Below are positions 1 through 64,000 of a DNA stretch of 64,000 nt, piece after piece. Each line of letters opens with the position of its first letter. The first letter of the stretch is position 1. Under the pieces are notes generated by a model. The model ran no database searches, had not been told where the DNA came from, and was given only the letters and a program-made list of their open reading frames with translations. The DNA is from Nitrogeniibacter mangrovi. GTDB taxonomy: Bacteria > Pseudomonadota > Gammaproteobacteria > Burkholderiales > Rhodocyclaceae. The stretch spans positions 434,001-498,000 of the forward strand of contig NZ_CP048836.1 in the NCBI RefSeq assembly GCF_010983895.1, read 5' to 3'. The position numbers and the translations under genes are program-made.

Positions 1-222
1 GAAGACCGCGGCCACGGGCGCGCCCGCCGAGATCGCCTCGATCAGGTCGACGGCCTGGGCGCGCGGCACCAGCAGGCGCAGGCAGTGGGGGGCCTCCGGC
101 GCGATGCGTGCGCCCACCGCCCGCACCAGCGTGGCGAGGCCGTCGCCGCAGCCCGCCGCGACGTGCATGGACAGGTGGCTGGTCAGGAAGCCGGCCAGCG
201 CCGGGGGGATGGGGTCGTTCAT
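1..222 (-). CDS. partial hypothetical protein (N-terminal 74 residues)
   Basis: The ATG at 222 opens a frame that runs without a stop off the left edge, giving MNDPIPPALAGFLTSHLSMH at its start. Codon use is that of a real gene (GC-rich third positions). The visible part alternates hydrophobic strands and ends in a segment rich in Ala and Val (APVAAVF). The pattern loosely recalls the split-barrel fold of FMN-binding pyridoxamine-phosphate-oxidase-like proteins, but this is only an impression. The product is not recognised with confidence. The gene probably lies upstream of, and in the same direction as, a downstream neighbour outside the window; the next gene at its 5' side is also on the minus strand. 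Confidence 0.5.
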   Translation of the reverse strand, partial: MNDPIPPALAGFLTSHLSMHVAAGCGDGLATLVRAVGARIAPEAPHCLRLLVPRAQAVDLIEAISAGAPVAAVF

Positions 223-289
223 CGGGGTCACGGCCGCGCATGACAGACGAACAATCTACTGCAAATCCGGGACCCCGTGGCGACGCGAT

Positions 290-709
290 TCAGGGGGTGA
301 GCCAGGCGACCACGCCATAGCGCGCCGCCTTGCCGAGCGCCATCCACAGCATGCACGGCAACCAGCCCAGACGCAGCCAGCCGGCCGCGGCGCACAGGGC
401 GTCGCCGATCACCGGCGCCCAGGCCAGGATCAGCGCCGGGGCGCCATGGCGTTGCAGCCAGCGGACCTTGTCGGGCGCTTGGGGTCTGGGAACCAGGCGC
501 GCCAGGGCGTAGGTGCTCATGCCGCCGGCGGTATTGCCGAGGGTCGCCAGCAGCCAGGCCCAGCCGAGCTGCTCGGGATGGCGCGCCAGAAAGCCGGCGA
601 AGACCAGCTCGGAGCCGCCGGGCAGCAGGGTGGCGGAGAGAAAGCTGACCAGCAGCACCGCGCCCAGCCCGGCTCCGGGGCCCGGATCGAGCCAGGCGAG
701 AAAATCCAT
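290..709 (-). CDS. YqaA/DedA-type small membrane protein
   Basis: The protein has about 139 residues from the ATG at 709 (first residues MDFLAWLDPG), chosen because a GAGG ribosome site lies just upstream; a longer frame begins at 739. It is hydrophobic, with several predicted membrane segments and the SxTxLPGxSE pattern (SATLLPGGSELVFAG) typical of the SNARE-associated/DedA-like YqaA family. YqaA proteins are short inner-membrane proteins related to DedA flippases, but their substrate is unknown. It is divergently transcribed from ilvA, sharing a 124-bp intergenic region. Confidence 0.75.
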   Translation of the reverse strand: MDFLAWLDPGPGAGLGAVLLVSFLSATLLPGGSELVFAGFLARHPEQLGWAWLLATLGNTAGGMSTYALARLVPRPQAPDKVRWLQRHGAPALILAWAPVIGDALCAAAGWLRLGWLPCMLWMALGKAARYGVVAWLTP

Positions 710-833
710 GGGATGCCTCGTGGAGGACAGAGCGGCCAATTGTCGTCGATTCGCGCCGCCGGCGTCCTTGCCGCGCTGCGCCGTGGCCTGCTACCGTGCA
801 CGTTTCCCTTGTGTTTACGCCACTTCTGCCCCC

Positions 834-2354
834 ATGAGCACCACTGCGCCCGACTATCTCGAACGAATCCTCAATGCGCAGGTGTACGACGTGGCGATCG
901 AATCGCCGCTCGACTACGCCGCCAGCCTGTCGGGGCGCATCGGCAACCGCATCTACTTCAAGCGCGAAGACCTGCAGCCGGTGTTCAGCTTCAAGCTGCG
1001 TGGCGCCTACAACAAGATGAGCAAGCTGCCGCCCGAGGCCCTCTCGCGCGGGGTCATCTGCGCCTCGGCGGGTAACCATGCCCAGGGCCTGGCGCTGTCG
1101 GCACAGAAGATGGGCGTGCGCGCCGTCATCGTGATGCCGACCACCACGCCGCTCATCAAGGTGGACGCGGTGCGCCGCCGTGGTGGCGAGGTGGTGCTGG
1201 CCGGCGAGAGTTATTCGGACGCCTACGGCCATGCCCTGGAGCTGGAAAAGGCCGAGGGCCTGACCTTCGTCCATCCCTATGACGATCCCGAGGTAATCGC
1301 CGGGCAGGGCACCATCGGCATGGAGATCCTGCGCCAGCATCCCAAGCCCATCCACGCCATCTTCTGCTGCGTGGGTGGCGGCGGCCTGATTTCCGGCATC
1401 GCCGCCTACGTGAAGCGGGTGCGGCCGGACATCAGGATCATCGGCGTGGAGGCCGCCGACGCCGACGCCATGACCCAGTCGCTGGCGGCGGGCAGGCGCA
1501 TCGAGCTCGACCAGGTCGGCCTGTTCGCCGACGGCGCGGCGGTGAAACTGGTGGGCGAGGAGACCTTCCGCCTGTGCCAGACCTATGTGGACGACATGAT
1601 CCGGGTGGACAACGACGCCATCTGCGCCGCCATCAAGGACGTGTTCGAGGACACCCGCTCCATCCTCGAGCCGGCCGGTGCGCTCGCGGTGGCCGGCGCC
1701 AAGGCCTACGCGGCGCGCGAGGGGCTGCGCGACCAAGCCCTGGTGGCGGTGGCCTCCGGCGCCAACATGAACTTCGACCGCCTGCGCTTCGTCGCCGAGC
1801 GCGCCGAGGTGGGCGAGCAGCGCGAGGCGGTGCTGGCGGTCACCATCCCCGAGAAGCCCGGCTCCTTCCGCCACTTCTGCCAGCTGCTGGGCAGCCGCAA
1901 CATCACCGAGTTCAACTACCGCTTCGCCGACAGCGCCCAGGCGCACATCTTCGTCGGCGTGGGCGTCCACAACCGCGACGAGTCGCGCGCGCTGGTGAGC
2001 CTGCTCTCCGACGAGGGCCTGCCGTGCTTCGACATGACCGACGACGAGATGGCCAAGAGCCATGTGCGCTACATGGTCGGTGGCCATGCGCCGCAGGCGG
2101 ACCACGAGGTGCTCTACCGCTTCGTCTTCCCCGAGCGGCCCGGCGCGCTCATGAATTTTCTCGACACCCTGCGCTCGGACTGGAACATCAGCCTGTTTCA
2201 TTACCGCAACCACGGCTCCGACTTCGGCCGGGTGCTGGTGGGCATGCAGGTGCCCGAGGCCGACCGCCCGCGCTTCCAGGCCTTCCTCGACAAGCTCGGC
2301 TACGAGTACGTGGAGGAGACCGCCAACCCGGTCTACCGGATGTTCCTCGGCTGA
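834..2354 (+). CDS. ilvA: threonine ammonia-lyase, biosynthetic (two ACT domains)
   Basis: This is a PLP enzyme that deaminates L-threonine to 2-oxobutanoate, the first committed step to isoleucine. From the ATG at 834 it has 506 residues, close to the 514 of the E. coli enzyme. The catalytic domain holds the PLP lysine in SFKLRGAYNK (about residue 54) and the glycine-rich phosphate loop VGGGGLISG (about 181). Two ACT-type regulatory repeats follow: PEKPGSFRHFCQLLG (about 340) and PERPGALMNFLDTL (about 435). The two repeats mark the isoleucine-inhibited, valine-activated biosynthetic form rather than the short catabolic one. The frame stays open upstream to 513, but similarity begins at 834. 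Confidence 0.95.
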   Translation: MSTTAPDYLERILNAQVYDVAIESPLDYAASLSGRIGNRIYFKREDLQPVFSFKLRGAYNKMSKLPPEALSRGVICASAGNHAQGLALSAQKMGVRAVIVMPTTTPLIKVDAVRRRGGEVVLAGESYSDAYGHALELEKAEGLTFVHPYDDPEVIAGQGTIGMEILRQHPKPIHAIFCCVGGGGLISGIAAYVKRVRPDIRIIGVEAADADAMTQSLAAGRRIELDQVGLFADGAAVKLVGEETFRLCQTYVDDMIRVDNDAICAAIKDVFEDTRSILEPAGALAVAGAKAYAAREGLRDQALVAVASGANMNFDRLRFVAERAEVGEQREAVLAVTIPEKPGSFRHFCQLLGSRNITEFNYRFADSAQAHIFVGVGVHNRDESRALVSLLSDEGLPCFDMTDDEMAKSHVRYMVGGHAPQADHEVLYRFVFPERPGALMNFLDTLRSDWNISLFHYRNHGSDFGRVLVGMQVPEADRPRFQAFLDKLGYEYVEETANPVYRMFLG

Positions 2355-2405
2355 TCGGGCCGCGATTCAACTTTTTCGCCGCCGGCCCGATAACAGGACA
2401 AGGCC

Positions 2406-2852
2406 ATGGCCGGGGTGAAGAGGATGTCGCTGGAATCGCTGATCGCGGGCGCCGATGCCCTGCACATGGGGCAGTCCCGTCTGGACGCCGACCACCAGCG
2501 CCTGCTGGCGCTGGTGAGTCGCGTCAGTCGTGTGGACCTGTCGCAGCTCAGTGGCGATGAATTCGCCGAGTTGCTGTCCGACTTCGCCGACTACGCCTAC
2601 CGGCACTTCGATGAGGAACGTGACTGGATGCGCGCCATCGGCTACCCCGACGCGGCGGCGCACGAGGCGCTGCACGACGTGATGGTCGAGCGTGTCGGCG
2701 AGATCTGCATGGCGGTGATGGAGGCGCGGCCCGAGGCCCGGGACGCGCTGCGGACCTTGCTCGTCGACCTGTTCGTGGCGCATCTGGACACCGCCGATCG
2801 CGCGCTTGCCGCCTTCGCGCGGGAACGGGGTGGGGTGGCCCACGCGCCATAG
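2406..2852 (+). CDS. bacteriohemerythrin-like protein
   Basis: This 148-residue protein has the complete diiron ligand set of hemerythrin in order: H30 (DADH), H67 and E71 (RHFDEE), H86 and H90 (HEALH), H126 and D131 (HLDTAD). It has no signal peptide, so it should be cytoplasmic. Family members bind O2 reversibly and some react with NO or serve as redox sensors or oxygen carriers in microaerobic bacteria. The start at 2406 has AGGACAAGG upstream. It follows ilvA by 51 bases on the same strand and precedes a cytochrome c' gene; the pair could act together on O2 or NO, which is inference. Confidence 0.88.
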   Translation: MAGVKRMSLESLIAGADALHMGQSRLDADHQRLLALVSRVSRVDLSQLSGDEFAELLSDFADYAYRHFDEERDWMRAIGYPDAAAHEALHDVMVERVGEICMAVMEARPEARDALRTLLVDLFVAHLDTADRALAAFARERGGVAHAP

Positions 2853-2901
2853 TCATCGGTGCCGGGCGGTGCGTCCGGGGACGTCATTTTTGCGCCAGCG
2901 T

Positions 2902-2907
2902 TAGAAT
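2902..2907 (+). promoter_or_regulatory. candidate -10 box for the cytochrome c' gene
   Basis: TAGAAT matches the sigma-70 -10 consensus at five of six positions, 74 bases before the cytochrome c' start. A weak -35 (GGACGT) lies 17 bases upstream. No FNR-type palindrome was found in this gap. Confidence 0.35.
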
Positions 2908-2980
2908 CTGCGGCGCGTGACGCCAGTCCGCTGCCCGTCTCCTCCCGGGCGCCGTTCACCCCACCGGAACCCTCCCCGAC

Positions 2981-3430
2981 ATGAACAAACGCATCGTTCC
3001 CATTCTCGCGTCCCTGCTGTTTCTGTCCGCCTGCAGCGGCGAAGTGCAGGACACTCGCCCCGGGCAGCCGGTCGCTCACCGGCGCGCCGCCTTCAAGCAG
3101 ATGCTCAAGGTATTCGAACCCATGGGCGTGATGATGCGCACCGACACCTTCGATGCGCAGAAATTCGCCACGCTGGCCAAGGCCCTGCTGCAGCGGCGCG
3201 AGGTGCCCTGGCAGTACTTCAAGCCGGATACCGACTATCCGCCCACCAAGGCCAAGCCCGCGGTGTGGTCGGATCCGAAGACTTTCGAAGCGGACCGGAA
3301 GGCTTTCTTCAAGGCCTCGGATCATCTCGCCGCCGTCGCCGGCACCACCGACAAGCAGCAGGCCAAGGCCGCCTACGAGGCGGTCGAGCACGCCTGCCAC
3401 ACCTGTCACGACACCTTCAAGACGCACTGA
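2981..3430 (+). CDS. lipoprotein cytochrome c'
   Basis: This 149-residue protein begins with a lipoprotein signal (MNKRIVPILASLLFLSAC, lipobox LSAC with the Cys at about residue 18) and ends with the heme-binding CHTCH followed by DTFKTH. A C-terminal CxxCH on a four-helix protein of this size is the signature of cytochrome c', a high-spin heme protein that binds NO and CO and is linked to NO resistance in denitrifiers. The lipobox predicts membrane anchoring on the periplasmic side, whereas classical cytochromes c' are soluble. Its last 25 bases overlap the end of the convergent ceramidase-like gene. Confidence 0.88.
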   Translation: MNKRIVPILASLLFLSACSGEVQDTRPGQPVAHRRAAFKQMLKVFEPMGVMMRTDTFDAQKFATLAKALLQRREVPWQYFKPDTDYPPTKAKPAVWSDPKTFEADRKAFFKASDHLAAVAGTTDKQQAKAAYEAVEHACHTCHDTFKTH

Positions 3431-4056
3431 TCCTGGTCGATCAGCGCGCGCATCCCGCACCACAGCACCAGGGCATTGTTCAGGTGCCACAGGCAGTGGG
3501 TGCCGAGGGGCCACTGCGCGCACACCGCCAGATCGATGCTGCGCAGGACCATTGACAGCAGGAACAGCAGCGAGGCGCGCCCGAGCCAGCGCCTGGCTGC
3601 CGCGTCCGGGCAGGTCAGCGCGAGCGTGATGAGCGCCGCCCAGGGGCCCAGGTAGAGTTCCGAGCCGTTGAGCGCCGGCACATGCACGCTCAGCGCCAGC
3701 GCAGCCGACAGCGCGATGGTGGCCAGGACACCCAGGGTCGCGACGCGGGGCGAGCGGCCGTGCAAACGCACCAGCGCGCGATGCACGAACACCAGCACGA
3801 ACAGCGCGATGAAGACCACGTCGAGCACGCTGGCCCAGCGTTCGGAGATGGTGTGGAACACGAAGCTGCCGATGCCCACCAGGGCGAGCAGGGCGGCCAG
3901 CAGGCGCAGGTCGGCACCGGCCGACGGCCCCATGCGCCGCCAGGCGTCGGCCGCGGCGATCAGGAAGGCGCCATTGGTCAGCGCGTTGAGCGGCTCCGAC
4001 CACAGGCTGGCGTCGGTGCGCTCGCAGTAGAGGTCGACCGGGGCGCGCCAGTTCAT
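3406..4056 (-). CDS. ceramidase-like (CREST superfamily) membrane protein
   Basis: This 216-residue polytopic membrane protein has the N-terminal pattern DLYCERT...SEPLNALTN found in the alkaline ceramidase / CREST hydrolase group. Candidate zinc ligands follow: an FHTISERW...D segment and a C-terminal HCLWH. CREST proteins are membrane-embedded metal-dependent hydrolases acting on amide or ester bonds of lipids. Bacterial members are mostly uncharacterised, so the substrate is unknown. Its start codon overlaps the stop of the upstream cyclo-ligase gene (ATGA), so the two are translationally coupled. It converges on cytochrome c' with a short overlap. Confidence 0.75.
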   Translation of the reverse strand: MNWRAPVDLYCERTDASLWSEPLNALTNGAFLIAAADAWRRMGPSAGADLRLLAALLALVGIGSFVFHTISERWASVLDVVFIALFVLVFVHRALVRLHGRSPRVATLGVLATIALSAALALSVHVPALNGSELYLGPWAALITLALTCPDAAARRWLGRASLLFLLSMVLRSIDLAVCAQWPLGTHCLWHLNNALVLWCGMRALIDQDQCVLKVS

Positions 4057-4634
4057 GGCCGCTGCCGGATGGCGGCCGGATGCGCGCCGGTCTCGGTCAC
4101 CAGCCAGTCCATGGGATGGTCGTGGGGTTGGGGATGGGTGGTGCTCACCCGGCCCAGTTCGTAGCCCAGGCCGATGGTGACCGGCGTCGGTGCCATCCGC
4201 TCGAGGGTGCGGTCGAAGTAGCCGCCGCCGTAGCCGAGGCGGAACCCCGCGTCGTCAAAGGCGTTGAGGGGGACGAGCAGTACGTCCGGATGCAGCACCT
4301 CGCCGTCGGCGGGCATCGGAATGCCGTGCCGGTCGGGAATCATTTCGCTGCTGGCGGTCCACTCGCGGAAGACCATGGGCTGATCCGGTGCGACCACGAC
4401 CGGCAGCGCGGCGCGGCGGGCGGCATCGGCCGCCAGCCAGGCGATGACGAAGGCGCGCATGTCGGGCTCGCCGCGGTGAGGCCAGCAGAAGCCGAGCGTG
4501 GTCGGCGCCAGGCGCGCGATCAGTTCGTCCAGCGCGGCGGCGATCGCCCGGTCGGCGTCGGTCCGGTGGGCGGGGCTGAGCGCTTCGCGGCGGGCGATGG
4601 CGTCGTTTCGGAGCGACTTGCGCTGCTTGTCCAT
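4053..4634 (-). CDS. 5-formyltetrahydrofolate cyclo-ligase
   Basis: This 193-residue protein has the family pattern: a basic N-terminus (KQRKSLRNDAIARREAL), the conserved PLNAFD and the signature RLGYGGGYFDRTL near residue 145 that binds ATP and substrate. It converts 5-formyl-THF to 5,10-methenyl-THF with ATP, recycling a folate storage form. E. coli has the homologue ygfA, downstream of 6S RNA. Here there is no room for ssrS, because only 56 bases separate it from the divergent lytic transglycosylase gene. The downstream ceramidase-like gene overlaps by four bases. Confidence 0.92.
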   Translation of the reverse strand: MDKQRKSLRNDAIARREALSPAHRTDADRAIAAALDELIARLAPTTLGFCWPHRGEPDMRAFVIAWLAADAARRAALPVVVAPDQPMVFREWTASSEMIPDRHGIPMPADGEVLHPDVLLVPLNAFDDAGFRLGYGGGYFDRTLERMAPTPVTIGLGYELGRVSTTHPQPHDHPMDWLVTETGAHPAAIRQRP

Positions 4635-4690
4635 GGGGTTTCGGGGTGGCTTCCGGTGGGGGCCTCTATGCTATTCTGCTTTGGCGAACC

Positions 4691-6700
4691 ATGGCACATC
4701 CAGACGTAATGAAAGCCGCTCTCCCGCTCGATCCGCCCGGCCTCCCCGACGCTTGGCGCGGCCGGTTCGTCTCCCGAATTTTCCTGCTCCTGACGGGCGT
4801 GATGCTGAGCTGCCTGGCGACGCTGGCCGGCGCCCAGTCGGCCCTGCCGACCGGGGATGAACGCATTCTGGCGGCGCGCGAAGCCCTGCGTACCGGCGAC
4901 CGTGACACCCTCGACCAGCTCGCCGCGAGCAAGAGCCCGCATGTGCTCGAGCGCTATGTGGACTACTGGCGTCTGCACAACGTGCTCGCGCGTACCGAGG
5001 CGCCGGATGCTGCCGAGATCGAGGCCTTCCTCGCTCGCTACGCCGGCAGCGTGGTGGCCGAGCGGCTGCGCGCCGCCTGGTTGCGGCGCCTGGCCGACGA
5101 CGAACAGTGGCTCGCCTTCATCGGCGCCTGGGGCGGGCTCGAGGCCCCGGATGACGGCATGCGCTGTCTGCACTGGCTGGCACGGCTGCACATCGGCGAT
5201 TCCGGCGGGCTCGATGAAGCGGCACGCGAATGGCGGACGCTCGATGCACGCGAGGAGGCCTGCGAGACGGTCATCGGCATGCTCGCCGATCAAGGGCGGC
5301 TGGGCTCGGAGGCCCTGTGGGCACGGTTCCGCGAGCAGATGGCGCCCAGCCGCGTGCGCGGTGCGGAGGCCACGCTCGGCTGGCTGCCGGCGGCGCAGAT
5401 GCCGGACCCGGCCCGTCTCAAGGCCTTGCTCAAGGACCCCGACCGCTACCTGTCGCGCCTGCATCCCGGCTTCGAGCGCGACCGCGCCGAGCGCGAGCTG
5501 GCGCTGGCGGCGATCGGCCGTCTGGCGCGCAGCGATCCCAAGCTGGCCTACATGCGCTTCGTGCGCATCGCCGACCGTTTTCCCCCCAAGGACCGTGCCT
5601 ACGGCTACGTGCTGCTCGGCTGGCGCGGTGCCCAGGCCCATCTGCCCCAGGCCATCGACTGGTTTCGCGCGGCCGGCCGTCATGCCGCCATGAACGAGGA
5701 GCAGCGGGCCTGGCAGGTGCGCGCCGCGCTGCGCTTCGGCAAGTGGAAGGCGGTGCGCGCCGCCATCCTGGAGATGGGGCCGGCGCAGCGCGCCCGTCCG
5801 GTCTGGGTCTACTGGCTGGCGCGCGCCGAGCAGGCCCTCGGCCATCGCGATGCGGCCACCGCGCTGTTCGCGCGCATCCCGGTCGAGCCCGACTTCTACA
5901 GCATGCTGGCCCAGGAGGCGCTGGGGCATGGCTTCGCACCGCCCGCGCCGGCGGCGCCGATTCCGGCCGAGGCGATGGCCCGGGCCCAGCGCGACCCCGA
6001 CCTGCGTCGGGCGCTGGCGCTGTTCCGGCTCGATCTGTACACCGAGGGGGTGCGCGAATGGAACTGGCGCCTGCGCCATGCCGACAGCGCGTTTCGCCTC
6101 GCCGCGGCGCGGGTGGCGCTCAAGCATGAGGTGTACGACCGGGCCATCAACACCGCGGAGTTCGTGAGCCGGGACGGGGAATACGAGTTGCGCTTCATCA
6201 CCCCCTACCGGGAGCTGATCGAACCCCAGGCCAAGGCCCAGGGGCTGGATCTGTCCTGGGTGTATGGCCTCATGCGCCAGGAAAGCCGTTTCGTGCATCG
6301 GGCCGCATCGAGCGCCGGTGCCCAGGGGCTCATGCAGGTGATGCCGCGGACCGGCCAGTGGGTGGCGCGGAAGATCGGCCTCAATGGCTACCGGCGCAGC
6401 CAGCTGGCCGAGCCGGAGACCAACGTGCTGCTCGGCACCAGCTACATGCGCATCGTCCTTGACGACCTCGCCGACCAGCCGGTGCTCGCCTCGGCCGGCT
6501 ACAACGCCGGCCCCAGCCGCGCCAAGCGCTGGCGCGACGACCACCCGCTGGAAGGGGCCATCTATGTGGAGACCATCCCCTTCGACGAAACGCGGCATTA
6601 TGTGAAGCAGGTGATGGAGAACGCCGTGGTCTACGCGGCGATGATGGAAAAGCGTCCCCAGTCGCTCAAGGCGCGGCTCGGGGTGATCGATCCGGACTGA
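4691..6700 (+). CDS. slt: soluble lytic murein transglycosylase (Slt70-type)
   Basis: About 669 residues long. A cleavable signal (hydrophobic FLLLTGVMLSCLATLAGA, then QS) sends it to the periplasm. A long alpha-helical superhelix of about 450 residues precedes the lysozyme-like catalytic domain, which has the catalytic Glu in LMRQESRF, the GLMQVMP motif and the NAGPSRAKRW segment. It cleaves the MurNAc-GlcNAc bond to give 1,6-anhydro ends during wall turnover. The start is uncertain: ATG 4691 and ATG 4709 are both possible and neither has a strong ribosome site; a GTG at 4646 is less likely. The NDUFA9-like gene follows after 14 bases. Confidence 0.9.
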   Translation: MAHPDVMKAALPLDPPGLPDAWRGRFVSRIFLLLTGVMLSCLATLAGAQSALPTGDERILAAREALRTGDRDTLDQLAASKSPHVLERYVDYWRLHNVLARTEAPDAAEIEAFLARYAGSVVAERLRAAWLRRLADDEQWLAFIGAWGGLEAPDDGMRCLHWLARLHIGDSGGLDEAAREWRTLDAREEACETVIGMLADQGRLGSEALWARFREQMAPSRVRGAEATLGWLPAAQMPDPARLKALLKDPDRYLSRLHPGFERDRAERELALAAIGRLARSDPKLAYMRFVRIADRFPPKDRAYGYVLLGWRGAQAHLPQAIDWFRAAGRHAAMNEEQRAWQVRAALRFGKWKAVRAAILEMGPAQRARPVWVYWLARAEQALGHRDAATALFARIPVEPDFYSMLAQEALGHGFAPPAPAAPIPAEAMARAQRDPDLRRALALFRLDLYTEGVREWNWRLRHADSAFRLAAARVALKHEVYDRAINTAEFVSRDGEYELRFITPYRELIEPQAKAQGLDLSWVYGLMRQESRFVHRAASSAGAQGLMQVMPRTGQWVARKIGLNGYRRSQLAEPETNVLLGTSYMRIVLDDLADQPVLASAGYNAGPSRAKRWRDDHPLEGAIYVETIPFDETRHYVKQVMENAVVYAAMMEKRPQSLKARLGVIDPD

Positions 6701-6714
6701 CAGGGGAGGGTGGA

Positions 6715-7680
6715 ATGAGTCGGACGGGCAGGGTCCTGCTGATCGGTGGCAGCGGTTTCGTCGGTAGCGCGGTGGCGGCGCGCCTGGTTGCCGGTGGGTG
6801 GACGGTACGGGTGCCGACGCGGCGCTTCAATCGCGCGCGCCACCTGAGTGTGCTGCCGACCACGGAAATCGTCGAGGCCGATGTGTTCAATCCGCAGACC
6901 CTCGACCGCCTGCTGGTGGGCGTCGATGCGGTCGTCAATCTGGTCGGCGTGCTGCACTCGGCCCCCGGCGTGCCTTACGGACCGGCCTTCGAGCGCGCCC
7001 ATGTGGCCCTGCCCAAAGCCATCGCCGAGGCCTGTCGGCGGGTCGGTGTGCAGCGTGTCGTTCATGTGAGTGCGCTGGGGGCGGACGTCAACGGCCCCTC
7101 GGAATATCAGCGTTCCAAGGCCGCGGGCGAAGCGGCCATCCGCAACGCGCGCCCCGAGCTGCAATGGACGCTGCTGCGACCCTCGGTCATCTTCGGTGCG
7201 GGCGACCGCTTCCTCAACCTGTTCGCGCGGCTGAGCCGGCTGGCGCCGATCCTGCCGCTGGCCGGGGCCGATGCCCGCTTCCAGCCGGTGTGGGTGGAGG
7301 ACGTGGCCGAGGTGGTGTATGCGTGTCTGGCGCGCGATGCCAGCATTCGCCAGAGCTACCCGGTGGCGGGGCCGCAGGTCTATACCCTGGCCGAGCTGGT
7401 GCGCTTCGCCGCCGCCCAGGTCGAGCGCGCGCCCTGGATCGTGCCCTTGCCCGACGGGCTGGCCAGGGTCCAGGCACGGCTGATGGAGTGCCTGCCCGAG
7501 CCGCTCATGAGCCGTGACAACCTGCGCTCCATGCACGTGGACAACGTGGCCGAGGGCGCGCCCCTGCCGTTCGGGTTGACGCCCCATCCGATGGAGGCGG
7601 TGGTGCCCGGGTATCTGGGCGGTACCCCCACCCGTCGGCGGCTGCTCGAAGCGCGCCGCCGCCATCCGAAAGGGCACTGA
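6715..7680 (+). CDS. NDUFA9-like NAD(P)-binding extended/atypical SDR
   Basis: This 321-residue protein has an N-terminal Rossmann fold with GGSGFVG (about residue 9), the NLVGVL strand and VSALGA. The usual catalytic YxxxK is reduced to YQRSKAAGE (about 131). It belongs to the group related to mitochondrial complex I subunit NDUFA9, common in proteobacteria next to slt and cca. Members bind a dinucleotide but their enzymatic activity is not established; roles in quinone biosynthesis or complex I have been suggested. AGGGGAGGG upstream is a strong ribosome site. cca follows 34 bases later. Confidence 0.82.
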
Positions 7681-7714
7681 TGCGACCAGGTACGACGCTT
7701 CGCGGAGGCCGACG

Positions 7715-8803
7715 ATGAAGGTCTACATCGTCGGGGGCGCGGTGCGCGATGCCCTGCTCGGCCTGCCGGTCAAGGATCGCGACCACGTGGTCGTCGGGGC
7801 CACGCCCGAGCAGATGCTCGAGCAGGGCTTCCGCCCGGTGGGGCGGGACTTTCCCGTCTTCCTCCATCCCGACACCCAGGAGGAATACGCACTGGCGCGC
7901 ACCGAGCGCAAGTCGGGGCACGGCTACACCGGTTTCGTGGTGCATGCCTCGCCCGAGGTGACCCTCGAGGAAGACCTGCGGCGCCGGGACCTGACCATCA
8001 ACGCCATGGCCCGGGACGCCGACGGGACGCTCATCGACCCCTACGGCGGTCAGGCCGATCTGGCCGCACGGCGCTTCCGTCATGTGAGCCCGGCCTTTGC
8101 CGAGGATCCGGTGCGCATCCTCCGGGTGGCGCGTTTCGCCGCCCGCTTCGAGGCGTTCACGGTGGCGGACGAGACGCTGGCCCTGATGCGCGCCATGGTC
8201 GCGGCGGGCGAGGTCGATCATCTGGTGCCGGAGCGGGTCTGGCAGGAACTGGCGCGCGGCCTCATGGAAATGGCGCCGATGCGCATGATCGCGGTCCTGG
8301 TGGCCTGTGGCGCGCTCGCGCGCATCCTGCCGGAGCTGGTGGCGGGACTGGCCCGGAGCGAGGACGCACTGCAGCGGTCGCTGAACTGTGCGGTCGACCG
8401 GGCGCTGACGCTCGAACAGCGCTGGGCGCTGCTTTTCGGCGCCGACGAAGCCGGCGCCGCGCAGGCCAGTGAGCGCCTGCGCGCGCCGCAGCAGTGCCGG
8501 GATGTGTCGGTGCTGCTGGCCCGCCTTGGCGCATCGCTGGCGCAGGCGGACGACGCGCCCGCCCGTCTCGCGGTGCTGAGCGCCTGCGACGCCTTTCGCC
8601 GCCCCGAGCGTTTCCTGAGCGTGCTCGACGCGGCCGCGTGCCGCAGCGATCTGGCACCGGTGGACGCGGCCACCTGGCGCCGGGTGCTGGCGGCGGCGCG
8701 TGCCGTGGACGGCGGCGCGGTGGCGCGGCAGGCGGCCGACCGCAGCGCCATTCCGGCGGCCATCGAGGCGGCCCGGCTCGCGGCCATCGCCACGGCAGGC
8801 TGA
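7715..8803 (+). CDS. cca: CCA tRNA nucleotidyltransferase without HD domain
   Basis: It adds or repairs the 3' CCA of tRNAs. The 362 residues open with [15 protein letters not shown], the class II signature, followed by the metal-binding [35 protein letters not shown] and [15 protein letters not shown]. All of these are conserved, so nucleotidyl transfer should be intact. The usual bacterial multifunctional enzyme is about 410 residues and ends in an HD phosphohydrolase domain. Here the C-terminal 130 residues contain no HxxxHD motif and are rich in Ala and Arg. Phosphatase and phosphodiesterase activity is therefore not expected. The PBP1C-like gene starts two bases after the stop. Confidence 0.92.
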
Positions 8804-8805
8804 AC

Positions 8806-10704
8806 GTGCGCCTGGTGCTATGGCTGGTGCTGGTGTGGTTGCCGGTGCTCGCCGCGGCGGCGGTGCCCGATTTCGCCACGGTACGCGCCCATCACCGGAC
8901 CACGGAAGGCCGGCTGGTCGACCGGGCGGGCGAACCGCTGGCCGAGCGCCCGGTCGATGGCGCCACCCGCCGGCTCGAATGGGTGCCGCTCGAGGCGCTC
9001 TCTCCCGCCATGCTCGAAACGCTGCTCGAGGCCGAGGACCGGCGCTTCTACGAGCACGGCGGCATCGACTGGCGCGCCTTTGCCGCCGCCGCCATCCAGA
9101 ACCTGTGGTACGAGCATCCGCGCGGCGCCTCGACCCTGAGCATGCAGCTGGTCGGCCTGCTCGACCCGGCGCTGCATCCGGAACGCAACCACGGCGGGCG
9201 TCGCACCCTGGAGCAAAAATGGGATCAGGCGGTGGCTGCGCAGGAGATCGAGGCACGCTGGAGCAAGGCGGAGATTCTCGAGGCCTACCTGAACCTGGCG
9301 CCCTTTCGCGGCGCGCTGCAGGGCATCCATGCCGCCGCCTGGGCGCTGGTGGGCAAGGCGCCCGATGCGCTCGATCGCGCCGAGGCGTCCATTCTCGCGG
9401 CGCTGCTGCGCGCCCCCAACGCCCCGCCCCCCAAGGTCGCCTGGCGTGCCTGCGAACTGTTGCGCCGCATCGGCAGCGCGGATCTGTGCCCGCGGGTTCA
9501 CCAGCTGGCCGCGCACCTGGACCCGGTGCGTCTGGCGCCACGCTGGAACGACGCGCCACATCTGGCACGGCGGCTGGTCACCGAACCGGGGGTGGTGCAT
9601 ACGGTGCTCGACGCCGACTGGCAGCGCGGCATGGAACGCGCCCTCGAGGCGGCCGCCCCGGCCCGCGCCGCGGCGGTGGTGATCGACAACGCCACGGGCG
9701 CCGTGCTGGCGGACGTGGGGGGGCTCGACGCGGCGCAGCCGGACGCGGCCGTTGCCCGCCATCCGGCGGGTTCGATGAGCTGGCCGGTGATGACGGCGCT
9801 GGCGCTGGATACCAAAACCGTCAACGCGGCGACGCTGTTTCCGGTGCCGGCGACGGGGGACGCCATGAGCGTGCGCGCGGCGCTGGCGACGGGCGCGATG
9901 CCCGAGGCGCTGGCCGCCCATGTGCCCGGCGCGCGCGAGGCGACCCTGCTGGAACTGCTGCGCGCCCCCGGGGCGGCGGCCCCGGATCTGTCCCGGGTGG
10001 CGATCGATCTGGCGCAGCTGGCGGCGCTCGGGCGCATGCTCGCGGTCGACGGGGTGTGGCGCCCGCCGTTCTGGCGTGCGCAGGCGCAGGGCGCGCCGGT
10101 GGCGATGATCTCGCCCCAGGCCGCCTTCATTGCGCGCGACCTGTTCCCGGCGGTGCGGGTCGCGCCCTTGCCGCGCACCCATGCCGCCTGGGGGGTGGGC
10201 AGCAACGGCGCGGTGACCATCGCGGTGTGGATGGAAACCGGTGCCACCGCGAGCGTCGAGACCCGCGCCTGGCTCAATGCCCGGCTCGCGGCGAGCGGCC
10301 GCTGGCCGCCCGAGCGGGTCGTCCCGACCGGCGTGGTGTCGGCGCCGGTGCGCTTCGACAACGGACGCGAGCCGCCGCGCAGCGAGTGGTTCATCAAGGG
10401 CACCGCCACGGCGGTGGCGGCACCGCCGGTGCTGATCGCGCGCATCGTGACGCCGTCACCGCGCGCCATCGTGGCTGCGGCCGATCTCGATGCCGCCGGT
10501 GGCGTGTGGCTGGAAGCCTCCCGCGAGGACGAACGTCTGCGCTGGCAGGTGGACGGCGTGCCGGCGGGGCAGGGCGGCCGCGTCCTGTGGCGACCGAGCC
10601 CGGGGCTGCATCACATCGTCCTGCTCGATACGGTGGGGCGCGTCATCGATACCGTGGACGTGGCGGTGCGCTCGGACGTGTCTGCCGACGCTCGGCGCCG
10701 CTGA
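8806..10704 (+). CDS. PBP1C-like peptidoglycan glycosyltransferase with degenerate transpeptidase domain
   Basis: About 632 residues from a GTG at 8806, two bases after cca. A signal anchor (LVLWLVLVWLPVLAAAA) precedes a glycosyltransferase 51 domain with EDRRFYEHGGIDW, GASTLSMQL and KAEILEAYLN, so glycan polymerisation should be intact. The penicillin-binding half is shortened and lacks active-site motifs: where PBP1C has S-x-x-K this protein has SMSW, and no KTGTS is present before the GVGSNGAVTIAVWMETG strand. A BiPBP-like C-terminal region follows (EWFIKGTAT onward). E. coli PBP1C is about 770 residues. It is probably a transglycosylase with a pseudo-transpeptidase. No alpha-2-macroglobulin gene, the usual PBP1C partner, is adjacent. 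Confidence 0.85.
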   Translation: MRLVLWLVLVWLPVLAAAAVPDFATVRAHHRTTEGRLVDRAGEPLAERPVDGATRRLEWVPLEALSPAMLETLLEAEDRRFYEHGGIDWRAFAAAAIQNLWYEHPRGASTLSMQLVGLLDPALHPERNHGGRRTLEQKWDQAVAAQEIEARWSKAEILEAYLNLAPFRGALQGIHAAAWALVGKAPDALDRAEASILAALLRAPNAPPPKVAWRACELLRRIGSADLCPRVHQLAAHLDPVRLAPRWNDAPHLARRLVTEPGVVHTVLDADWQRGMERALEAAAPARAAAVVIDNATGAVLADVGGLDAAQPDAAVARHPAGSMSWPVMTALALDTKTVNAATLFPVPATGDAMSVRAALATGAMPEALAAHVPGAREATLLELLRAPGAAAPDLSRVAIDLAQLAALGRMLAVDGVWRPPFWRAQAQGAPVAMISPQAAFIARDLFPAVRVAPLPRTHAAWGVGSNGAVTIAVWMETGATASVETRAWLNARLAASGRWPPERVVPTGVVSAPVRFDNGREPPRSEWFIKGTATAVAAPPVLIARIVTPSPRAIVAAADLDAAGGVWLEASREDERLRWQVDGVPAGQGGRVLWRPSPGLHHIVLLDTVGRVIDTVDVAVRSDVSADARRR

Positions 10705-10710
10705 GGCTGC

Positions 10711-10911
10711 CTACAGCCAGCGCAGGATCAGCCAGGCGAGCAGCGAGAGCACGATGGTGCTGGTGAAGGGCAGGTGATAGGTGCGCCCCTCGCGGGTGAA
10801 ACGCAGGTCGCCGGGGAGCTGACCGAGTCGCAGGTAGCGGGTCAGCAGCGGTTGCAGGCCGCCGAGCAGGGCGACCACGATGAGGATGGAAACCAGCCAT
10901 TTGAGCAGCAT
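10711..10911 (-). CDS. DUF2905 family small membrane protein
   Basis: This 66-residue protein (first residues MLLKWLVSIL) has two hydrophobic segments flanking a conserved hydrophilic centre, LGQLPGDLRFTREGRTYHLP. That centre is characteristic of the DUF2905 family of small inner-membrane proteins, whose function is unknown. The ATG at 910-911 is preferred over the much longer open frame because similarity starts here. It converges on the PBP1C-like gene with six bases between the stops. Confidence 0.8.
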   Translation of the reverse strand: MLLKWLVSILIVVALLGGLQPLLTRYLRLGQLPGDLRFTREGRTYHLPFTSTIVLSLLAWLILRWL

Positions 10912-11007
10912 GGGGAGACGTCTGGGCCTGGGGTGCGGGGGCCGAAAAATCGTGCGGTACGACACGATACCCCAGTGAACGCGGGCTGTCGCGCGTGGTG
11001 CGATCGG

Positions 11008-11028
11008 TCGAAATGGAGTACCTTTCGA
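11008..11028. repeat. inverted repeat upstream of the alpha/beta hydrolase gene
   Basis: TCGAAA(T)GG-AGTA-CCTTTCGA forms a 21-base dyad about 92 bases before the hydrolase start, in the 208-base gap between it and the divergent DUF2905 gene. It could be an operator or an RNA hairpin in the leader. No regulator gene is adjacent. Confidence 0.35.
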
Positions 11029-11119
11029 TGTCAGAAAACGCACGAATGTTCGCGCCCGATCGCCGCCGCCCCCATGCCGAGTGGGCCGCGTCGCGACGGG
11101 TGTCGCCCCGGAGAACCCC

Positions 11120-11926
11120 ATGAATCGTAGTCGCTTCGGCGATCTGGAAGTCATCGCCCGCACCCCGTCCACCGTGGTGCGCGATACCCCGTTGCTGTTC
11201 GTCCACGGCGCCTACACGGCGGCGTGGTGCTGGGAGGCGCATTTCCTCCCCTGGTTCGCCGACGCCGGCTTCGCCTGCTACGCGGTGTCGCTGTCCGGCC
11301 ATGGGCACAGCCGCCAGCACGGCATGCTCGACAGCTACAGCATCGACGACTATGTGAACGACGTGGCCGAAGTGGTCGCCGCCCTGCCGGAGGCGCCGAT
11401 CCTGATCGGCCATTCCATGGGCGGCTTCGTGGTGCAGAAGTTCCTCGAGCATCACACCGCGCCGGCGGCCGTGCTGATGGCCTCGGTGCCGCCCCAGGGG
11501 TTGTGGTCCTCGGCGCTCGGGCTCATGTTCAAGAAGCCCACGCTGCTGCAGGATCTGAACCGCATGCTCGGGGGCGCCGCGCCCAGCGTCGACAGCGTGC
11601 GCGAAGCGCTGTTTCATCAGCCGGTGGATGCCGAGCGGCTGCGCGAGTACTGCCTCAAGTCGCAGCCCGAGTCGCACCGCGCGATCTGGGACATGACCTT
11701 GTTCAACCTGCCACACGTGGCACGCATGGCGGATGTGCCCATGCTGGTGCTGGGCGCCGGTGAGGATCACCTGATTCCGCCAGCGCTGGTGCAGCGGACC
11801 GCGCAGACCTATGGCGTCGACGAGATCCTGTTCGAGGACATGGGCCACGCGATGATGCTCGAGCGCGACTGGGAACAGGTGGCCACCTGCATGCTGCGCT
11901 GGCTGGAGACGCAAATCGTGCGCTGA
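11120..11926 (+). CDS. alpha/beta hydrolase
   Basis: This 268-residue single-domain alpha/beta hydrolase has the oxyanion-side motif FVHGAYTAAWCW, the nucleophile elbow GHSMGG (Ser at about residue 104), a late-strand acid near GAGEDHLIP and the final histidine in DMGHAMM. It resembles the lysophospholipase/carboxylesterase group, but the substrate cannot be read from sequence. GGAG lies upstream of the ATG at 11120; the frame extends to a GTG at 11081. No signal peptide is seen, so it is cytoplasmic. A small acidic protein gene follows. Confidence 0.85.
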   Translation: MNRSRFGDLEVIARTPSTVVRDTPLLFVHGAYTAAWCWEAHFLPWFADAGFACYAVSLSGHGHSRQHGMLDSYSIDDYVNDVAEVVAALPEAPILIGHSMGGFVVQKFLEHHTAPAAVLMASVPPQGLWSSALGLMFKKPTLLQDLNRMLGGAAPSVDSVREALFHQPVDAERLREYCLKSQPESHRAIWDMTLFNLPHVARMADVPMLVLGAGEDHLIPPALVQRTAQTYGVDEILFEDMGHAMMLERDWEQVATCMLRWLETQIVR

Positions 11927-12013
11927 TTGTGCGTTTTGTCATGGCGCGCACGACCGTTCGGTTCCAGCATGAACCGACGGTGCCCGGGCGTGGTGCCGCA
12001 GCAGGAGACAAAC

Positions 12014-12214
12014 ATGGACAGCCACGACAAACCGGGGATCACCGGCGCCGCTGATTACGACGATGATGTGCTCGATTCGGGCTGGATGCCGATGCCCGAG
12101 GCCGTGGCGCCCGAGCCTGCGGCGCATCCGCCGGGGCCGAATCGGGCCGCGTGCGACGATGCCGACGCCTTCCTGCGCGGGATCTATCGCAGCGAGGGCT
12201 CACTCCTCGATTGA
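12014..12214 (+). CDS. small acidic hypothetical protein (66 residues)
   Basis: A GCAGGAGAC ribosome site precedes the ATG at 12014. The product is rich in Asp, Glu and Pro, with an acidic segment DYDDDVLDSGW, a proline-rich middle and a short C-terminal helix (ADAFLRGIYRSEGSLLD). No signal peptide, membrane segment or known domain is visible. It lies 87 bases after the alpha/beta hydrolase and converges on midA with 13 bases between stops. Its ribosome site and codon use support expression; its function is unknown. Confidence 0.6.
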   Translation: MDSHDKPGITGAADYDDDVLDSGWMPMPEAVAPEPAAHPPGPNRAACDDADAFLRGIYRSEGSLLD

Positions 12215-12227
12215 GCGTTTGCGCCGC

Positions 12228-13388
12228 TTACAGCGTGTGCAGCCGGTCGCTGCGTGCGAAACCGAGCAGTGGCGCGCCCAGCCCCTTGCCGGCGGCGAGG
12301 ACCTTGAACAGCTCCCCCATCTCCTGCGGTGTGGTCAGCCGCTGGACGGCGCGTGCCGCACGGATGTAGTCCGGCGTGGTCTGCTCGCCCCGTTCGGCCA
12401 GCCGCTCCAGGATGCCGCAGTTGAACAGGAAGGCGGCCTGGGCGGTGTAGCCGTAGATGTCGAGCCCGGCGCCATGGGCCGCTTCGGCCATGGCGGTGAA
12501 ATCGACGAAGGCGGTGATGTCGTTCAGGCCGGGCCAGCGGAACGGGTCGGCATGGGCCTGGTGGCGGTAATAGCACAACAGGGTGCCGTTGCTGCGACTG
12601 GGCAGGTAGTACTCGGCGCGCGGATACCCGTAATCGATCATCAGCAAGGCGCCCTGTTCCAGCCGCGTCCCCCAGTCGGCCATCCAGGCCTCGCCGGCCA
12701 GGTTCAGTTCGCTCACATATTCGCCTTCGGCCGGCATGGGCGCGCCGAGGCGCTCGGCAGCCGCCAGCAGCCGCGCCCCGGCAGGGCGATCGGCCCAGGC
12801 GAAGTGCCCGTCGGCATCGACCGCGACGCCGCGTTCGAACACCGCGCCGTCGCGCCAGACGAGCAGGTGCACCGGCATCACGTCGAGCACTTCGTTGGCG
12901 ACGACGGCGCCGCGGAAGCGCTCGGGCAGGGTGTCGATCCAGCGCACGCAGTCGACCAGGGCGGGCGCGCGGCTCGCCAGGGTGGCGGCCTGACGCTCAC
13001 GCAGTTCGCCCGACACCTCGAGAATCGAATAGCGTTCGGGCCGATGGCCGAGGCGATCGAGTTCGAGCAGCAGATCGGCGGCGAGCAGCCCGGTGCCGGC
13101 GCCCACTTCGAGCACCTCGGACGCGCTCTGGGCGGTGATTTCGGCGACCTGGGCGGCCAGCGCCTGACCGAACAGGGGGGTGAGTTCGGGGGCGGTGATG
13201 AAGTCTCCGCCCGGGCCGAATTTCTGTGCCCCGCCGCTGTAGTACCCGAGTCCCGGCGTGTACAGTGCGTCGTGCATGTAGTCGGCGAAACCGATCCAGC
13301 CGTCGGCGGCGTCGATGCGCGCGCGCAGGCGGGCCGCCAGAGCATCGCTCTGGGCCAGGGCGTCGGGGCCGGGTTGGGGCAGGGTCAT
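12228..13388 (-). CDS. MidA/NDUFAF7-type class I SAM-dependent methyltransferase
   Basis: This 386-residue protein has the family start IGFADYMHDALYTPGLGYYSGG and KFGPGGDFITAPE, then the SAM-binding EVGAGTGLLAADLL (about residue 105) and the NEVLDVMPVHL segment. The group includes mitochondrial NDUFAF7/MidA, which methylates an arginine of complex I subunit NDUFS2; bacterial substrates are less clear. In betaproteobacteria it commonly neighbours the pteridine reductase found here divergently upstream. Confidence 0.88.
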   Translation of the reverse strand: MTLPQPGPDALAQSDALAARLRARIDAADGWIGFADYMHDALYTPGLGYYSGGAQKFGPGGDFITAPELTPLFGQALAAQVAEITAQSASEVLEVGAGTGLLAADLLLELDRLGHRPERYSILEVSGELRERQAATLASRAPALVDCVRWIDTLPERFRGAVVANEVLDVMPVHLLVWRDGAVFERGVAVDADGHFAWADRPAGARLLAAAERLGAPMPAEGEYVSELNLAGEAWMADWGTRLEQGALLMIDYGYPRAEYYLPSRSNGTLLCYYRHQAHADPFRWPGLNDITAFVDFTAMAEAAHGAGLDIYGYTAQAAFLFNCGILERLAERGEQTTPDYIRAARAVQRLTTPQEMGELFKVLAAGKGLGAPLLGFARSDRLHTL

Positions 13389-13506
13389 GGGGGGCGGGTC
13401 GATTGCGGCAAAGGACGGAGTCTACCCGTGCCGGCGGGCCTTGTGGTCACATCGGCGTCGGGCGCTTTGTGATACAAGGAGGCATCCCTGTGACTCGGAG
13501 AACAGT

Positions 13507-14259
13507 GTGGTGGCTCAAAGCGCTCAGGCCCCAGTCGCCCTGGTGACCGGGGCGGCCCGTCGCGTCGGTGCCGCCATCGCCCGACGGCTGCATGCCGGCG
13601 GGGCGCAGGTGGCGCTGCACTATCGCGAATCGGAGGCCGCCGCGCGGCAGCTGGCCGACGAGCTCGATGCGCTGCGTGCCGGCTCCGCGGCCGTGTTTCG
13701 CGCCGATCTGCTCGACGTGGACGCCCTGCCCGCGCTGGTGTCCGCCGTGGTTGCCCGGTTCGGGCGGCTCGACGCCCTGGTCAACAACGCGTCGAGCTTC
13801 TATCCGACGGCGGTCGGCGAGACCGGGCTGGAGGCGTGGGAGGATCTGATGGGGTCGAACCTGCGCGCCCCCTATTTCCTCATGCAGGCGGCCGCGCCCC
13901 ATCTGGCCGAGGCGGGCGGCAGCGTGGTCAATATCGTCGACATTCATGCCGAACGACCGTTGCCGGGCTATCCGGTGTACAGCGCCGCCAAGGCGGGCCT
14001 GTTCGGGCTGACGCGGGCGATGGCCATCGAACTGGCGCCGCGGGTGCGGGTCAATGGCGTCTCGCCGGGGGCGATCCTGTGGCCGGACGACGGCCAGTTT
14101 CCGGACCGCGAGCGTGAGGCGATCGTCGCGCATACGCTGCTCAAGCGTGCCGGCCATCCCGACGACATCGCCGGTGCGGTCCGCTACCTGCTGTTCGATG
14201 CCCCCTACGTGACCGGACAGATTCTCGCGGTCGACGCCGGACGCAGCGCGCATCTGTGA
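13507..14259 (+). CDS. pteridine reductase (SDR family)
   Basis: About 250 residues from GTG 13507, chosen because GGAG lies six bases upstream (GTG 13510 is also possible). The SDR cofactor motif appears as TGAARRVG, whose arginine pair is typical of NADPH-dependent pteridine reductases. NNASSFYP and the catalytic YSAAKAG follow. It probably reduces dihydrofolate, dihydrobiopterin or related pterins, serving folate or molybdopterin-type pools. ttcA follows 52 bases downstream and midA is divergent, a common betaproteobacterial arrangement. Confidence 0.88.
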   Translation: MVAQSAQAPVALVTGAARRVGAAIARRLHAGGAQVALHYRESEAAARQLADELDALRAGSAAVFRADLLDVDALPALVSAVVARFGRLDALVNNASSFYPTAVGETGLEAWEDLMGSNLRAPYFLMQAAAPHLAEAGGSVVNIVDIHAERPLPGYPVYSAAKAGLFGLTRAMAIELAPRVRVNGVSPGAILWPDDGQFPDREREAIVAHTLLKRAGHPDDIAGAVRYLLFDAPYVTGQILAVDAGRSAHL

Positions 14260-14311
14260 GCGGGATGACGGATTTTGGCTGCAGGTATAATGCCGTGTGT
14301 TTGCCGGCTAA

Positions 14312-15229
14312 GTGGTGAGTATCATCGAAGCGATCCAGCCCACGCCAGAGGGGCGTTTTTCCAATACCTTCCTGCGGCTCAAGAAGAAGCTCGAGCGCGC
14401 GGTCGGCTCCGCGATCGCCGACTTCAACATGATCGAGGACGGCGATACCGTCCTCGTTTGTGTCTCCGGCGGCAAGGATTCCTACAGCCTGCTGTCGATC
14501 CTGCTTGCGCTGCGAGAGCGTGCGCCGGTCGATTTCCGCCTGGTGGCGATGAACCTGGACCAGAAGCAGCCCGGCTTCCCTGCGGACGTTCTGCCGAGCT
14601 ACTTCGAGCAACTGGGCGTGGAGTACCGGATCGTCACCGAGGATACCTACACCATCGTCAAGGAAAAAATTCCGGCCGGAAAGACGACCTGTTCCCTGTG
14701 TTCGCGGCTGCGACGCGGCATCATCTACCGTACCGCACGCGAGGTCGGAGCGACCAAGATCGCCCTCGGCCATCATCGGGACGACATGATCGAGACCCTT
14801 TTCCTGAACATGTTCTTCGGCGGTCGCCTCAAGGCCATGCCACCCAAGCTGGTCAGCGACGATGGTGAGCATGTCGTGATCCGGCCATTGGCCTATTGCG
14901 CCGAGAGCGACATTGCGCGATTCGCGCGGGCCATGCAGTACCCGATCATTCCGTGCAATCTGTGCGGATCGCAGGAAAACGCCCAGCGCCGTCAGATCAA
15001 ACAGATGCTGCAGGGCTGGGCAAGCGAGTTTCCCGGGCGGATCGAGTCGATCTGTACCGCGATGCAGCAGGTGGTACCGTCGCATCTGGCGGACCGCCAC
15101 TTGTTCGACTTTGCCGGCCTGACCCGGGGCGCGCAGGTCGACGAGGGGGATACGGTGTTCGACCCGCCGGAGCTGCCATCAGCAGGTGCTGCGCAGCCGG
15201 TCACGCTGCGTCTGACGTCGGATCGGTGA
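14312..15229 (+). CDS. ttcA: tRNA 2-thiocytidine(32) synthetase TtcA
   Basis: This is a 305-residue PP-loop ATPase that thiolates C32 of certain tRNAs. The PP-loop SGGKDS is at about residue 52 and the two CxxC motifs are CSLC (about 130) and CNLC (about 215), which hold the oxygen-sensitive iron-sulfur cluster. GHHRDD is also present. The start is a GTG at 14312 or 14315 without a strong ribosome site. The stop overlaps a candidate promoter for the next gene. Confidence 0.95.
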
Positions 15230-15240
15230 TGCCCTATTAT
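15212..15240 (+). promoter_or_regulatory. candidate sigma-70 promoter for the FHA-protein gene
   Basis: CTGACG, a 17-base spacer, then TATTAT match the -35 and -10 boxes at four and five of six positions. It spans the 3' end of ttcA and lies about 105 bases before the FHA gene, which could thus be transcribed independently. Confidence 0.45.
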
Positions 15241-15344
15241 TCACTTGCACCGGCGCGGCCGTTGCCCGATGATGAGGCCCCAAGGAGGCCAGACGCATCG
15301 GGCTCGCCCGGCAGGGCAGGTGCCTGAACAACGCGCGATCATCC

Positions 15345-16214
15345 ATGACAGAACAACGAAACGTGTGCGTGATGTATGCCGAGCTCGTCGGGGGCGAGCG
15401 TCTGGCCGCACTGTTGAGCGAAACCGAGGCGGGGCATGCGGTCGAACGCAGCATGAACCGCGTGGAGCGCGTCGTCGAAGGGCAGGGCGGCACGCTGTTG
15501 CGTCGCGCCTCCGACGAGATCTGCGTCGCCTTCGACCGGTGCGACGGCGCCGTCTTGGCGGCCAACGAGATGATCGACCGGGTCGCCAGCCTGCCGCCGG
15601 TGCGGGGCGTGCGGCTCGGCATCCGCATCGGCATGCACTACGGCACCATGGAAGAGGATAGCCCGCCGGCTGGCGAGGCGCTGGCGGTGGCCATGCGTCT
15701 GGCCGGAATGGCTCAGTCCGGTCAGGCCCTGATCAGTGGCGCCACGGTGCTGTTGCTGTCCGCCGGGTCGCGCCAGTATGTGCGCGAAGGCGGGGAGCAC
15801 GGCCTCAGCGTCGAAGGTTTCGAGTGGCCCGTGTATGCGCTGGCCGGTCGCGCCGGTACGGCCACCTCGATTCCGCCGGCCGCCCGGGTGTCGCAGCGAT
15901 TGCGCGTGCGCCACCAGGACGAGATCCATTTGGTGGAGGAATTGCGTCCGATTCTGTTGTTGGGTCGGGAGATGGGTAACGACATCGTGGTCATCGATCC
16001 GCGGACGTCGCGCCAGCATGCCCGGATCGAGCGTCGCCGCGACGGCTTTTTCGTGGTCGACCAGAGCACGAACGGCACCTTCATCGCCAACGAAGGCGGT
16101 GGCGAACAGTGCATCCGCGGCGGGGAAGTGATGCTCGCCGGGCAAGGGCGGATCGGCTGTGGATTCTCCGCCATGGAGACCGAACGGGATCTCGTGTTCT
16201 ACGAGATTGTCTGA
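15345..16214 (+). CDS. cyclase-like domain plus FHA domain protein
   Basis: The 289-residue protein has two parts. Residues 1-165 follow the class III nucleotidyl cyclase pattern (VCVMYAELVG, RRASDEICVAF, GIRIGMHYG, ALAVAMRLAGMA). The first metal aspartate is Glu in AELVG, and base-recognition residues are not obvious, so this half is probably a non-catalytic sensor or scaffold. Residues 200-289 form an FHA domain (LLGREMGNDIVV, SRQHARIERR, DQSTNGTFI) that binds phosphothreonine peptides. The protein is cytoplasmic, with no membrane segment. No Ser/Thr kinase gene is adjacent, so the partner lies elsewhere. Confidence 0.8.
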   Translation: MTEQRNVCVMYAELVGGERLAALLSETEAGHAVERSMNRVERVVEGQGGTLLRRASDEICVAFDRCDGAVLAANEMIDRVASLPPVRGVRLGIRIGMHYGTMEEDSPPAGEALAVAMRLAGMAQSGQALISGATVLLLSAGSRQYVREGGEHGLSVEGFEWPVYALAGRAGTATSIPPAARVSQRLRVRHQDEIHLVEELRPILLLGREMGNDIVVIDPRTSRQHARIERRRDGFFVVDQSTNGTFIANEGGGEQCIRGGEVMLAGQGRIGCGFSAMETERDLVFYEIV

Positions 16215-16238
16215 GCCGGTTCGGCCGGTATGGCGACA

Positions 16239-16260
16239 CGGGCGCCCCTGAGGGCGCCCG
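16239..16260. terminator. hairpin between convergent FHA-protein and psiF genes
   Basis: CGGGCGCCC-CTGA-GGGCGCCCG is a perfect 9-bp stem with a 4-base loop midway between two convergent stops. The T-tract is poor on both sides, so termination may be weak, but position and stability fit a shared terminator. Confidence 0.55.
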
Positions 16261-16268
16261 TCGTGCGT

Positions 16269-16502
16269 TCACGAGGCGTTTTTCGCCGGTTTGGGGCTGG
16301 CCTTGGCGGGGGTGCCCGTGGCGTGGTGCTTGCCCGACAGGCAGCTTTTCATGAAGGCCTTGCGGGCGTCGCCCTTGAGCGCTTTGACTTTCGCCGTCTT
16401 GTTGCAGTTGCGCATGCGCTCGTGCTGAGGATTCTCGGCCGCCACGACGGATGTGGCCGACAGGATCAGGGTAAGGGCGGCGAGGGATGTGGACAGTCGC
16501 AT
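16269..16502 (-). CDS. psiF: PsiF-like small secreted protein
   Basis: This 77-residue protein has a signal peptide (MRLSTSLAALTLILSATSVVAA) and a mature part NPQHERMRNCNKTAKVKALKGDARKAFMKSCL followed by a Lys/Pro tail. The C-N-x(n)-LKGD-RKxFMxxCL pattern defines the PsiF family, named for phosphate-starvation induction in E. coli; its periplasmic role is unknown. I looked for a Pho box upstream and found only two unspaced TTGTCATTG copies, which is not convincing. Confidence 0.82.
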   Translation of the reverse strand: MRLSTSLAALTLILSATSVVAAENPQHERMRNCNKTAKVKALKGDARKAFMKSCLSGKHHATGTPAKASPKPAKNAS

Positions 16503-16623
16503 TGGAAGGCTCCGTTTATCTGTTTGTCATTGGAGCTTTCATCCTAGCGTGTGCCGTCCGAAGACGCAGGGGACAATTCCATTGTCATTGTTGCGGATAT
16601 GTGCATCATGCACCGTCCCGCGG

Positions 16624-17562
16624 TCATTCGGGGTTGTCGGAAATGAGCAGTGCGCGTTGCCGGGCGATGAATTCCTGCGTGGTGTCGATGCCGCGCAGTT
16701 GCAGGATGGTGGTGCGGACGGCCGCTTCGAGCAGGACCGCGATGTTCCGCCCGGCGGCCACCGGAATGACCATCTTGCGTACCGGTACGCCGAGAATCTC
16801 CATGGTGTCCTGCTCGATGGGCAGTCGTGTCGGGTCGCCCTCGCCCGGCGTGCGCCGCTGCAGGTAGACCACCAGCTTGAGGCGCATCTTGCGCCGGCAG
16901 GCGGTCTCGCCGAAGATCGTGCGGATGTTGAGGATGCCGATACCGCGCACTTCCAGGTAATTCTTGAGCAGTTCCGGGCAGCGGCCTTCGAGTACCGTGG
17001 GCGCGACGCGCGAGAACTCGACCATGTCGTCGGCGACCAGACCGTGGCCGCGCGAGATGAGTTCGAGCGCCAGTTCCGACTTGCCGGCGCCGGAGTCACC
17101 GGTGATGAAGACGCCGAGGCCAAGCACGTCCATAAACACCCCGTGCAGGGAGGTGCGCTCGGCCAACTCACGGGACAGATACAGACGGAGCTGGTCCACG
17201 ATGCTGGCTGCCGGTTGCGGCGTGGTGAACAAGGCCACGTTTGCCTCACGGCAATGGCTTTCGACGAGCCCGGGGACCTCGCAGCCATCGGCGACGATCA
17301 TGGCAGGCGGGCGGGCGTGGAGGATTTCGGTGACGTAGTGGGCGACCTTGCGGGCCGCCTGTCGGCGCGCCCACGCGACCTCGGCAGCGCCGAGGATCTG
17401 CAGGCGCTCCGGATGGATCAGGTTGAGGTGACCGACCAGATCGGCCGGCCAGACACGCTCTTCGCTGACCGAGAGGACGCGATCCGGCGTACCGCAGACG
17501 TGGGTCAGCTCAAGGCGTTCGGCAACCTGCTCAAAGAGCCGAGTGACGCTGGTCTGCCGCAT
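16624..17562 (-). CDS. hprK: HPr kinase/phosphorylase
   Basis: This 312-residue enzyme phosphorylates and dephosphorylates Ser46 of HPr. The Walker A loop is GDSGAGKSE (about residue 155), and the family signature EVRGIGILNI with the preceding LVADDMVE loop is intact. In betaproteobacteria it works with PtsN and an incomplete PTS to regulate carbon and nitrogen metabolism rather than sugar uptake. The ATG at 17562 lies 32 bases inside the 3' end of ptsN, indicating translational coupling. It is the last gene of the long minus-strand cluster. Confidence 0.95.
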   Translation of the reverse strand: MRQTSVTRLFEQVAERLELTHVCGTPDRVLSVSEERVWPADLVGHLNLIHPERLQILGAAEVAWARRQAARKVAHYVTEILHARPPAMIVADGCEVPGLVESHCREANVALFTTPQPAASIVDQLRLYLSRELAERTSLHGVFMDVLGLGVFITGDSGAGKSELALELISRGHGLVADDMVEFSRVAPTVLEGRCPELLKNYLEVRGIGILNIRTIFGETACRRKMRLKLVVYLQRRTPGEGDPTRLPIEQDTMEILGVPVRKMVIPVAAGRNIAVLLEAAVRTTILQLRGIDTTQEFIARQRALLISDNPE

Positions 17563-18016
17563 GGGCACCCCAGGTGGTGAACAGGGCGTGGACGGCGGCG
17601 GCGTCGGTGGCGTGGGCCACGCGGTCCCGGAATTCGCCGTCACTGAACAGCTGCGCCAATTCCGAGAGCAGCTGCAGGTGTTGTTCGGTGGCCTGTTCCG
17701 GCACCAGCAGGACAAACAGCAGGCTGACCGGTTTGCCGTCGGGCGCATCGAAGGCGATGGGCGTGCTCAGGCGAATGACGGCGCCGGTGGCTTCCTTGAG
17801 CCCCTTGATGCGGCCATGGGGAATGGCGACGCCCTGGCCAAGGCCGGTCGAACCGAGGCGCTCGCGCGCGAACAGGCTGTCAAAGACCGTGCTGCGGGCG
17901 ATGTCCTGGTTGTTTTCGAAGATGAGTCCGGCCTGCTCGAACACCCGCTTCTTGCTGCTGGCTTCGAGGTCGACGAGGACGTTTTCGGGGGAAAGGAGGG
18001 AGGCGATGAGGTTCAT
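17531..18016 (-). CDS. ptsN: nitrogen-related PTS EIIA component
   Basis: This 161-residue EIIA-Ntr domain has the active-site histidine in GVAIPHGRIKG (about residue 66) and the LLFVLLVPE strand. It receives phosphate from NPr/HPr and regulates potassium transport, nitrogen and stress responses by protein contact. The frame is open upstream to 18145, but MNLIASLLSPENV at 18016 matches the family start. It sits between hpf and hprK as in most betaproteobacteria. Confidence 0.93.
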   Translation of the reverse strand: MNLIASLLSPENVLVDLEASSKKRVFEQAGLIFENNQDIARSTVFDSLFARERLGSTGLGQGVAIPHGRIKGLKEATGAVIRLSTPIAFDAPDGKPVSLLFVLLVPEQATEQHLQLLSELAQLFSDGEFRDRVAHATDAAAVHALFTTWGAHAADQRHSAL

Positions 18017-18141
18017 GGAAACGTCTGGCGGCCCTTGTGTCAGGGCCGGATGCTGCCCGACCGGTTGTGCGGGGCAAGTCAATTGAGCTTGGATAGGCGC
18101 ATTATAAACCGGTGCACACGGTCGGGCTGCGAGGGAATCGG

Positions 18142-18465
18142 TCACGATTCGACGCTTTGATGCTTCAGCGCGTCGTGTGCGTGATCCTGCATTTTCTGCT
18201 TGTATTTGAGCACCTGACGGTCGAGCTTGTCGGCCGTGGCGTCGATGGCGGCGTACATGTCTTCATCCTGGCTTTCGGCGAACAGGTCCTTGCCGCGGAC
18301 GTGCAGGGTCACTTCCGCCTTCTGGACCAGCTTTTCCACCGACAGAATGACGTTCACGCTGGTGACGTTGTCGAAGTGGCGGATCACCCGGTCGAGCTTG
18401 GCTTCGACGTAGTCGCGAATGGCGGGCGTGACGTCCACGTGGTGTCCGGTGATATTGAGGTTCAT
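18142..18465 (-). CDS. hpf: ribosome hibernation promoting factor (short form)
   Basis: The 107-residue single-domain protein begins MNLNITGHHVDVTPAIRDYV and has the conserved Lys/Asp-rich helix typical of HPF/YfiA. It binds the 30S subunit in the decoding region and stabilises inactive 70S or 100S ribosomes in stationary phase. AGGAG is eight bases upstream. The gene follows rpoN by 14 bases, so it should be co-transcribed. Confidence 0.95.
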   Translation of the reverse strand: MNLNITGHHVDVTPAIRDYVEAKLDRVIRHFDNVTSVNVILSVEKLVQKAEVTLHVRGKDLFAESQDEDMYAAIDATADKLDRQVLKYKQKMQDHAHDALKHQSVES

Positions 18466-18479
18466 GATCGCTCCTGTTG

Positions 18480-19877
18480 TCAGATCGTCTTGCGTTTGCT
18501 GACCGGCGGGATGTTGAGGGACTCACGGTATTTGGCGACCGTGCGTCGGGCCACAACCATGCCCTGCTGGCCAAGTAAGTCTGCGATTTTGGAATCGGAT
18601 AGGGGTTTCTTGCGGTCTTCGGCGTCCACCAGCTGGCGGATCAGGGCGCGAATGGCGGTGGACGAAGCTGCCCCGCCGGTGTCGGTGGCCACATGACTGC
18701 CGAAGAAATACTTGAACTCCAGTACGCCGCGCGGCGTAGACATGTACTTTTGCGTGGTGACGCGCGAAATGGTCGATTCGTGCAGCTCCAGCTCTTCGGC
18801 GATTTCCCGGAGCGTGAGCGGGCGCATCGCCACCTCTCCATAATCGAAGAACTGCCGCTGTTGGTCAACGATGGCCTGCGCCACCCGCAGGATGGTGTCG
18901 AAGCGCTGCTGGACGTTCTTGATGAGCCATTTGGCTTCCTGCAGCTGACCGCCCAGGTCGCCGTTGTTCCCCCGGTTCTGCTGCAGCAGCTGCGCATACA
19001 GGGCATTGACCTTCAGGCGCGGCATCGCTTCGGGGTTGAGCATGGCGGTCCAGCGACCGCGCAGTTTGCGCACCACCACGTCCGGGATGACATAGCGGGT
19101 GTCGTTGAGCGCGAACGGTGCGCAGGGGCGCGGGCTGAGGCTGCAGATGAGGTGATGGGCGTCGCGCAGCGCGTCTTCGGTGCACTGCAGGTTGCGCCGC
19201 AGGCGCACGAAGTCGCGTTGTGCGAGCAGTTCCAGGTGCTCGGTGACGATGCGCATCGCCAGGTCGCGGGTGTCGCCTTGCGGCAACGCACGCAGCTGCA
19301 GGGCCAGGCACTCGGACGGATTGCGCGCGCCGACGCCCGGCGGGTCGAGGTGTTGGAGGTGATGCAGGGCGATCTGCAGGTCCTCCAGTTCGACTTCGTT
19401 CTCGGCGTCGAACAGCTCCAGCATGTCCTCGAGCGATTGGGTCAAATAGCCGTCGTCGTCGAGCGCTTCGATGAGGATGCGCACCAGGGTTCGATCGCGG
19501 TCGGACATGGGGGTCAGGGCGATCTGCTGGTCCAGGTGTTCCCGCAGGGACACCTGGGCGGCGTGAAAGGACTGGAAGTCGCTGTCCTCGTCGTCGTCCC
19601 GGTTGGTGGTGCTGCCGGAGCCGACGCTGGCCCACTCGGACATCGCCTCGAGGGCTTCACTGCCCCCCTCGGACTCGTTGCTCGCGGTGTCGGTGGCGCT
19701 GTCCTGCTCGCCGGGGCCGCCGTCGTCCTCGCGTTCGAGCAGCGGATTGTCGAGCAGAGCCTTTTCGATCTCCTGGTTCAACTCGATGGTCGACAGCTGC
19801 AGCAGCTTGATGGACTGTTGCAGTTGCGGTGTCAGCGTCAGGTGCTGAGAGAGTTTGAGTTGAAGTGTGGGTTTCAT
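18480..19877 (-). CDS. rpoN: RNA polymerase sigma-54 factor
   Basis: This 465-residue protein has an N-terminal activator-interaction region (LQLKLSQHLTLTPQLQQSIKLLQLS), an acidic region II (about 50-110), core-binding and helix-turn-helix regions, and the RpoN box ARRTVAKYRE near the C-terminus that reads the -24 element. It directs enhancer-dependent transcription of nitrogen and other genes. It is in the conserved lptB-rpoN-hpf-ptsN-hprK order, 15 bases after lptB. Confidence 0.97.
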   Translation of the reverse strand: MKPTLQLKLSQHLTLTPQLQQSIKLLQLSTIELNQEIEKALLDNPLLEREDDGGPGEQDSATDTASNESEGGSEALEAMSEWASVGSGSTTNRDDDEDSDFQSFHAAQVSLREHLDQQIALTPMSDRDRTLVRILIEALDDDGYLTQSLEDMLELFDAENEVELEDLQIALHHLQHLDPPGVGARNPSECLALQLRALPQGDTRDLAMRIVTEHLELLAQRDFVRLRRNLQCTEDALRDAHHLICSLSPRPCAPFALNDTRYVIPDVVVRKLRGRWTAMLNPEAMPRLKVNALYAQLLQQNRGNNGDLGGQLQEAKWLIKNVQQRFDTILRVAQAIVDQQRQFFDYGEVAMRPLTLREIAEELELHESTISRVTTQKYMSTPRGVLEFKYFFGSHVATDTGGAASSTAIRALIRQLVDAEDRKKPLSDSKIADLLGQQGMVVARRTVAKYRESLNIPPVSKRKTI

Positions 19878-19892
19878 GTGAGCAAGGAAGCG

Positions 19893-20615
19893 TCAGAGCC
19901 TGAAATGTTCGCCCAGGTAAACCTGACGCACCTGGTCATTTTGCACGATATCGGACGGCGTGCCACTGGCGAGCACCTCGCCCGAGTTGATGATGAAGGC
20001 GCGTTCGCAAATGCCCAGGGTCTCGCGCACGTTGTGATCGGTGATCAGCACGCCGATGCCGCGGTCCTTGAGGTAGCGGATGATCTTCTGGATATCGAGC
20101 ACCGCGATCGGGTCCACGCCGGCGAAGGGTTCGTCGAGCAGGATCAGCCGCGGCGAGGTGGCCAGGGCCCGGGCGATCTCGCAGCGCCGGCGTTCGCCCC
20201 CCGACAAGGAGATGGCGGTGCTGTCGCGCAGGTGGGCGATGCCCAGCTCCTCGAGCAATTCCTCGAGCTTGGCCTGCTGTGTCTTGCGCGGCAGGCCCTG
20301 CAGTTCGAGCACGGCGAGGATGTTCTCCTCCACCGTGAGCTTGCGGAAGACGCTCATTTCCTGCGGCAGGTAGGACAGACCGAGCTTGGCGCGCGCATGG
20401 ATGGGCAGGTGGGTCAGGCGCGCGTCGTCGAGGGAGATCTCGCCGCCGTCGGCGGCCACCAGACCGACGATCATGTAGAAGCAGGTGGTCTTGCCGGCGC
20501 CGTTGGGGCCCAGCAAGCCCACCACCTCGCCGCTGCCGACGTCGAAGGAGACGTCGTGCACCACGGTGCGGGATTTGTACCGTTTCTGTAATCCGGTGAC
20601 CCTAAGCAGGCTCAT
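19893..20615 (-). CDS. lptB: LPS export ABC transporter ATP-binding protein
   Basis: The 240-residue ABC ATPase has Walker [10 protein letters not shown], signature LSGGERRR and Walker [14 protein letters not shown]. It drives LPS transport with LptF/G and the LptC-A bridge. In many betaproteobacteria lptC and lptA lie directly upstream. Here the upstream gene is recX, whose 3' end overlaps the lptB start by 14 bases, so lptA and lptC must be elsewhere. Confidence 0.95.
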
Positions 20616-21048
20616 CGTCGCAGTCTTTCAGTAGCTTGTGAATCACATCCGCGGCAAAGCCGCGGCCCTGGAGGAAGCGGGCCTGCCGGGCCCATTCCCT
20701 CGCGTCGGCCGGTGCCGTGCCGAACTTCTTGTGCCACACCTGGCGTGCCCGCTCGAGGTCTTCGCCTTCGGTGCTGCCGTGCAGCGCCGCGTCGATGAGG
20801 TGCTCGGCCACGCCCTTCTGTTTCAGCTCCTGGCGCAGGCGCCGGTCGCCTAGCCGGGCCTGGCGGCTGCGCACGTAGCTGTCGGCGAAGCGGGCGTCGG
20901 ACAGCAGGTCGAGCGCCTCGAGTCGGTCGAGGAGCGCCTCGATGCTGTCCGGGTCGGCCTGGGTGCCCAGTTTCCGGGCCAGCTCCGCCCGGCTGTGCTC
21001 CCGCCCCGACAGCAGTCTCAGGGCGCGCGCCTTGAGGGCATCCGACAT
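20602..21048 (-). CDS. recX: regulatory protein RecX
   Basis: The 148-residue helical protein consists of three-helix repeats with the typical [16 protein letters not shown] start, [15 protein letters not shown] and RFLQGRGF segments. RecX blocks RecA filament extension and so moderates recombination and SOS. It follows recA by 11 bases, the usual arrangement. Its end overlaps lptB by 14 bases. Confidence 0.93.
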
Positions 21049-21059
21049 GGTCCGCCGGA

Positions 21060-22103
<1,044 letters not shown>

Positions 22104-22181
22104 GGGGGAATTCCTCACTGTGTGTTCGATTGGGATTATGGCACAGAGTTTGCAGGACTGTTGCAATCCCGTGCGCCGGTT

Positions 22182-22673
22182 TCATGTGCTTTTATACAGT
22201 ATCACGCGCAGCGCATGAATGACCGTCTGGCGGCGAATGGCCTCGCGATCGCCCTCGAAATGGCAGGTCTCCGCCAGCACCTCCGCGCCCGGCCATGCCC
22301 AGGCCAGGCAGACCGTGCCCACCGGCTTGGCCGGCGAGCCGCCGGTCGGGCCGGCGACGCCCGAGACGGCCACCGCCACGTTCGCTTCGCTGCCGGCCAG
22401 CGCGCCGGCCACCATGGCGCGGACAACCGCTTCGGAGACCGCACCGTGGGTCGCGAGCAGTGCGGGCGGGACGCCGAGCAGACGGGTCTTGGCCGTATTC
22501 GAATAGGTCACGAAGCCGCAATCGAACCAGCCGGAGCTGCCGGGGATGGCGGTGATCGCCTCGGCGATCCAGCCCCCGGTGCACGATTCGGCGGTGCTCA
22601 GGATCCACCCCTTGCGTTCGAGCAACTCGCCGGTGCGGCGGGCCAGGTCGGTCAGTGCATTGTCCATGCTCAC
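22182..22673 (-). CDS. pncC: CinA-family nicotinamide-nucleotide amidohydrolase
   Basis: This 163-residue protein corresponds to the C-terminal domain of CinA: STAESCTGGWIAEAIT, the catalytic Ser/Lys region VTYSNTAKTRLLGVP, and VSGVAGPTGGSPAKPVGTV are all conserved. It deamidates NMN to nicotinic acid mononucleotide, recycling pyridine nucleotides. The start is GTG 22673 (ATG 22667 is possible), three bases after the pgpA stop. It lies just upstream of recA, a widespread arrangement. Confidence 0.92.
   Translation of the reverse strand: MSMDNALTDLARRTGELLERKGWILSTAESCTGGWIAEAITAIPGSSGWFDCGFVTYSNTAKTRLLGVPPALLATHGAVSEAVVRAMVAGALAGSEANVAVAVSGVAGPTGGSPAKPVGTVCLAWAWPGAEVLAETCHFEGDREAIRRQTVIHALRVILYKST
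22184..22219 (-). promoter_or_regulatory. candidate SOS (LexA) operator and promoter of recA
   Basis: On the recA strand 22199-22184 reads CTGT-N8-ACAT, one mismatch from the LexA consensus CTGT-N8-ACAG, with the matching outer TA. It overlaps a possible -10 (TATAAA, 22196-22191) that lies 17 bases from a weak -35 (TTCATG, 22219-22214). A second -10-like box (CATAAT) is at 22140-22135. The site covers the stop region of pncC, so recA can be induced independently of the upstream genes. Confidence 0.6.
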
Positions 22674-22676
22674 GGC

Positions 22677-23171
22677 TCAGGTCTCAAGCCAGCGTGCAGC
22701 CACCGCCAGCACCAGCAGGGTGTAGCCGGCGGCGATGACGTCATCGAGCATGACCCCGAAGCCGCCCTTGACGCGACGGTCGGCCCAGGCGATCGGGGGC
22801 GGCTTGAGGATGTCGAACACCCGGAACAGGGCGAACGCCGCCAGCTGCCAGGCAAGCGTGGGCGGGGTGAAGAACAGCACCAGCCAGAACGGCACCATCT
22901 CGTCCCAGACGATGGCGCCGTGATCCGGCACGCCCAGCGCCCGCCCGGTGCGCTCGGCGGCGATGATGCCGAACACGAAGGCGGTGAGCAGGAACATTAG
23001 GAACACGGCGTCGCCGAGCGGGGCGCGCAGCAACGGATACAGCAGCCAGGCGGCGAGGGTGCCCGCGGTGCCCGGGCCCTTGGGGGCCAGGCCGGAGCCG
23101 AAGCCGAGGGCGACGAAATGAGCCGGATGGGCAAGCAGGAAGCGGACGGTCGGGCGCATGGGGGACGTCAT
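22677..23171 (-). CDS. pgpA: phosphatidylglycerophosphatase A
   Basis: This 164-residue membrane protein has four hydrophobic segments. The catalytic motifs are GFGSGLAPKGPGTAGTL, IVWDEMVPFW (metal-binding DE), DILKPPPI and the final GGFGVMLDDVIAAGY. It dephosphorylates phosphatidylglycerol phosphate to phosphatidylglycerol. A possible promoter, CTGAAT-N17-TATACT, reads toward it from 23215 to 23187, next to a short GGCCGG/CCGGCC hairpin after thiL, so transcription may restart here. Confidence 0.93.
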   Translation of the reverse strand: MTSPMRPTVRFLLAHPAHFVALGFGSGLAPKGPGTAGTLAAWLLYPLLRAPLGDAVFLMFLLTAFVFGIIAAERTGRALGVPDHGAIVWDEMVPFWLVLFFTPPTLAWQLAAFALFRVFDILKPPPIAWADRRVKGGFGVMLDDVIAAGYTLLVLAVAARWLET

Positions 23172-23211
23172 GATGCAATGTGCGCCAGTATAGGCCGGAG
23201 CGCCGGCCGAT

Positions 23212-24180
23212 TCAGCCGCGATCGGCGAAGTGGTCGAAGCCGGCGGCCGTCAGCGCTTCGCGGGCGCCGTCTGCATGCACGAGCACGAGGCCGGCTTCGC
23301 GCTCGGTGAGCTGGCCGATGCGGGTGACCGGCACGCCGGCGGCCCGGCTGGCGTCGAGGATGGCGGGGCGTTGCGCCGCCGGCGCGGCGAACAGCAACTC
23401 GTAGTCGTCGCCGCCGCTGAGGCAGGCGCGCCGGGCGAGCGCCGCGTCGCCGCAGGCGTCGATGAGCGGTGCCACGGGCAGGGCGGGCGCGTCGATGCGG
23501 GCGCCGCAACCGCTGGTCTCGAGAATATGGCCCAGATCCCCGAGCAGGCCGTCGGAGACATCCAGCATGGCGCTGGCCAGGCCGCGCAGGGCCGGGCCGA
23601 GGCGCGTGCGGGGGGTCGGGCGGTGCAACGCGTGCAGGCAGTCGTCGCGCCAGGGCGCGTTCAACGCGATGCCGTCGCGCAGGTGCCACAGGGCCAGTGC
23701 GGCCCGGCCCGGGTGGCCGGAGATCCACAACTCGTCCCCCGGCCGGCCGCCGCTGCGGCGGATCGCCCGGCCGGTGGGCACGGTGCCGAAGATGGTGATG
23801 TTGATGGTGCGCGGGCCGCGGGTGGTGTCGCCGCCGATCAGGTCGATGGCGTAGGCGTCGGCGCACTCGCGCAGGCCGCCGGCGAAGGCGCCGAGCCAGG
23901 GCGCATCGTCGTCGGGCAGGGCGAGGGCCAGCGTGGCCCAGCGTGGCGTCGCGCCCATGGCGGCGATGTCCGAGAGGTTGACGGCAAGGCTCTTCCAGCC
24001 CAGTGCCGCCGGGTCGGTGTCGACGAAGAAGTGGCGGCCCTCGACCAGCATGTCGGTGGACACGGCCAGCTGTTCCCCCGGCGGCACCGTGAGCAGCGCG
24101 GCGTCGTCGCCGCCGCCCAGGTCGGTGTGGTGGACGGGCCAGTGGAAATAGCGGCGGATGAGGTCGAACTCGGAGGTCAT
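23212..24180 (-). CDS. thiL: thiamine-phosphate kinase
   Basis: This 322-residue PurM/ThiL-fold enzyme phosphorylates thiamine monophosphate to the active diphosphate. The N-terminal GGGDDAALL binds Mg-ATP, and STDMLVEGRHF, NLSDIAAMGA, GGDTTRG and DVSDGLLGDLGHI are conserved. The ATG at 24180 was chosen over the very long open frame extending to 24798. In many proteobacteria it follows nusB; here nusB is 8 kb away in the riboflavin operon. It is divergent from the NAGGN operon. Confidence 0.95.
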   Translation of the reverse strand: MTSEFDLIRRYFHWPVHHTDLGGGDDAALLTVPPGEQLAVSTDMLVEGRHFFVDTDPAALGWKSLAVNLSDIAAMGATPRWATLALALPDDDAPWLGAFAGGLRECADAYAIDLIGGDTTRGPRTINITIFGTVPTGRAIRRSGGRPGDELWISGHPGRAALALWHLRDGIALNAPWRDDCLHALHRPTPRTRLGPALRGLASAMLDVSDGLLGDLGHILETSGCGARIDAPALPVAPLIDACGDAALARRACLSGGDDYELLFAAPAAQRPAILDASRAAGVPVTRIGQLTEREAGLVLVHADGAREALTAAGFDHFADRG

Positions 24181-24300
24181 GGTCAGCGTCGCCGGACGGG
24201 ACCGCCAGCATAGCCGCCCGCTGCCCGCTGCGCCACCGCCGTGGCGGTGCCCATGCCAAACGTATTGAAACAGTTTGCACAAAAATATTTTGTTAAAATA
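24181..24300. promoter_or_regulatory. AT-rich divergent promoter region, thiL / NAGGN operon
   Basis: In an otherwise 65-70 percent GC window, 24260-24302 is strongly AT-rich. It contains a perfect dyad ACAAAA-ATA-TTTTGT (24279-24293) followed by TAAAAT (24294-24299), and TTGAAA at 24265. No canonical -35/-10 pair with 16-18 spacing stands out, so the exact promoter is uncertain. The dyad may be an operator or an alternative-sigma element. Position and composition make it the likely start site for the NAGGN operon. Confidence 0.5.
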
Positions 24301-24574
24301 GAACCGTTTGTCCCCCGTGGCGTTCTGTGGCCGGCGCGACTCGGGGGTGTGCGAAGCGCTCTTGGCACGCGTGATGTCGTGCCGGATGGCCATCGGTTGC
24401 GCCTGGTGCGCGGCCCGTGCCCCACGGGGCATCGACTCGTAGTTCGCAACGGCGGAGTAGCCCGACCCGGCGCCTTCGCAGTTCGGTGCCGGGAGACAAC
24501 CCGGCACGAGCGTTTTGCCTCTGGGCTGGCGATGTGCGCCGGCCATGAATCCGGAAACACGACAAGGAGAGGGC
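24301..24574 (+). ncRNA. structured 5' leader of the NAGGN operon (candidate cis-regulatory RNA)
   Basis: This stretch holds no convincing gene. It can form four successive perfect hairpins: CCCCCG/CGGGGG (24312-24317 with 24342-24347), GGCACG/CGTGCC (24364-24369 with 24378-24383), TGCCC/GGGCA with a CACG loop (24418-24431), and the 8-bp GTGCCGGG-AGACAA-CCCGGCAC (24486-24507). The last is followed by GAGCGTTTTG, a weak terminator-like tail, and then the AAGGAGAG ribosome site at 24563-24570. The arrangement suggests an attenuator, riboswitch or translation-controlling leader. I do not recognise a known riboswitch class. GC-rich DNA forms hairpins easily, so comparative evidence is required. 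Confidence 0.4.
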
Positions 24575-26347
24575 ATGTGCGGAATTGCGGGTGAAATCAG
24601 GTTTGACGGGGAGATGCCCGATGCGCAGGCGCTGGCCCGCGTGGTCGAGGCGCAGGCCAAGCGCGGACCTGACGGTGCCGGCATCCACATGCAGCTCGGG
24701 CGGGGCTTCGGCCATCGGCGCCTCAAGATCATGGATCTGTCCGAAGCGGCCCAGCAGCCCATGTTCGACCCTGCCCTGGGGCTGGGCATCGTCTTCAACG
24801 GCGCCGTCTACAACCATCCCGAACTGCATCGCGAGCTCGAAGGGCTCGGCTACCGGTTCTACTCGCACGGTGACACCGAAGTCCTGCTCAAGGCCTATCA
24901 CGCCTGGGGGCCGGACTTCGTCAAGCGCCTCAACGGCATGTTCGCCTTCGCCATCTGGGAGCGCGATTCGGGCCGCGTGCTGTTCGGTCGCGACCGCCTT
25001 GGCATCAAGCCGTTCTACTACGCGGAGGTCGAGGGCGCGCTGCGCTTCGCCTCTTCCCTGCCGGCGCTGATCAAGGCCGGTGGCGTCGATACCGGCATCG
25101 ATCCGGTGGCACTCAACAGCTACCTGTCCTTCCACGCCGTGGTGCCGGCGCCCCATACGCTGCTGCGCGGCGTGCGCAAGCTGCCGCCGGGGCATCTCAT
25201 GGAAGTGGCGCCGGACGGCACGCGCAAGACGCATTGCTTCTGGACCCTGCAGGCGCAGCGTAGCGCCGAGGACGAATCGCGCAGTTTCGAAGACTGGCGC
25301 GAGATGCTGCTCGAAGAGTTGCGCGCGGCGGTCCGGCGTCGTCTGGTGGCCGACGTGCCGGTCGGCGCGCTGCTTTCCGGCGGTGTCGACTCCAGCCTCA
25401 TCGTCGGCCTCATGGCCGAAGCCGGGGTGACCGATCTGCACACCTACAACGTGGGTTTCGAGGATGTGGGCGGCGAGAAGGGCAACGAGTTCGAATACGC
25501 CCAGATCGTGGCCGATGCCTTCGGCACCCAGCATGAACGCATCTTCGTGCCCGAGAAGGAGCTGCTCACCCGGCTGCCCGAGGCCGTCGCCGCCATGAAC
25601 GAGCCCATGGTCAGTCACGACTGCATCGGCTTCTACCTGCTGTCGGAGGCGGTGGCGCGGCGCACCAAGGTGGTCCAGAGCGGGCAGGGCGCGGACGAGG
25701 TATTCGGCGGCTATCACTGGTACCCGAAGCTCGACGGCAGCGCCGATCCGGTGACCGACTACCTCGCCGCCTTCCGCGACCGCGATCACGCCGAATACCT
25801 GGCGCTGGTCACCCCGGCCTACCATGCCGAGGATTTCAGCGGCCGCTTCGTGGCCGAGCATTTCGCCCAGCCGGGCGCGGACGATCCCGTCGACAAGGCC
25901 CTGCGCCTGGACACCACCATCATGCTCGTCGATGACCCGGTCAAGCGGGTCGACAGCATGACCATGGCCTTCGGTCTGGAGGCGCGGGTGCCCTTCCTCG
26001 ATCACGAACTGGTCGAGTTCGCCGCCCGTATTCCGGCGCGCCACAAGCTGGCCCACGGCGGCAAGGGCGTGCTCAAGGAGGCCGCGCGCAAGGTGATTCC
26101 CTCGGCGGTCATCGACCGGCCCAAGGGTTACTTTCCGGTGCCGGCGCTCAAGTATCTGCAGGGCTCGGTGCTCGACACCGTGCGCGATGCCCTGCACAGC
26201 CGCGCGGCGCGCGAGCGCGACCTGTTCAACACCGCCGAGGTGGATCGCTTCCTGGCCGCGCCGGGTGAGCACATCACGCCCCTGCGCGGTTCCAAACTCT
26301 GGCAACTAGGGCTACTCGAATGGTGGCTGCAGACACATCTCTCCTGA
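24575..26347 (+). CDS. asnO: N-acetylglutaminylglutamine amidotransferase (asparagine synthetase-like)
   Basis: This 590-residue class II glutamine amidotransferase starts MCGIAGE, so Cys2 becomes the N-terminal nucleophile after Met removal. The N-terminal glutaminase domain (RGPDGAG, FNGAVYNH, SHGDTEVLL) is followed by an ATP-pyrophosphatase domain with LLSGGVDSS (about residue 268) and SGQGADEVFGGY. Next to an Ngg synthetase it is assigned to amidation of the dipeptide in NAGGN synthesis rather than asparagine formation. The ATG at 24575 has a perfect AAGGAGAG upstream; the open frame extends to 24515. NAGGN is a known compatible solute of Pseudomonas and Sinorhizobium. Confidence 0.9.
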   Translation: MCGIAGEIRFDGEMPDAQALARVVEAQAKRGPDGAGIHMQLGRGFGHRRLKIMDLSEAAQQPMFDPALGLGIVFNGAVYNHPELHRELEGLGYRFYSHGDTEVLLKAYHAWGPDFVKRLNGMFAFAIWERDSGRVLFGRDRLGIKPFYYAEVEGALRFASSLPALIKAGGVDTGIDPVALNSYLSFHAVVPAPHTLLRGVRKLPPGHLMEVAPDGTRKTHCFWTLQAQRSAEDESRSFEDWREMLLEELRAAVRRRLVADVPVGALLSGGVDSSLIVGLMAEAGVTDLHTYNVGFEDVGGEKGNEFEYAQIVADAFGTQHERIFVPEKELLTRLPEAVAAMNEPMVSHDCIGFYLLSEAVARRTKVVQSGQGADEVFGGYHWYPKLDGSADPVTDYLAAFRDRDHAEYLALVTPAYHAEDFSGRFVAEHFAQPGADDPVDKALRLDTTIMLVDDPVKRVDSMTMAFGLEARVPFLDHELVEFAARIPARHKLAHGGKGVLKEAARKVIPSAVIDRPKGYFPVPALKYLQGSVLDTVRDALHSRAARERDLFNTAEVDRFLAAPGEHITPLRGSKLWQLGLLEWWLQTHLS

Positions 26348-26358
26348 GCGATACAAAA

Positions 26359-28107
26359 ATGACCCGAAAGTACGTATCGCGGGCCCTGCGGCCCGGCAAC
26401 CAGCCGGTGCACCTGGACGAGTCCCAGCCGGACATGCGCGAAATGCCGCATCAGGTCGCGATCGAGTGCGGCTGGGGGCGCATCCTGCCGGCGCAGACCT
26501 ACGAGACCCCGACGGCCATTGCCGAAGCCCTGCTGCAGGAGCGCCCCGGCCAGCGCGACATCGCCTTCTACGTGCTGCGCCCGCATCTGGTGGTGGCGCA
26601 TGCGCCCCAGCAGCTGTTTCTCGATCCGTCCGAATCCTATCGCCGCTACCTGGGCGACTACCATCCCAAACGGGCGAACCGGCGCGGTTTCACGGTGCGG
26701 CGCCTGCGCACCCGCAGCGACGTGGCCGCCATCAACGCGCTCTACCGCAGCCGGCGCATGGTGCCGGTGGACACCCGCCGCGTCTGGCGTGACCGTGCCG
26801 CGCGGCAAACCACCTGGGCGATCGCCGAGGACCAGGGCTCGGGCGAGATCATCGGTGTGGCGCTCGGCGTCGATCACGTGGAGGCGTTTCGCGATCCGCA
26901 GCACGGTAGCAGCCTGTGGTCCCTCGCCGTGGCGCCGCAGGCGGCCCATCCGGGCGTGGGCGAAGCGCTGGTGCGCTACCTGCTCGAACATTTTCAGGCC
27001 CGTGGGCGCGCCTGGCTGGACGTGTCGGTGCTGCATGACAACGAGCAGGCCATCGCCCTGTACGACAAGCTCGGCTTCCAGCGCGTGCAGGTGTTCGCGG
27101 TCAAGCGCCGCAACGCCATCAACGAGGCCCTGTTCACCCAGCCGGTGGACGATGAGGGCGACCTGAACCCCTATGCCCGCCTGATCACCACCGAGGCACG
27201 CAAGCGCGGCATCCATGTGAAGGTGCTCGATGCGGCGGCCGGCTATTTCCAGCTCGAGATGGGGGGGCGCAGCATCGTCTGCCGCGAATCGCTCACCGAG
27301 CTGACCTCCGCCATCGCCATGAGTCGCTGCCAGGACAAGCGCGTGACCCTGCGCCTGCTGGCCGAGCACGGACTCAAGGTGCCGCGCCAGCGCCTGGCGG
27401 ACGGTTCCGAGGCCGATGCAGCCTTCCTCGCCGACTGCGGCGCGGTGGTTGTCAAGCCGGTCGAGGGCGAGCAGGGCAAGGGCATCAGCGTCAATCTGAC
27501 CGACGCCGCGCAGATGGCGGCGGCGGTCGAGCGTGCGCGCGCCTACTGCGACCGGGTACTGATCGAGCAGTACTGTCCGGGGCAGGATCTGCGCATCGTC
27601 GTCATCGACTTCCGGGTGGTGGCGGCCGCGGTGCGTCGTCCGCCCGAAGTGGTCGGCGACGGCCACAGCACCATCGAGGCCCTGATCAAGAAACAGAGCC
27701 GGCGCCGCCAGGCGGCGACCGGGGGCGAGTCGCGCATTCCCATCGACGACGAGACGCGCCGTTGCATCGGCGCCCAGGGCCATGTCCTGGACGACGTGCT
27801 CGACCATGACGTGCGCCTCACCGTGCGCAATACCGCCAATCTGCACACCGGCGGCACCATTCACGACGTGACCGACGAACTCCATCCGGAATTGCGCGCC
27901 GCCGCCGAGGAGGCCGCCCGGGTGCTCGACATTCCGGTCACCGGGCTCGACTTCATCGTGCCCGATCCGGCCCATGACGCCTACGTGATCATCGAGGCCA
28001 ACGAGCGGCCGGGGCTGGCCAACCATGAGCCCCAGCCGACCGCGGAACGATTCGTCGATCTGCTGTTCCCACGGACACGGAACAACGAAAAACCAGGAGC
28101 CCCATGA
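26359..28107 (+). CDS. ngg: N-acetylglutaminylglutamine synthetase (GNAT + ATP-grasp)
   Basis: About 582 residues. Residues 100-260 form a GNAT acetyltransferase (SLWSLAVAPQAAHPGVGEAL, then VLHDNEQAIALYDKLGF). Residues 290-575 form an ATP-grasp ligase like those of cyanophycin and glutathione synthetases (VVKPVEGEQGKGISV, EQYCPGQDLRIVVID, GLDFIVPD, EANERPGLANHEP). One protein thus acetylates glutamine and joins a second glutamine. The start is uncertain: ATG 26359 follows the asnO stop by 11 bases, while ATG 26320 would overlap asnO by 28 bases. The next gene starts directly after its stop. Confidence 0.9.
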   Translation: MTRKYVSRALRPGNQPVHLDESQPDMREMPHQVAIECGWGRILPAQTYETPTAIAEALLQERPGQRDIAFYVLRPHLVVAHAPQQLFLDPSESYRRYLGDYHPKRANRRGFTVRRLRTRSDVAAINALYRSRRMVPVDTRRVWRDRAARQTTWAIAEDQGSGEIIGVALGVDHVEAFRDPQHGSSLWSLAVAPQAAHPGVGEALVRYLLEHFQARGRAWLDVSVLHDNEQAIALYDKLGFQRVQVFAVKRRNAINEALFTQPVDDEGDLNPYARLITTEARKRGIHVKVLDAAAGYFQLEMGGRSIVCRESLTELTSAIAMSRCQDKRVTLRLLAEHGLKVPRQRLADGSEADAAFLADCGAVVVKPVEGEQGKGISVNLTDAAQMAAAVERARAYCDRVLIEQYCPGQDLRIVVIDFRVVAAAVRRPPEVVGDGHSTIEALIKKQSRRRQAATGGESRIPIDDETRRCIGAQGHVLDDVLDHDVRLTVRNTANLHTGGTIHDVTDELHPELRAAAEEAARVLDIPVTGLDFIVPDPAHDAYVIIEANERPGLANHEPQPTAERFVDLLFPRTRNNEKPGAP

Positions 28108-29298
28108 ATGCCTAAATTCGAACTGGACTACGACTATCTCGAGGAAACGCTGCTGCAGTTGCTGGCAATCCCCAGTCCGGTCGGTCTGACCGACGCGGTG
28201 GCGCGCTACACCGCCAACCAGCTCGAGCATATGGGGGTGCCGTTCGAAATGACCCGGCGCGGAGCCATCCGCGCCACGCTCAAGGGCAAGCAGGCCCGCC
28301 CGGCGCGCGCCATCGTCGCGCACCTGGATACCCTTGGCGCCATGGTGCGCGAACTCAAGCCCAACGGCCGCCTGGCCATCGTGCCCATCGGCCACTGGTC
28401 GGCGCGCTTCTCCGAGGGCTGCCGGCTCACCGTGTTCACCGACAAGAAGCAGATCCGCGGCACCTGCCTGCCGCTCAAGACCTCCGGGCACGCCTTCGGC
28501 CACGAAGTGGACGAGCAGCCCACCAACTGGGACCAGGTCGAAGTGCGGGTGGACGTGTCCGCGCGCAGCATCATGGATCTGGAGGCCGCCGGCTTCCGCG
28601 TGGGCGATTTCATCGCCTTCGATCCGAATACCGAGATCTGCCCGAGCGGCTACATCACCTCACGCTACCTCGACGACAAGGCGGCGGTCGCCGCGCTGCT
28701 CACCGCCTGCAAGGCGGTGCAGGACCACAAGCTGATCCCGCCGGTCGATGTCCACCCCCTGTTCACCATTACCGAAGAGGTCGGCTCCGGCGCCTCCGCC
28801 GCGCTGCATGGCGACATCGCCGAGATGGTGAGCATGGACATCGCCATCGGTGCGCCCGGCCAGAACACCGACGAGCATGCGGTCACCATCTGCATGCAGG
28901 ACATGAGCGGTCCGTTCGACTATCACCTCACGCGCAAGCTCATCGGCATCGCCGAGAAATACAACATCGCCCACCGGCGCGACGTGTTCCGCTTCTACCG
29001 CAGCGACAGTGCGGCGGCGGTGGAGGCGGGCAACGACATCCGCACCGCGCTGATCGGCTTCGGCGCCGACGCCTCCCATGCCTACGAGCGCACCCATCGC
29101 TCGGCGCTGACCGCGCTGGCGCGGCTGACGACGCACTACCTGCTGAGCAAGCCGGTGGCCGCGCGGGACGAACGCAAGATGGCGTCGATCGACGGCTTCA
29201 CCGAGCAGCTCACGCCGGACGAGATGGTGGTGCCGTCCACGCCGCTGCCGGTGCCGCACGACTTCATGGACGAGTTGCTGGGGACGCCGAAGAAGTGA
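28108..29298 (+). CDS. M42-family peptidase of the NAGGN osmoprotectant system
   Basis: The 396-residue zinc peptidase has the M42/M20-type ligands: AHLDTLGAM (His and Asp), LDDKAAVAALL, TEEVGSG (Glu pair) and the late GADASHAYERTHRSAL. Family enzymes are cytosolic aminopeptidases. The version fixed behind asnO and ngg is thought to act in NAGGN turnover or dipeptide supply, although its substrate is unproven. Its ATG abuts the ngg stop (TGAATG) with AGGAG upstream, so it belongs to the operon, which ends in a strong terminator 18 bases later. Confidence 0.88.
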   Translation: MPKFELDYDYLEETLLQLLAIPSPVGLTDAVARYTANQLEHMGVPFEMTRRGAIRATLKGKQARPARAIVAHLDTLGAMVRELKPNGRLAIVPIGHWSARFSEGCRLTVFTDKKQIRGTCLPLKTSGHAFGHEVDEQPTNWDQVEVRVDVSARSIMDLEAAGFRVGDFIAFDPNTEICPSGYITSRYLDDKAAVAALLTACKAVQDHKLIPPVDVHPLFTITEEVGSGASAALHGDIAEMVSMDIAIGAPGQNTDEHAVTICMQDMSGPFDYHLTRKLIGIAEKYNIAHRRDVFRFYRSDSAAAVEAGNDIRTALIGFGADASHAYERTHRSALTALARLTTHYLLSKPVAARDERKMASIDGFTEQLTPDEMVVPSTPLPVPHDFMDELLGTPKK

Positions 29299-29315
29299 TG
29301 TGTTGGCACTAGCGC

Positions 29316-29343
29316 AAAACGCCCGGCACATGCCGGGCGTTTT
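29316..29343. terminator. intrinsic terminator, NAGGN operon / phosphatase gene
   Basis: AAAA-CGCCCGGC-ACAT-GCCGGGCG-TTTT is an 8-bp GC stem with a 4-base loop and A/T tracts on both sides, so it can work in both directions between the convergent NAGGN operon and phosphatase gene. Confidence 0.9.
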
Positions 29344-29396
29344 CGTTTGGGGCCGCCACGGACCGGCGACCCCGGGAACGGGCGATGCGCGGACGC

Positions 29397-31784
29397 TCAG
29401 TCGTCGACGCGGGTCACCACCGGATTCGATTGCACCGGCATGGCGGTCGCCGAACGGACCGTGGCCCGGGTCTTCAGGAGCCGGTCATGGCCATGAGCGC
29501 GGCCATGTGCCCTGTGCCGTTCATGCGCCTGCCGATCGGCCGTGTGCAGCGTGAATTGAACGTCGCGCGTTTCGCCGGCGGCGAGGCGCCCCACGGTCAG
29601 GACGAGCCGGTCGTCGAGCTGGACGAGGCCCGCCATCGAGCCCGCCGGGCGAGCGCCGTCCGGCAGCGGCAGGATCACCTGGGTGCCGTTGAGCGCGTAG
29701 CCCGAGCGGTTGCGCAGATGGAGGCGATAGCGGAGGGTGTCGCCGCCATCGACCTCGCGCGGTGCCGACAGGCGCGCGATCAGGCGGCCGTGGAGGCGCG
29801 GCTTGGTGACCGTGAAGGCGTCGAGCAGGGCGGGGCGGCCGGTCGCTGGCGCGGTGACGATCTCACCGGTGGCCGGGTCGAGCAGCGTGTCGGGGATGGG
29901 GTCGTTCACCGGCTCGCCGTTGATGTCCGTCCCGAAGGGATACGGATTGTCGGCGGTGGCCGACGAGCGCTCCTGCAGCGGTTCGGAGATCTGGTACAGC
30001 GACAGCCGGTTGTCGTCGACGACCACATGACCGAAGGAGAACACCCGGCCCTTGAACACGGCGGTGATCTTCGGGCCCTGGCCGGCATTGGCGATGAACG
30101 GCGCCATCTGCGGGTTGGTCAGGTGCGTGTCGAGCCAGGCGGCGGGGCCGTTGGGGAAGGTCAGGCCGGCGCCGAAGGTCTTGGTGCCGGTGGCCGAGTC
30201 GTCCTCGTCCACCACGTTGGCGTTGCCGCGCGGGCTTTCGCCGCCGCTGTCGTGACTGTCACGGCCGCCGGCGCCTTCGACCAGATACAGCACGCCGTCG
30301 GGGACCGTGTTGCGCGCGCCGTCGAAGGCGGTGTCGATGGCCACCGCGGGCTCGCCGGCGGTGTCGGGCGCATCGGCCACCCGGGCCAGGGCGCGCAGGG
30401 GATGGGTGCGCTGGTAGTTGTGGGCGTGGCCGTTGAACACCAGGTTGACCCCGTGATCCTCGAGCAGCTTGGCGACGCGACGCATCTGGAAGTTGCGCAC
30501 CGTGCTGTTGCTCGACGAGAACGAGGGATGGTGGAACACCACGATCTTCCACGGCTGGTCGCTGCTGTCCAGATCCTTGATCAGCCAGTCACGCAGGACG
30601 CCGGGGTAGGTGGGAAACGCGGTCGGCGGGCTCAGGTAGTTGGCCTCGTAGCTGAGCAGGGCGTTGAACAGGTGCGGGTTGCCGTCGAGGAACACGAAGT
30701 GGACGTTGCCCTGATCGAAGGAATAGTTGCCCATGTGGTCGATCTGCCGCTTGGTGCCGCGGCCGGTGTTGACCTCGGTGCTGGCGCGCAGGGCCTCGAT
30801 CGCGGCCGGGGAATCGTAGGTGGTGCCCTGGTAGGCGAAGTAGAAGCCGTCCGGCGTGTGGGTGTCGCCATTGAAAATCTGCTGCAGGTCGACTCCCGTC
30901 GGACCGTTGAGCGGGAAGTAGTAGTTGTTGAAGTAGGCCAGCGCGTCGCCGCCGCCGGAATTGCCGCTGTAGCGGCCGGCATCGGCGGTGCCGAGCAGGT
31001 TGGCGCTGCTGCCGGTGCCGCCCAGATCATGGTTGCCGGCGACGATGTAGTACGGGATGTGGCGGATGTACGGGGCGCCGGTCTCGTTGGAGCTCACGTC
31101 GTTGTTCCACACCGGCATCCAGAAGTCGCGGTAGTCGCCTTCGGTGCCGAGGTTGTAGACGTTGTCGCCGGTGTTCAGGGCAAAGTCGGGCTTGGGCAGG
31201 TCCGGCGCGCCGGGCACGTCGAGCGTGTCCGCTTCGAACATCTCATGGACGATGCGCGCCTCCCAGTTGATCACGCGCTTGGGGTCGGAGCCCGGCACCG
31301 TGGGGAAGAAGCCTTCGTCGCCGACCACCTGGAAAGCGACCCGGTCGCCCAGCTTGCGTGTGTGGAAGGAGGCATGGAAGCCGTCGGCCGGCAGACCCGG
31401 CCCATACACATGGTAGGCGTAGGTCGTGTCGTACTTGAGGCCGGTCAGGGTGGCGTAGTAGTTCACATGCGCGCCCGAAGCGGTGGCGGGCACGGGCAGG
31501 CTCGGGTCGGCGCTCAGATAGTCATCGACGACGCGACCGTTGACGCGGGCCGACTGACGCGCCAGCGGTGTGGGGCCGTACTCGATCCGGTAGGCCTCGG
31601 GATGGGGGGTGGTCTCGTCGGTCTGCCAGGCGATCACCTTCACATCGCGGTGGGCCCGGGGGCTGGCGTCGCCGGGCTGGATGTACGGGGCGTAGGTCAC
31701 TTCCATGGCCTGGGCCGGCACGGTGCCGGCGGACACCAAGGTGGCCGCGAGCATCGCTGCGATGGGATGGCGGGGTCGTCGCAC
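29397..31784 (-). CDS. secreted purple-acid-phosphatase-like metallophosphoesterase
   Basis: The 795-residue protein starts at a GTG with GGAG eight bases upstream and has a signal peptide ending AQA. A fibronectin-like domain (about 27-145) precedes the metallophosphoesterase domain: GDEG (about 155), NTGDNVYN, AGNHD, VVFHHP and NGHAHNYQRTHP give the dimetal ligand set. A C-terminal beta domain resembling DUF11 repeats (LHLRNRSGYALNGTQVILPLP) and a His/Arg-rich stretch (HERHRAHGRAHGHDR) follow. It probably hydrolyses phosphate esters outside the cytoplasm. No transporter or regulator is adjacent. Confidence 0.85.
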   Translation of the reverse strand: MRRPRHPIAAMLAATLVSAGTVPAQAMEVTYAPYIQPGDASPRAHRDVKVIAWQTDETTPHPEAYRIEYGPTPLARQSARVNGRVVDDYLSADPSLPVPATASGAHVNYYATLTGLKYDTTYAYHVYGPGLPADGFHASFHTRKLGDRVAFQVVGDEGFFPTVPGSDPKRVINWEARIVHEMFEADTLDVPGAPDLPKPDFALNTGDNVYNLGTEGDYRDFWMPVWNNDVSSNETGAPYIRHIPYYIVAGNHDLGGTGSSANLLGTADAGRYSGNSGGGDALAYFNNYYFPLNGPTGVDLQQIFNGDTHTPDGFYFAYQGTTYDSPAAIEALRASTEVNTGRGTKRQIDHMGNYSFDQGNVHFVFLDGNPHLFNALLSYEANYLSPPTAFPTYPGVLRDWLIKDLDSSDQPWKIVVFHHPSFSSSNSTVRNFQMRRVAKLLEDHGVNLVFNGHAHNYQRTHPLRALARVADAPDTAGEPAVAIDTAFDGARNTVPDGVLYLVEGAGGRDSHDSGGESPRGNANVVDEDDSATGTKTFGAGLTFPNGPAAWLDTHLTNPQMAPFIANAGQGPKITAVFKGRVFSFGHVVVDDNRLSLYQISEPLQERSSATADNPYPFGTDINGEPVNDPIPDTLLDPATGEIVTAPATGRPALLDAFTVTKPRLHGRLIARLSAPREVDGGDTLRYRLHLRNRSGYALNGTQVILPLPDGARPAGSMAGLVQLDDRLVLTVGRLAAGETRDVQFTLHTADRQAHERHRAHGRAHGHDRLLKTRATVRSATAMPVQSNPVVTRVDD

Positions 31785-32045
31785 GGGGATTCTCCGAAAA
31801 GGGGGTCAGGGGTTGCTTGCGTCCCCCGGGCTCGTCCACGGCGAGCCATCGTCGCGGGGGGCATGTGGCGACGAGCGCGCCGGGCGCGTCATGGCTCCAC
31901 GTGCCCCGTTCCGTCTTTGGGGTGGGCGCAGACCACGTTTTACCTTCGGCGTATTTCCCTTCGTGCGGCCCCGGGATAGGCCGATGGGCCCATGTCGACC
32001 GGTCGGACGGCCGCTCACGGCGGATGAAGGCGGGGCGGAGAAAAG
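31785..32045. other. intergenic region upstream of the phosphatase gene
   Basis: This gap between the phosphatase start and the nusB terminator holds no gene I can support. It must carry the phosphatase promoter reading leftward, but no clear -35/-10 pair, Pho box or FNR box was recognised. A short AT-richer patch lies near 31940-31970. Confidence 0.4.
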
Positions 32046-32073
32046 CACACGGGGGCGTGATCGCCCCCGTGTG
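32046..32073 (-). terminator. intrinsic terminator of the riboflavin-nusB operon
   Basis: CACACGGGGGCG-ATCA-CGCCCCCGTGTG (minus strand) is a perfect 12-bp stem followed by CTTTTC, 26 bases after the nusB stop. Confidence 0.88.
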
Positions 32074-32098
32074 GATGATGCCGGTGTGGTGCGGTGTG

Positions 32099-32551
32099 CT
32101 ACTTGTCGCCGGTCTGTGCCTTGCGCGCCTCGACCTCGACGCTGCGCAGCTGGGCCGCCACCTTGTCGAGGACGCCGTTGACGAAGCGATGGCCGTCGGT
32201 GCCGCCGTAGCTCTTGGTCAGCTCGATGGCCTCGTTGATGACCACCTTGTAGGGCACCTCGACATGATGCTTGAGTTCGTAGGTGGCCACGGTGAGCACC
32301 GCGCGCTCGATGGGCGACAGTTCGGCGACGGTGCGGTCGATGAAGGGGGCGAACTCGGCCTCCAGCGCCGCGGGGGCCTCGAGTGCGCCGCGCAGCAGGG
32401 TGGTGAACAGCGCCGCGTCGGCCTTGTCGAAGCCGGCGGCCTGCTGCACCTGATCCTCGATCTGCGGCACGCTGTTGCCGGAGATCAGCCACTGATAGAC
32501 GCCCTGCAGGGCGAACTCGCGGGCGCGACGGCGGGCGGACTTGCTGCTCAT
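32099..32551 (-). CDS. nusB: transcription antitermination factor NusB
   Basis: This 150-residue all-helical protein begins [20 protein letters not shown], the RNA-binding arginine-rich helix of NusB, and ends with the [17 protein letters not shown] and [10 protein letters not shown] motifs. It binds boxA RNA with NusE in rRNA antitermination. Its start overlaps the ribH stop by four bases (ATGA), a very common coupling. Confidence 0.96.
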
Positions 32552-33021
32552 GCGTTCACCGCGCGCAGCAGGTGCACCATCTCGACCGCGGTCCGGGCGC
32601 AGTCGGCGCCCTTTTCCTGCATGCGCGCCAGGGCCTGGTCGTCGTCCTCGGTGGTGAGCACGCCGTTGGCGATCGGCATGCCGGTGTCCAGACCGACCTG
32701 GTTGATGCCCGAGGCCATCTCGTTGGAGACGATCTCGAAGTGGTAGGTCTCGCCGCGGATCACCGCGCCGAGGGCCACCAGGGCGTCGAACCTGCCGGTC
32801 TCGGCCATGTTCTGCAGCACCAGCGGGATCTCTAGCGCGCCCGGCACGGTGGTGACCAGCATGTCCTGCTCGGCCACGCCCAGGCGCAGCAGCTCGTCCA
32901 CGCAGGCCGACAGCAGGCCCTCGCACACGTCCTGGTTGAAGCGGCTCATGCAGATGCCGATCTTCAGGCCGGTGCCGTCGAGGTTGGGGGCGATTTCGGG
33001 GATGTTCTCGAAACGGGGCAT
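32548..33021 (-). CDS. ribH: 6,7-dimethyl-8-ribityllumazine synthase
   Basis: The 157-residue enzyme condenses the pyrimidine and butanone phosphate precursors into lumazine. [40 protein letters not shown] (catalytic His) and [10 protein letters not shown] are conserved. It lies between ribBA and nusB and overlaps nusB. Confidence 0.96.
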
Positions 33022-33039
33022 GTGCGTTTCCGTGTTCTT

Positions 33040-34155
33040 TCAGGAATGGGATGGGTCGGGGACGTCGTCGACGTAGCCCGTCACTTCGAGGCCGAAGCCG
33101 GCCATGCTCGGGATCTTGCGCGCCTTGGCGAGCAGCTTCATCTTGCCGACCTTGAGTTCGCGCAGGATCTGGGCGCCGACGCCGAACAGGCGCGGATCCC
33201 ACTTGAGTGCCGGGCGCGGCAGGTCGGGGTCGTCGGTGAGCTGGGCGAGCAGGTCGCGCCCGCTCTGCGGCCGGTAGAGCATGATCAGCACGCCGCGCCC
33301 GGCCTCGGCGATCGCCTTGAGCGTGGCGTCGACGGGAAAGCTGTGGCGGGCGCTGGCGGTGTCGAGAAAGTCGACCACGGTGATCGGCTCATGCACCCGC
33401 ACCAGGGTTTCCGCATCGGGGGTGATCTCGCCGCGGACCATGGCCAGATGCACGTCGCCCGAGGTCTTGTCCTCGAAGGCGCACAGGCGGAAGGGGCCGT
33501 GGGCGGTCTCGACCGTCTTCTCGGCCACGCGCTCGACGAGGCTCTCGGTGGCGGCGCGATATTCGATCAGGTCGCGGATGGCGCCGATCTTGAGCCCGTG
33601 CGCCTTGGCGAATTCGATCAGGTCCGGCAGGCGCGCCATGGTGCCGTCGTCGTTCATGATCTCGCAGATCACGGAGGCCGGTTCCAGCCCGGCCATGCCG
33701 GCCAGATCGCAGCCCGCCTCGGTGTGGCCGGCGCGGATCAGCACGCCACCCGGGCGCGCCATGATCGGGAAGATATGGCCCGGCTGGACGATGTCGGCCG
33801 GCTTGGCGGCGCGCGCCACCGCGGCCTGGACGGTGCGCGCCCGGTCGGCCGCCGAGATGCCGGTGGTCACGCCTTCGGCGGCCTCGATGGAGACCGTGAA
33901 CGCGGTGCCGTGCGAGCTCTTGTTGCTGCGCGCCATCTGGTTCAGGCCCAGCTGTTCGCAGCGCTGCTCGGTCAGGGTCAGGCAGATCAGGCCGCGGCCG
34001 TACTTGGCCATGAAGTTGATGGCCTCGGGGCTCACATGCTCGGCGGCGAGGACCAGGTCGCCTTCGTTCTCGCGGTCTTCCTCGTCCACCAGCACGACCA
34101 TGCGGCCGGCGCGGATGTCTTCGATGATGTCGGTGATGGGCGCCAGTGCGCTCAC
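33040..34155 (-). CDS. ribB: 3,4-dihydroxy-2-butanone 4-phosphate synthase with degenerate GTP cyclohydrolase II domain
   Basis: This 371-residue protein has an active-looking RibB half (residues 1-200): [13 protein letters not shown], the GRGLICL loop, [18 protein letters not shown] and [12 protein letters not shown]. The second half keeps the RibA fold ([22 protein letters not shown]) but lacks the zinc-binding C-x2-GD...C-x-C segment; that position reads [21 protein letters not shown] cyclohydrolase II activity is therefore not expected, and a separate RibA must exist. Many proteobacterial RibBA proteins have this form. Confidence 0.93.
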
Positions 34156-34203
34156 GGTGTTCTCCCTGCCCGTCGTCGGGGCGAATCGGTATTGTGTGTG
34201 GTG

Positions 34204-34809
34204 TCAGGCCTGCGCTTGGTCGCGCCAGGCCATCATGCGCTCCACGTAGCGGGCGATGATGTCGATTTCCAGATTCACGCGTGCGCCCGGCACCAGATGC
34301 TTGAGCGTGGTGACCTCGACCGTGTGCGGAATCAGGTTGATGGAAAAATCGGTGCCCTCGACCGTGTTGACCGTCAGGCTCACGCCGTTGACCGTGATCG
34401 ACCCCTTGCGCGCGATGTAGCCGGCCAGCGCGGCGGGCGCGCGGATGATCAGCTCGTGGCTTTCGCCCACGGGGGCGAATCTTTGCACCTCGCCGACGCC
34501 GTCCACATGGCCGGTCACGATGTGGCCGCCGAGGCGGTCATCCACCCGCAGGGCCTTTTCCAGATTGACCTCGCCGCCGTCGACATCGAGTCCGACGGTG
34601 CAGTTGAGGGTCTCGCGGGAGACGTCGAAACAGGCTCGGGCGCCGTCCATGGCCACCACGGTGAGGCATACGCCATTGTTGGCGATGCTGTCTCCCACGG
34701 CCACGTCGGCCAGATCCAGCGTGCCGGTGTCGACCGTGAGCCGAACGCCGTCCTCGAGCGGGGTGATGGATTCGATCCGGCCGGTGCCGGCCACGATGCC
34801 AGAAAACAT
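34204..34809 (-). CDS. ribE: riboflavin synthase (alpha subunit)
   Basis: The 201-residue protein contains two lumazine-synthase-type barrel repeats: [15 protein letters not shown] with [11 protein letters not shown] in the first and [14 protein letters not shown] with [11 protein letters not shown] in the second. It dismutates two lumazines into riboflavin. It is the first gene of ribE-ribBA-ribH-nusB. No FMN riboswitch was seen in the short 92-base gap to the divergent AraC gene; a TACAAT -10-like box lies at 34846-34841. Confidence 0.95.
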
Positions 34810-34840
34810 GGCAGTCTCGGGGGGTCGCCTAAAACGTTGT

Positions 34841-34846
34841 ATTGTA
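34841..34846 (-). promoter_or_regulatory. candidate -10 box of the ribE operon
   Basis: TACAAT on the minus strand matches the -10 consensus at five of six positions, 32 bases upstream of ribE. No good -35 was found. A hairpin CCCGGCGC/GCGCCGGG (34857-34877) lies just upstream and would fall in the leader of the divergent AraC gene. Confidence 0.35.
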
Positions 34847-34901
34847 ACCCGGAAAGCCCGGCGCCCCGTGCGCCGGGAGCGAAGAGCCGAGCGGAATCGC
34901 C

Positions 34902-35723
34902 ATGAGCAAGGAAACCATCGAGCAGCACGGGCCCGCCTGCGCGGGACGCACCGGCCTGGGCGGCACGCTCGAGCTGAGCGTGCGCCGGGAGCAGCGCATC
35001 GCCGACGTGCCGTTTCCCGATCCGTGCCTGATCCTGGTGACCCGGGGGCGCAAGACCCTGTCGGTGGGTGACCAGCGCCTCAGTGCCGGGCCGGGCCAGC
35101 TGCTGTTCGTCAATGGCGGGGTCAGCGCCAGCATGTGCAACGCGCCCGAACCCGGTGGGGTGTATGCCGCCACCTGCGTGGCGGTGGCCCCCGAACTGGT
35201 GCGCGCGCATGCGATCGCCCGCGGCGCGCTGCCGGCCACGCCCTGGCGCGCCCTGGCGCAGGCGCCGATGGATTCGCCCCTGGCTGAAGCCGTGCGCCAT
35301 GTGGCCGCAGGGATGCTGGCCGAGCCGCCGCTCTCCGATCGTCTCCTGCGCCATCGTCTGGCGGAAATCCTGATCGCGCTCGACGATCTGGGGTGCTGGT
35401 GCCGGATCGGCACGGTGGCCGGTGCGGCCGAGCGGGTGCGTGCGCTGCTCTCGTCGGCGCCCGCCGAGCCCTGGTCGGCCCGCGACGTGGCCACGCGGCT
35501 GCACATGAGCGAGGCGACCCTGAGGCGCCTGCTGCGCGCCGAGGGGGCGGGGTTCCGCGAGCTGCTCAACGAGGTGCGCATGGGCACCGCCCTGGCGATG
35601 ATCCAGGGGACCACGATGCCGCTGCAGGTGATCGCCAATGCCTGCGGCTATGCCTCGCCGTCGCGTTTCGCGGCCCGTTTCAAGGCGCGCTTCGGCACCG
35701 CACCGTCCGATCTGCGGCGCTGA
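34902..35723 (+). CDS. AraC-family transcriptional regulator
   Basis: The 273-residue protein has an N-terminal AraC-type cupin-like sensor (residues 15-165) and a C-terminal double helix-turn-helix: WSARDVATRLHMSEATLRRLLRAEG and MPLQVIANACGYASPSRFAARFKARFGTAPSDLR. The second helix-turn-helix matches the AraC signature. The N-terminal half resembles the type II AraC arabinose-binding-like domain. Targets are unknown; the PEBP-like gene 93 bases downstream is a possible one. Confidence 0.88.
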   Translation: MSKETIEQHGPACAGRTGLGGTLELSVRREQRIADVPFPDPCLILVTRGRKTLSVGDQRLSAGPGQLLFVNGGVSASMCNAPEPGGVYAATCVAVAPELVRAHAIARGALPATPWRALAQAPMDSPLAEAVRHVAAGMLAEPPLSDRLLRHRLAEILIALDDLGCWCRIGTVAGAAERVRALLSSAPAEPWSARDVATRLHMSEATLRRLLRAEGAGFRELLNEVRMGTALAMIQGTTMPLQVIANACGYASPSRFAARFKARFGTAPSDLRR

Positions 35724-35816
35724 GCGCTTCGGCACAGCGGCTGATCGTTTCCGCGCACTGTCCGCGCCGGGCCCTGCCTATCCTGTCGTCATCTTTGACC
35801 CAACCAGGAGGACGAC

Positions 35817-36371
35817 ATGCGATTCCCCACCCGACACCACGCCCTGGCCCTTGCGGCCGTGCTGATCCACCTGCCGGCGTGGGCCGGCGACTTCACCCTG
35901 TCGAGCACCGACGTGTCGCCCGGACAACCGATCGACGCGCGCTTCGTGTTCAAGGGCTTCGGCTGCGAGGGCGGCAACCTGTCGCCCGCGCTGTCATGGA
36001 CCGATCCGCCCGCGGGCACGAAGAGCTTCGCGCTCACCGTCTATGATCCGGACGCGCCGACGGGCAGCGGCTGGTGGCACTGGGTGGTGGTCAACCTGCC
36101 GGCGCAGACGACCGGCCTACCGACCGGGGCGGGTGGGGTCGCCGGCGTGCCGGAAGGCGCGCGCCAGGTGAGGACCGACTTCGGCACGCCCGGCTACGGC
36201 GGCCCATGCCCGCCGGTGGGGGACGCGCCGCATCGCTACGTCTTCACCCTCTATGCCCTGAAGGTGCCGGCCCTGGCGCTGCCCGAGCCGGCCACGGCAG
36301 CCATGGCCGGCTTCATGATCCATGCGAACGCACTGGGCCGTGCGTCATTCACGGCCACCTACGGGCGTTAG
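35817..36371 (+). CDS. secreted YbhB/YbcL (PEBP) family protein
   Basis: This 184-residue protein has a signal peptide (ALAAVLIHLPAWA, then GDF). The mature part has the PEBP pattern: LSPALSWTDPPAGTKSFALTVYDPDAP, WWHWVVVNLP, YGGPCPPVGDAPHRYVFTLYAL. Bacterial Raf-kinase-inhibitor-like proteins bind small anionic ligands and their role is unclear. A GGAGGAC ribosome site precedes the ATG. It converges on dsbD with eight bases between stops. Confidence 0.88.
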   Translation: MRFPTRHHALALAAVLIHLPAWAGDFTLSSTDVSPGQPIDARFVFKGFGCEGGNLSPALSWTDPPAGTKSFALTVYDPDAPTGSGWWHWVVVNLPAQTTGLPTGAGGVAGVPEGARQVRTDFGTPGYGGPCPPVGDAPHRYVFTLYALKVPALALPEPATAAMAGFMIHANALGRASFTATYGR

Positions 36372-36379
36372 CGGGCGAT

Positions 36380-38254
36380 TCAGCGGCCGAGGACCGCGTC
36401 CAGCTGGGCGGCGAAGGCCTCGGCCGGCATGAAGCCGACCACGCGCTGGCTCGTCACCTCTTCACCACCGGGGCGGAAGAAGATGATGCCCGGTGGGCCG
36501 AACAGGTCGAAGCGCTTCAGCAGGGCCTGGTCGTCGGCGTTGTTTTCGGTCACGTCCGCCTTGAGCAGCAGCATCCGCCCCATGCGTGCCTGCACCCCGG
36601 GGTCGGAAAAGGTGAACGCTTCCATCTCCTTGCAGGAGACGCACCAGTCGGCATAGAAGTCGAGCATGACGGGGCGTTTCGAGGCGGCCACGCGCGCGTC
36701 CAGCTCGGCCACCGAGCGGACCCGCTCGAAGGCCGGCGCCGGCGTCGCGGTGGCCACGCCGGTGGCGCGCAGAGCGGCCAGCGGCTGGAGGGGGTTGCGT
36801 GCGCCCGACAGCGCGCCGATCAGCAGGGCCGCTCCCACGAGCAGGGCGATGACGCCGACGCCTTTCCAGAAGCGCTGCCAGCTGCGGGCGTGCGGGGGCA
36901 GCGAATCGAGCGCATGCAGGAAGATGCCCGAGAACACCAGCAGCACGCCCCAGGCGACCATGGGCACCACGGGCGGCACCACCGGCGAGACCATCCACAC
37001 CGCCAGCGCCAGAAGGATGACGCCGAAGGCCTTCTTGACCCCCTCCATCCACGGCCCGGCCTTGGGCAGCACCGAGCGCGCCGCCACCCCCACCGCCAGT
37101 AGCGGGGCGCCCATGCCCAGCGCCATGGCGAACAGGGCGAGGCCGCCGAGCGTCGCGTTGCCGGTCTTGGCGATGTAGAGCAGGGCGCCGGCCAGCGGCG
37201 CCGCCACGCAGGGGCCGACGATGAGCGCCGAGAGCACGCCCATGACGATCACCCCGTGCAGCGAGCCGCCCTTCTCATGGCTGGCGGTATCGGAGAGTTT
37301 GCTCTGCAGGGCCGTGGGCAACTGCAGTTCATAGAAGCCGAACATGGACAGGGACAGCAGCACGAAGAGCAGGGCGAAGGCCGAGAGCACCCACACGTTC
37401 TGCAGCGCAGCCGACAGCAGGGTGCCCGACATGCCGGCGGCGACGCCGGCGAGGGCATAGGTGACCGCCATGCCCAGCACATACGCCAGTGACAGCGTGA
37501 AGGCGCGTCCGCGGGTGATCCGGTGGCCGTGGCCGACGATGATGCCCGAGAGAATGGGGATCATCGGGAACGTGCAGGGCGTGAACGCCAGCAGCAGGCC
37601 GAAACCGAAGAAGGACAGCAGCACCAGGGGCAGGCTCTGGTGGGCGAACAGGCCGGCGATGCGGCCGGATTCATCGCCCGTCGTGGTGGTCGTTGCGGGT
37701 GCGGCAGCGGGGGCCGCGGTGGCGGGTGTGTTTGCCCCCGGCGTATCCATGGCCGGTTCGGCTTCGGTGCCGATGCCGAGGCGGCCCAGGAGGCCGCCCT
37801 TCGCGGCGTCCGCGACGCTGCGGGTCAGATCCACCTCGAGCGTCTGCGGATGGGGCGGGAAGCACACGCCGATGTCCGCGCAGCCCTGGCTGATCACCGT
37901 GAGCTGGAAACGGGTCACCTCGGGCGGCGCCTTCACCGGCAGCGCGAAGACCAGTTCGTGCCGGTAGGTTTCCACCTCGCCGAAGAACTCGTCCTGCTTG
38001 ACCTTGCCCGGCGGCAGCTCGGCCGGGCCGACCTGGACCGTGTCCGGCTCGGCCCGGAAGCGGAACTGCTTCTTGTAGAGGTAGTAGCCGTCCTCGATCT
38101 GGAAGCGCACCTCGAGCCGGTCCGGCGCTCGGGTGACCAGGCTGGCGCGGTAGGCCTTTTCGGGCGGCAGCAGCTCGGGGGCCGCCCAGGCGATGCGCAC
38201 CAGGGCGAGCAGGGCAAAGGTGACGAGGGCGAGCAGGCGATGAGATCGGGTCAT
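36380..38254 (-). CDS. dsbD: thiol:disulfide interchange protein DsbD
   Basis: The 624-residue protein has a signal peptide, an N-terminal periplasmic domain with the GCADIGVC-type cysteine pair (about 125-130), eight membrane segments (about 205-480) with the CxxTFP-like cysteine FTPCTFPMIP, and a C-terminal thioredoxin domain with DWCVSCK. It passes electrons from cytoplasmic thioredoxin to periplasmic DsbC and cytochrome c maturation proteins. The ATG at 38254 is four bases after the cutA stop, so the two form an operon. A dsbA-type gene is at 60.7 kb. Confidence 0.95.
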   Translation of the reverse strand: MTRSHRLLALVTFALLALVRIAWAAPELLPPEKAYRASLVTRAPDRLEVRFQIEDGYYLYKKQFRFRAEPDTVQVGPAELPPGKVKQDEFFGEVETYRHELVFALPVKAPPEVTRFQLTVISQGCADIGVCFPPHPQTLEVDLTRSVADAAKGGLLGRLGIGTEAEPAMDTPGANTPATAAPAAAPATTTTTGDESGRIAGLFAHQSLPLVLLSFFGFGLLLAFTPCTFPMIPILSGIIVGHGHRITRGRAFTLSLAYVLGMAVTYALAGVAAGMSGTLLSAALQNVWVLSAFALLFVLLSLSMFGFYELQLPTALQSKLSDTASHEKGGSLHGVIVMGVLSALIVGPCVAAPLAGALLYIAKTGNATLGGLALFAMALGMGAPLLAVGVAARSVLPKAGPWMEGVKKAFGVILLALAVWMVSPVVPPVVPMVAWGVLLVFSGIFLHALDSLPPHARSWQRFWKGVGVIALLVGAALLIGALSGARNPLQPLAALRATGVATATPAPAFERVRSVAELDARVAASKRPVMLDFYADWCVSCKEMEAFTFSDPGVQARMGRMLLLKADVTENNADDQALLKRFDLFGPPGIIFFRPGGEEVTSQRVVGFMPAEAFAAQLDAVLGR

Positions 38255-38258
38255 GGTG

Positions 38259-38597
38259 TCAGCGGGCAGCGCGGGTTTCGTCACGCACCCAGTCCAGGTA
38301 GTCGGGCAGGCCCCCGGTGACGGGGACGGCGATGATTTCGGGCAGTTCGTATGGATGACCGGCGCGGATCGCCGATGCCAACATCGGATAGGCAGCGCGG
38401 GTGGTCTTGATCAGCAGCGGCACTTCGGTATCGGTGCTCACCTTTCCCTGCCAGCGATAGACCGAGGTGGCCGGCGCGAGGATGTTCACGCAGGCGGCCA
38501 CCCGGGCTTCGATCAGCGCGTTCGCCAGCGCTTGGGCGGTGTCCGCGTCGGGCAGGTTGGTGAGCACGAGGAGGACCTCGTCGGGCGTGTCGGTCAT
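38259..38597 (-). CDS. cutA: divalent-cation tolerance protein CutA
   Basis: The 112-residue protein has the family motifs VLTNLPDADTAQALANALIEARVAACVNI, YRWQGKVSTDTEVPLLIKT and HPYELPEIIAVPV. CutA forms a very stable ferredoxin-like trimer and has been linked to copper tolerance, although its molecular role is unresolved. It precedes dsbD directly, a frequent proteobacterial pairing. Confidence 0.93.
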   Translation of the reverse strand: MTDTPDEVLLVLTNLPDADTAQALANALIEARVAACVNILAPATSVYRWQGKVSTDTEVPLLIKTTRAAYPMLASAIRAGHPYELPEIIAVPVTGGLPDYLDWVRDETRAAR

Positions 38598-38604
38598 GGC
38601 GATC

Positions 38605-39396
38605 TCACGTGAGCAGGCGCCGGCGGGTCAGCGCCACCGCCAGCCAGAAGGCGCCCGCGGCGTAGGCGACAAGCACCGCCAGATGCGGCAGCACCGCGCC
38701 GGGCAGCTCGCCGAGCATGAGCGGGCGGGCCAGCGCCACCGCATGGGCCAGCGGCAGCAATTGCGCGCCGATCTGCAGTGCCGCGGGCAGCTGGTCGAGG
38801 GGGAAGAACACCCCGGAGAGCAGCGCCATGGGCGTGATGAACAGGGTGAAGTAGTACATGAAGAAGTCGTAATTGGGCGCCAGCGCGGTGACCACCAGCC
38901 CCATGGCGGAGAAGGTGAGCCCGATCAGGAAGATGAGCGGCACCACCGCGAGCGCGGCCGGGCTGGTGGTGAAGCCGAACAGCGCCACCACCAGCAGGAT
39001 CGCGGTGCCCGACAGGGCGGCCTTGCTCGCGGCCCACATCATCTCGGCGAGCACCACATCGTCGAGCGTGAGCGGCGCATGCATGATCCCCTCCCAGGTG
39101 CGCTGCACATGCATGCGGGAGAACGCGGAATAGAGGGTTTCGAAGCTGGCGGTGTTCATGCTCGAGAAGCAGACCATGCCGGCGGCGAGGAAGTTCACGT
39201 ACGGCATGCCCTCGACCGTCTTCACCAGGGCGCCGAGCCCGTAGCCCAGGCCGAGTAGGTAGATCATCGGATCGGCCAGATTGCCCAGCAGCGAGGGCGC
39301 CGCCAGCTTGCGCCAGACCCCGTAGTTGCGCGCCCACACGGCAGTGAACCGCCAGGACAGGCGGGGCAGCCGGAAGGGGTGGGCATGAACGGACAT
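38605..39396 (-). CDS. ABC-2 type (NodJ-like) transporter permease
   Basis: The 263-residue protein has six predicted membrane segments and the ABC-2 pattern: DPMIYLLGLGYGLGALV near the N-terminus, TWEGIMHAPLTLDDVVLAE and the LFITPMALLSGVFFPLDQLP segment. It resembles NodJ-type exporters of oligosaccharides or drugs. Its probable ATPase is the NodI-like gene at 41598-42524 on the same strand, with queF, a glycine-zipper gene and a DUF502 gene between. cutA follows by seven bases. Confidence 0.82.
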   Translation of the reverse strand: MSVHAHPFRLPRLSWRFTAVWARNYGVWRKLAAPSLLGNLADPMIYLLGLGYGLGALVKTVEGMPYVNFLAAGMVCFSSMNTASFETLYSAFSRMHVQRTWEGIMHAPLTLDDVVLAEMMWAASKAALSGTAILLVVALFGFTTSPAALAVVPLIFLIGLTFSAMGLVVTALAPNYDFFMYYFTLFITPMALLSGVFFPLDQLPAALQIGAQLLPLAHAVALARPLMLGELPGAVLPHLAVLVAYAAGAFWLAVALTRRRLLT

Positions 39397-39426
39397 GGCG
39401 GTCGGTCGGTCGAGACTCGGAGGGCT

Positions 39427-39436
39427 GATTATAATC
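39427..39436. promoter_or_regulatory. palindromic -10 region between the permease and queF
   Basis: GATTATAATC is a perfect 10-base palindrome holding TATAAT in both directions, 38 bases before queF and 31 before the divergent permease gene. It could serve as a -10 box for either gene. No good -35 was found on either side. Confidence 0.45.
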
Positions 39437-39473
39437 ACCCGACGTTGCAACGCCTTGAGCTGGCCCAACTGCC

Positions 39474-40319
39474 ATGACCGACCCGACCGTGCCCCACGGT
39501 GCCGAAGCCTCGCCCCTGGGCCAGGCGTCGCGCTACCGCAACACCTATGCGCCCGAGCTGCTGTTCCCGGTGCCGCGCGCGGCCAAGCGCGCCGAGATCG
39601 GCATCGACGCCGCGGCGCTGCCCTTCGTCGGCGAGGACGTGTGGAATGCCTACGAGCTGTCCTGGCTCAACCCCCGGGGCAAGCCGGTGGTGGCCATGGG
39701 CGTGTTCCGGGTGCCGGCCGAATCGCCGAGCCTGATAGAGTCCAAGTCGCTCAAGCTGTACCTGAACAGCTTCAACGGCACCGCCTGCGAGTCGATGGCA
39801 GCGGTGGAGGCGCGCATCGCCCGGGATCTGTCGGTCGCCGCCGGAGCACCGGTGCGGGTATCGCTGCAGGCGCTCGATGCGGTGACGCGGGAGGTTGCCA
39901 CCTTGCCCGGCGAATGCATCGACGATCTGGACATCGACGTTCGTGACTACCGGCCGGCGCCGCAGCATCTGCGCGCCGATGCGCGGGCGGGCGAGGTGAG
40001 CGAGACCCTGTATTCGCACCTGCTCAAATCCAATTGCCTGGTCACCGGCCAGCCGGACTGGGCCACGCTGTACGTACGCTACAGCGGCGCGCCCATCGAT
40101 CGGGCCGGCCTGCTGCGCTACGTGGTGTCGTTTCGCGAGCACAACGAGTTCCACGAGCAATGCGTGGAGCGGGTCTTCGTGGATCTCATGCGCCAGTGCC
40201 GGCCGCGCGAACTGGCGGTGTGGGCCCGCTACACGCGGCGTGGCGGGCTCGACATCAATCCGTTTCGCAGCCATGCGCCAATGGCGTCGCCGCCCAACGG
40301 GGGCGATCCGCGCCAGTGA
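39474..40319 (+). CDS. queF: NADPH-dependent 7-cyano-7-deazaguanine reductase
   Basis: The 281-residue bimodular (YqfD-type) QueF reduces preQ0 to preQ1 in queuosine synthesis. The QueF motif [15 protein letters not shown] is present in the N-terminal half, and the catalytic cysteine is in [13 protein letters not shown] (about 190). The C-terminal [23 protein letters not shown] segment is also conserved. Other queuosine genes are not in the window. Confidence 0.95.
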
Positions 40320-40398
40320 GCCGAAGGCCGTGCGTCAACACCCTGGCCGCTCAGACGTTAACCGTCGTGAGTGCGCCGTCACATCTGCAGGAGTTGTC

Positions 40399-40977
40399 AT
40401 GACGAATTCGACCGTCCGTTTTGCCCTGGTCTCGGTATTGAGTCTGAGCTTGAGCCTGCCGGCCCTGCCCGTGCTGGCCGATCCGCCGTCGCATGCGCCG
40501 GCGCACGGCTGGCGCAAGAAGCACGATCCGTATTACGAAGGCTACCAGGGGTACGGCGGCCGGCACTGGGAACGCGACTACGGCGTGCTCGAAGGGCGTT
40601 GCAGCGCCGAGGCGGTCGGTGCGGTGGTCGGTGGCGTGATCGGCGGTGCGGTCGGATCCGGCATCGGCGAGGGGGACGGACGGCGCATCGCCACGGTGCT
40701 CGGCACCGTCATCGGCGCCGTCGTCGGTGCCCAGGTGGCGCGCGACATCACCGACCTGGATCGCGCCTGCATCGGTCATGCGCTGGAGTTGAGCCAGGAC
40801 CGCCACCGGGTGGTGTGGACCAACCCGACCACGCATCTTCATTACACCTTGATCCCGGTGCGCAGCTTCCGCGCCGACGGGCTGCCGTGTCGGGAATTCG
40901 ATCTCGTTACCGGCGAGCAGCGGGTCCGCCGCGCCGCCTGCCATGTGGGGGACGGGCGCTGGCAGATGCGCCGCTAG
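40399..40977 (+). CDS. glycine-zipper surface/periplasmic protein
   Basis: This 192-residue protein has a signal peptide (LSLSLPALPVLA, then DP) and a glycine-zipper 2TM segment AVGAVVGGVIGGAVGSGIGEGDGR followed by IATVLGTVIGAVVGAQVA. The C-terminal part (CREFDLVTGEQRVRRAACHVGDGRW) resembles the RT0821/Lpp0805 surface-protein family. It is likely an outer-membrane-associated protein of unknown role. GCAGGAG precedes the ATG. Its stop overlaps the convergent DUF502 gene by four bases. Confidence 0.8.
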   Translation: MTNSTVRFALVSVLSLSLSLPALPVLADPPSHAPAHGWRKKHDPYYEGYQGYGGRHWERDYGVLEGRCSAEAVGAVVGGVIGGAVGSGIGEGDGRRIATVLGTVIGAVVGAQVARDITDLDRACIGHALELSQDRHRVVWTNPTTHLHYTLIPVRSFRADGLPCREFDLVTGEQRVRRAACHVGDGRWQMRR

Positions 40978-41579
40978 CGGGAGCGCCCGTTCTGGCCGCT
41001 GGCATTGACACCGGCGGTCACCGCAAAGCGCATGGCCGCCTCGCGCGGCATGTCGATGATCTCGAGTGCGTCGGCGGGCAGGTAGGCGGTGTAGCCGCCG
41101 ATCTGGTAGCTCATGGGGAAGTAGACCGCCACGTCGCCGGGATGCGCGATGCCCTCGGGCAGGCCATCGAAGTCGCGGCGGGTGACGAAGCCGATCACCC
41201 GCGCCTGGGTGCCCGGCAGCGTGTAGGCCACCACCTGCAGCACGTCGCTGCCCTCGTCGTTGGCCACGAGGCCGAAGAAATCCCGGATCGCCGAGTAGAT
41301 CGACTTGACCAGCGGCACGGCCATGACCGCGTCCTCGATCTTGTGGAACAGGGCGCGGAACACCCAGGCGCGCATCAGCAACCCGACCCCGAGCAGGATC
41401 AGCACCCCCAGGGCGATGCCCATGCCGGGAAAGTGGAAGGCTTCCGGCACCAGGCGCGAGAGCAGCCGACCGAAGAAGCTCTCGGCGGTGACGAACAGCC
41501 ACCACAGCAGGTACAGGGTGGCAAGGATGGGGACCACGGCGAGCAGGCCGGTGGCAAAGAGTTTTCCGAGAAATTTCAC
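40974..41579 (-). CDS. DUF502 family membrane protein
   Basis: The 201-residue protein starts at a GTG with GGAG six bases upstream. Two N-terminal membrane helices (KLFATGLLAVVPILATLYLLWWLF and IALGVLILLGVGLLM) precede a soluble domain with the family motifs IPLVKSIYSAIRDF (here VPLVKSIY) and VAVYFPMSYQIGGYTAYLP. The family, shared with plant COV proteins, has no established bacterial function. Confidence 0.88.
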   Translation of the reverse strand: MKFLGKLFATGLLAVVPILATLYLLWWLFVTAESFFGRLLSRLVPEAFHFPGMGIALGVLILLGVGLLMRAWVFRALFHKIEDAVMAVPLVKSIYSAIRDFFGLVANDEGSDVLQVVAYTLPGTQARVIGFVTRRDFDGLPEGIAHPGDVAVYFPMSYQIGGYTAYLPADALEIIDMPREAAMRFAVTAGVNASGQNGRSR

Positions 41580-41597
41580 GGCAGCTCCATGCGGCGC

Positions 41598-42524
41598 TCA
41601 GTCGCGCAGATCGCGACCGGTGAGCTTGAGGAAGACGTCTTCCAGGTTGGCGGGGCGGTGCAGATAGCGCAGGCCCCCGGCCTCCGCCAGATGTGCCAGC
41701 AGCGGCCCGGCGTCGTCGGTGTAGCAGAACGCCGTGTCCGCGCTCAGTTCGCAGCGCCGGGCGAGTGTGTGGCCGTGGGTCTGCGCCCAGGCGGCGATGC
41801 CGCCGGGCCAGTCGCCATGAACCTCGACCACCACCGGTTCGATATGGGCAGCGATGACTTCGCGCGGCGTGCCGTTGGCGAGGATGCGGCCGTGGTCCAT
41901 GATGGCCAGGCGGTGGGCGAGGCGCTCGGCTTCGTCCATGAAATGGGTGGTCAGCAGCACGCTGGTGCCCGAGGCGGTCAGGCGTCGCAGGCGCTCCCAG
42001 ATGAGATGGCGCGCCTGTGGATCGAGCCCGGTGGTGGGTTCGTCGAGCACCAGCAGGCGCGGCTGGTTGACCAGCGCGCGCGCCAGCGTCAGGCGCCGCT
42101 TCATGCCGCCGGAGAGGGCGTCGATGCGGGCCTCCGCCTTGGCCTCCAGGCCGGCGAAGGCGAGCAGCTCGGGGGTCCGGGCGCGCATGGTGGCGCGGTC
42201 GATGCCGAAGTAGCGGCCGAACACCTCCAGGTTCTCGGCGCAGCTGAAATCCGGGTCGAGGTTGTCGAACTGGGGTACCACGCCGGTGTGCATGCGTGCC
42301 TCGCGGGCGCGCTCGGGCACCGGCTCGCCACACAGGGTGATGCGACCCGCGTCGGGCGTGCTCAGGCCCAGTGCGCAGCGCAGGGTCGTGGTCTTGCCGG
42401 CCCCGTTGGGGCCGAGCAGGGCGAAGCATTCGCCGGGCGCCACGGTGAGGGAGACGCCGTCGACCACGGTCTGCCGGCCATAGCGTTTGACCAGGCCATC
42501 GATGGCGAGCGTCGCGCCCGTCAT
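41598..42524 (-). CDS. NodI-like ABC transporter ATP-binding protein
   Basis: The 308-residue ATPase has Walker [11 protein letters not shown], signature LSGGMKRRL, Walker [14 protein letters not shown] and H-loop [11 protein letters not shown], the pattern of the NodI/DrrA exporter group. A C-terminal extension of about 70 residues (residues 235-308) is typical of this group. The likely permease is at 38605-39396. The ATG at 42524 follows the GST stop by four bases, so they are co-transcribed. Confidence 0.9.
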
Positions 42525-42528
42525 CGGT

Positions 42529-43137
42529 TCAGGAATGGGGCCGCGTGGCGACGAAGCTCGGGCGCCGGCCGATCCGGGCCGCGAAGTCGGCCAGGCGCGG
42601 GTGGAGGTCACGCCAACCCAGCTCCGGGAGCCGGAAATCGAGGTATTCGAGGGCGCAGCCGACCGCGATGTCCGCCAGCGAGAGCTTGTCTTCATGGAAC
42701 CAGTGGCCGGTTTGCAGGCGCGCCTCCAGCGCCTGCAGGCCGCGCTCGATCTTGGCCCCTTGGCGGGCGGCGGTGTCCTGCATCTGCGCGCTCGTCGGCC
42801 GCAGCGATTCGAGGCGGATGAGCAGCGCGGCGTCGAGGATGCCGTCGGCCAGCGCCTCGGTCTGGCGCACCCGCACGGCGGCCATCGCGTCGCCGGGGAT
42901 GAAGTGAGGTGGCAGATCGAGCGCCTCGATGTAGCCGGCGATGACCGGGCTGTCGAAGAACACCTCGCCCTCGTCGGTCTCGAGCACGGGCACCTTGCCC
43001 AGCGGGTTGATTTCCGGCACGCCGGAGTCGGACTCCCATGGGGAGTCCTCGACCAGGTCGAAGGCGATGCGCTTCTCGGCCAGCAGGATGCGGATCTTGC
43101 GGGCGAAGGGGCTGGTGGGGGAGGCGGTCAGTTTCAT
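42529..43137 (-). CDS. glutathione S-transferase family protein
   Basis: The 202-residue protein has a thioredoxin-like N-terminal domain ([41 protein letters not shown], with the glutathione-binding Ser in DSP) and an all-helical C-terminal domain containing [15 protein letters not shown]. The likely class is Omega/Zeta-like and the substrate is unknown. It lies in a minus-strand run with a hydrolase and a ferredoxin-like gene upstream. Confidence 0.9.
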
Positions 43138-43163
43138 GGCGGGAACCCCAAAGCCGGTAGACC

Positions 43164-43808
43164 CTAGAGCGGGGCCCAGCGTTCCGCGATCAGATCGCGC
43201 AGCAGATGCAGGCGGCCGTGGAAGAAATGGTCGGCCCCGGGCACCACGATCACGGGCAGTTCCTGGGGGCGGGCCCAGTCGAGCACGTTGGCGAGCGGCA
43301 CCGTCTCGTCCGCTTCGCCATGGATCACCAGCGTGCCCTTGGGGACCGCTTCGGTCTGGTACGTGCGCGCGCCGGTGACCTCGCCGCTGGCCACGCCGAC
43401 CAGCACCATGCGCCCGACCGGCGTGACCCCCTCGGACAGGCGCCGGGCGACCCGGGTCTGTACGAAGCCGCCGAAGGAAAAGCCGCCCAGGGCCAGCGGC
43501 AGCGTGCCCCAGCGCGACTGCGCCCAGGCGACCACGGCGAGCAGGTCCTCGGTCTCGGCCTGGCCATGGTCATGCGCGCCCTCGCTTTTGCCCACGCCAC
43601 GAAAATTGGGGCGGATGGTGGCATAGCCCAGATCGCGGAAGGCGCGCGCCAGGGTGTGCGCCACCTTGTTGGTGTTGGTGCCGCCGAACAGTGGGTGCGG
43701 ATGGGCGACGAGGGCGATGCCGCGTGCGTTTCCGGGGGTGTCGATCAGTACCTCGATGGCGCCGTCGGGGCCGTTGAGCAGGGCCGATTCGGTGGGTCGC
43801 TGGCTCAT
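43164..43808 (-). CDS. alpha/beta hydrolase (dienelactone-hydrolase-like)
   Basis: This 214-residue protein has the AHPHPLFGGTNTNKV segment, RPNFRGVGKSEG, the nucleophile elbow GGFSFGG (Ser at about residue 110), VIHGEADETVPL with the acid, and ADHFFHGRL with the histidine. This subgroup of short alpha/beta hydrolases is widespread in proteobacteria without a fixed substrate. It is followed by GST and preceded by the ferredoxin-like gene, all on the minus strand. Confidence 0.88.
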   Translation of the reverse strand: MSQRPTESALLNGPDGAIEVLIDTPGNARGIALVAHPHPLFGGTNTNKVAHTLARAFRDLGYATIRPNFRGVGKSEGAHDHGQAETEDLLAVVAWAQSRWGTLPLALGGFSFGGFVQTRVARRLSEGVTPVGRMVLVGVASGEVTGARTYQTEAVPKGTLVIHGEADETVPLANVLDWARPQELPVIVVPGADHFFHGRLHLLRDLIAERWAPL

Positions 43809-43817
43809 GGCGATCCC

Positions 43818-44126
43818 TCAGATGCGCAGGCGCTCGACGATGCGACCGCCCACCAGATGCTCGTCGATGATCTCGTCGATGTCGGATTGGTCAACGAAGG
43901 TGTACCAGACGTCGTCCGGGTACACCACCAGCACCGGCCCGTCGTCGCAGCGATCGAGGCAGCCGGCCTTGTTGATGCGGATCTTCCCCTTGCCCTTGAG
44001 GCCGAGTCTGGCGATCCGTTCCTTGGCGTACTTCTGCATGTCGCTCGCGCCGCGGTCGTTGCAGCAGGTATCGCCCGGTTCGCGCTGGTTGCAGCAGAAA
44101 AAAACGTGATGCTTGAAATAGCTCAT
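43818..44126 (-). CDS. (2Fe-2S) thioredoxin-like ferredoxin
   Basis: The 102-residue protein has the [2Fe-2S] cysteine pattern of the thioredoxin-like ferredoxins related to the NuoE fold: FFCCNQREPGDTCCNDRG, then INKAGCLDRCDDGPVLVVYPDDVWY. It is an electron carrier; partners cannot be read here. A candidate promoter with a perfect TATAAT lies just upstream in the end of the VanZ gene. Confidence 0.88.
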   Translation of the reverse strand: MSYFKHHVFFCCNQREPGDTCCNDRGASDMQKYAKERIARLGLKGKGKIRINKAGCLDRCDDGPVLVVYPDDVWYTFVDQSDIDEIIDEHLVGGRIVERLRI

Positions 44127-44153
44127 CGGCGTCGATCTCCGGAGTGAAGCCCC

Positions 44154-44181
44154 ATTATAGCGAGGCGGGCCGCGCCGTCAG
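44154..44181 (-). promoter_or_regulatory. candidate sigma-70 promoter of the ferredoxin-hydrolase-GST-ABC run
   Basis: On the minus strand CTGACG (44181-44176), a 16-base spacer, then a perfect TATAAT (44159-44154). It overlaps the stop of the VanZ gene and lies 28 bases before the ferredoxin-like gene. Confidence 0.55.
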
Positions 44182-45236
44182 CGTGCGCCGCTGCGCAACA
44201 GGTTGAGGGTGCTGAGGTAGGCCAGGGCGAGGAAGGGCCAGGCGCTCGCCACCAACTGGGTCAGACCGTTGAAATTGAGGAAATGCCCTTCGCTGATGAG
44301 CGTCTGGTTGAAGAGCAGGTAGGGGTTTTCGGGGGCGACGTTGACCAGCACGGTGCCGGCCAGCAATGCCACCGCCGCCAGGGTGTGACGCAGCACGCGG
44401 GGCAGCAGCATGGCGAGCACGAGCAGTGCCGCGCCGGCCGCGAGGCCGGCGGTGGCGCCGGGGGTGAGCCACAGCCAGGGGCGGCCCGGCACGTAGAAGC
44501 TGGCCCCGGCGAGGGTGCGCGCCCCGAGTCCGAGGAGGACGACCACCGGCACCGTCAGCGAAAAGCGCTGCAGCATGCTGCGCGTGATGAGCCCGATGGC
44601 GAGCACGTTGGTGGCGACGATGGCGGCCTCGAGGCGCATGAAGCGTTCCGGGCTGAAAGGCAGTGGCGCCGGCATGTCGAACAGGCGGCGGATGTCGCCC
44701 TGGCCGAACAGCAGGGTCTCGGGGGAGAGCTGGGCGAGCAGCCACAGGCCGATGAGGACCACGCCGAGGTCGCCCAGATGGCCGCCGATCAGGCGATGCT
44801 CATGCCACTGGTGCAGCCAGCCGCCGGTGGCGAACAGGCGCCGGCCCCAGGTGGCGCCGAAGCCGGCACCGATGAGGGCGCCGAGGGCGTTGGCCCCCAG
44901 GTCCACGTTGGAGGCGACGCGGCTGGGCAGCAGGGTCTGCAGGGTCTCCAGCGACAGGCTCAGCACCGTGCTGACGACGAAGGTCAGCAGCACCGCCGCC
45001 GGTCGCGGCCAGCGCACCGGGCAGGCGGCGGCGAGCACGAAGCCGAAGGGCAGGAAGCCGAGCACGTTGAGTACGATGTCCAGCCCGCGGTAGTAGCGTG
45101 GCCACGGGGCGGTGAGATAGTCGAACCAGGGCAGCCCGGTCGGTTGCCAGCCGGTGAACGGATGCAGGCAGGCGTACGCGATCAGCAGCGCATAGGCGAG
45201 TGCGAGGTAACGGGGCAGTTGGGTGGCAGCGCGCAC
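44178..45236 (-). CDS. VanZ family membrane protein
   Basis: The 352-residue protein (GTG start at 45236) has about nine hydrophobic segments. The N-terminal VanZ-like domain contains DIVLNVLGFLPFGFVLAA, LSLSLETLQTLLPSRVASNVDLGANALGALIGA, the conserved pattern of the family. The second half has five further membrane segments and no recognised domain. VanZ proteins are linked to teicoplanin resistance in Gram-positives; in this background the role is unknown. Confidence 0.82.
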   Translation of the reverse strand: MRAATQLPRYLALAYALLIAYACLHPFTGWQPTGLPWFDYLTAPWPRYYRGLDIVLNVLGFLPFGFVLAAACPVRWPRPAAVLLTFVVSTVLSLSLETLQTLLPSRVASNVDLGANALGALIGAGFGATWGRRLFATGGWLHQWHEHRLIGGHLGDLGVVLIGLWLLAQLSPETLLFGQGDIRRLFDMPAPLPFSPERFMRLEAAIVATNVLAIGLITRSMLQRFSLTVPVVVLLGLGARTLAGASFYVPGRPWLWLTPGATAGLAAGAALLVLAMLLPRVLRHTLAAVALLAGTVLVNVAPENPYLLFNQTLISEGHFLNFNGLTQLVASAWPFLALAYLSTLNLLRSGAR

Positions 45237-45300
45237 GCGGACAGGTTGGACGCTCGAGGATCAAGCGGCCATTGTACCCGCCCGTCGGCGCGCGCCGGCG

Positions 45301-45762
45301 TCAGCCCGGGTGCGATCCCCGCAGGTGCCTGGCGGCGGGAAGCCGCGCCAGCAGCGCATCCCAGTCCACCGCATCGAGGGTGTTCTTGACCAGCAGGCCC
45401 AGGTCGGTATTGCCTTCCATGCACAGGCGGCGGCTGAAGAACAGGGTGTCCGGGTCCTCCTCGCGCAGCGCGAGGGCGAGATAGTCGCGCAGTTGCGCGC
45501 TGAGGGTCAGGTCGGCGGCCGTGCGGTCGAAACGGGCGCGGAAGCGCCGGCCGTTGAAGGTGTAGCGCAGGTGCAGGCCCAGATCCGAGACGTTCAGCTG
45601 CAGGCGCTTGCCGGTCAGGGGCGCGAGCTCGTCGGTGGGCAGGATGCGGTCGAGGGCGAGGTTGAGGCCGGTGACCAGCGCCAGGGTCTGGGGCCACTGG
45701 GGCAGCCGGGTGCCGACGCGGGCGACCAGGGATGGGAGCTTGAATTCGGGCAGGGGGCGCAT
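45301..45762 (-). CDS. ubiT: ubiquinone biosynthesis accessory factor UbiT (SCP2 domain)
   Basis: The 153-residue protein is a sterol-carrier-protein-2-like lipid-binding domain (LQLNVSDLGLHLRYTFNGRRFRAR, then FSRRLCMEGNTDLGLLVKNTLDAVDW). With UbiU and UbiV immediately upstream it is UbiT, needed for oxygen-independent ubiquinone synthesis, where it is thought to bind prenylated intermediates. AAGGAG precedes its ATG, 12 bases after the ubiV stop. Confidence 0.92.
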   Translation of the reverse strand: MRPLPEFKLPSLVARVGTRLPQWPQTLALVTGLNLALDRILPTDELAPLTGKRLQLNVSDLGLHLRYTFNGRRFRARFDRTAADLTLSAQLRDYLALALREEDPDTLFFSRRLCMEGNTDLGLLVKNTLDAVDWDALLARLPAARHLRGSHPG

Positions 45763-45774
45763 CGCCGGTCTCCT

Positions 45775-46674
45775 TCAGGTTCTGACGTATTGTTCGACGC
45801 CGGCACGGCCGTGCCAGAAGCCGTTGCACGCCTCGTCGGTCATCAGCGCCCGGCTGCGCTCGAAGGCGGTCGGGCCGGACAGGGTGCCCTGCACCGCCTG
45901 GTGGAACAGGTCGATGATTCCGATCATGTCGTCGCCCTGGGGCAACAGACGCAGCACCTGCGCGTCGGCCGCCTGGAGCGAGGGCAGGTCGGCGAGCAGG
46001 TTGTGGATGCGCGCCGACTGGGTCTGGATGCCGTTCAGGGTGAGGAAGGGGTTGCCCTCGCGGGTGCGCAGGCGCAGGCCGTCGGTATGGCCCAGGCAGC
46101 GGAACTCGCAGGTGTCCTTCTGCAGGTTGAAATGGCGCGCGGTGAAGCAGCGCGCCGAGTAGGCCAGCGGCAGGCGGCCGTAGGCGGTGACCTCGAGCTC
46201 GGGGGGCGTGGCGCAGCCGGCCCGCAGTGCAACGGCGGCCTCGCGTGACATCTCGGGCGGCATCACCCAGCGGCGCGCGCCCATGGACTGCATCAGGGCC
46301 AGGGTCTGCGGATTGAAGATATTGAGCGTCGGGCCGGCCACCCAGTCGTCGCGACCGGCGGCATCGAGCAGGCTCACCGCTGCCATGTCGTTGGCCTCGA
46401 CGCAAAATTCGGCCTGGCCGACGAGGCGCCGCAGGGTCTTGAGGTCCGACTCCGATTCGATCAGCACCAGCGAGGAGAGCACCACCTCCTTGCCCGCCGC
46501 GGTGAGCATGGCGGCGACGTCGAGCCAGTCGTCGAGGCGCAGTTCATGGCGGCGCGAACACACCGATTCGCCCAGGTAGACGATGTCGACCGGGGTATCG
46601 GCGATCGACGCATAGAAGGCGAGCATCGCCTGGCGGGGCCAGTAGTACTGGTGCGGGCCGAGCGCGAGTTTCAT
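45775..46674 (-). CDS. ubiV: O2-independent ubiquinone hydroxylation protein UbiV (U32 family)
   Basis: This 299-residue U32-peptidase-family protein has four cysteines placed as in E. coli UbiV for a [4Fe-4S] cluster: C39 (GESVCSRR), C176, C189 and C193 (ARCFTARHFNLQKDTCEFRC). It forms a complex with UbiU that hydroxylates the ubiquinone ring without O2, using prephenate as oxygen donor in E. coli. The ATG at 46674 (MKLALGP) matches the homologue and has GGAAG upstream; ATG 46680 would overlap the ubiU stop. Confidence 0.94.
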   Translation of the reverse strand: MKLALGPHQYYWPRQAMLAFYASIADTPVDIVYLGESVCSRRHELRLDDWLDVAAMLTAAGKEVVLSSLVLIESESDLKTLRRLVGQAEFCVEANDMAAVSLLDAAGRDDWVAGPTLNIFNPQTLALMQSMGARRWVMPPEMSREAAVALRAGCATPPELEVTAYGRLPLAYSARCFTARHFNLQKDTCEFRCLGHTDGLRLRTREGNPFLTLNGIQTQSARIHNLLADLPSLQAADAQVLRLLPQGDDMIGIIDLFHQAVQGTLSGPTAFERSRALMTDEACNGFWHGRAGVEQYVRT

Positions 46675-46679
46675 GGGCA

Positions 46680-47693
46680 TCACTTCCACGGGCGGTAGTA
46701 GGCGCCCAGGGTGTGGCTCTGGCCTTCGGACACCTTGTTGAGGGTCGCCATCCAGCCGGGCTGCACGGCGTAGTGCTCCGGGTCGGTGCGCAGGCGGTCG
46801 AGGGCGGCGCGCCACACCCGGGTGACCTGCTCCACGTAGGCCGGGCTGCGCTGACGCCCCTCGATCTTGATGGCACGCACGCCGGCCGCGGCCAGCGTCG
46901 GCAGCAGTTCCAGGGTGTTGAGGCTGGTGGGTTCCTCGATGGCGTAGTAGGTCTCGTCCTGCACCTCGAAACGCCCCTTGCACAGGGTCGGGTAGCCGGC
47001 GCGTTCGTCGTCGCCGAAGCGGTCGATGAGGATGCCGTTGAGGCGGGTTTCCATGCCGCGCTCGGTCTGTTCCCAGCGCACATGGCTGCCCGGCGAACAG
47101 GCGCCGTTGCAGTTGGGCGACTCGCCGGTGGCGTAGGCCGACAGGGCGCAGCGTCCTTCCACCATCACGCACAGGCCGCCGAAGCCGAACACCTCGATCT
47201 CCACCGGCGTGTGGGCGATCACATGCTCCACCTGCGGCAGCGACAGCACGCGCGGCAGCACCGCGCGCTGGATGCCGAAATGGCGGTGGTAGAAGTTGAT
47301 GGCCTCGTAACTGGTCGCCGAGCCCTGCACGGACAGATGCAGGCGCAGCTGCGGATGGGTGTCGCGGGCGTACTGCATCAGCCCCGGGTCGGCGAGGATG
47401 AGGGCATCCATGCCCAGCTCGGCCGCCGCGTCCACCGCCGCGGTCCACTCGGCGGCGTTGTGCGTCTGCGGGTAGGTGTTCAGTGCCAGCAGCACCTTGC
47501 TGCCGGCGCGATGCGCATGGGCGATGCCCTCGCGCAACTGGGCGTCGGAAAAATTCAGTCCGGTGAAGTTGCGGGCGTTGGTGGCGTTGCGCAGACCGAC
47601 ATAGACACAGTCGGCGCCGGCGTCGACGGCCTTCTTGAGCGCCGGCAGGCTGCCGGCGGGGCATACCAGTTCGGGGACGTTTGCTGAGGACAT
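46680..47693 (-). CDS. ubiU: O2-independent ubiquinone hydroxylation protein UbiU (U32 family)
   Basis: The 337-residue U32 protein begins VPELVCPAGSLPALKKAVDAGADCVYVG. The cluster cysteines are in GGLCVMVEGRC (C175, C182), NCNGAC (C195, C199) and LCKG (C238). It partners UbiV. It is the first gene of ubiU-ubiV-ubiT and has a perfect FNR-type site about 60 bases upstream, predicting expression at low oxygen. Confidence 0.94.
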   Translation of the reverse strand: MSSANVPELVCPAGSLPALKKAVDAGADCVYVGLRNATNARNFTGLNFSDAQLREGIAHAHRAGSKVLLALNTYPQTHNAAEWTAAVDAAAELGMDALILADPGLMQYARDTHPQLRLHLSVQGSATSYEAINFYHRHFGIQRAVLPRVLSLPQVEHVIAHTPVEIEVFGFGGLCVMVEGRCALSAYATGESPNCNGACSPGSHVRWEQTERGMETRLNGILIDRFGDDERAGYPTLCKGRFEVQDETYYAIEEPTSLNTLELLPTLAAAGVRAIKIEGRQRSPAYVEQVTRVWRAALDRLRTDPEHYAVQPGWMATLNKVSEGQSHTLGAYYRPWK

Positions 47694-47722
47694 GGGGCCG
47701 GTGGTTCGGGACTTGGGCGCCG

Positions 47723-47764
47723 AGTGTAGGCGCTGCGCCGGCCGGGGGGATTGATGCGCATCAA
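47723..47764 (-). promoter_or_regulatory. FNR/Anr-type box and -10 of the ubiUVT promoter
   Basis: TTGAT-GCGC-ATCAA at 47751-47764 is a perfect match to the FNR/Anr/Dnr consensus. On the minus strand a TACACT -10 element (47728-47723) lies where a class II FNR promoter (site centred at -41.5) would place it, giving a start near 47716 and a leader of about 22 bases before ubiU. The palindrome could also act on the symporter gene's downstream end, but its position fits ubiU. Confidence 0.8.
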
Positions 47765-47854
47765 TCGGGCCGCGTGCGACGGCCTCTCGCCGGGCGGTAA
47801 ACGACGGCAGCCACCCGGGTGCGGGGGCGGCCGTCGGGGCGTTCGGCGGAATGA

Positions 47855-49309
47855 CTACCGGCCGCGCGGTTGGCCCAGCGAGAGGTGGTGCGCGTGGCCG
47901 CCGGCTGGGCGGATCCGCTGGGGCGCGAGCGAGCCGGCGACGATGGCAACGAGGCCGGCGAGCATGCCGGCGAAGTGCGGCGGGATGAGGGCCTCGGGGG
48001 CGACGGCCTCGAGCCCGAGCCAGACCACGAAGCCGGTCACGATGGAGGCCAGGGCGCCCTGGGTGGTGGCGCGTTTCCAGTACAGGCCGACCGCGAGCGG
48101 GGCGAAGGCGGTGGCCAGGGTTACCTTGTAGGCATCCTCCACCATGCCGTGGATGCTCTCGTCGGTCTGCAGCGCGTACCACAGCACGAACACCGCGAAC
48201 ACCACCACGACCACGCGGTTGAGCCACAGGAACTGGCGGTCGTCGAGGCCCGAGAAGGTGTTGCGCAGGATGTTTTCGGAAAAGGTGACCGAGGGCGCCA
48301 GCAGGGTGCCCGAGGCGGTGCTCATGATCGCCGAGAGCAGGGCGCCGAAGAACATCACCTGGGCGAACAGGGGCATGTGCTGGAGGATCAGCTGGGGCAG
48401 GATCATCTGCGCGTCGGTGTCGATGTAGCGATTCATCAGCGCCGGGTCGATCAGGGTGGCGGAGTAGGCGATGAAGATGGGCACGAAGGCGAACACGAAG
48501 TAGCCCGAGCCGCCGAGGATGGAGCCGGTGACGGCGATGCGTTCGCTGCGCGCGGCGTTGACCCGCTGGAACACGTCCTGCTGCGGGATGGAGCCGAAGC
48601 CCATGGTGAGGATGCCGGCCAGGAAGGCCATGATGTCGCGCGGCTCGAAGGCGGGCAGGAAGTTGAAGCGGCCAGCGGCCTCGGCATGGGCGACCACGGT
48701 ATCCACCCCGCCGGCCATGCCGCTGACCACCCAGGCGATGTAGAACAGGCCGACGACGATGATGGTCATCTGCATGAAGTCGGTCAGGGCCACCGACCAC
48801 ATGCCGCCGAACAGGGTGTAGGCGAGCACCACGGCGATGCCGATCAGCATGCCGGTCTGGTTGGAGATCGCGCCGTCCGAGAGGATGTTGAAGACCAGCC
48901 CGAGGGCGGTGATCTGTGCCGACACCCAGCCCAGGTAGGAGATCACGATCGCCAGCGAGCACAGCACCTCCACCGTGCGCCCGTAGCGCATGCGGTAGTA
49001 GTCGCCCAGGGTGAGCAGGTTGAGGCGGTACAGCGGGCGGGCGAAGAACAGGCCGACGAGGATCAGGCACAGCGAGGCGCCGAAGGGGTCGGACCACAGG
49101 CCGCGCAGGCCCTCCTGGAGGAAGGTGGCGGAGATGCCCACCACCGTCTCCGAGCCGAACCAGGTGGCGAACACCGTGGCGGTGACGATGTACAGGGGCA
49201 GGTGGCGGCCGGCGGCCACGTAGTCGGTGGTGTTCTTGACCCGGGTGGCCGCGTACAGGCCGATGCCGATGGAAACGAGCAGATAGAAGGCGACGAAGGT
49301 CACGAGCAT
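47855..49309 (-). CDS. sodium:solute symporter family transporter
   Basis: The 484-residue protein has about 13 membrane helices and SSS-family motifs: ATRVKNTTDYVAAGRHLP, FGSETVVGISATF, GFGSIPQQDVFQRV and SAIMSTASGTLLAPSVTFSENIL, the conserved helix with sodium-site Ser/Thr. It resembles the pantothenate/proline-type branch, but the solute cannot be named. It is separated from ubiU by 161 bases containing the FNR box and is likely transcribed from its own promoter. Confidence 0.88.
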   Translation of the reverse strand: MLVTFVAFYLLVSIGIGLYAATRVKNTTDYVAAGRHLPLYIVTATVFATWFGSETVVGISATFLQEGLRGLWSDPFGASLCLILVGLFFARPLYRLNLLTLGDYYRMRYGRTVEVLCSLAIVISYLGWVSAQITALGLVFNILSDGAISNQTGMLIGIAVVLAYTLFGGMWSVALTDFMQMTIIVVGLFYIAWVVSGMAGGVDTVVAHAEAAGRFNFLPAFEPRDIMAFLAGILTMGFGSIPQQDVFQRVNAARSERIAVTGSILGGSGYFVFAFVPIFIAYSATLIDPALMNRYIDTDAQMILPQLILQHMPLFAQVMFFGALLSAIMSTASGTLLAPSVTFSENILRNTFSGLDDRQFLWLNRVVVVVFAVFVLWYALQTDESIHGMVEDAYKVTLATAFAPLAVGLYWKRATTQGALASIVTGFVVWLGLEAVAPEALIPPHFAGMLAGLVAIVAGSLAPQRIRPAGGHAHHLSLGQPRGR

Positions 49310-49500
49310 CGGGCGGATTCCTTCAGGCGGCGGTGGCGTTCGAAACGGCGGATTGTAGCGCCGACCGCGAGGGAATTGGACGGTTTTGCCGGCAAATTCC
49401 GGCGCTGGCCGATGGCGGTACCGGCGGATGCGCAGCGGTGGTGCATGTCGCACCGCCGCGGTGCGATCCGAGCGGTTTCCGGCGGGTCGGATTCAGGGCG

Positions 49501-51033
49501 TCAGGAAAGTCCCGCCAGATGCCACAGTTCGAGCGCCACCAGCGCCAGCAGCAGGGCCACCAGCCAGTTCAGGCGGCGCTGGAGGCGGCGCTGCGCCTGG
49601 GTGACGCGCGCCAGTTCGGTCCGGGTGGCGAGATCCCGGTCGTGGCTGTCGAGGGCATGGTGCACCAGGCGTGGCAGCTGGGGCAGGGTGGCGGCCCAGC
49701 CGGGTGCTTCTTCCTTGGCGTGGCGCAGCAGGGCGCGCCAACCGACCTGCTCGTTCATCCAGCGCTCGAGGAAGGGCTTGGCGGTCTTCCACAGATCCAG
49801 TTCCGGATCGAGCTGGCGCCCCAGGCCCTCGATGTTGAGCAGGGTCTTCTGCAGCAGCACCAGCTGGGGCTGCACTTCCATCTCGAAGCGGCGCGCGGTC
49901 TGGAACAGGCGCAGCAGCGTCTTGCCGAAGGAGATGTCCTTGAGCGGCTTGTCGAAGATCGGCTCGCACACCGCGCGGATGGCCGACTCGAACTCGTCCA
50001 CCCGGGTGGTCGAGGGCACCCAGCCGGCGTCGATGTGGGCCTGGGCGACGCGCTTGTAGTCACGCTGGAAGAAGGCGAGGAAGTTCTGCGCCAGGTAGTT
50101 CTTGTCGGTGTCGTTGAGCGTGCCCATGATGCCGAAGTCGAGGGCGATGTAGCGCCCATCCGCGGCCACGAAGATGTTGCCCGGATGCATGTCGGCATGG
50201 AAGAAGCCGTCGCGGAACACCTGGGTGAAGAAGATCTCCACGCCTGCCATGGACAGGGCCGACAGGTCGGTGCCTTGGGCGCGTAGCGCCTCGAGGCGCG
50301 AGATGGGGATGCCGTGCATGCGCTGCATCACCATCACCGACTTGCCGCAGTAGTCCCAGTGCACCTCGGGGACGACGAGCAGGTGTGAATCGGTGAAGTT
50401 GCGCCGCAGCTGCGAGCAATTGGCCGCCTCGCGCATCAGGTCGAGCTCGTCGCGCAGGTGCTTGGCGAACTCGGCGACCACCTCGCGCGGCTTCAGGCGC
50501 CGGCTCTGGGGCCACAGCCGGTCCAGGGCGGTGGCGGCCACGTCGAGCAGCGCCAGGTCGTGGGCGATGACGCGCTCGATGCCCGGGCGCAGGATCTTGA
50601 CCGCCACCTCGGTGCCGTCGTGGAGGACGGCGAAATGCACCTGGGCCACCGAGGCCGAAGCCACCGGCTCGCGGGTGAAGCTGGCGAACACCTCGTCCAC
50701 CGGCCGGCCGTAGAACGCTTCGAGCACCGCCACCGCCTTGTCGGTCGGGAAGGGCGGGACGCGGTCCTGCAGCAGCGCCAGTTCGTCGGCGATGTCCGGC
50801 GGCAGCAGGTCGCGCCGGGTCGAGAGCATCTGGCCGAACTTGACGAAGATCGGGCCGAGCGATTCGAGCGCCCGGCGCAGCCGCACGGCGCGCGGTTCGG
50901 CGAAGCGGCGCCAGAAGAACAGGGCGCCCCAGATACGCACGAGGGTGCCGCTCGGATCGGCGGCGAGGACCATCCGGTCAAGGCCGAAGCGCAGGCTGAC
51001 GGCAACGATTTTGGCCAGTCGGAACAGTCGCAC
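49501..51033 (-). CDS. ubiB: ubiquinone biosynthesis kinase-like protein UbiB
   Basis: The 510-residue ADCK/UbiB protein has the KxGQ motif ([12 protein letters not shown]), the Ala-rich loop [19 protein letters not shown] and LDFGIMG, and a C-terminal membrane anchor ([19 protein letters not shown]). It is an unorthodox ATPase required for ubiquinone assembly. The start is a GTG at 51033. UbiB is needed aerobically and anaerobically, so its closeness to ubiUVT is functionally consistent. It is divergent from the metacaspase gene. Confidence 0.94.
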
Positions 51034-51198
51034 GGGGGGAACGGGCAGGTGGCAAAACCGGCATTGTGCCCTTAAACCGTTTTCATGGGGTGGTGGCGCG
51101 GCGCCAGGGAAGGAGTGAACGACGCCACTGACACGCCCGGGTCCGACGGGTCAGCATACCCATGGCATCGTCCCGCGCCGCGTCGCATCGATCTGCGG

Positions 51199-51226
51199 TT
51201 GCTGGCGGGCGATCACATGCTTTAAT
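51199..51226 (+). promoter_or_regulatory. candidate sigma-70 promoter of the caspase-CHAT-M15 operon
   Basis: TTGCTG, a 16-base spacer, then TTTAAT lie 65 bases before the metacaspase start, in the 257-base gap to the divergent ubiB gene. The -10 matches five of six positions, the -35 three of six. Confidence 0.45.
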
Positions 51227-51290
51227 CAGAGAAAGACGGCGTCATGGCGGTGGTCACCTGTGCCGTGTCGCTCCGGTTCGGAGGCGGTCC

Positions 51291-52082
51291 ATGAGCAAGT
51301 CGGCGTTGTGCATCGGCATCAATGACTATCCGGGGACGGACAGCGACCTGTCCGGATGCGTGAACGACGCGCACGACTGGTCGGCGCTGCTCGACGGCAG
51401 GGGCTTTGCCGTGCGCCAGTTGCTCGACGCCGCGGCCACCAAGGCGAGCATGGTGGCGGCCATGACCGACCTGATCACCGGCGCGCGCAGTGGCGATTCG
51501 GTCGTCATCACCTATTCGGGCCACGGCACCTGGGTGCCCGACACCTCAGGCGACGAGCCCGATGGCCGCGACGAGGGCCTGTGCCCCCACGATATCGCCG
51601 ACGGCCAGGTCCTGCTCGACGACGAACTGGCCGAGCTCTTCGCCCGTCGCGACGCCGGGGTGCGGGTGGTGCTCATCTCCGACAGCTGCCACTCCGGCAG
51701 CGTGATCCGCGGTCGCGATCCGGATCTGGATCCGGCCGCGCCGCGTGCCCGTTTCCTGCCGCCGGCGCTGTGGCTGGGGGCCGATGCCCTGCCGTCCGGC
51801 GCGCCGCCGGCGCGCGTCTTCGGCGGCTTCACCCGGCTCGGCGGCGATCTGCTCCTGGCCGGTTGCCGCGATGCCGAGTTCAGCTGGGACACCCGATTCC
51901 GCGGTCGCCCCAACGGCGCCTTCACCTACTACGCGCTCAAGGCGCTCGCCGGCCTCGCGCCCGGGGCGAGCTACCTGGACTGGTTCCGCGCCATCGGCAC
52001 CTTCCTGCCCTCTACCAGCCTGCCGCAGACCCCGCAGCTGTCCGGTGCGCGGGGCGCGCGTCATTTTCCGGTCTTCGAGTGA
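51291..52082 (+). CDS. metacaspase-like caspase-family protease
   Basis: This 263-residue single-domain protein of the C14 caspase family starts ALCIGINDYPGTDSDLSGCVNDA. The catalytic dyad is intact: His78 in YSGHGT and Cys133 in ISDSCHSGS. Acidic residues flanking the cysteine resemble type I metacaspases, which cut after Arg or Lys. There is no prodomain, signal or membrane segment. CGGAGG precedes the ATG. It is followed 65 bases later by the CHAT-hydrolase gene on the same strand. It may activate, or be activated by, that protein; this is inference. Confidence 0.9.
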   Translation: MSKSALCIGINDYPGTDSDLSGCVNDAHDWSALLDGRGFAVRQLLDAAATKASMVAAMTDLITGARSGDSVVITYSGHGTWVPDTSGDEPDGRDEGLCPHDIADGQVLLDDELAELFARRDAGVRVVLISDSCHSGSVIRGRDPDLDPAAPRARFLPPALWLGADALPSGAPPARVFGGFTRLGGDLLLAGCRDAEFSWDTRFRGRPNGAFTYYALKALAGLAPGASYLDWFRAIGTFLPSTSLPQTPQLSGARGARHFPVFE

Positions 52083-52147
52083 GGCCATGATCGAACCCGG
52101 TCGACCCGGGCGCCGGCCGCCCCAACCCCGTCTCAAGGAAGCATGCC

Positions 52148-55100
52148 ATGTCCTCTGACCGTACCTATCTGCTGGCGGGGCTCGAGAGCGCCGCCCAGGC
52201 GCCGGCGACGCGCGAGGTGCGCATCACCCGTTCGCGCCGGATCCAGCCCGGGGCCGCGCGCGGCAGCCAGGCGCCGGCCGAGGTGTCCGGCGACGCCGTG
52301 CTGCGGGTGGAACTGGAAAACGGCTTCGTGCTGTGGAGCCGGGCCGACGATCTGCTGCGCGAGCGCGGGCGCCAGATCGGCCAGCGCGATGGCGAGGCGA
52401 CCTGGCAGATCGACTTCGCGCCGCGTCCCGGGCAGCCGGCGCGTGGCAGCGAGCGCGGCTGGCTGGGTCTGGGGGTGCGCCTGCTCGAGGCCTTCGGCGT
52501 GGACCTGTCCGGCAAGGCCGCCGGCGCCCTCGGGCGCTCGCTCGAGGACAAGCAGCTCAAGGACGCGCCGCCGGGGCTGTACCGCTGCGCGCTCGGCGCC
52601 AATGCCCAGGGCGATCCTGGTCTCCAGCCGGCCTGCGACATCGGTGCGGAGAGCTCGCCGCTGCTGGTCTTCATCCATGGCACCGGATCGAGCACCGCCG
52701 GCAGCTTCGGCGCCCTGTGGCGCGACGACAACGCCGCCGGCGCTGCCCTGCGCCACCGCTTCGAGGCGCGCTACGGCAAGCGCGTGTTCGCGCTCCAGCA
52801 CCGCACCCTCACCGAGAGTCCGATCCACAACGCGCTGGCGCTGGCCACGGCGCTGCCGGCCGGGGCCGAAGTGCATCTGGTCAGCCATTCGCGTGGCGGC
52901 CTGGTGGGCGAGCTGATGTGCCTGGGGATGCGCGACCCGGACCTCGATCCGTTGTCGCCGGCGCTGATCCAGACCCTGTTCGCTGCCGACCGCTGCATGG
53001 CCGAGCAGCTCGGCCTGGCGCGCCTGGACGACTCGGCCGCGAAGGCCCGCGATGCCGCCTACGCGGCCGACCGGGCGGCGCTGCTCGAGCTACTCGAGGT
53101 GTTGCACACCAAACAGCTGCGCATCACCCGCTTCGTGCGCGTGGCCTGCCCGGCGCGTGGCACCACCCTGGCCTCGGGGCGGCTCGACCGCTGGCTGTCG
53201 GTGCTCGATTTCATCGCCGGCAACGGCATCTTCGGCGACGCCCTCGACTTTCTCCTCGCGGTGGTCAAGGAGCGCACCGACCCGCGCACCCTGCCGGGCC
53301 TGGAGGCGATGATGCCCGGCTCCGCGCTCACCCGCCTGCTGCAGCATCCGGATCTGGTGACTGCGGCGGACCTGTCGGTCATCGCCGGCGACACCGAGGG
53401 CGATTCCCTGTGGAGCCAGATCAAGCTGCTCGCAGCCGACTGGTTCTACGGCTCCGACCACGACCTGGTGGTCAACACCGGCTCCATGATGGGTGGGCTG
53501 CGGCGCGTCGAGGGGCACGCCCGTTTCCTGCGCGACGAAGGCGGACAGGTCAATCACTTCCGCTACTTCACCAACGAGAAGACGGTGCGCTGGCTCTCCA
53601 ACGGCCTGCTGCGCACCGACGAGGGCGACGGCGGCTTCCAGCCCATCGCCCTGGCGCCGGTGGAGACGCCGCGCTGGCGCGAGGCCCTGGCGCGCAGCCG
53701 CGGCGGCACCGCGCCCAAGCCGCTGGTGGTGATCCTGCCCGGCACCATGGGCAGCGCCCTGCAGCAGCAGGGCGAGACCGTGTGGCTCGACTACTGGCGC
53801 TTGTTGCGTGGCCAGCTCAGCCGGTTGCGGGTCGGTCAGCCGGCGGTCGAGCCGGTGGATCTGATCGGCGACTTCTACGGCCCGCTGGTCGAGTTTCTCG
53901 CCCGCAGCCACCGGGTGGAGATCTTCCCCTACGACTGGCGCATGTCGGTGCGCGAGGCCGCCGCAAGGCTGGCCGACGCGCTCGAACGCTGGCTGCCCGA
54001 CCTGGAACGCAGCGGCCAGCCGGTGCATCTGGTGGCCCACTCCATGGGCGGGCTGGTGGTGCGCGCCATGATCGCCGACGGCGGCCCCGGCGCGGCCATC
54101 TGGCAGCGCATCGTCGCCCTGCCCAACAGCCGTTTCATGATGCTCGGCACCCCCAACCGCGGCTCCTACGAGGCGGTGCGCTGGCTCACCGGACTCAACG
54201 CGACCGAGCGCAAGCTGGCCTTGCTGGACCTGACCAAGAACACCGACGACATCATCGACATCGTCGGCCGCTATCCCGGTCTGGTCGAGCTGCTGCCCTT
54301 CGCCCCCGACGATCCGGACTTCACCGAACCGGCCCTGTGGAAGGCGCTCAAGGCCGAGCTCGAGGCCACCTGGCCGGTGTCCGGCGCCGGCGTGCTGCGC
54401 GCCGCGCGCCCGACCTGGTCGCGTCTGCTGGCCGGGGCGATCGATCCGGACCACATGGTGTATCTGGCCGGCTGCCAGGAGGCGACGGTCACCGGCTACC
54501 GGGTCGAGCCGGCCAACGACTGGGACTGGCCGCCGCGCCGCAAGCTGGTCTTCGACGCCACGGCGGAGGGCGACGGCACCGTCACCTGGGCCTCCGGGCG
54601 CCTGACCGGGGTGCCCACCTGGTACGTGGAGGACACCGCCCACGATGCCCTGTGCACGCAGACGCGCGCCTTCCCCGGGCTGCTCGATCTGCTCATGACC
54701 GGCACCACCGACCGCCTGCCGGCCAACCCGCCGCGGGCGCGTGCCGGCGTGCCGGCGCGCTTCGTGCTGCCCGAGCCGCCGTTCACCGACGATCTGCCCG
54801 ACGCGGCCGCGGTCAGCCGCTTCGGCTTCGGCGGCGGTCTGCCGGCCACCGCCGAGGGCGGCCTGCCGGTGGCGCCGCGCATTCGCGTCAGCGTGCGCCA
54901 TGGCGATCTGGCCTATGCCCGCTATCCGGTGGTGGTGGGGCACTATGCCGGCGACGCCATCGTCAGCGCCGAGGCCGCGCTCGACTACCGCCTCGACCAT
55001 GCGCTGTCGCGACGCCTGCGCCTGGGCATGTACCCGGCGGCGCCCGGCTCGCACGCCCTGTTCTTCAACGAGGTGCCCGACGCCCGGCCACAGGGCGCGG

Positions 55101-57607
55101 TGGTGGTCGGCCTCGGCCAGGTGGGTGAGCTGCGCCCCGGCCTGCTCGAGGGCGGCGTGCGCACCGCCGTGCTCGATTTCGCCCTGCAGGTGGCGCAATG
55201 GCCTGACGACCACCGCTTCGGGCCCGCCGCGGCGCCGCGCTCGGCGGCGCTCAGCTGCCTGCTGGTGGGCACCGGCGCCGGCGGCATGCCGGTGAGCGCC
55301 GCGGTCGAGGTGATCCTGCGCGCGGCCGTGTCCGCCGCCGACAAGCTCACCGAGCAGGGGCTCGAGAACCGGGTGGTGATCGACGAGATCGAGTTCATCG
55401 AAATCTACGAGGACGTGGCCATCAGCGCCTCCGAGGGCATCGAGCAGGCCCTGCGCGACGGCGAGCTGAGCGCCCGCGTCGAATGGCCGGACCGCAACAT
55501 CCAGACCGGCCAGGGGCGCCGCCGCCGGGTGCGTTGCGACGAGCAGCCCGAATGGTGGCATCGCCTCGAGATCATCGAGGAGGAGGGGCGCCGGGCGCTA
55601 CGCTTCATCTTCGCCACCGACCGCGCCCGCGCCGAGGAGACCCTCATGGCCGGCCAGCTCGAACTGGCCGACGCCTTCATCGCCCAGGCCTCGCGTTCGC
55701 CGGCGGCCAACAGCGAAGTGGCCAAGACCCTGTTCGAGATGCTCCTGCCCAACAGCCTCAAGGCCATGGCCCCCAACCAGTCGAACATGGTGCTGATGCT
55801 CGATGCCTGTTCGGCGCGCTATCCGTGGGAGCTGCTCGAGAACCGCTGGGGCGCGATCAACCGCCCGCCGGCGGTGGCGGCCGGGCTGGTGCGCCAGCTC
55901 AAGGCGCGCGAGTTCCGCCACCAGCCCCTGCACAGCACCAGCGCCAAGGCCTTCGTGGTGGGCAACCCGGATCTGGGCGGGTGGGCGAGCTTCCCCGACC
56001 TGCCCGGGGCGCGCCGCGAGGCGGAGGAGGTGGCGGCCATGCTGCGAAGCGGTGCCTTCGATGTGCGCGAGAGCGTGGACGAGCGGGCCGACGCGATCCT
56101 CGCCGGCCTGCATCGCGATGCCTGGCGCATCCTCCATCTGGCCGGCCACGGCGAGCACGAGTATCCCCTCGGCGAGGGCAAGGACGGCACGCCGCGCACG
56201 GTCTCCGGCATGGTCATCGGTCGCGACGCCTTCCTCACCCCGGGCGACGTGGAGCAGATGCGCTGGGTGCCGGAGGTGGTGTTCATCAACTGCTGCCATC
56301 TGGGCAAGACCCAGACGAGCGGATCGAGCGCCTACACCACCCTGGCGGCCAACCTCGCCGTGCAGTTCGTGAACATGGGGGTCAAGGCGGTGGTGGCCGC
56401 CGGCTGGGCGGTGGACGACGGCGCCGCCAGCGCCTTCGCCGCCAGCTTCTATCGCCACCTGCTCGACGGCCAGGCCTTCGGCGACGCGGTGCGCGCGGCG
56501 CGCGAGGTGGTGTGGGCCAACTTCCCCGGCGTCAATACCTGGGGCGCCTACCAGTGCTACGGCGATCCGAGCTATCGCCTGCGCGGCGAGGGCAGCGCGC
56601 CGGTGAGCCGGCCGCCGCAACCGTTCTTCGCCCCGGCGGAGCTGGTGACCGCGCTGGGCAACCACCTGGAATGGATCCGCATGCAGATCCAGCACGACGG
56701 CGAGGACCCGGCGCGCCTGGCGCGGATGCGCGACGGCATCGGCCACCTGATCGCGCGAGTGCCTGAGGACGTGCGCGAAGGCTGGCTCGCCCGCGCCGAC
56801 GTGGCCGCCGCGCTGGGTTTTGCCTGGGGCGAGACCGGCGCCTACGCCGAGGCCATCGACTGGCTGGAGAAGGCCATGCGGCTGGACACGGGCGACTGCC
56901 CGGTGCGCGCGGTCGAGCAGTGCGCCAACTTCAAGGTGCGCCTCGCCGGGCACGAGTGGGCGAGCCTGCGCCGTACCGACGGGCTGGATGAGAGCGCTCG
57001 CGACGAGCTCATCGAACGCATCGAGTCGGCGATCATGGAACTCGACCTGATCTGCCAGCGGGCGCCCACCTCCGAGCGCTACGCCTTGCTCGGCAGCGCC
57101 TGCAAGCGCCTCGCCTGGGTGCATGAACACCGCACGCCGCGCCGTGAGGCCCTGATCAACATGGCCAACTACTACCGCCTCGCCGGTCAGCTCGAGACCG
57201 CCGGCGGCCAGCCGCCCGGGGCCTACGCGTTCAGCAACCAGGCCCTGGCCGAGGTGCTGGTGGCGATGATGGACAAGGCTGCCGGGCTCGACGATGCCTG
57301 GCTGGCCGATTGCGACGCCATGATCGAACGCACCCGCGCACGCAACGAACTGAACCCCAACGTCTGGGACGCCCTGGGCGAGGCCGACTGCCTGCTGGTG
57401 CGGCTGCTGGCACGGCCGCCGCGGGGGCGCCTGCTGCGCAGCGAGGCCGAGCAGATCGGCGCTGCCTACCGGCTGGCGCTCATGCGTGGCGCCAGCCCGC
57501 GCGAGCGCACCACGGTGGTCGAGCACCTCGATTTCGTCGTTGCCCTGTGCGGCGATGCCCGGCGCACGCTGCGCGATGCGCTGGCGCTGATCCGTTCGGC
57601 CCTGTGA
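52148..57607 (+). CDS. giant multidomain protein: two alpha/beta hydrolases, CHAT protease, TPR-like C-terminus
   Basis: 1819 residues. Residues about 168-480 are an alpha/beta hydrolase with FIHGTGSS (from H177) and SHSRGG (Ser248). Residues about 525-830 are a second, LCAT/PGAP1-like one with LPGTMGS (from 530), YDWRMS and AHSMGG (Ser632). Residues about 880-1060 form an alpha/beta domain (VVVGHYAGDAIVSAEAALD, VVVGLGQVGELRPG), loosely like the M17 aminopeptidase N-terminal domain. Residues about 1150-1480 are a CHAT caspase-like protease with the hallmark PWELL (1226), catalytic His1334 (LAGHGEHE) and Cys1383 (NCCHLG). The last 300 residues are helical with a TPR-like repeat near 1555. No signal or membrane segment is visible. 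The M15 gene follows ten bases later. Confidence 0.88.
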   Translation: MSSDRTYLLAGLESAAQAPATREVRITRSRRIQPGAARGSQAPAEVSGDAVLRVELENGFVLWSRADDLLRERGRQIGQRDGEATWQIDFAPRPGQPARGSERGWLGLGVRLLEAFGVDLSGKAAGALGRSLEDKQLKDAPPGLYRCALGANAQGDPGLQPACDIGAESSPLLVFIHGTGSSTAGSFGALWRDDNAAGAALRHRFEARYGKRVFALQHRTLTESPIHNALALATALPAGAEVHLVSHSRGGLVGELMCLGMRDPDLDPLSPALIQTLFAADRCMAEQLGLARLDDSAAKARDAAYAADRAALLELLEVLHTKQLRITRFVRVACPARGTTLASGRLDRWLSVLDFIAGNGIFGDALDFLLAVVKERTDPRTLPGLEAMMPGSALTRLLQHPDLVTAADLSVIAGDTEGDSLWSQIKLLAADWFYGSDHDLVVNTGSMMGGLRRVEGHARFLRDEGGQVNHFRYFTNEKTVRWLSNGLLRTDEGDGGFQPIALAPVETPRWREALARSRGGTAPKPLVVILPGTMGSALQQQGETVWLDYWRLLRGQLSRLRVGQPAVEPVDLIGDFYGPLVEFLARSHRVEIFPYDWRMSVREAAARLADALERWLPDLERSGQPVHLVAHSMGGLVVRAMIADGGPGAAIWQRIVALPNSRFMMLGTPNRGSYEAVRWLTGLNATERKLALLDLTKNTDDIIDIVGRYPGLVELLPFAPDDPDFTEPALWKALKAELEATWPVSGAGVLRAARPTWSRLLAGAIDPDHMVYLAGCQEATVTGYRVEPANDWDWPPRRKLVFDATAEGDGTVTWASGRLTGVPTWYVEDTAHDALCTQTRAFPGLLDLLMTGTTDRLPANPPRARAGVPARFVLPEPPFTDDLPDAAAVSRFGFGGGLPATAEGGLPVAPRIRVSVRHGDLAYARYPVVVGHYAGDAIVSAEAALDYRLDHALSRRLRLGMYPAAPGSHALFFNEVPDARPQGAVVVGLGQVGELRPGLLEGGVRTAVLDFALQVAQWPDDHRFGPAAAPRSAALSCLLVGTGAGGMPVSAAVEVILRAAVSAADKLTEQGLENRVVIDEIEFIEIYEDVAISASEGIEQALRDGELSARVEWPDRNIQTGQGRRRRVRCDEQPEWWHRLEIIEEEGRRALRFIFATDRARAEETLMAGQLELADAFIAQASRSPAANSEVAKTLFEMLLPNSLKAMAPNQSNMVLMLDACSARYPWELLENRWGAINRPPAVAAGLVRQLKAREFRHQPLHSTSAKAFVVGNPDLGGWASFPDLPGARREAEEVAAMLRSGAFDVRESVDERADAILAGLHRDAWRILHLAGHGEHEYPLGEGKDGTPRTVSGMVIGRDAFLTPGDVEQMRWVPEVVFINCCHLGKTQTSGSSAYTTLAANLAVQFVNMGVKAVVAAGWAVDDGAASAFAASFYRHLLDGQAFGDAVRAAREVVWANFPGVNTWGAYQCYGDPSYRLRGEGSAPVSRPPQPFFAPAELVTALGNHLEWIRMQIQHDGEDPARLARMRDGIGHLIARVPEDVREGWLARADVAAALGFAWGETGAYAEAIDWLEKAMRLDTGDCPVRAVEQCANFKVRLAGHEWASLRRTDGLDESARDELIERIESAIMELDLICQRAPTSERYALLGSACKRLAWVHEHRTPRREALINMANYYRLAGQLETAGGQPPGAYAFSNQALAEVLVAMMDKAAGLDDAWLADCDAMIERTRARNELNPNVWDALGEADCLLVRLLARPPRGRLLRSEAEQIGAAYRLALMRGASPRERTTVVEHLDFVVALCGDARRTLRDALALIRSAL

Positions 57608-57617
57608 GGAGGGAGCC

Positions 57618-58187
57618 ATGAAAGATCGCAGCAAGGACGCCCTCGAAGGCTTTCACGTCGCGCAGTTGCAGCCGCGGGATCTGGTCAGCCCCAACTTTCG
57701 CGCCTACGAGCTGAACCGCTCGATGCTGGCCGCGCGTCAGGGCATCGACAACGGCTTCGCCTCCGACGACATCCTGCGCGCGGCCGTGCATCTGGCGCGC
57801 GAGGTGCTCCAGCCGGTGCGCGACGCCTTCGGCGCGTTCTCGCCCAACAGCGTCTATCGCAGTCAGGCCCTCGAGCGGGCGCTGAAACATCGCCCCGCCA
57901 CCTGGATCAGCACCAGCCAGCATACCGCCGGCTGCGCCTGCGACATCGAGATTCCGGGCATGGCGACGCTCGACCTGGCGCGCTGGGCGGCGGCGCACCT
58001 GGCCGACTTCGATCAGATCATCTGCGAGTGTTACGACCCGCGCCTGGGGCCGAACGCCGGCTGGGTGCACATCTCGCTGCGGGCCCCCGGGACGGGCGAG
58101 AACCGGCGCAACGAACTGAGCTACATCCGCCATCCGGACTCGGGGCGCATGGTCTACGTGAGCGGCCTGCGCGCCACCGTGGCCTGA
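57618..58187 (+). CDS. M15A-type zinc peptidoglycan peptidase without signal peptide
   Basis: The 189-residue protein carries the M15 zinc ligands: H102 and D109 in SQHTAGCACD (the SxHxxGxAxD motif) and H151 in GWVHISL, with the conserved VYRS substrate-loop Arg at about 81. Relatives are D,D-carboxypeptidases or phage endolysin-type peptidases acting on the peptidoglycan stem. No signal peptide or membrane anchor is present, so it would stay cytoplasmic until released or exported. GGAGGGAG precedes the ATG, ten bases after the CHAT gene stop, indicating one transcript. Confidence 0.87.
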   Translation: MKDRSKDALEGFHVAQLQPRDLVSPNFRAYELNRSMLAARQGIDNGFASDDILRAAVHLAREVLQPVRDAFGAFSPNSVYRSQALERALKHRPATWISTSQHTAGCACDIEIPGMATLDLARWAAAHLADFDQIICECYDPRLGPNAGWVHISLRAPGTGENRRNELSYIRHPDSGRMVYVSGLRATVA

Positions 58188-58220
58188 GCCGGCGGTTGGG
58201 AGAAGATGCGCCGAGCCTTG

Positions 58221-58226
58221 TATAAT
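58221..58226 (+). promoter_or_regulatory. -10 box of the argS promoter
   Basis: A perfect TATAAT lies 30 bases before the argS ATG, in the gap after the M15 gene. A weak -35 (TTGGGA) is 19 bases upstream. It marks the boundary where core-gene transcription resumes. Confidence 0.6.
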
Positions 58227-58255
58227 CCCGCGTTTCGTTTGCTTTTTCTGTGGCC

Positions 58256-59989
58256 ATGAGCGCTGACCCCAAACTCCACCTCGTCGACCTGCTGCGCGCC
58301 GCGCTCAAAAGCGTGGCGCCGGACCAGACCGGGGTGGCCATCGCCCTTGAGCGGCCCAAGCAGGCCAGCCACGGTGATTTTTCCGCCAACCTGGCGATGC
58401 AGCTGGCCAAGCCGCTGCGCCGCAGCCCGCGTGACCTGGCGCAGATGCTGGTGGCCGAGCTGCCCGCTTCCGAGCTGGTGAGCAAGGTCGAGATCGCCGG
58501 TCCGGGCTTCATCAACTTCACCCTGGCCTCGGGGGCCAAGACCGGCATCGTCCGGACCGTGCTCGAACAGGGCGAGGCCTTCGGCCGCGGTGCCGACAAG
58601 GACGTGAGCGTGCAGGTGGAGTTCGTCTCCGCCAATCCCACCGGCCCGCTGCACGTGGGCCATGGCCGGGGGGCGGCCTACGGCGCCTCGCTGGCCTCGG
58701 TGCTCGATTTCGCCGGCTTCAAGGTGGCGCGCGAGTACTACGTGAACGACGCCGGGCGGCAGATGGACATCCTCGCCACCTCCACCTGGCTGCGCTACCT
58801 GGCCTTCTTCGGCATCGAGGTGCCGTTTCCGCCCAACGGCTACCAGGGCGGTTACGTGATCGACATGGCGCGCGAGATCCGCGACGGCCACCAGGACCGC
58901 TTCGCCCGGGTGACGGCCGATCAGGTGCTCGCCGGCGTGGTCGATGTCGAGGCCGACAAGGAAGACCACCTCGACGGCCTGATCGCCAATGCCAAGGCCC
59001 TGCTGGGCGAGGACTACGCCTGGATCCACGACTTCGCCCTCGCCGAACAGCTCGGCGACTGCCGCGAGGATCTGCAGGAATTCGGCGTGTGCTTCGACAA
59101 GTGGTTCTCGGAGAAGAGCCTGTTCGACACCGGTCTGGTCGAGCGTGCCGTGGCCGAACTGGACAAGCGCGGCCACATCTACGTGCAGGACGGCGCCAAG
59201 TGGTTCCGCTCCAGCCATTTCGGCGACGAGAAGGACCGGGTGGTGCAGCGCGAGAACGGGCTGTTCACCTACTTCGCCTCCGACATCGCCTACCACCTGA
59301 ACAAGTACGAGCGCGGCTTCGATCGCATCATCGACATCTGGGGCGCCGATCACCACGGCTACATCCCGCGGGTGCGCGGGGCGATCGCGGCGCTCGACCT
59401 GCCGCCCGAGAAGCTCGAGGTGGCGCTGGTGCAGTTCGCGGTGCTCTATCGCAACGGCCAGAAGGCGGCCATGTCGACCCGCTCGGGCGAGTTCGTGACC
59501 CTGCGCGACCTGCGCAAGGACGTGGGCAACGACGCCTGCCGCTTCTTCTACGTGCTGCGCAAGAGCGACCAGCACCTGGACTTCGATCTCGACCTGGCCA
59601 AGAGCCAGACCAACGAGAATCCGGTGTACTACATCCAGTACGCCCATGCCCGCGTGTGTTCGGTGCTGGGCCAGTGGGGCGGTGTCGAGCGCGATCTGCT
59701 CGAGGTCGATCCGGCGCGGCTCGAATCGGAGCGCGAACTGGGGCTGTGCGCCCGGCTCGCCGCCTTCCCGGAAGTGGTGCAGTCGGCGGCGGCCGACTAT
59801 GCCCCGCACCAGATCGCCTTCTATCTCAAGGATCTGGCCGGTGACTTCCACAGCTGGTACAACGCCGAACGGATGCTGGTGGAGGACGAGGCACTGAAGA
59901 TGGCGCGCCTGGCCCTGGCCGCCGCCATCCGCAACACCCTGGCCAACGGCCTGCGTCTGCTCGGGGTTGGCGCCCCGACTTCCATGTAA
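58256..59989 (+). CDS. argS: arginine--tRNA ligase
   Basis: The 577-residue class I synthetase has the N-terminal tRNA-recognition domain (HGDFSANLAMQLAK), the HIGH-equivalent HVGH in NPTGPLHVGHGRG, and the KMSKS-equivalent region AAMSTRSGEFV. The C-terminal helical anticodon-binding domain ends with LRLLGV. The start is ATG 58256 (GTG 58250 is possible). It has its own -10 box, so it is probably not part of the caspase-CHAT operon. Confidence 0.97.
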   Translation: MSADPKLHLVDLLRAALKSVAPDQTGVAIALERPKQASHGDFSANLAMQLAKPLRRSPRDLAQMLVAELPASELVSKVEIAGPGFINFTLASGAKTGIVRTVLEQGEAFGRGADKDVSVQVEFVSANPTGPLHVGHGRGAAYGASLASVLDFAGFKVAREYYVNDAGRQMDILATSTWLRYLAFFGIEVPFPPNGYQGGYVIDMAREIRDGHQDRFARVTADQVLAGVVDVEADKEDHLDGLIANAKALLGEDYAWIHDFALAEQLGDCREDLQEFGVCFDKWFSEKSLFDTGLVERAVAELDKRGHIYVQDGAKWFRSSHFGDEKDRVVQRENGLFTYFASDIAYHLNKYERGFDRIIDIWGADHHGYIPRVRGAIAALDLPPEKLEVALVQFAVLYRNGQKAAMSTRSGEFVTLRDLRKDVGNDACRFFYVLRKSDQHLDFDLDLAKSQTNENPVYYIQYAHARVCSVLGQWGGVERDLLEVDPARLESERELGLCARLAAFPEVVQSAAADYAPHQIAFYLKDLAGDFHSWYNAERMLVEDEALKMARLALAAAIRNTLANGLRLLGVGAPTSM

Positions 59990-60004
59990 CCTGAATCGGG
60001 AATC

Positions 60005-60577
60005 GTGCGCGTGAGCGGTCAACGCAAGAACAGCAGCAAGAAACCGGCCCCCCGGAAGACGGGCGGCGGGGTGTTCGTCGGCATCATCATCGGGCTCATG
60101 CTCGGCGCGGTGTTCGCCGCCGGTGTGGCCTGGTATCTGACCCGGGCCAACCCGTTCGCGGGCCATGAGCCGGACACCGCCAGCGGCGTGACCGAGCCGC
60201 TCAAGCCACGCGTGCTGCCCGGCAAGCCGGGCGACAAGCCACTGGAGAAGCCCGAGTTCGACTTCTACAAGATCCTGCCCAAGGGCGACGGGACGGTGGA
60301 CATCCCCGCCGATGGCAAGGCCGCCGAGGCCGCCAAGCCCATCGAGAAGCTCTACCTGCAGGTGGGTGCGTTCGAAGATCCCACCGAGGCTGACAACCTG
60401 AAGGCGCGTCTTGCGTTAATGGGGGTGGAGGCATCGGTGCAGCGGGGCGAGTCGGCCACGGCCGGCACGGTCCAACGGGTCCGCGTGGGCCCCTTCACCC
60501 GCCTCGACGACCTCAACCGGATCCGCGCCGAACTGGCCCGGGCCGGCATCGAGAGCAACCTCGTGCGGGTGAAGTGA
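60005..60577 (+). CDS. SPOR domain protein (FtsN-like)
   Basis: This 190-residue protein has a basic N-terminus, one membrane helix (VFVGIIIGLMLGAVFAAGVAWYL, residues about 23-45), a Pro/Lys-rich linker and a C-terminal SPOR domain (LYLQVGAFEDPTEADNLKARLALMG to the end) that binds denuded peptidoglycan at the septum. Position after argS and architecture fit the FtsN-like proteins found there in betaproteobacteria. The start is GTG 60005; GTG 60011 is an alternative. dsbA follows 73 bases later. Confidence 0.88.
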   Translation: MRVSGQRKNSSKKPAPRKTGGGVFVGIIIGLMLGAVFAAGVAWYLTRANPFAGHEPDTASGVTEPLKPRVLPGKPGDKPLEKPEFDFYKILPKGDGTVDIPADGKAAEAAKPIEKLYLQVGAFEDPTEADNLKARLALMGVEASVQRGESATAGTVQRVRVGPFTRLDDLNRIRAELARAGIESNLVRVK

Positions 60578-60650
60578 TCCGGCGCGGGAACTCGAACCGG
60601 CAGCGCACGTCTCAACCGCGTCTGCGTCGACTGAAAGGAACAAGGAAAAG

Positions 60651-61292
60651 ATGAACCGACGTCTCGCCCTCAAGCAACTGGCCGCCGTGGCCGGTCTGTC
60701 CGCCATCGGCCTGCCGGTGCGTGCCCAGTCCGCCGGCACCTTCGCCCCCGTCAACCCGCCCCAGCCCACGGACGATCCTTCGCGCATCGAGGTGCTCGAA
60801 TTCTTCCACTACGGCTGCCCGCACTGCCGCGCCTTCGATCCGCTGGTGTCGGCCTGGGTCGCCAAGCAGCAGCCGGATGTCGCCTTCGTGCGTGTGCCGG
60901 CCATCTGGGGCAACCCCAAGCTGCGCGGCCTGGCGCAGTTCTACTACGCGATGGAGGCCATCGACGTGGCCGACAAGCTGCACCCCAAGGTCTTCGAGGC
61001 CTATCAGGATCAGCACGTGCCACTCGAGACCGAAGCCGGCGCCGCCGATTGGGTGGGTTCCATGGGGGTGGACCGCAAGAAGTTCCTCGATGCCTACAAG
61101 TCCTTCGGGGTGAGTGGGCAGGTCCGGCGGGCCGATCAGCTGGCGCGCAACTACCGCATCCGCGGCGTGCCCACCCTGGCCATCGACGGGCGCTTCGAGA
61201 CCTCCGGGTCCATGGCGGGTTCGCACGAGGCCTCGCTGGAAGTGGCCGATGAACTCATCGCCCGGGTGCGAGCATCCCGCGCCAAACGCTGA
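60651..61292 (+). CDS. dsbA: thiol:disulfide interchange protein DsbA
   Basis: The 213-residue protein has a signal peptide (LKQLAAVAGLSAIGLPVRA, then QS) and a DsbA thioredoxin fold with active site FFHYGCPHC and cis-Pro loop RGVPTLAIDG. The inserted helical domain lies between. It oxidises periplasmic cysteines. The argS-SPOR-dsbA-SDR order is common in betaproteobacteria. AAAGGAACAAGGA upstream supplies the ribosome site. Confidence 0.94.
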   Translation: MNRRLALKQLAAVAGLSAIGLPVRAQSAGTFAPVNPPQPTDDPSRIEVLEFFHYGCPHCRAFDPLVSAWVAKQQPDVAFVRVPAIWGNPKLRGLAQFYYAMEAIDVADKLHPKVFEAYQDQHVPLETEAGAADWVGSMGVDRKKFLDAYKSFGVSGQVRRADQLARNYRIRGVPTLAIDGRFETSGSMAGSHEASLEVADELIARVRASRAKR

Positions 61293-61297
61293 ACGCC

Positions 61298-62098
61298 GTG
61301 CGTGAGTCGACGCGCTGTGTGGCGGATGACCGCCCGCAGCGCGTTTTCATTACCGGCGCCAGTAGTGGAATCGGGGCCGCCCTGGCGCGACACTACGGTC
61401 GGGCCGGCGCCTGCGTCGGCCTGCTGGGACGACGCGAGGCGGCGCTCGAGGCGGTGGCGGCGGGGCTCGATGGTGAGGCGATGGTGCTTGTCGCCGATGT
61501 GGCCGACCCGCGCGCCATGCGCGAAGCGGCGCACCGCTTCGTCGCGCGCTTCGGGCCGCCGGACATCGTCATCGCCAGCGCCGGGGTGTCGGCGGGCACG
61601 CTGACCGAACACGAGGAGGACGGCGACGTGTTCGCGCGCATCCTCGCGATCAACGTGCTGGGGATGGTGAACACCTTCCGCCCCTTCCTGCTCGACATGC
61701 GCCGCACCGGTGCCGGCACCCTGGTGGGCATCGCCTCGGTGGCCGGCGTGCGCGGGCTGCCGGGGGCGGGGGCCTACAGCGCGTCCAAGGCGGCGGCGCA
61801 CCGTTATCTCGAGAGCCTGCGGGTCGAGCTGCACGGCTCCGGGGTACGGGTGGTCACGCTCTCGCCCGGCTATATCGACACGCCGATGACCCGCATCAAC
61901 CCCTACCCGATGCCTTTCCTGATGGACGCCGACGTGGCGGCGCGACGCATGGCCCGGGTCATCGCGGCCGGGCGCCGTCACGCGGTGGTGCCCTGGCAGA
62001 TGGGGGTGGTCGCCCGTGTGCTCGGCTGGATGCCCGGCGCGCTCTTCGATCGGGTGTTTGCCCGCGCCGGGCGCAAGCCGCGAAATATTCCACTGTAA
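61298..62098 (+). CDS. SDR family oxidoreductase
   Basis: The 266-residue classical SDR has the cofactor motif TGASSGIG (about 18), NxxG-type IASAGVS, the catalytic Ser in IASVAG and YSASKAA (about 155). It begins with a GTG six bases after the dsbA stop. The C-terminal part resembles the DltE/short-chain dehydrogenases acting on hydrophobic substrates. The substrate is unknown; co-transcription with dsbA is likely from spacing. Confidence 0.88.
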   Translation: MRESTRCVADDRPQRVFITGASSGIGAALARHYGRAGACVGLLGRREAALEAVAAGLDGEAMVLVADVADPRAMREAAHRFVARFGPPDIVIASAGVSAGTLTEHEEDGDVFARILAINVLGMVNTFRPFLLDMRRTGAGTLVGIASVAGVRGLPGAGAYSASKAAAHRYLESLRVELHGSGVRVVTLSPGYIDTPMTRINPYPMPFLMDADVAARRMARVIAAGRRHAVVPWQMGVVARVLGWMPGALFDRVFARAGRKPRNIPL

Positions 62099-62184
62099 AT
62101 GGGCGCGACGCCACGCAGACTGTCAAGTGAAGGCGCCAGCGGTCGTTGACGCCAGTGTCAGGACGCATCACAAGGAGGTGGGCC

Positions 62185-62592
62185 ATGGATGAAATCAACG
62201 AGCGTCGCCAGCGCCAGCGGGTGATCGTCGACCAGGACAGCGCGACCGTCTTCCGTCTGAGTTGCGACGGCGCCCCGATGCATGTGCGCGACGTCTCGCT
62301 CGACGGCTTCGCGATGCAGGCGGCGACGGCCCCGGACGCCCGTCACGAATTCGCCTTCCGGCTCGAGCATTCGCGTCTGCCCGGCGTCATCACCGGCCGT
62401 GCCCAGGTGGTCAATTACGCGCGTGGGGTCACGGCCGACAGCGGCGTCGCCGGCTGTCGCATCCTCAGCGTCGACGGCGACGGCGGCGAGATGCTGGCGC
62501 AGTGGCTGTCGGAGCATGTGACCCGTGTCGCCAGCCTGCCGCTTACCGCGGACGAGGCACGCCACATCGTCGCCGGGCCGTCGCTGGTCTGA
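62185..62592 (+). CDS. PilZ-like domain protein
   Basis: The 135-residue protein opens ERRQRQRV and has RDVSLDGFAM further on, which together match the c-di-GMP-binding RxxxR and [D/N]xSxxG motifs of PilZ domains. A small beta-barrel follows. A perfect AAGGAGGTG precedes the ATG at 62185. It is probably a cytoplasmic c-di-GMP effector; the target is not visible among the neighbours. Confidence 0.82.
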   Translation: MDEINERRQRQRVIVDQDSATVFRLSCDGAPMHVRDVSLDGFAMQAATAPDARHEFAFRLEHSRLPGVITGRAQVVNYARGVTADSGVAGCRILSVDGDGGEMLAQWLSEHVTRVASLPLTADEARHIVAGPSLV

Positions 62593-62650
62593 GCGATGGG
62601 GCGCCCGAGGGGCGCCACGGGCGGAGGATTACGCTAGACTGGGACGCTGA

Positions 62651-62680
62651 GATCGCCCCGAGCTTCGATCTCGGGGGATC
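62651..62680 (+). other. hairpin in the leader of the TAXI binding-protein gene
   Basis: GATCGCCCCGAG and CTCGGGGGATC pair over about 11 bases with one bulge around a 6-7-base loop, 12 bases before the AAGGAGG ribosome site. It may stabilise the mRNA or terminate upstream transcription; there is no T-tract. Confidence 0.4.
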
Positions 62681-62705
62681 GTCCTTGCCATAAGGAGGCC
62701 CAGTG

Positions 62706-63671
62706 ATGAACAAGCTAGTAACCGCCCTTGCCGCGTCGGCACTGCTGATGTCCGCGGCGCCCACCGTGAGTGCGGCGCAGCAGTTCGTGTCGATCGGTAC
62801 CGGTGGCGTGACCGGGGTCTACTACCCCACCGGCGGCGCCATCTGTCGTCTGGTCAACAAGCACCGCAAGGAACACGGCATCCGCTGTTCGGCCGAATCC
62901 ACCGGGGGTTCGGTGTACAACATCAACTCCGTGCGTGCCGGCGAGCTGGAATTCGGTGTCGCCCAGTCCGACTGGCAGTACCACGCCTATCACGGCACCT
63001 CCAAGTTTGCCGAACAGGGCCCATTCGAGAAGCTGCGTTCGGTGTTCTCGATCCATCCCGAGCCTTTCACCGTGCTTGCCCGCAAGGACAGTGGCATCAC
63101 CAAGTTCGAGGATATCAAGGGCAAGAAGGTCAATGTGGGCAATCCGGGCTCCGGCCAGCGGGCGACCATGGAAGTGGTGATGAAGGCCTTCGGCATGACC
63201 ATGGACGACTTCGCCGTGGCCGCCGAGCTCAAGGGCTCTGAGATGGCGCAGGCGGTGTGCGACGGCAAGATCGACGTCATGGTCTACACCGTGGGCCATC
63301 CGGCCGCGGCGATCACCGAGGCGACCACCACCTGCGACCTGAACCTGGTGAACGTGGTCGGCCCGCAGATCGACAAGCTCGTCGCCGACAATCCCTTCTA
63401 TCGCAAGGCGGTCATCCCGGGCGGCATGTACGCCGGCAATCCCGAGGACACCACCACCTTCGGGGTGGGGGCGACGCTGATCACCTCGGCCGACGTCCCG
63501 GACGAGGTGGTCTATACCGTGGTCAAGGCGGTGTTCGACAACTTCGCCGACTTCAAGAAGCTGCACCCGGCCTTCGCTAACCTGAAGGAGGCGGAGATGA
63601 TCAAGGACGGCCTGTCGGCGCCGCTGCACCCGGGCGCGATCAAGTACTACAAGGAACGCGGCTGGATGTGA
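62706..63671 (+). CDS. TAXI-family TRAP transporter substrate-binding protein
   Basis: This 321-residue protein has a signal peptide ([15 protein letters not shown], then AQQ). The mature part starts [25 protein letters not shown], the TAXI signature. [42 protein letters not shown] and a C-terminal [10 protein letters not shown] complete the fold. TAXI proteins deliver small organic acids such as glutamate or aromatic acids to a fused TRAP permease; the ligand is unknown. The ATG at 62706 has AAGGAGG seven bases upstream. Confidence 0.92.
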
Positions 63672-63692
63672 TGGCCTGAGCCATCGAGACAA

Positions 63693-63726
63693 GGGGCGCG
63701 GCCGGCGGTCGACGCCCCCGTTTTTT
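63693..63726 (+). terminator. terminator-like hairpin between TAXI binding protein and permease
   Basis: GGGGCG and CGCCCC pair around a 14-base GC-rich loop, followed by CG and six T. It lies in the 74-base gap between the two transporter genes and could make the binding protein more abundant than the permease. Confidence 0.65.
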
Positions 63727-63745
63727 CCCCAGGGGAGCACAGCGG

Positions 63746-64000
63746 ATGGACGCGCACGCCCGGAGCAAGACCGAAGCGCTCGAGGAGATGGTCGCCGAGA
63801 TCGAGTCGGGATCGCGCCACCCGGCGGGCCCGGTGGGCCTGTTCCTCTCGGCGCTGGCCCTGCTGTGGTCGCTGTTCCAGCTCTACGTGGCCTCCGGTGT
63901 GCCGTTCTGGCTGTCGGAGACCGTCGGCCTCAATGTGGTGTTCAACAACCAGGAGGTGCGCCAGGTGCACCTGGCCTTTGCCATGGCCCTGTGTGCGCTG
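63746..64000 (+). CDS. TRAP transporter permease (fused), N-terminal part
   Basis: From the ATG at 63746, with GGGGAGCA upstream, the frame runs without a stop off the right edge (85 codons). It has an N-terminal hydrophilic start (SKTEALEEMVAEIESGSRHP) followed by membrane segments GLFLSALALLWSLFQLYVAS and the LTFAMAL-like VHLAFAMALCAL. This matches the beginning of the fused 4TM/12TM permeases that accompany TAXI binding proteins. The rest lies outside the window. Confidence 0.85.
   Translation, partial: MDAHARSKTEALEEMVAEIESGSRHPAGPVGLFLSALALLWSLFQLYVASGVPFWLSETVGLNVVFNNQEVRQVHLAFAMALCAL

Follow-up and report, generated by a model that had tools for sequence, protein, structure and literature searches.

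The window, a stretch of 64,000 nucleotides from Nitrogeniibacter mangrovi, carries an operon of three genes for a metacaspase, a giant protein that joins two predicted hydrolases to a macro fold, a CHAT protease and TPR-S repeats, and a phage-type M15 peptidase, and we regard immune-type suicide lysis as the most likely role of this cassette, at about even odds. The cassette belongs, as a variant, with the conflict systems of CHAT, TPR-S and TIR proteins that have been predicted; a literature search did not find this gene set described, including the CHAT/TPR-S-fused form together with lysins. From the genes, their predicted folds, their sites and their neighbourhood we infer the trigger, the order of events, the cleavage site, the lysis and the benefit against phage that are proposed below.

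Operon organization

The three ORFs are uninterrupted and co-directional, with 65 bases between the caspase and giant genes and 10 bases between the giant and M15 genes (Table 1). Both this layout and the position between a divergent ubiB and argS had been described in an earlier sequence-only reading of the DNA, and they are confirmed by the ORF calls (made with our own unpublished codon-usage script) and by NCBIfam equivalog matches of the flanking genes. The operon of that reading is real; its start of the caspase gene at 51199 gives way to the ATG at 51291, which has GGAGG just ahead of it, fits the numbering of His78 and Cys133 and is the most likely start. No caspase gene besides that of the operon was found in the genome, where the second Peptidase_C14 match is the CHAT domain of the giant protein, which also holds the sole TPR-S match of the genome (43.1 bits against a cut-off of 27.6), so the adjacency of the trio in the window is not due to chance. 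The conserved block upstream of the caspase gene, CATGCTTTAATCAGA, occurs once in the 4.24 Mb genome and is perhaps an extended -10 promoter element; a scan for the sigma-70 consensus found no promoter, and an Rfam scan of positions 49000-60000 gave no match.

Table 1. Features of the operon and its flanks, with positions counted from the first letter of the window.
Feature	Position	Strand	Basis or detail
ubiB, divergent flank	49501..51033	-	NCBIfam UbiB equivalog, 830 bits vs cut-off 667
15-base block upstream of caspase gene	51216..51230	+	identical in 7/7 aligned upstream regions
Metacaspase gene (Peptidase_C14)	51291..52082	+	263 aa; ORF and Pfam
Giant hydrolase-lipase-macro-CHAT-TPR gene	52148..57607	+	1819 residues; ORF, Pfam, two AlphaFold2 half-models
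Putative alpha/beta-hydrolase 1 (DUF7379 family), residues about 125-490	52520..53617	+	Ser248-Asp439-His470
Predicted phospholipase domain, lysosomal PLA2/LCAT/Tle4 type, residues about 520-855	53705..54712	+	Ser632-Asp809-His832
Arg865 codon, invariant within variable linker	54740..54742	+	candidate activation cleavage site
Macro-fold domain, residues about 909-1109	54872..55474	+	fold match
CHAT protease, residues about 1132-1482	55541..56593	+	His1334/Cys1383
TPR/TPR-S sensor-type helical domain, residues about 1490-1819	56615..57604	+	Pfam TPR-S
M15_3 peptidase gene, phage-type, endolysin-like	57618..58187	+	189 aa; Pfam, phrog_894
argS, co-directional flank	58250..59989	+	62 bases downstream; NCBIfam argS equivalog, 427 bits vs cut-off 262

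Domains and catalytic sites

The metacaspase matches Peptidase_C14 (Pfam E 7e-23, 81.9 bits against a cut-off of 21.4), lacks any membrane-like segment and has GSU0716 and Metacaspase-1 as its closest solved structures. An EACC1-type caspase was ruled out (NF047832, 28.3 bits against a cut-off of 140). At the fetched loci all 57 caspase genes keep the dyad of His78 and Cys133, a count that, like the 44 M15 genes considered next, includes near-identical loci reached by two routes, and the pair that had been read as intact thus appears to be so.

The M15 peptidase matches Peptidase_M15_3 above the cut-off (Pfam E 1e-6) and the PHROGs endolysin family phrog_894 (E 2e-25), and 112 phage records match it, with identities of 30-41% among the 20 matches listed. 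His102, Asp109, Glu137 and His151 are kept in 43 of 44 genes, the remaining one being a gap, which suggests that the active site is intact, as had been claimed. A simple hydropathy scan of the protein found no signal-like or hydrophobic segment, and membrane-like segments were likewise absent from 44/44 M15_3 genes and from the 7/7 other lysin-type genes checked. With its residues, the lack of a signal by hydropathy and the endolysin-family match, the protein is predicted to be a phage-type M15 endolysin. The genome holds two M15_3 matches, the operon copy included, and the other may be read as carrying a twin-arginine leader. A search of the M15 protein (P0003) against solved structures gave none at E 0.01.

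In the giant protein, DUF7379 (E 7.5e-31), LCAT (E 3.6e-7), CHAT (E 1e-29) and TPR-S (E 7e-11) all exceed their Pfam cut-offs, and the three catalytic sites are conserved in 70-73 of 73 aligned proteins (giant proteins under 1700 aa left out, identical proteins entered once). Ser248, Asp439 and His470 of hydrolase 1 are present in 73/73; the triad and the borders of this domain are our own putative assignment from conservation and model. Hydrolase 2 has, in the model, a lysosomal PLA2/LCAT-type fold with a Ser-Asp-His triad and is a predicted member of that group. The CHAT domain scores 104 bits against a Pfam cut-off of 24, its modelled fold agrees and is separase/Csx29-like, and His1334 and Cys1383 are conserved in all 73. 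The two alpha/beta-hydrolase domains and the CHAT protease of the sequence-only reading are therefore borne out by the DUF7379, LCAT and CHAT matches and the invariant CHAT pair, and two domains join that list: TPR-S, for which the source is reportedly Burroughs et al. 2015, and the macro fold, which resembles macroH2A/PARP14 and also the N-domains of leucyl aminopeptidases. The AlphaFold2 half-models reached mean pLDDT values of 83.9 and 86.3 (51 diverse proteins were selected for folding; 50 and 48 were used), and the structure search, a VIA-align re-ranking of Foldseek hits, barely covered residues 1-515. PADLOC returned SAVED_CHAT alone for the giant protein (E 7e-4).

Position 865, between the lipase and macro domains, is Arg in 73/73 proteins and is followed by Ala or Gly in 64 of them, and it is possibly an activation cleavage site. 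Confidence (pLDDT) is low around Arg865 in both half-models, which may be an end effect as the models were cut at residue 870. Since the residue is invariant also at loci with no caspase next door, its role may be a structural one, or CHAT itself may cut there; a caspase is present at the window locus (P0002) and at L065.

Recurrence of the gene set

With a threshold of E 0.001, 70/199 genomes of the window's family gave a match to the giant protein, some to the CHAT part only, and at 40 family loci the flanks held a caspase like that of the window (P0001) in 18, an M15 like P0003 in 8 and the trio in 7. A scan of named genomes took the best 80 of at least 575 relatives, which favours close relatives. 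Both flanks and a full-size giant gene (1600 aa or more) were available for 66 of these best 80, and conserved co-occurrence, the check that the sequence-only reading had itself proposed, was found in 23 loci with the trio, beside 12 with the caspase only, 8 with M15 only and 23 with neither. The non-adjacent genes of the 80 loci (n=661) included 0 caspases and 1 M15. Partners lay on the same strand with gaps of -14 to 295 bases, often -4 for M15; a partner more than 350 bases away was scored as absent, and the caspase at 505 bases upstream in L106 was thus missed. An obligatory trio is ruled out by the caspase-only, M15-only and neither loci, and the partners are exchangeable.

The wider comparison rests on 109 distinct giant proteins; the tree and the counts left out those under 1600 aa. 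Of the 413 near genes, which stand no more than two genes away, 54 were caspases and 53 were of lysin type, and neither kind was present among the 730 far genes. TIR genes numbered 19 near and 6 far and DRT/SLOG-like genes 32 near and 11 far. The references for caspase, M15, TIR, SLOG, GH19, GH46, M15_4 and the 381-aa type were built from near neighbours, so that the near counts contain them and the far counts may lack distant members. Patatin was not enriched near giant genes (3 near vs 5 far). Chance adjacency of the trio is ruled out by the near and far counts. The 29 trio loci fall into 13 upstream contexts, and Rhodocyclales, Burkholderiales and Chromatiales are among the groups represented. 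Caspase, signal gene and lysin are all missing at 28 of the 109 loci.

Exchange of partners

On a FastTree of the 109 giant proteins, which has long branches, the minimum number of changes was 14 for the caspase, 9 for M15 and 18 for signal genes. Co-variation of caspase and M15 was not demonstrable across 13 independent pairs (median p 1), in which M15 followed the caspase in 1.1, ran opposite to it in 0.1 and did not differ in 11.8. The caspase moves between CHAT clades when identities to the window are compared. At eight loci with a CHAT protein only 31-34% identical (L040 excluded), the caspase is 64-71% identical in seven and 55% in L057; at 23 loci with CHAT at 51-57% the caspase reaches just 51-56%, and at eight others with CHAT at 56-57% it reaches 62-66%. 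The respective values for L040 are 35% and 38%.

The lysin itself is exchanged. Within two genes of the giant gene, 53/109 loci hold a lysin: M15_3 in 39, the 381-aa type in 6, M15_4 in 4, GH46 in 2 and GH19 in 2, where the link of GH46 and the 381-aa type to wall cutting comes from the family name and from PG-binding domains (L051; the relative in L125). Phage endolysin families are matched by several of these, for example by the M15_4 of L112 (phrog_17001, E 3e-85), whose Pfam label is below the cut-off, and by the GH19 of L059 (E 7e-73). Two of the 53 lysin-type genes lie on the opposite strand (L050 and L139), the GH46 genes of L051 and L052 lie upstream of the caspase, and the lysin-type gene of L055 is truncated by the contig end and gave no Pfam or PHROGs match.

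The 381-aa family, represented by L032:5113-6258, is without a Pfam match and weakly phrog_30036-like; it replaces M15 directly downstream in five loci, and in L125 (2110-3072) its relative with a PG-binding domain lies upstream. Many cassettes of Dechloromonas, Azonexus and Rhodoferax also encode, after M15 or the giant gene and often at a gap of 3 bases, a protein of about 513-528 aa (L083:13156-14718, L117:12435-14000, L118:13201-14769 and similar; the three N-termini compared look alike). An N-terminal membrane-like segment was seen in those of L083, L117 and L085, and L083 and L117 gave no Pfam match.

Conflict-type companions

In 41/109 loci a TIR- or SLOG-like gene stands no more than three genes from the giant gene, where 'SLOG' denotes a YAcAr match below its cut-off (17.8 vs 28.2) and 'DRT' our own reading together with a PADLOC TIR-effector match at E 1e-7. 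TIR genes stand beside the giant gene in L036, L032, L028, L071 and L112, and in L071 the caspase, giant and TIR genes are consecutive. Other companions include a patatin and a TPR-S protein (L037), TIR and ThsB-like genes (L043), PLD (L094), and clostripain, M15_4 and TIR together (L112). The Azotobacter plasmid relative has methyltransferase, restriction and Fic genes nearby, with a recombinase gene in between. In the window, the four genes on each side of the giant gene gave no TIR- or SLOG-like match.

Three further arrangements were seen. In L097:12477-18281 the CHAT gene is followed by SIR2-like/TIR, nSTAND and TPR-S-patatin genes in series, the SIR2 label being a Pfam match below the cut-off. 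In L062:12603-18495, AAA, vWA and 957-aa CHAT genes lie directly upstream of the caspase-giant CHAT pair; our reading is that this set is of the MoxR-vWA type and that two conflict-type systems abut. Elsewhere in the genome of the window, a second CHAT protein, of 889 residues (L002:814-3480; G000:C1 about 3824291-3826957), has TIR, CHAT and two LysM stretches and so unites TIR, protease and wall binding.

Conservation in the genus

The giant gene is found in 10/10 genomes of the window's genus, its own included, and the close named relatives are Denitromonas. The nine other genus copies are 71-78% identical, one being split across two contigs. All 8 distinct loci read at the site (the window, four same-genus genomes and three named records) lie between ubiB and argS. 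Compared with the window, the giant CHAT gene has dN of 0.16-0.22 and dS of 0.53-0.78, and argS has dN of 0.07-0.12. The giant gene is under purifying selection, and the locus is stable in the genus and not a mobile island here. The association with defence raised by the sequence-only reading holds in part: conflict-type genes stand beside some relatives, whereas the genus copies sit at the fixed ubiB|argS site with no defence island. A plasmid origin of the giant protein is unsupported (7 plasmid records, about 33% identity, at E 1e-20), as is a phage origin (no phage match at E 1e-10). The caspase matched 97 plasmid records, each under 60% identity.

Discussion

As an immune-type suicide-lysis system, the cassette would keep the giant protein as a dormant enzyme until triggered. 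Its C-terminal half (macro fold, CHAT and TPR/TPR-S) would sense stress or a nucleotide-derived signal, through TPR-S and perhaps the macro part, and sensing would switch on proteolysis by the giant protein itself and by the metacaspase. Cleavage, possibly at Arg865, would free or activate the two N-terminal hydrolases, of which the one with the lysosomal phospholipase A2/Tle4 fold would rupture the inner membrane from within. The cytoplasmic, signal-less M15 would then gain the peptidoglycan and the cell would lyse, with the lipases taking the role of a holin and the captured phage-type lysin that of an endolysin.

Several known systems share parts of this design. In the passages of Kaur et al. 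2020 on VMAP systems, the caspase domain always occurs with a neighbouring alpha/beta-hydrolase gene, so such pairing is already known, and an attack on peptidoglycan is suggested for NucA-trypsin systems (PMC7159879). The MoxR-vWA-VMAP ternary systems, as those passages present them, combine a caspase with an alpha/beta-hydrolase and have exchangeable effectors (PMC7159879), but the cassette carries its hydrolases as a fusion with CHAT and TPR-S and adds phage-type lysins. A MoxR-vWA-VMAP system is ruled out at the operon, which has no such genes and ubiB and argS as neighbours. Passages of the same group's other eLife paper (PMC8195603) hold no mention of TPR-S or M15. Compared with the TPR-CHAT protein Csx29 of the Type III-E CRISPR Craspase, the operon has no gRAMP/Cas7-11 and is flanked directly by ubiB and argS, and its CHAT domain is fused to lipases and placed before the TPRs. 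Type IV Thoeris uses a signal from TIR to switch on a caspase-like protease, according to passages of a paper that cites the work (PMC12847820); the likeness lies in an operon with a caspase-like protease and in the caspase-giant-TIR row of L071, and the difference in the effector set and in the window having no TIR match in four genes either side. Passages on Caulobacter LypABC describe immune-like proteases required for host-cell lysis, with CARD, NLR and trypsin-type parts, whereas the operon proteins come from other families (PMC13236601). With phage holin-endolysin pairs the cassette shares a signal-less phage-type endolysin dependent on a membrane breach, but it has no holin gene, for which the phospholipases would substitute. 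Hydrolase 2 has the fold and the catalytic Ser-Asp-His of Tle4, lysosomal phospholipase A2 and LCAT, but is fused to a protease, probably cytoplasmic, and is no secreted effector.

Anti-phage cassettes are usually patchy in distribution. Here the giant gene is fixed in ten of ten genomes of the genus, lies at one site in the 8 distinct loci read there and is under purifying selection, which argues against immune-type suicide and makes a domesticated lysis programme a serious rival, in which the same machinery would drive regulated autolysis, fixed in the genus, for the release of DNA or enzymes in flocs or biofilms, or of gene-transfer or phage-like particles. The single site in 8 distinct loci and the conserved, once-occurring upstream element fit such a programme, and passages on LypABC offer the precedent of an immune-like protease system co-opted for lysis (PMC13236601). 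Relatives nevertheless keep swapping caspase, lysin and signal genes, a pattern that fits conflict better than housekeeping, and we consider domestication unlikely, though by no means remote. Conservation throughout the genus between housekeeping genes would also suit a quality-control or envelope-maintenance complex that turns over damaged protein and lipid while M15 recycles peptidoglycan and no cell dies. This is decidedly improbable: TIR genes and other endolysin-type enzymes accompany relatives, and the M15, which shows no export signal by hydropathy, would be kept from the wall as long as the cell is intact.

The remaining points against immune-type suicide are the lack of TIR/SLOG-like matches within four genes of the window's giant gene, the 28/109 loci without any partner type, the caspase-M15 co-variation that was not demonstrable, the unenriched patatin, and SLOG and SIR2 labels that fall below Pfam cut-offs. 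The partnerless loci and the co-variation result, with the 12 caspase-only, 8 M15-only and 23 empty loci among 66, would equally be expected if there were no single system, the giant CHAT-lipase acting alone on its own hydrolases beside a caspase and an M15 that are separate cargo. We find this improbable given the same-strand neighbours with gaps of -14 to 295 bases (often -4 for M15) and the near versus far counts of 54 to 0 for caspases and 53 to 0 for lysin types.

A bolder reading, which we hold to be less likely than not, is a protease-gated lysis module: unrelated phage endolysins (M15_3, M15_4, GH19, perhaps GH46 and the PG-binding/phrog_30036 type) would have been captured repeatedly under a caspase/CHAT-gated phospholipase that replaces the holin, the macro fold may read a TIR-made ADP-ribose-type signal, and the invariant Arg would be the activation site.

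Should immune-type suicide hold, the reading offers directly testable residues, and the large CHAT/TPR-S proteins, to which genome surveys assign a predicted part in conflict but no effector mechanism, would gain a definite function. Bacterial caspase-like proteases would then have a second killing route besides gasdermin pores, in which a controlled phospholipase attack is combined with a borrowed phage lysin.
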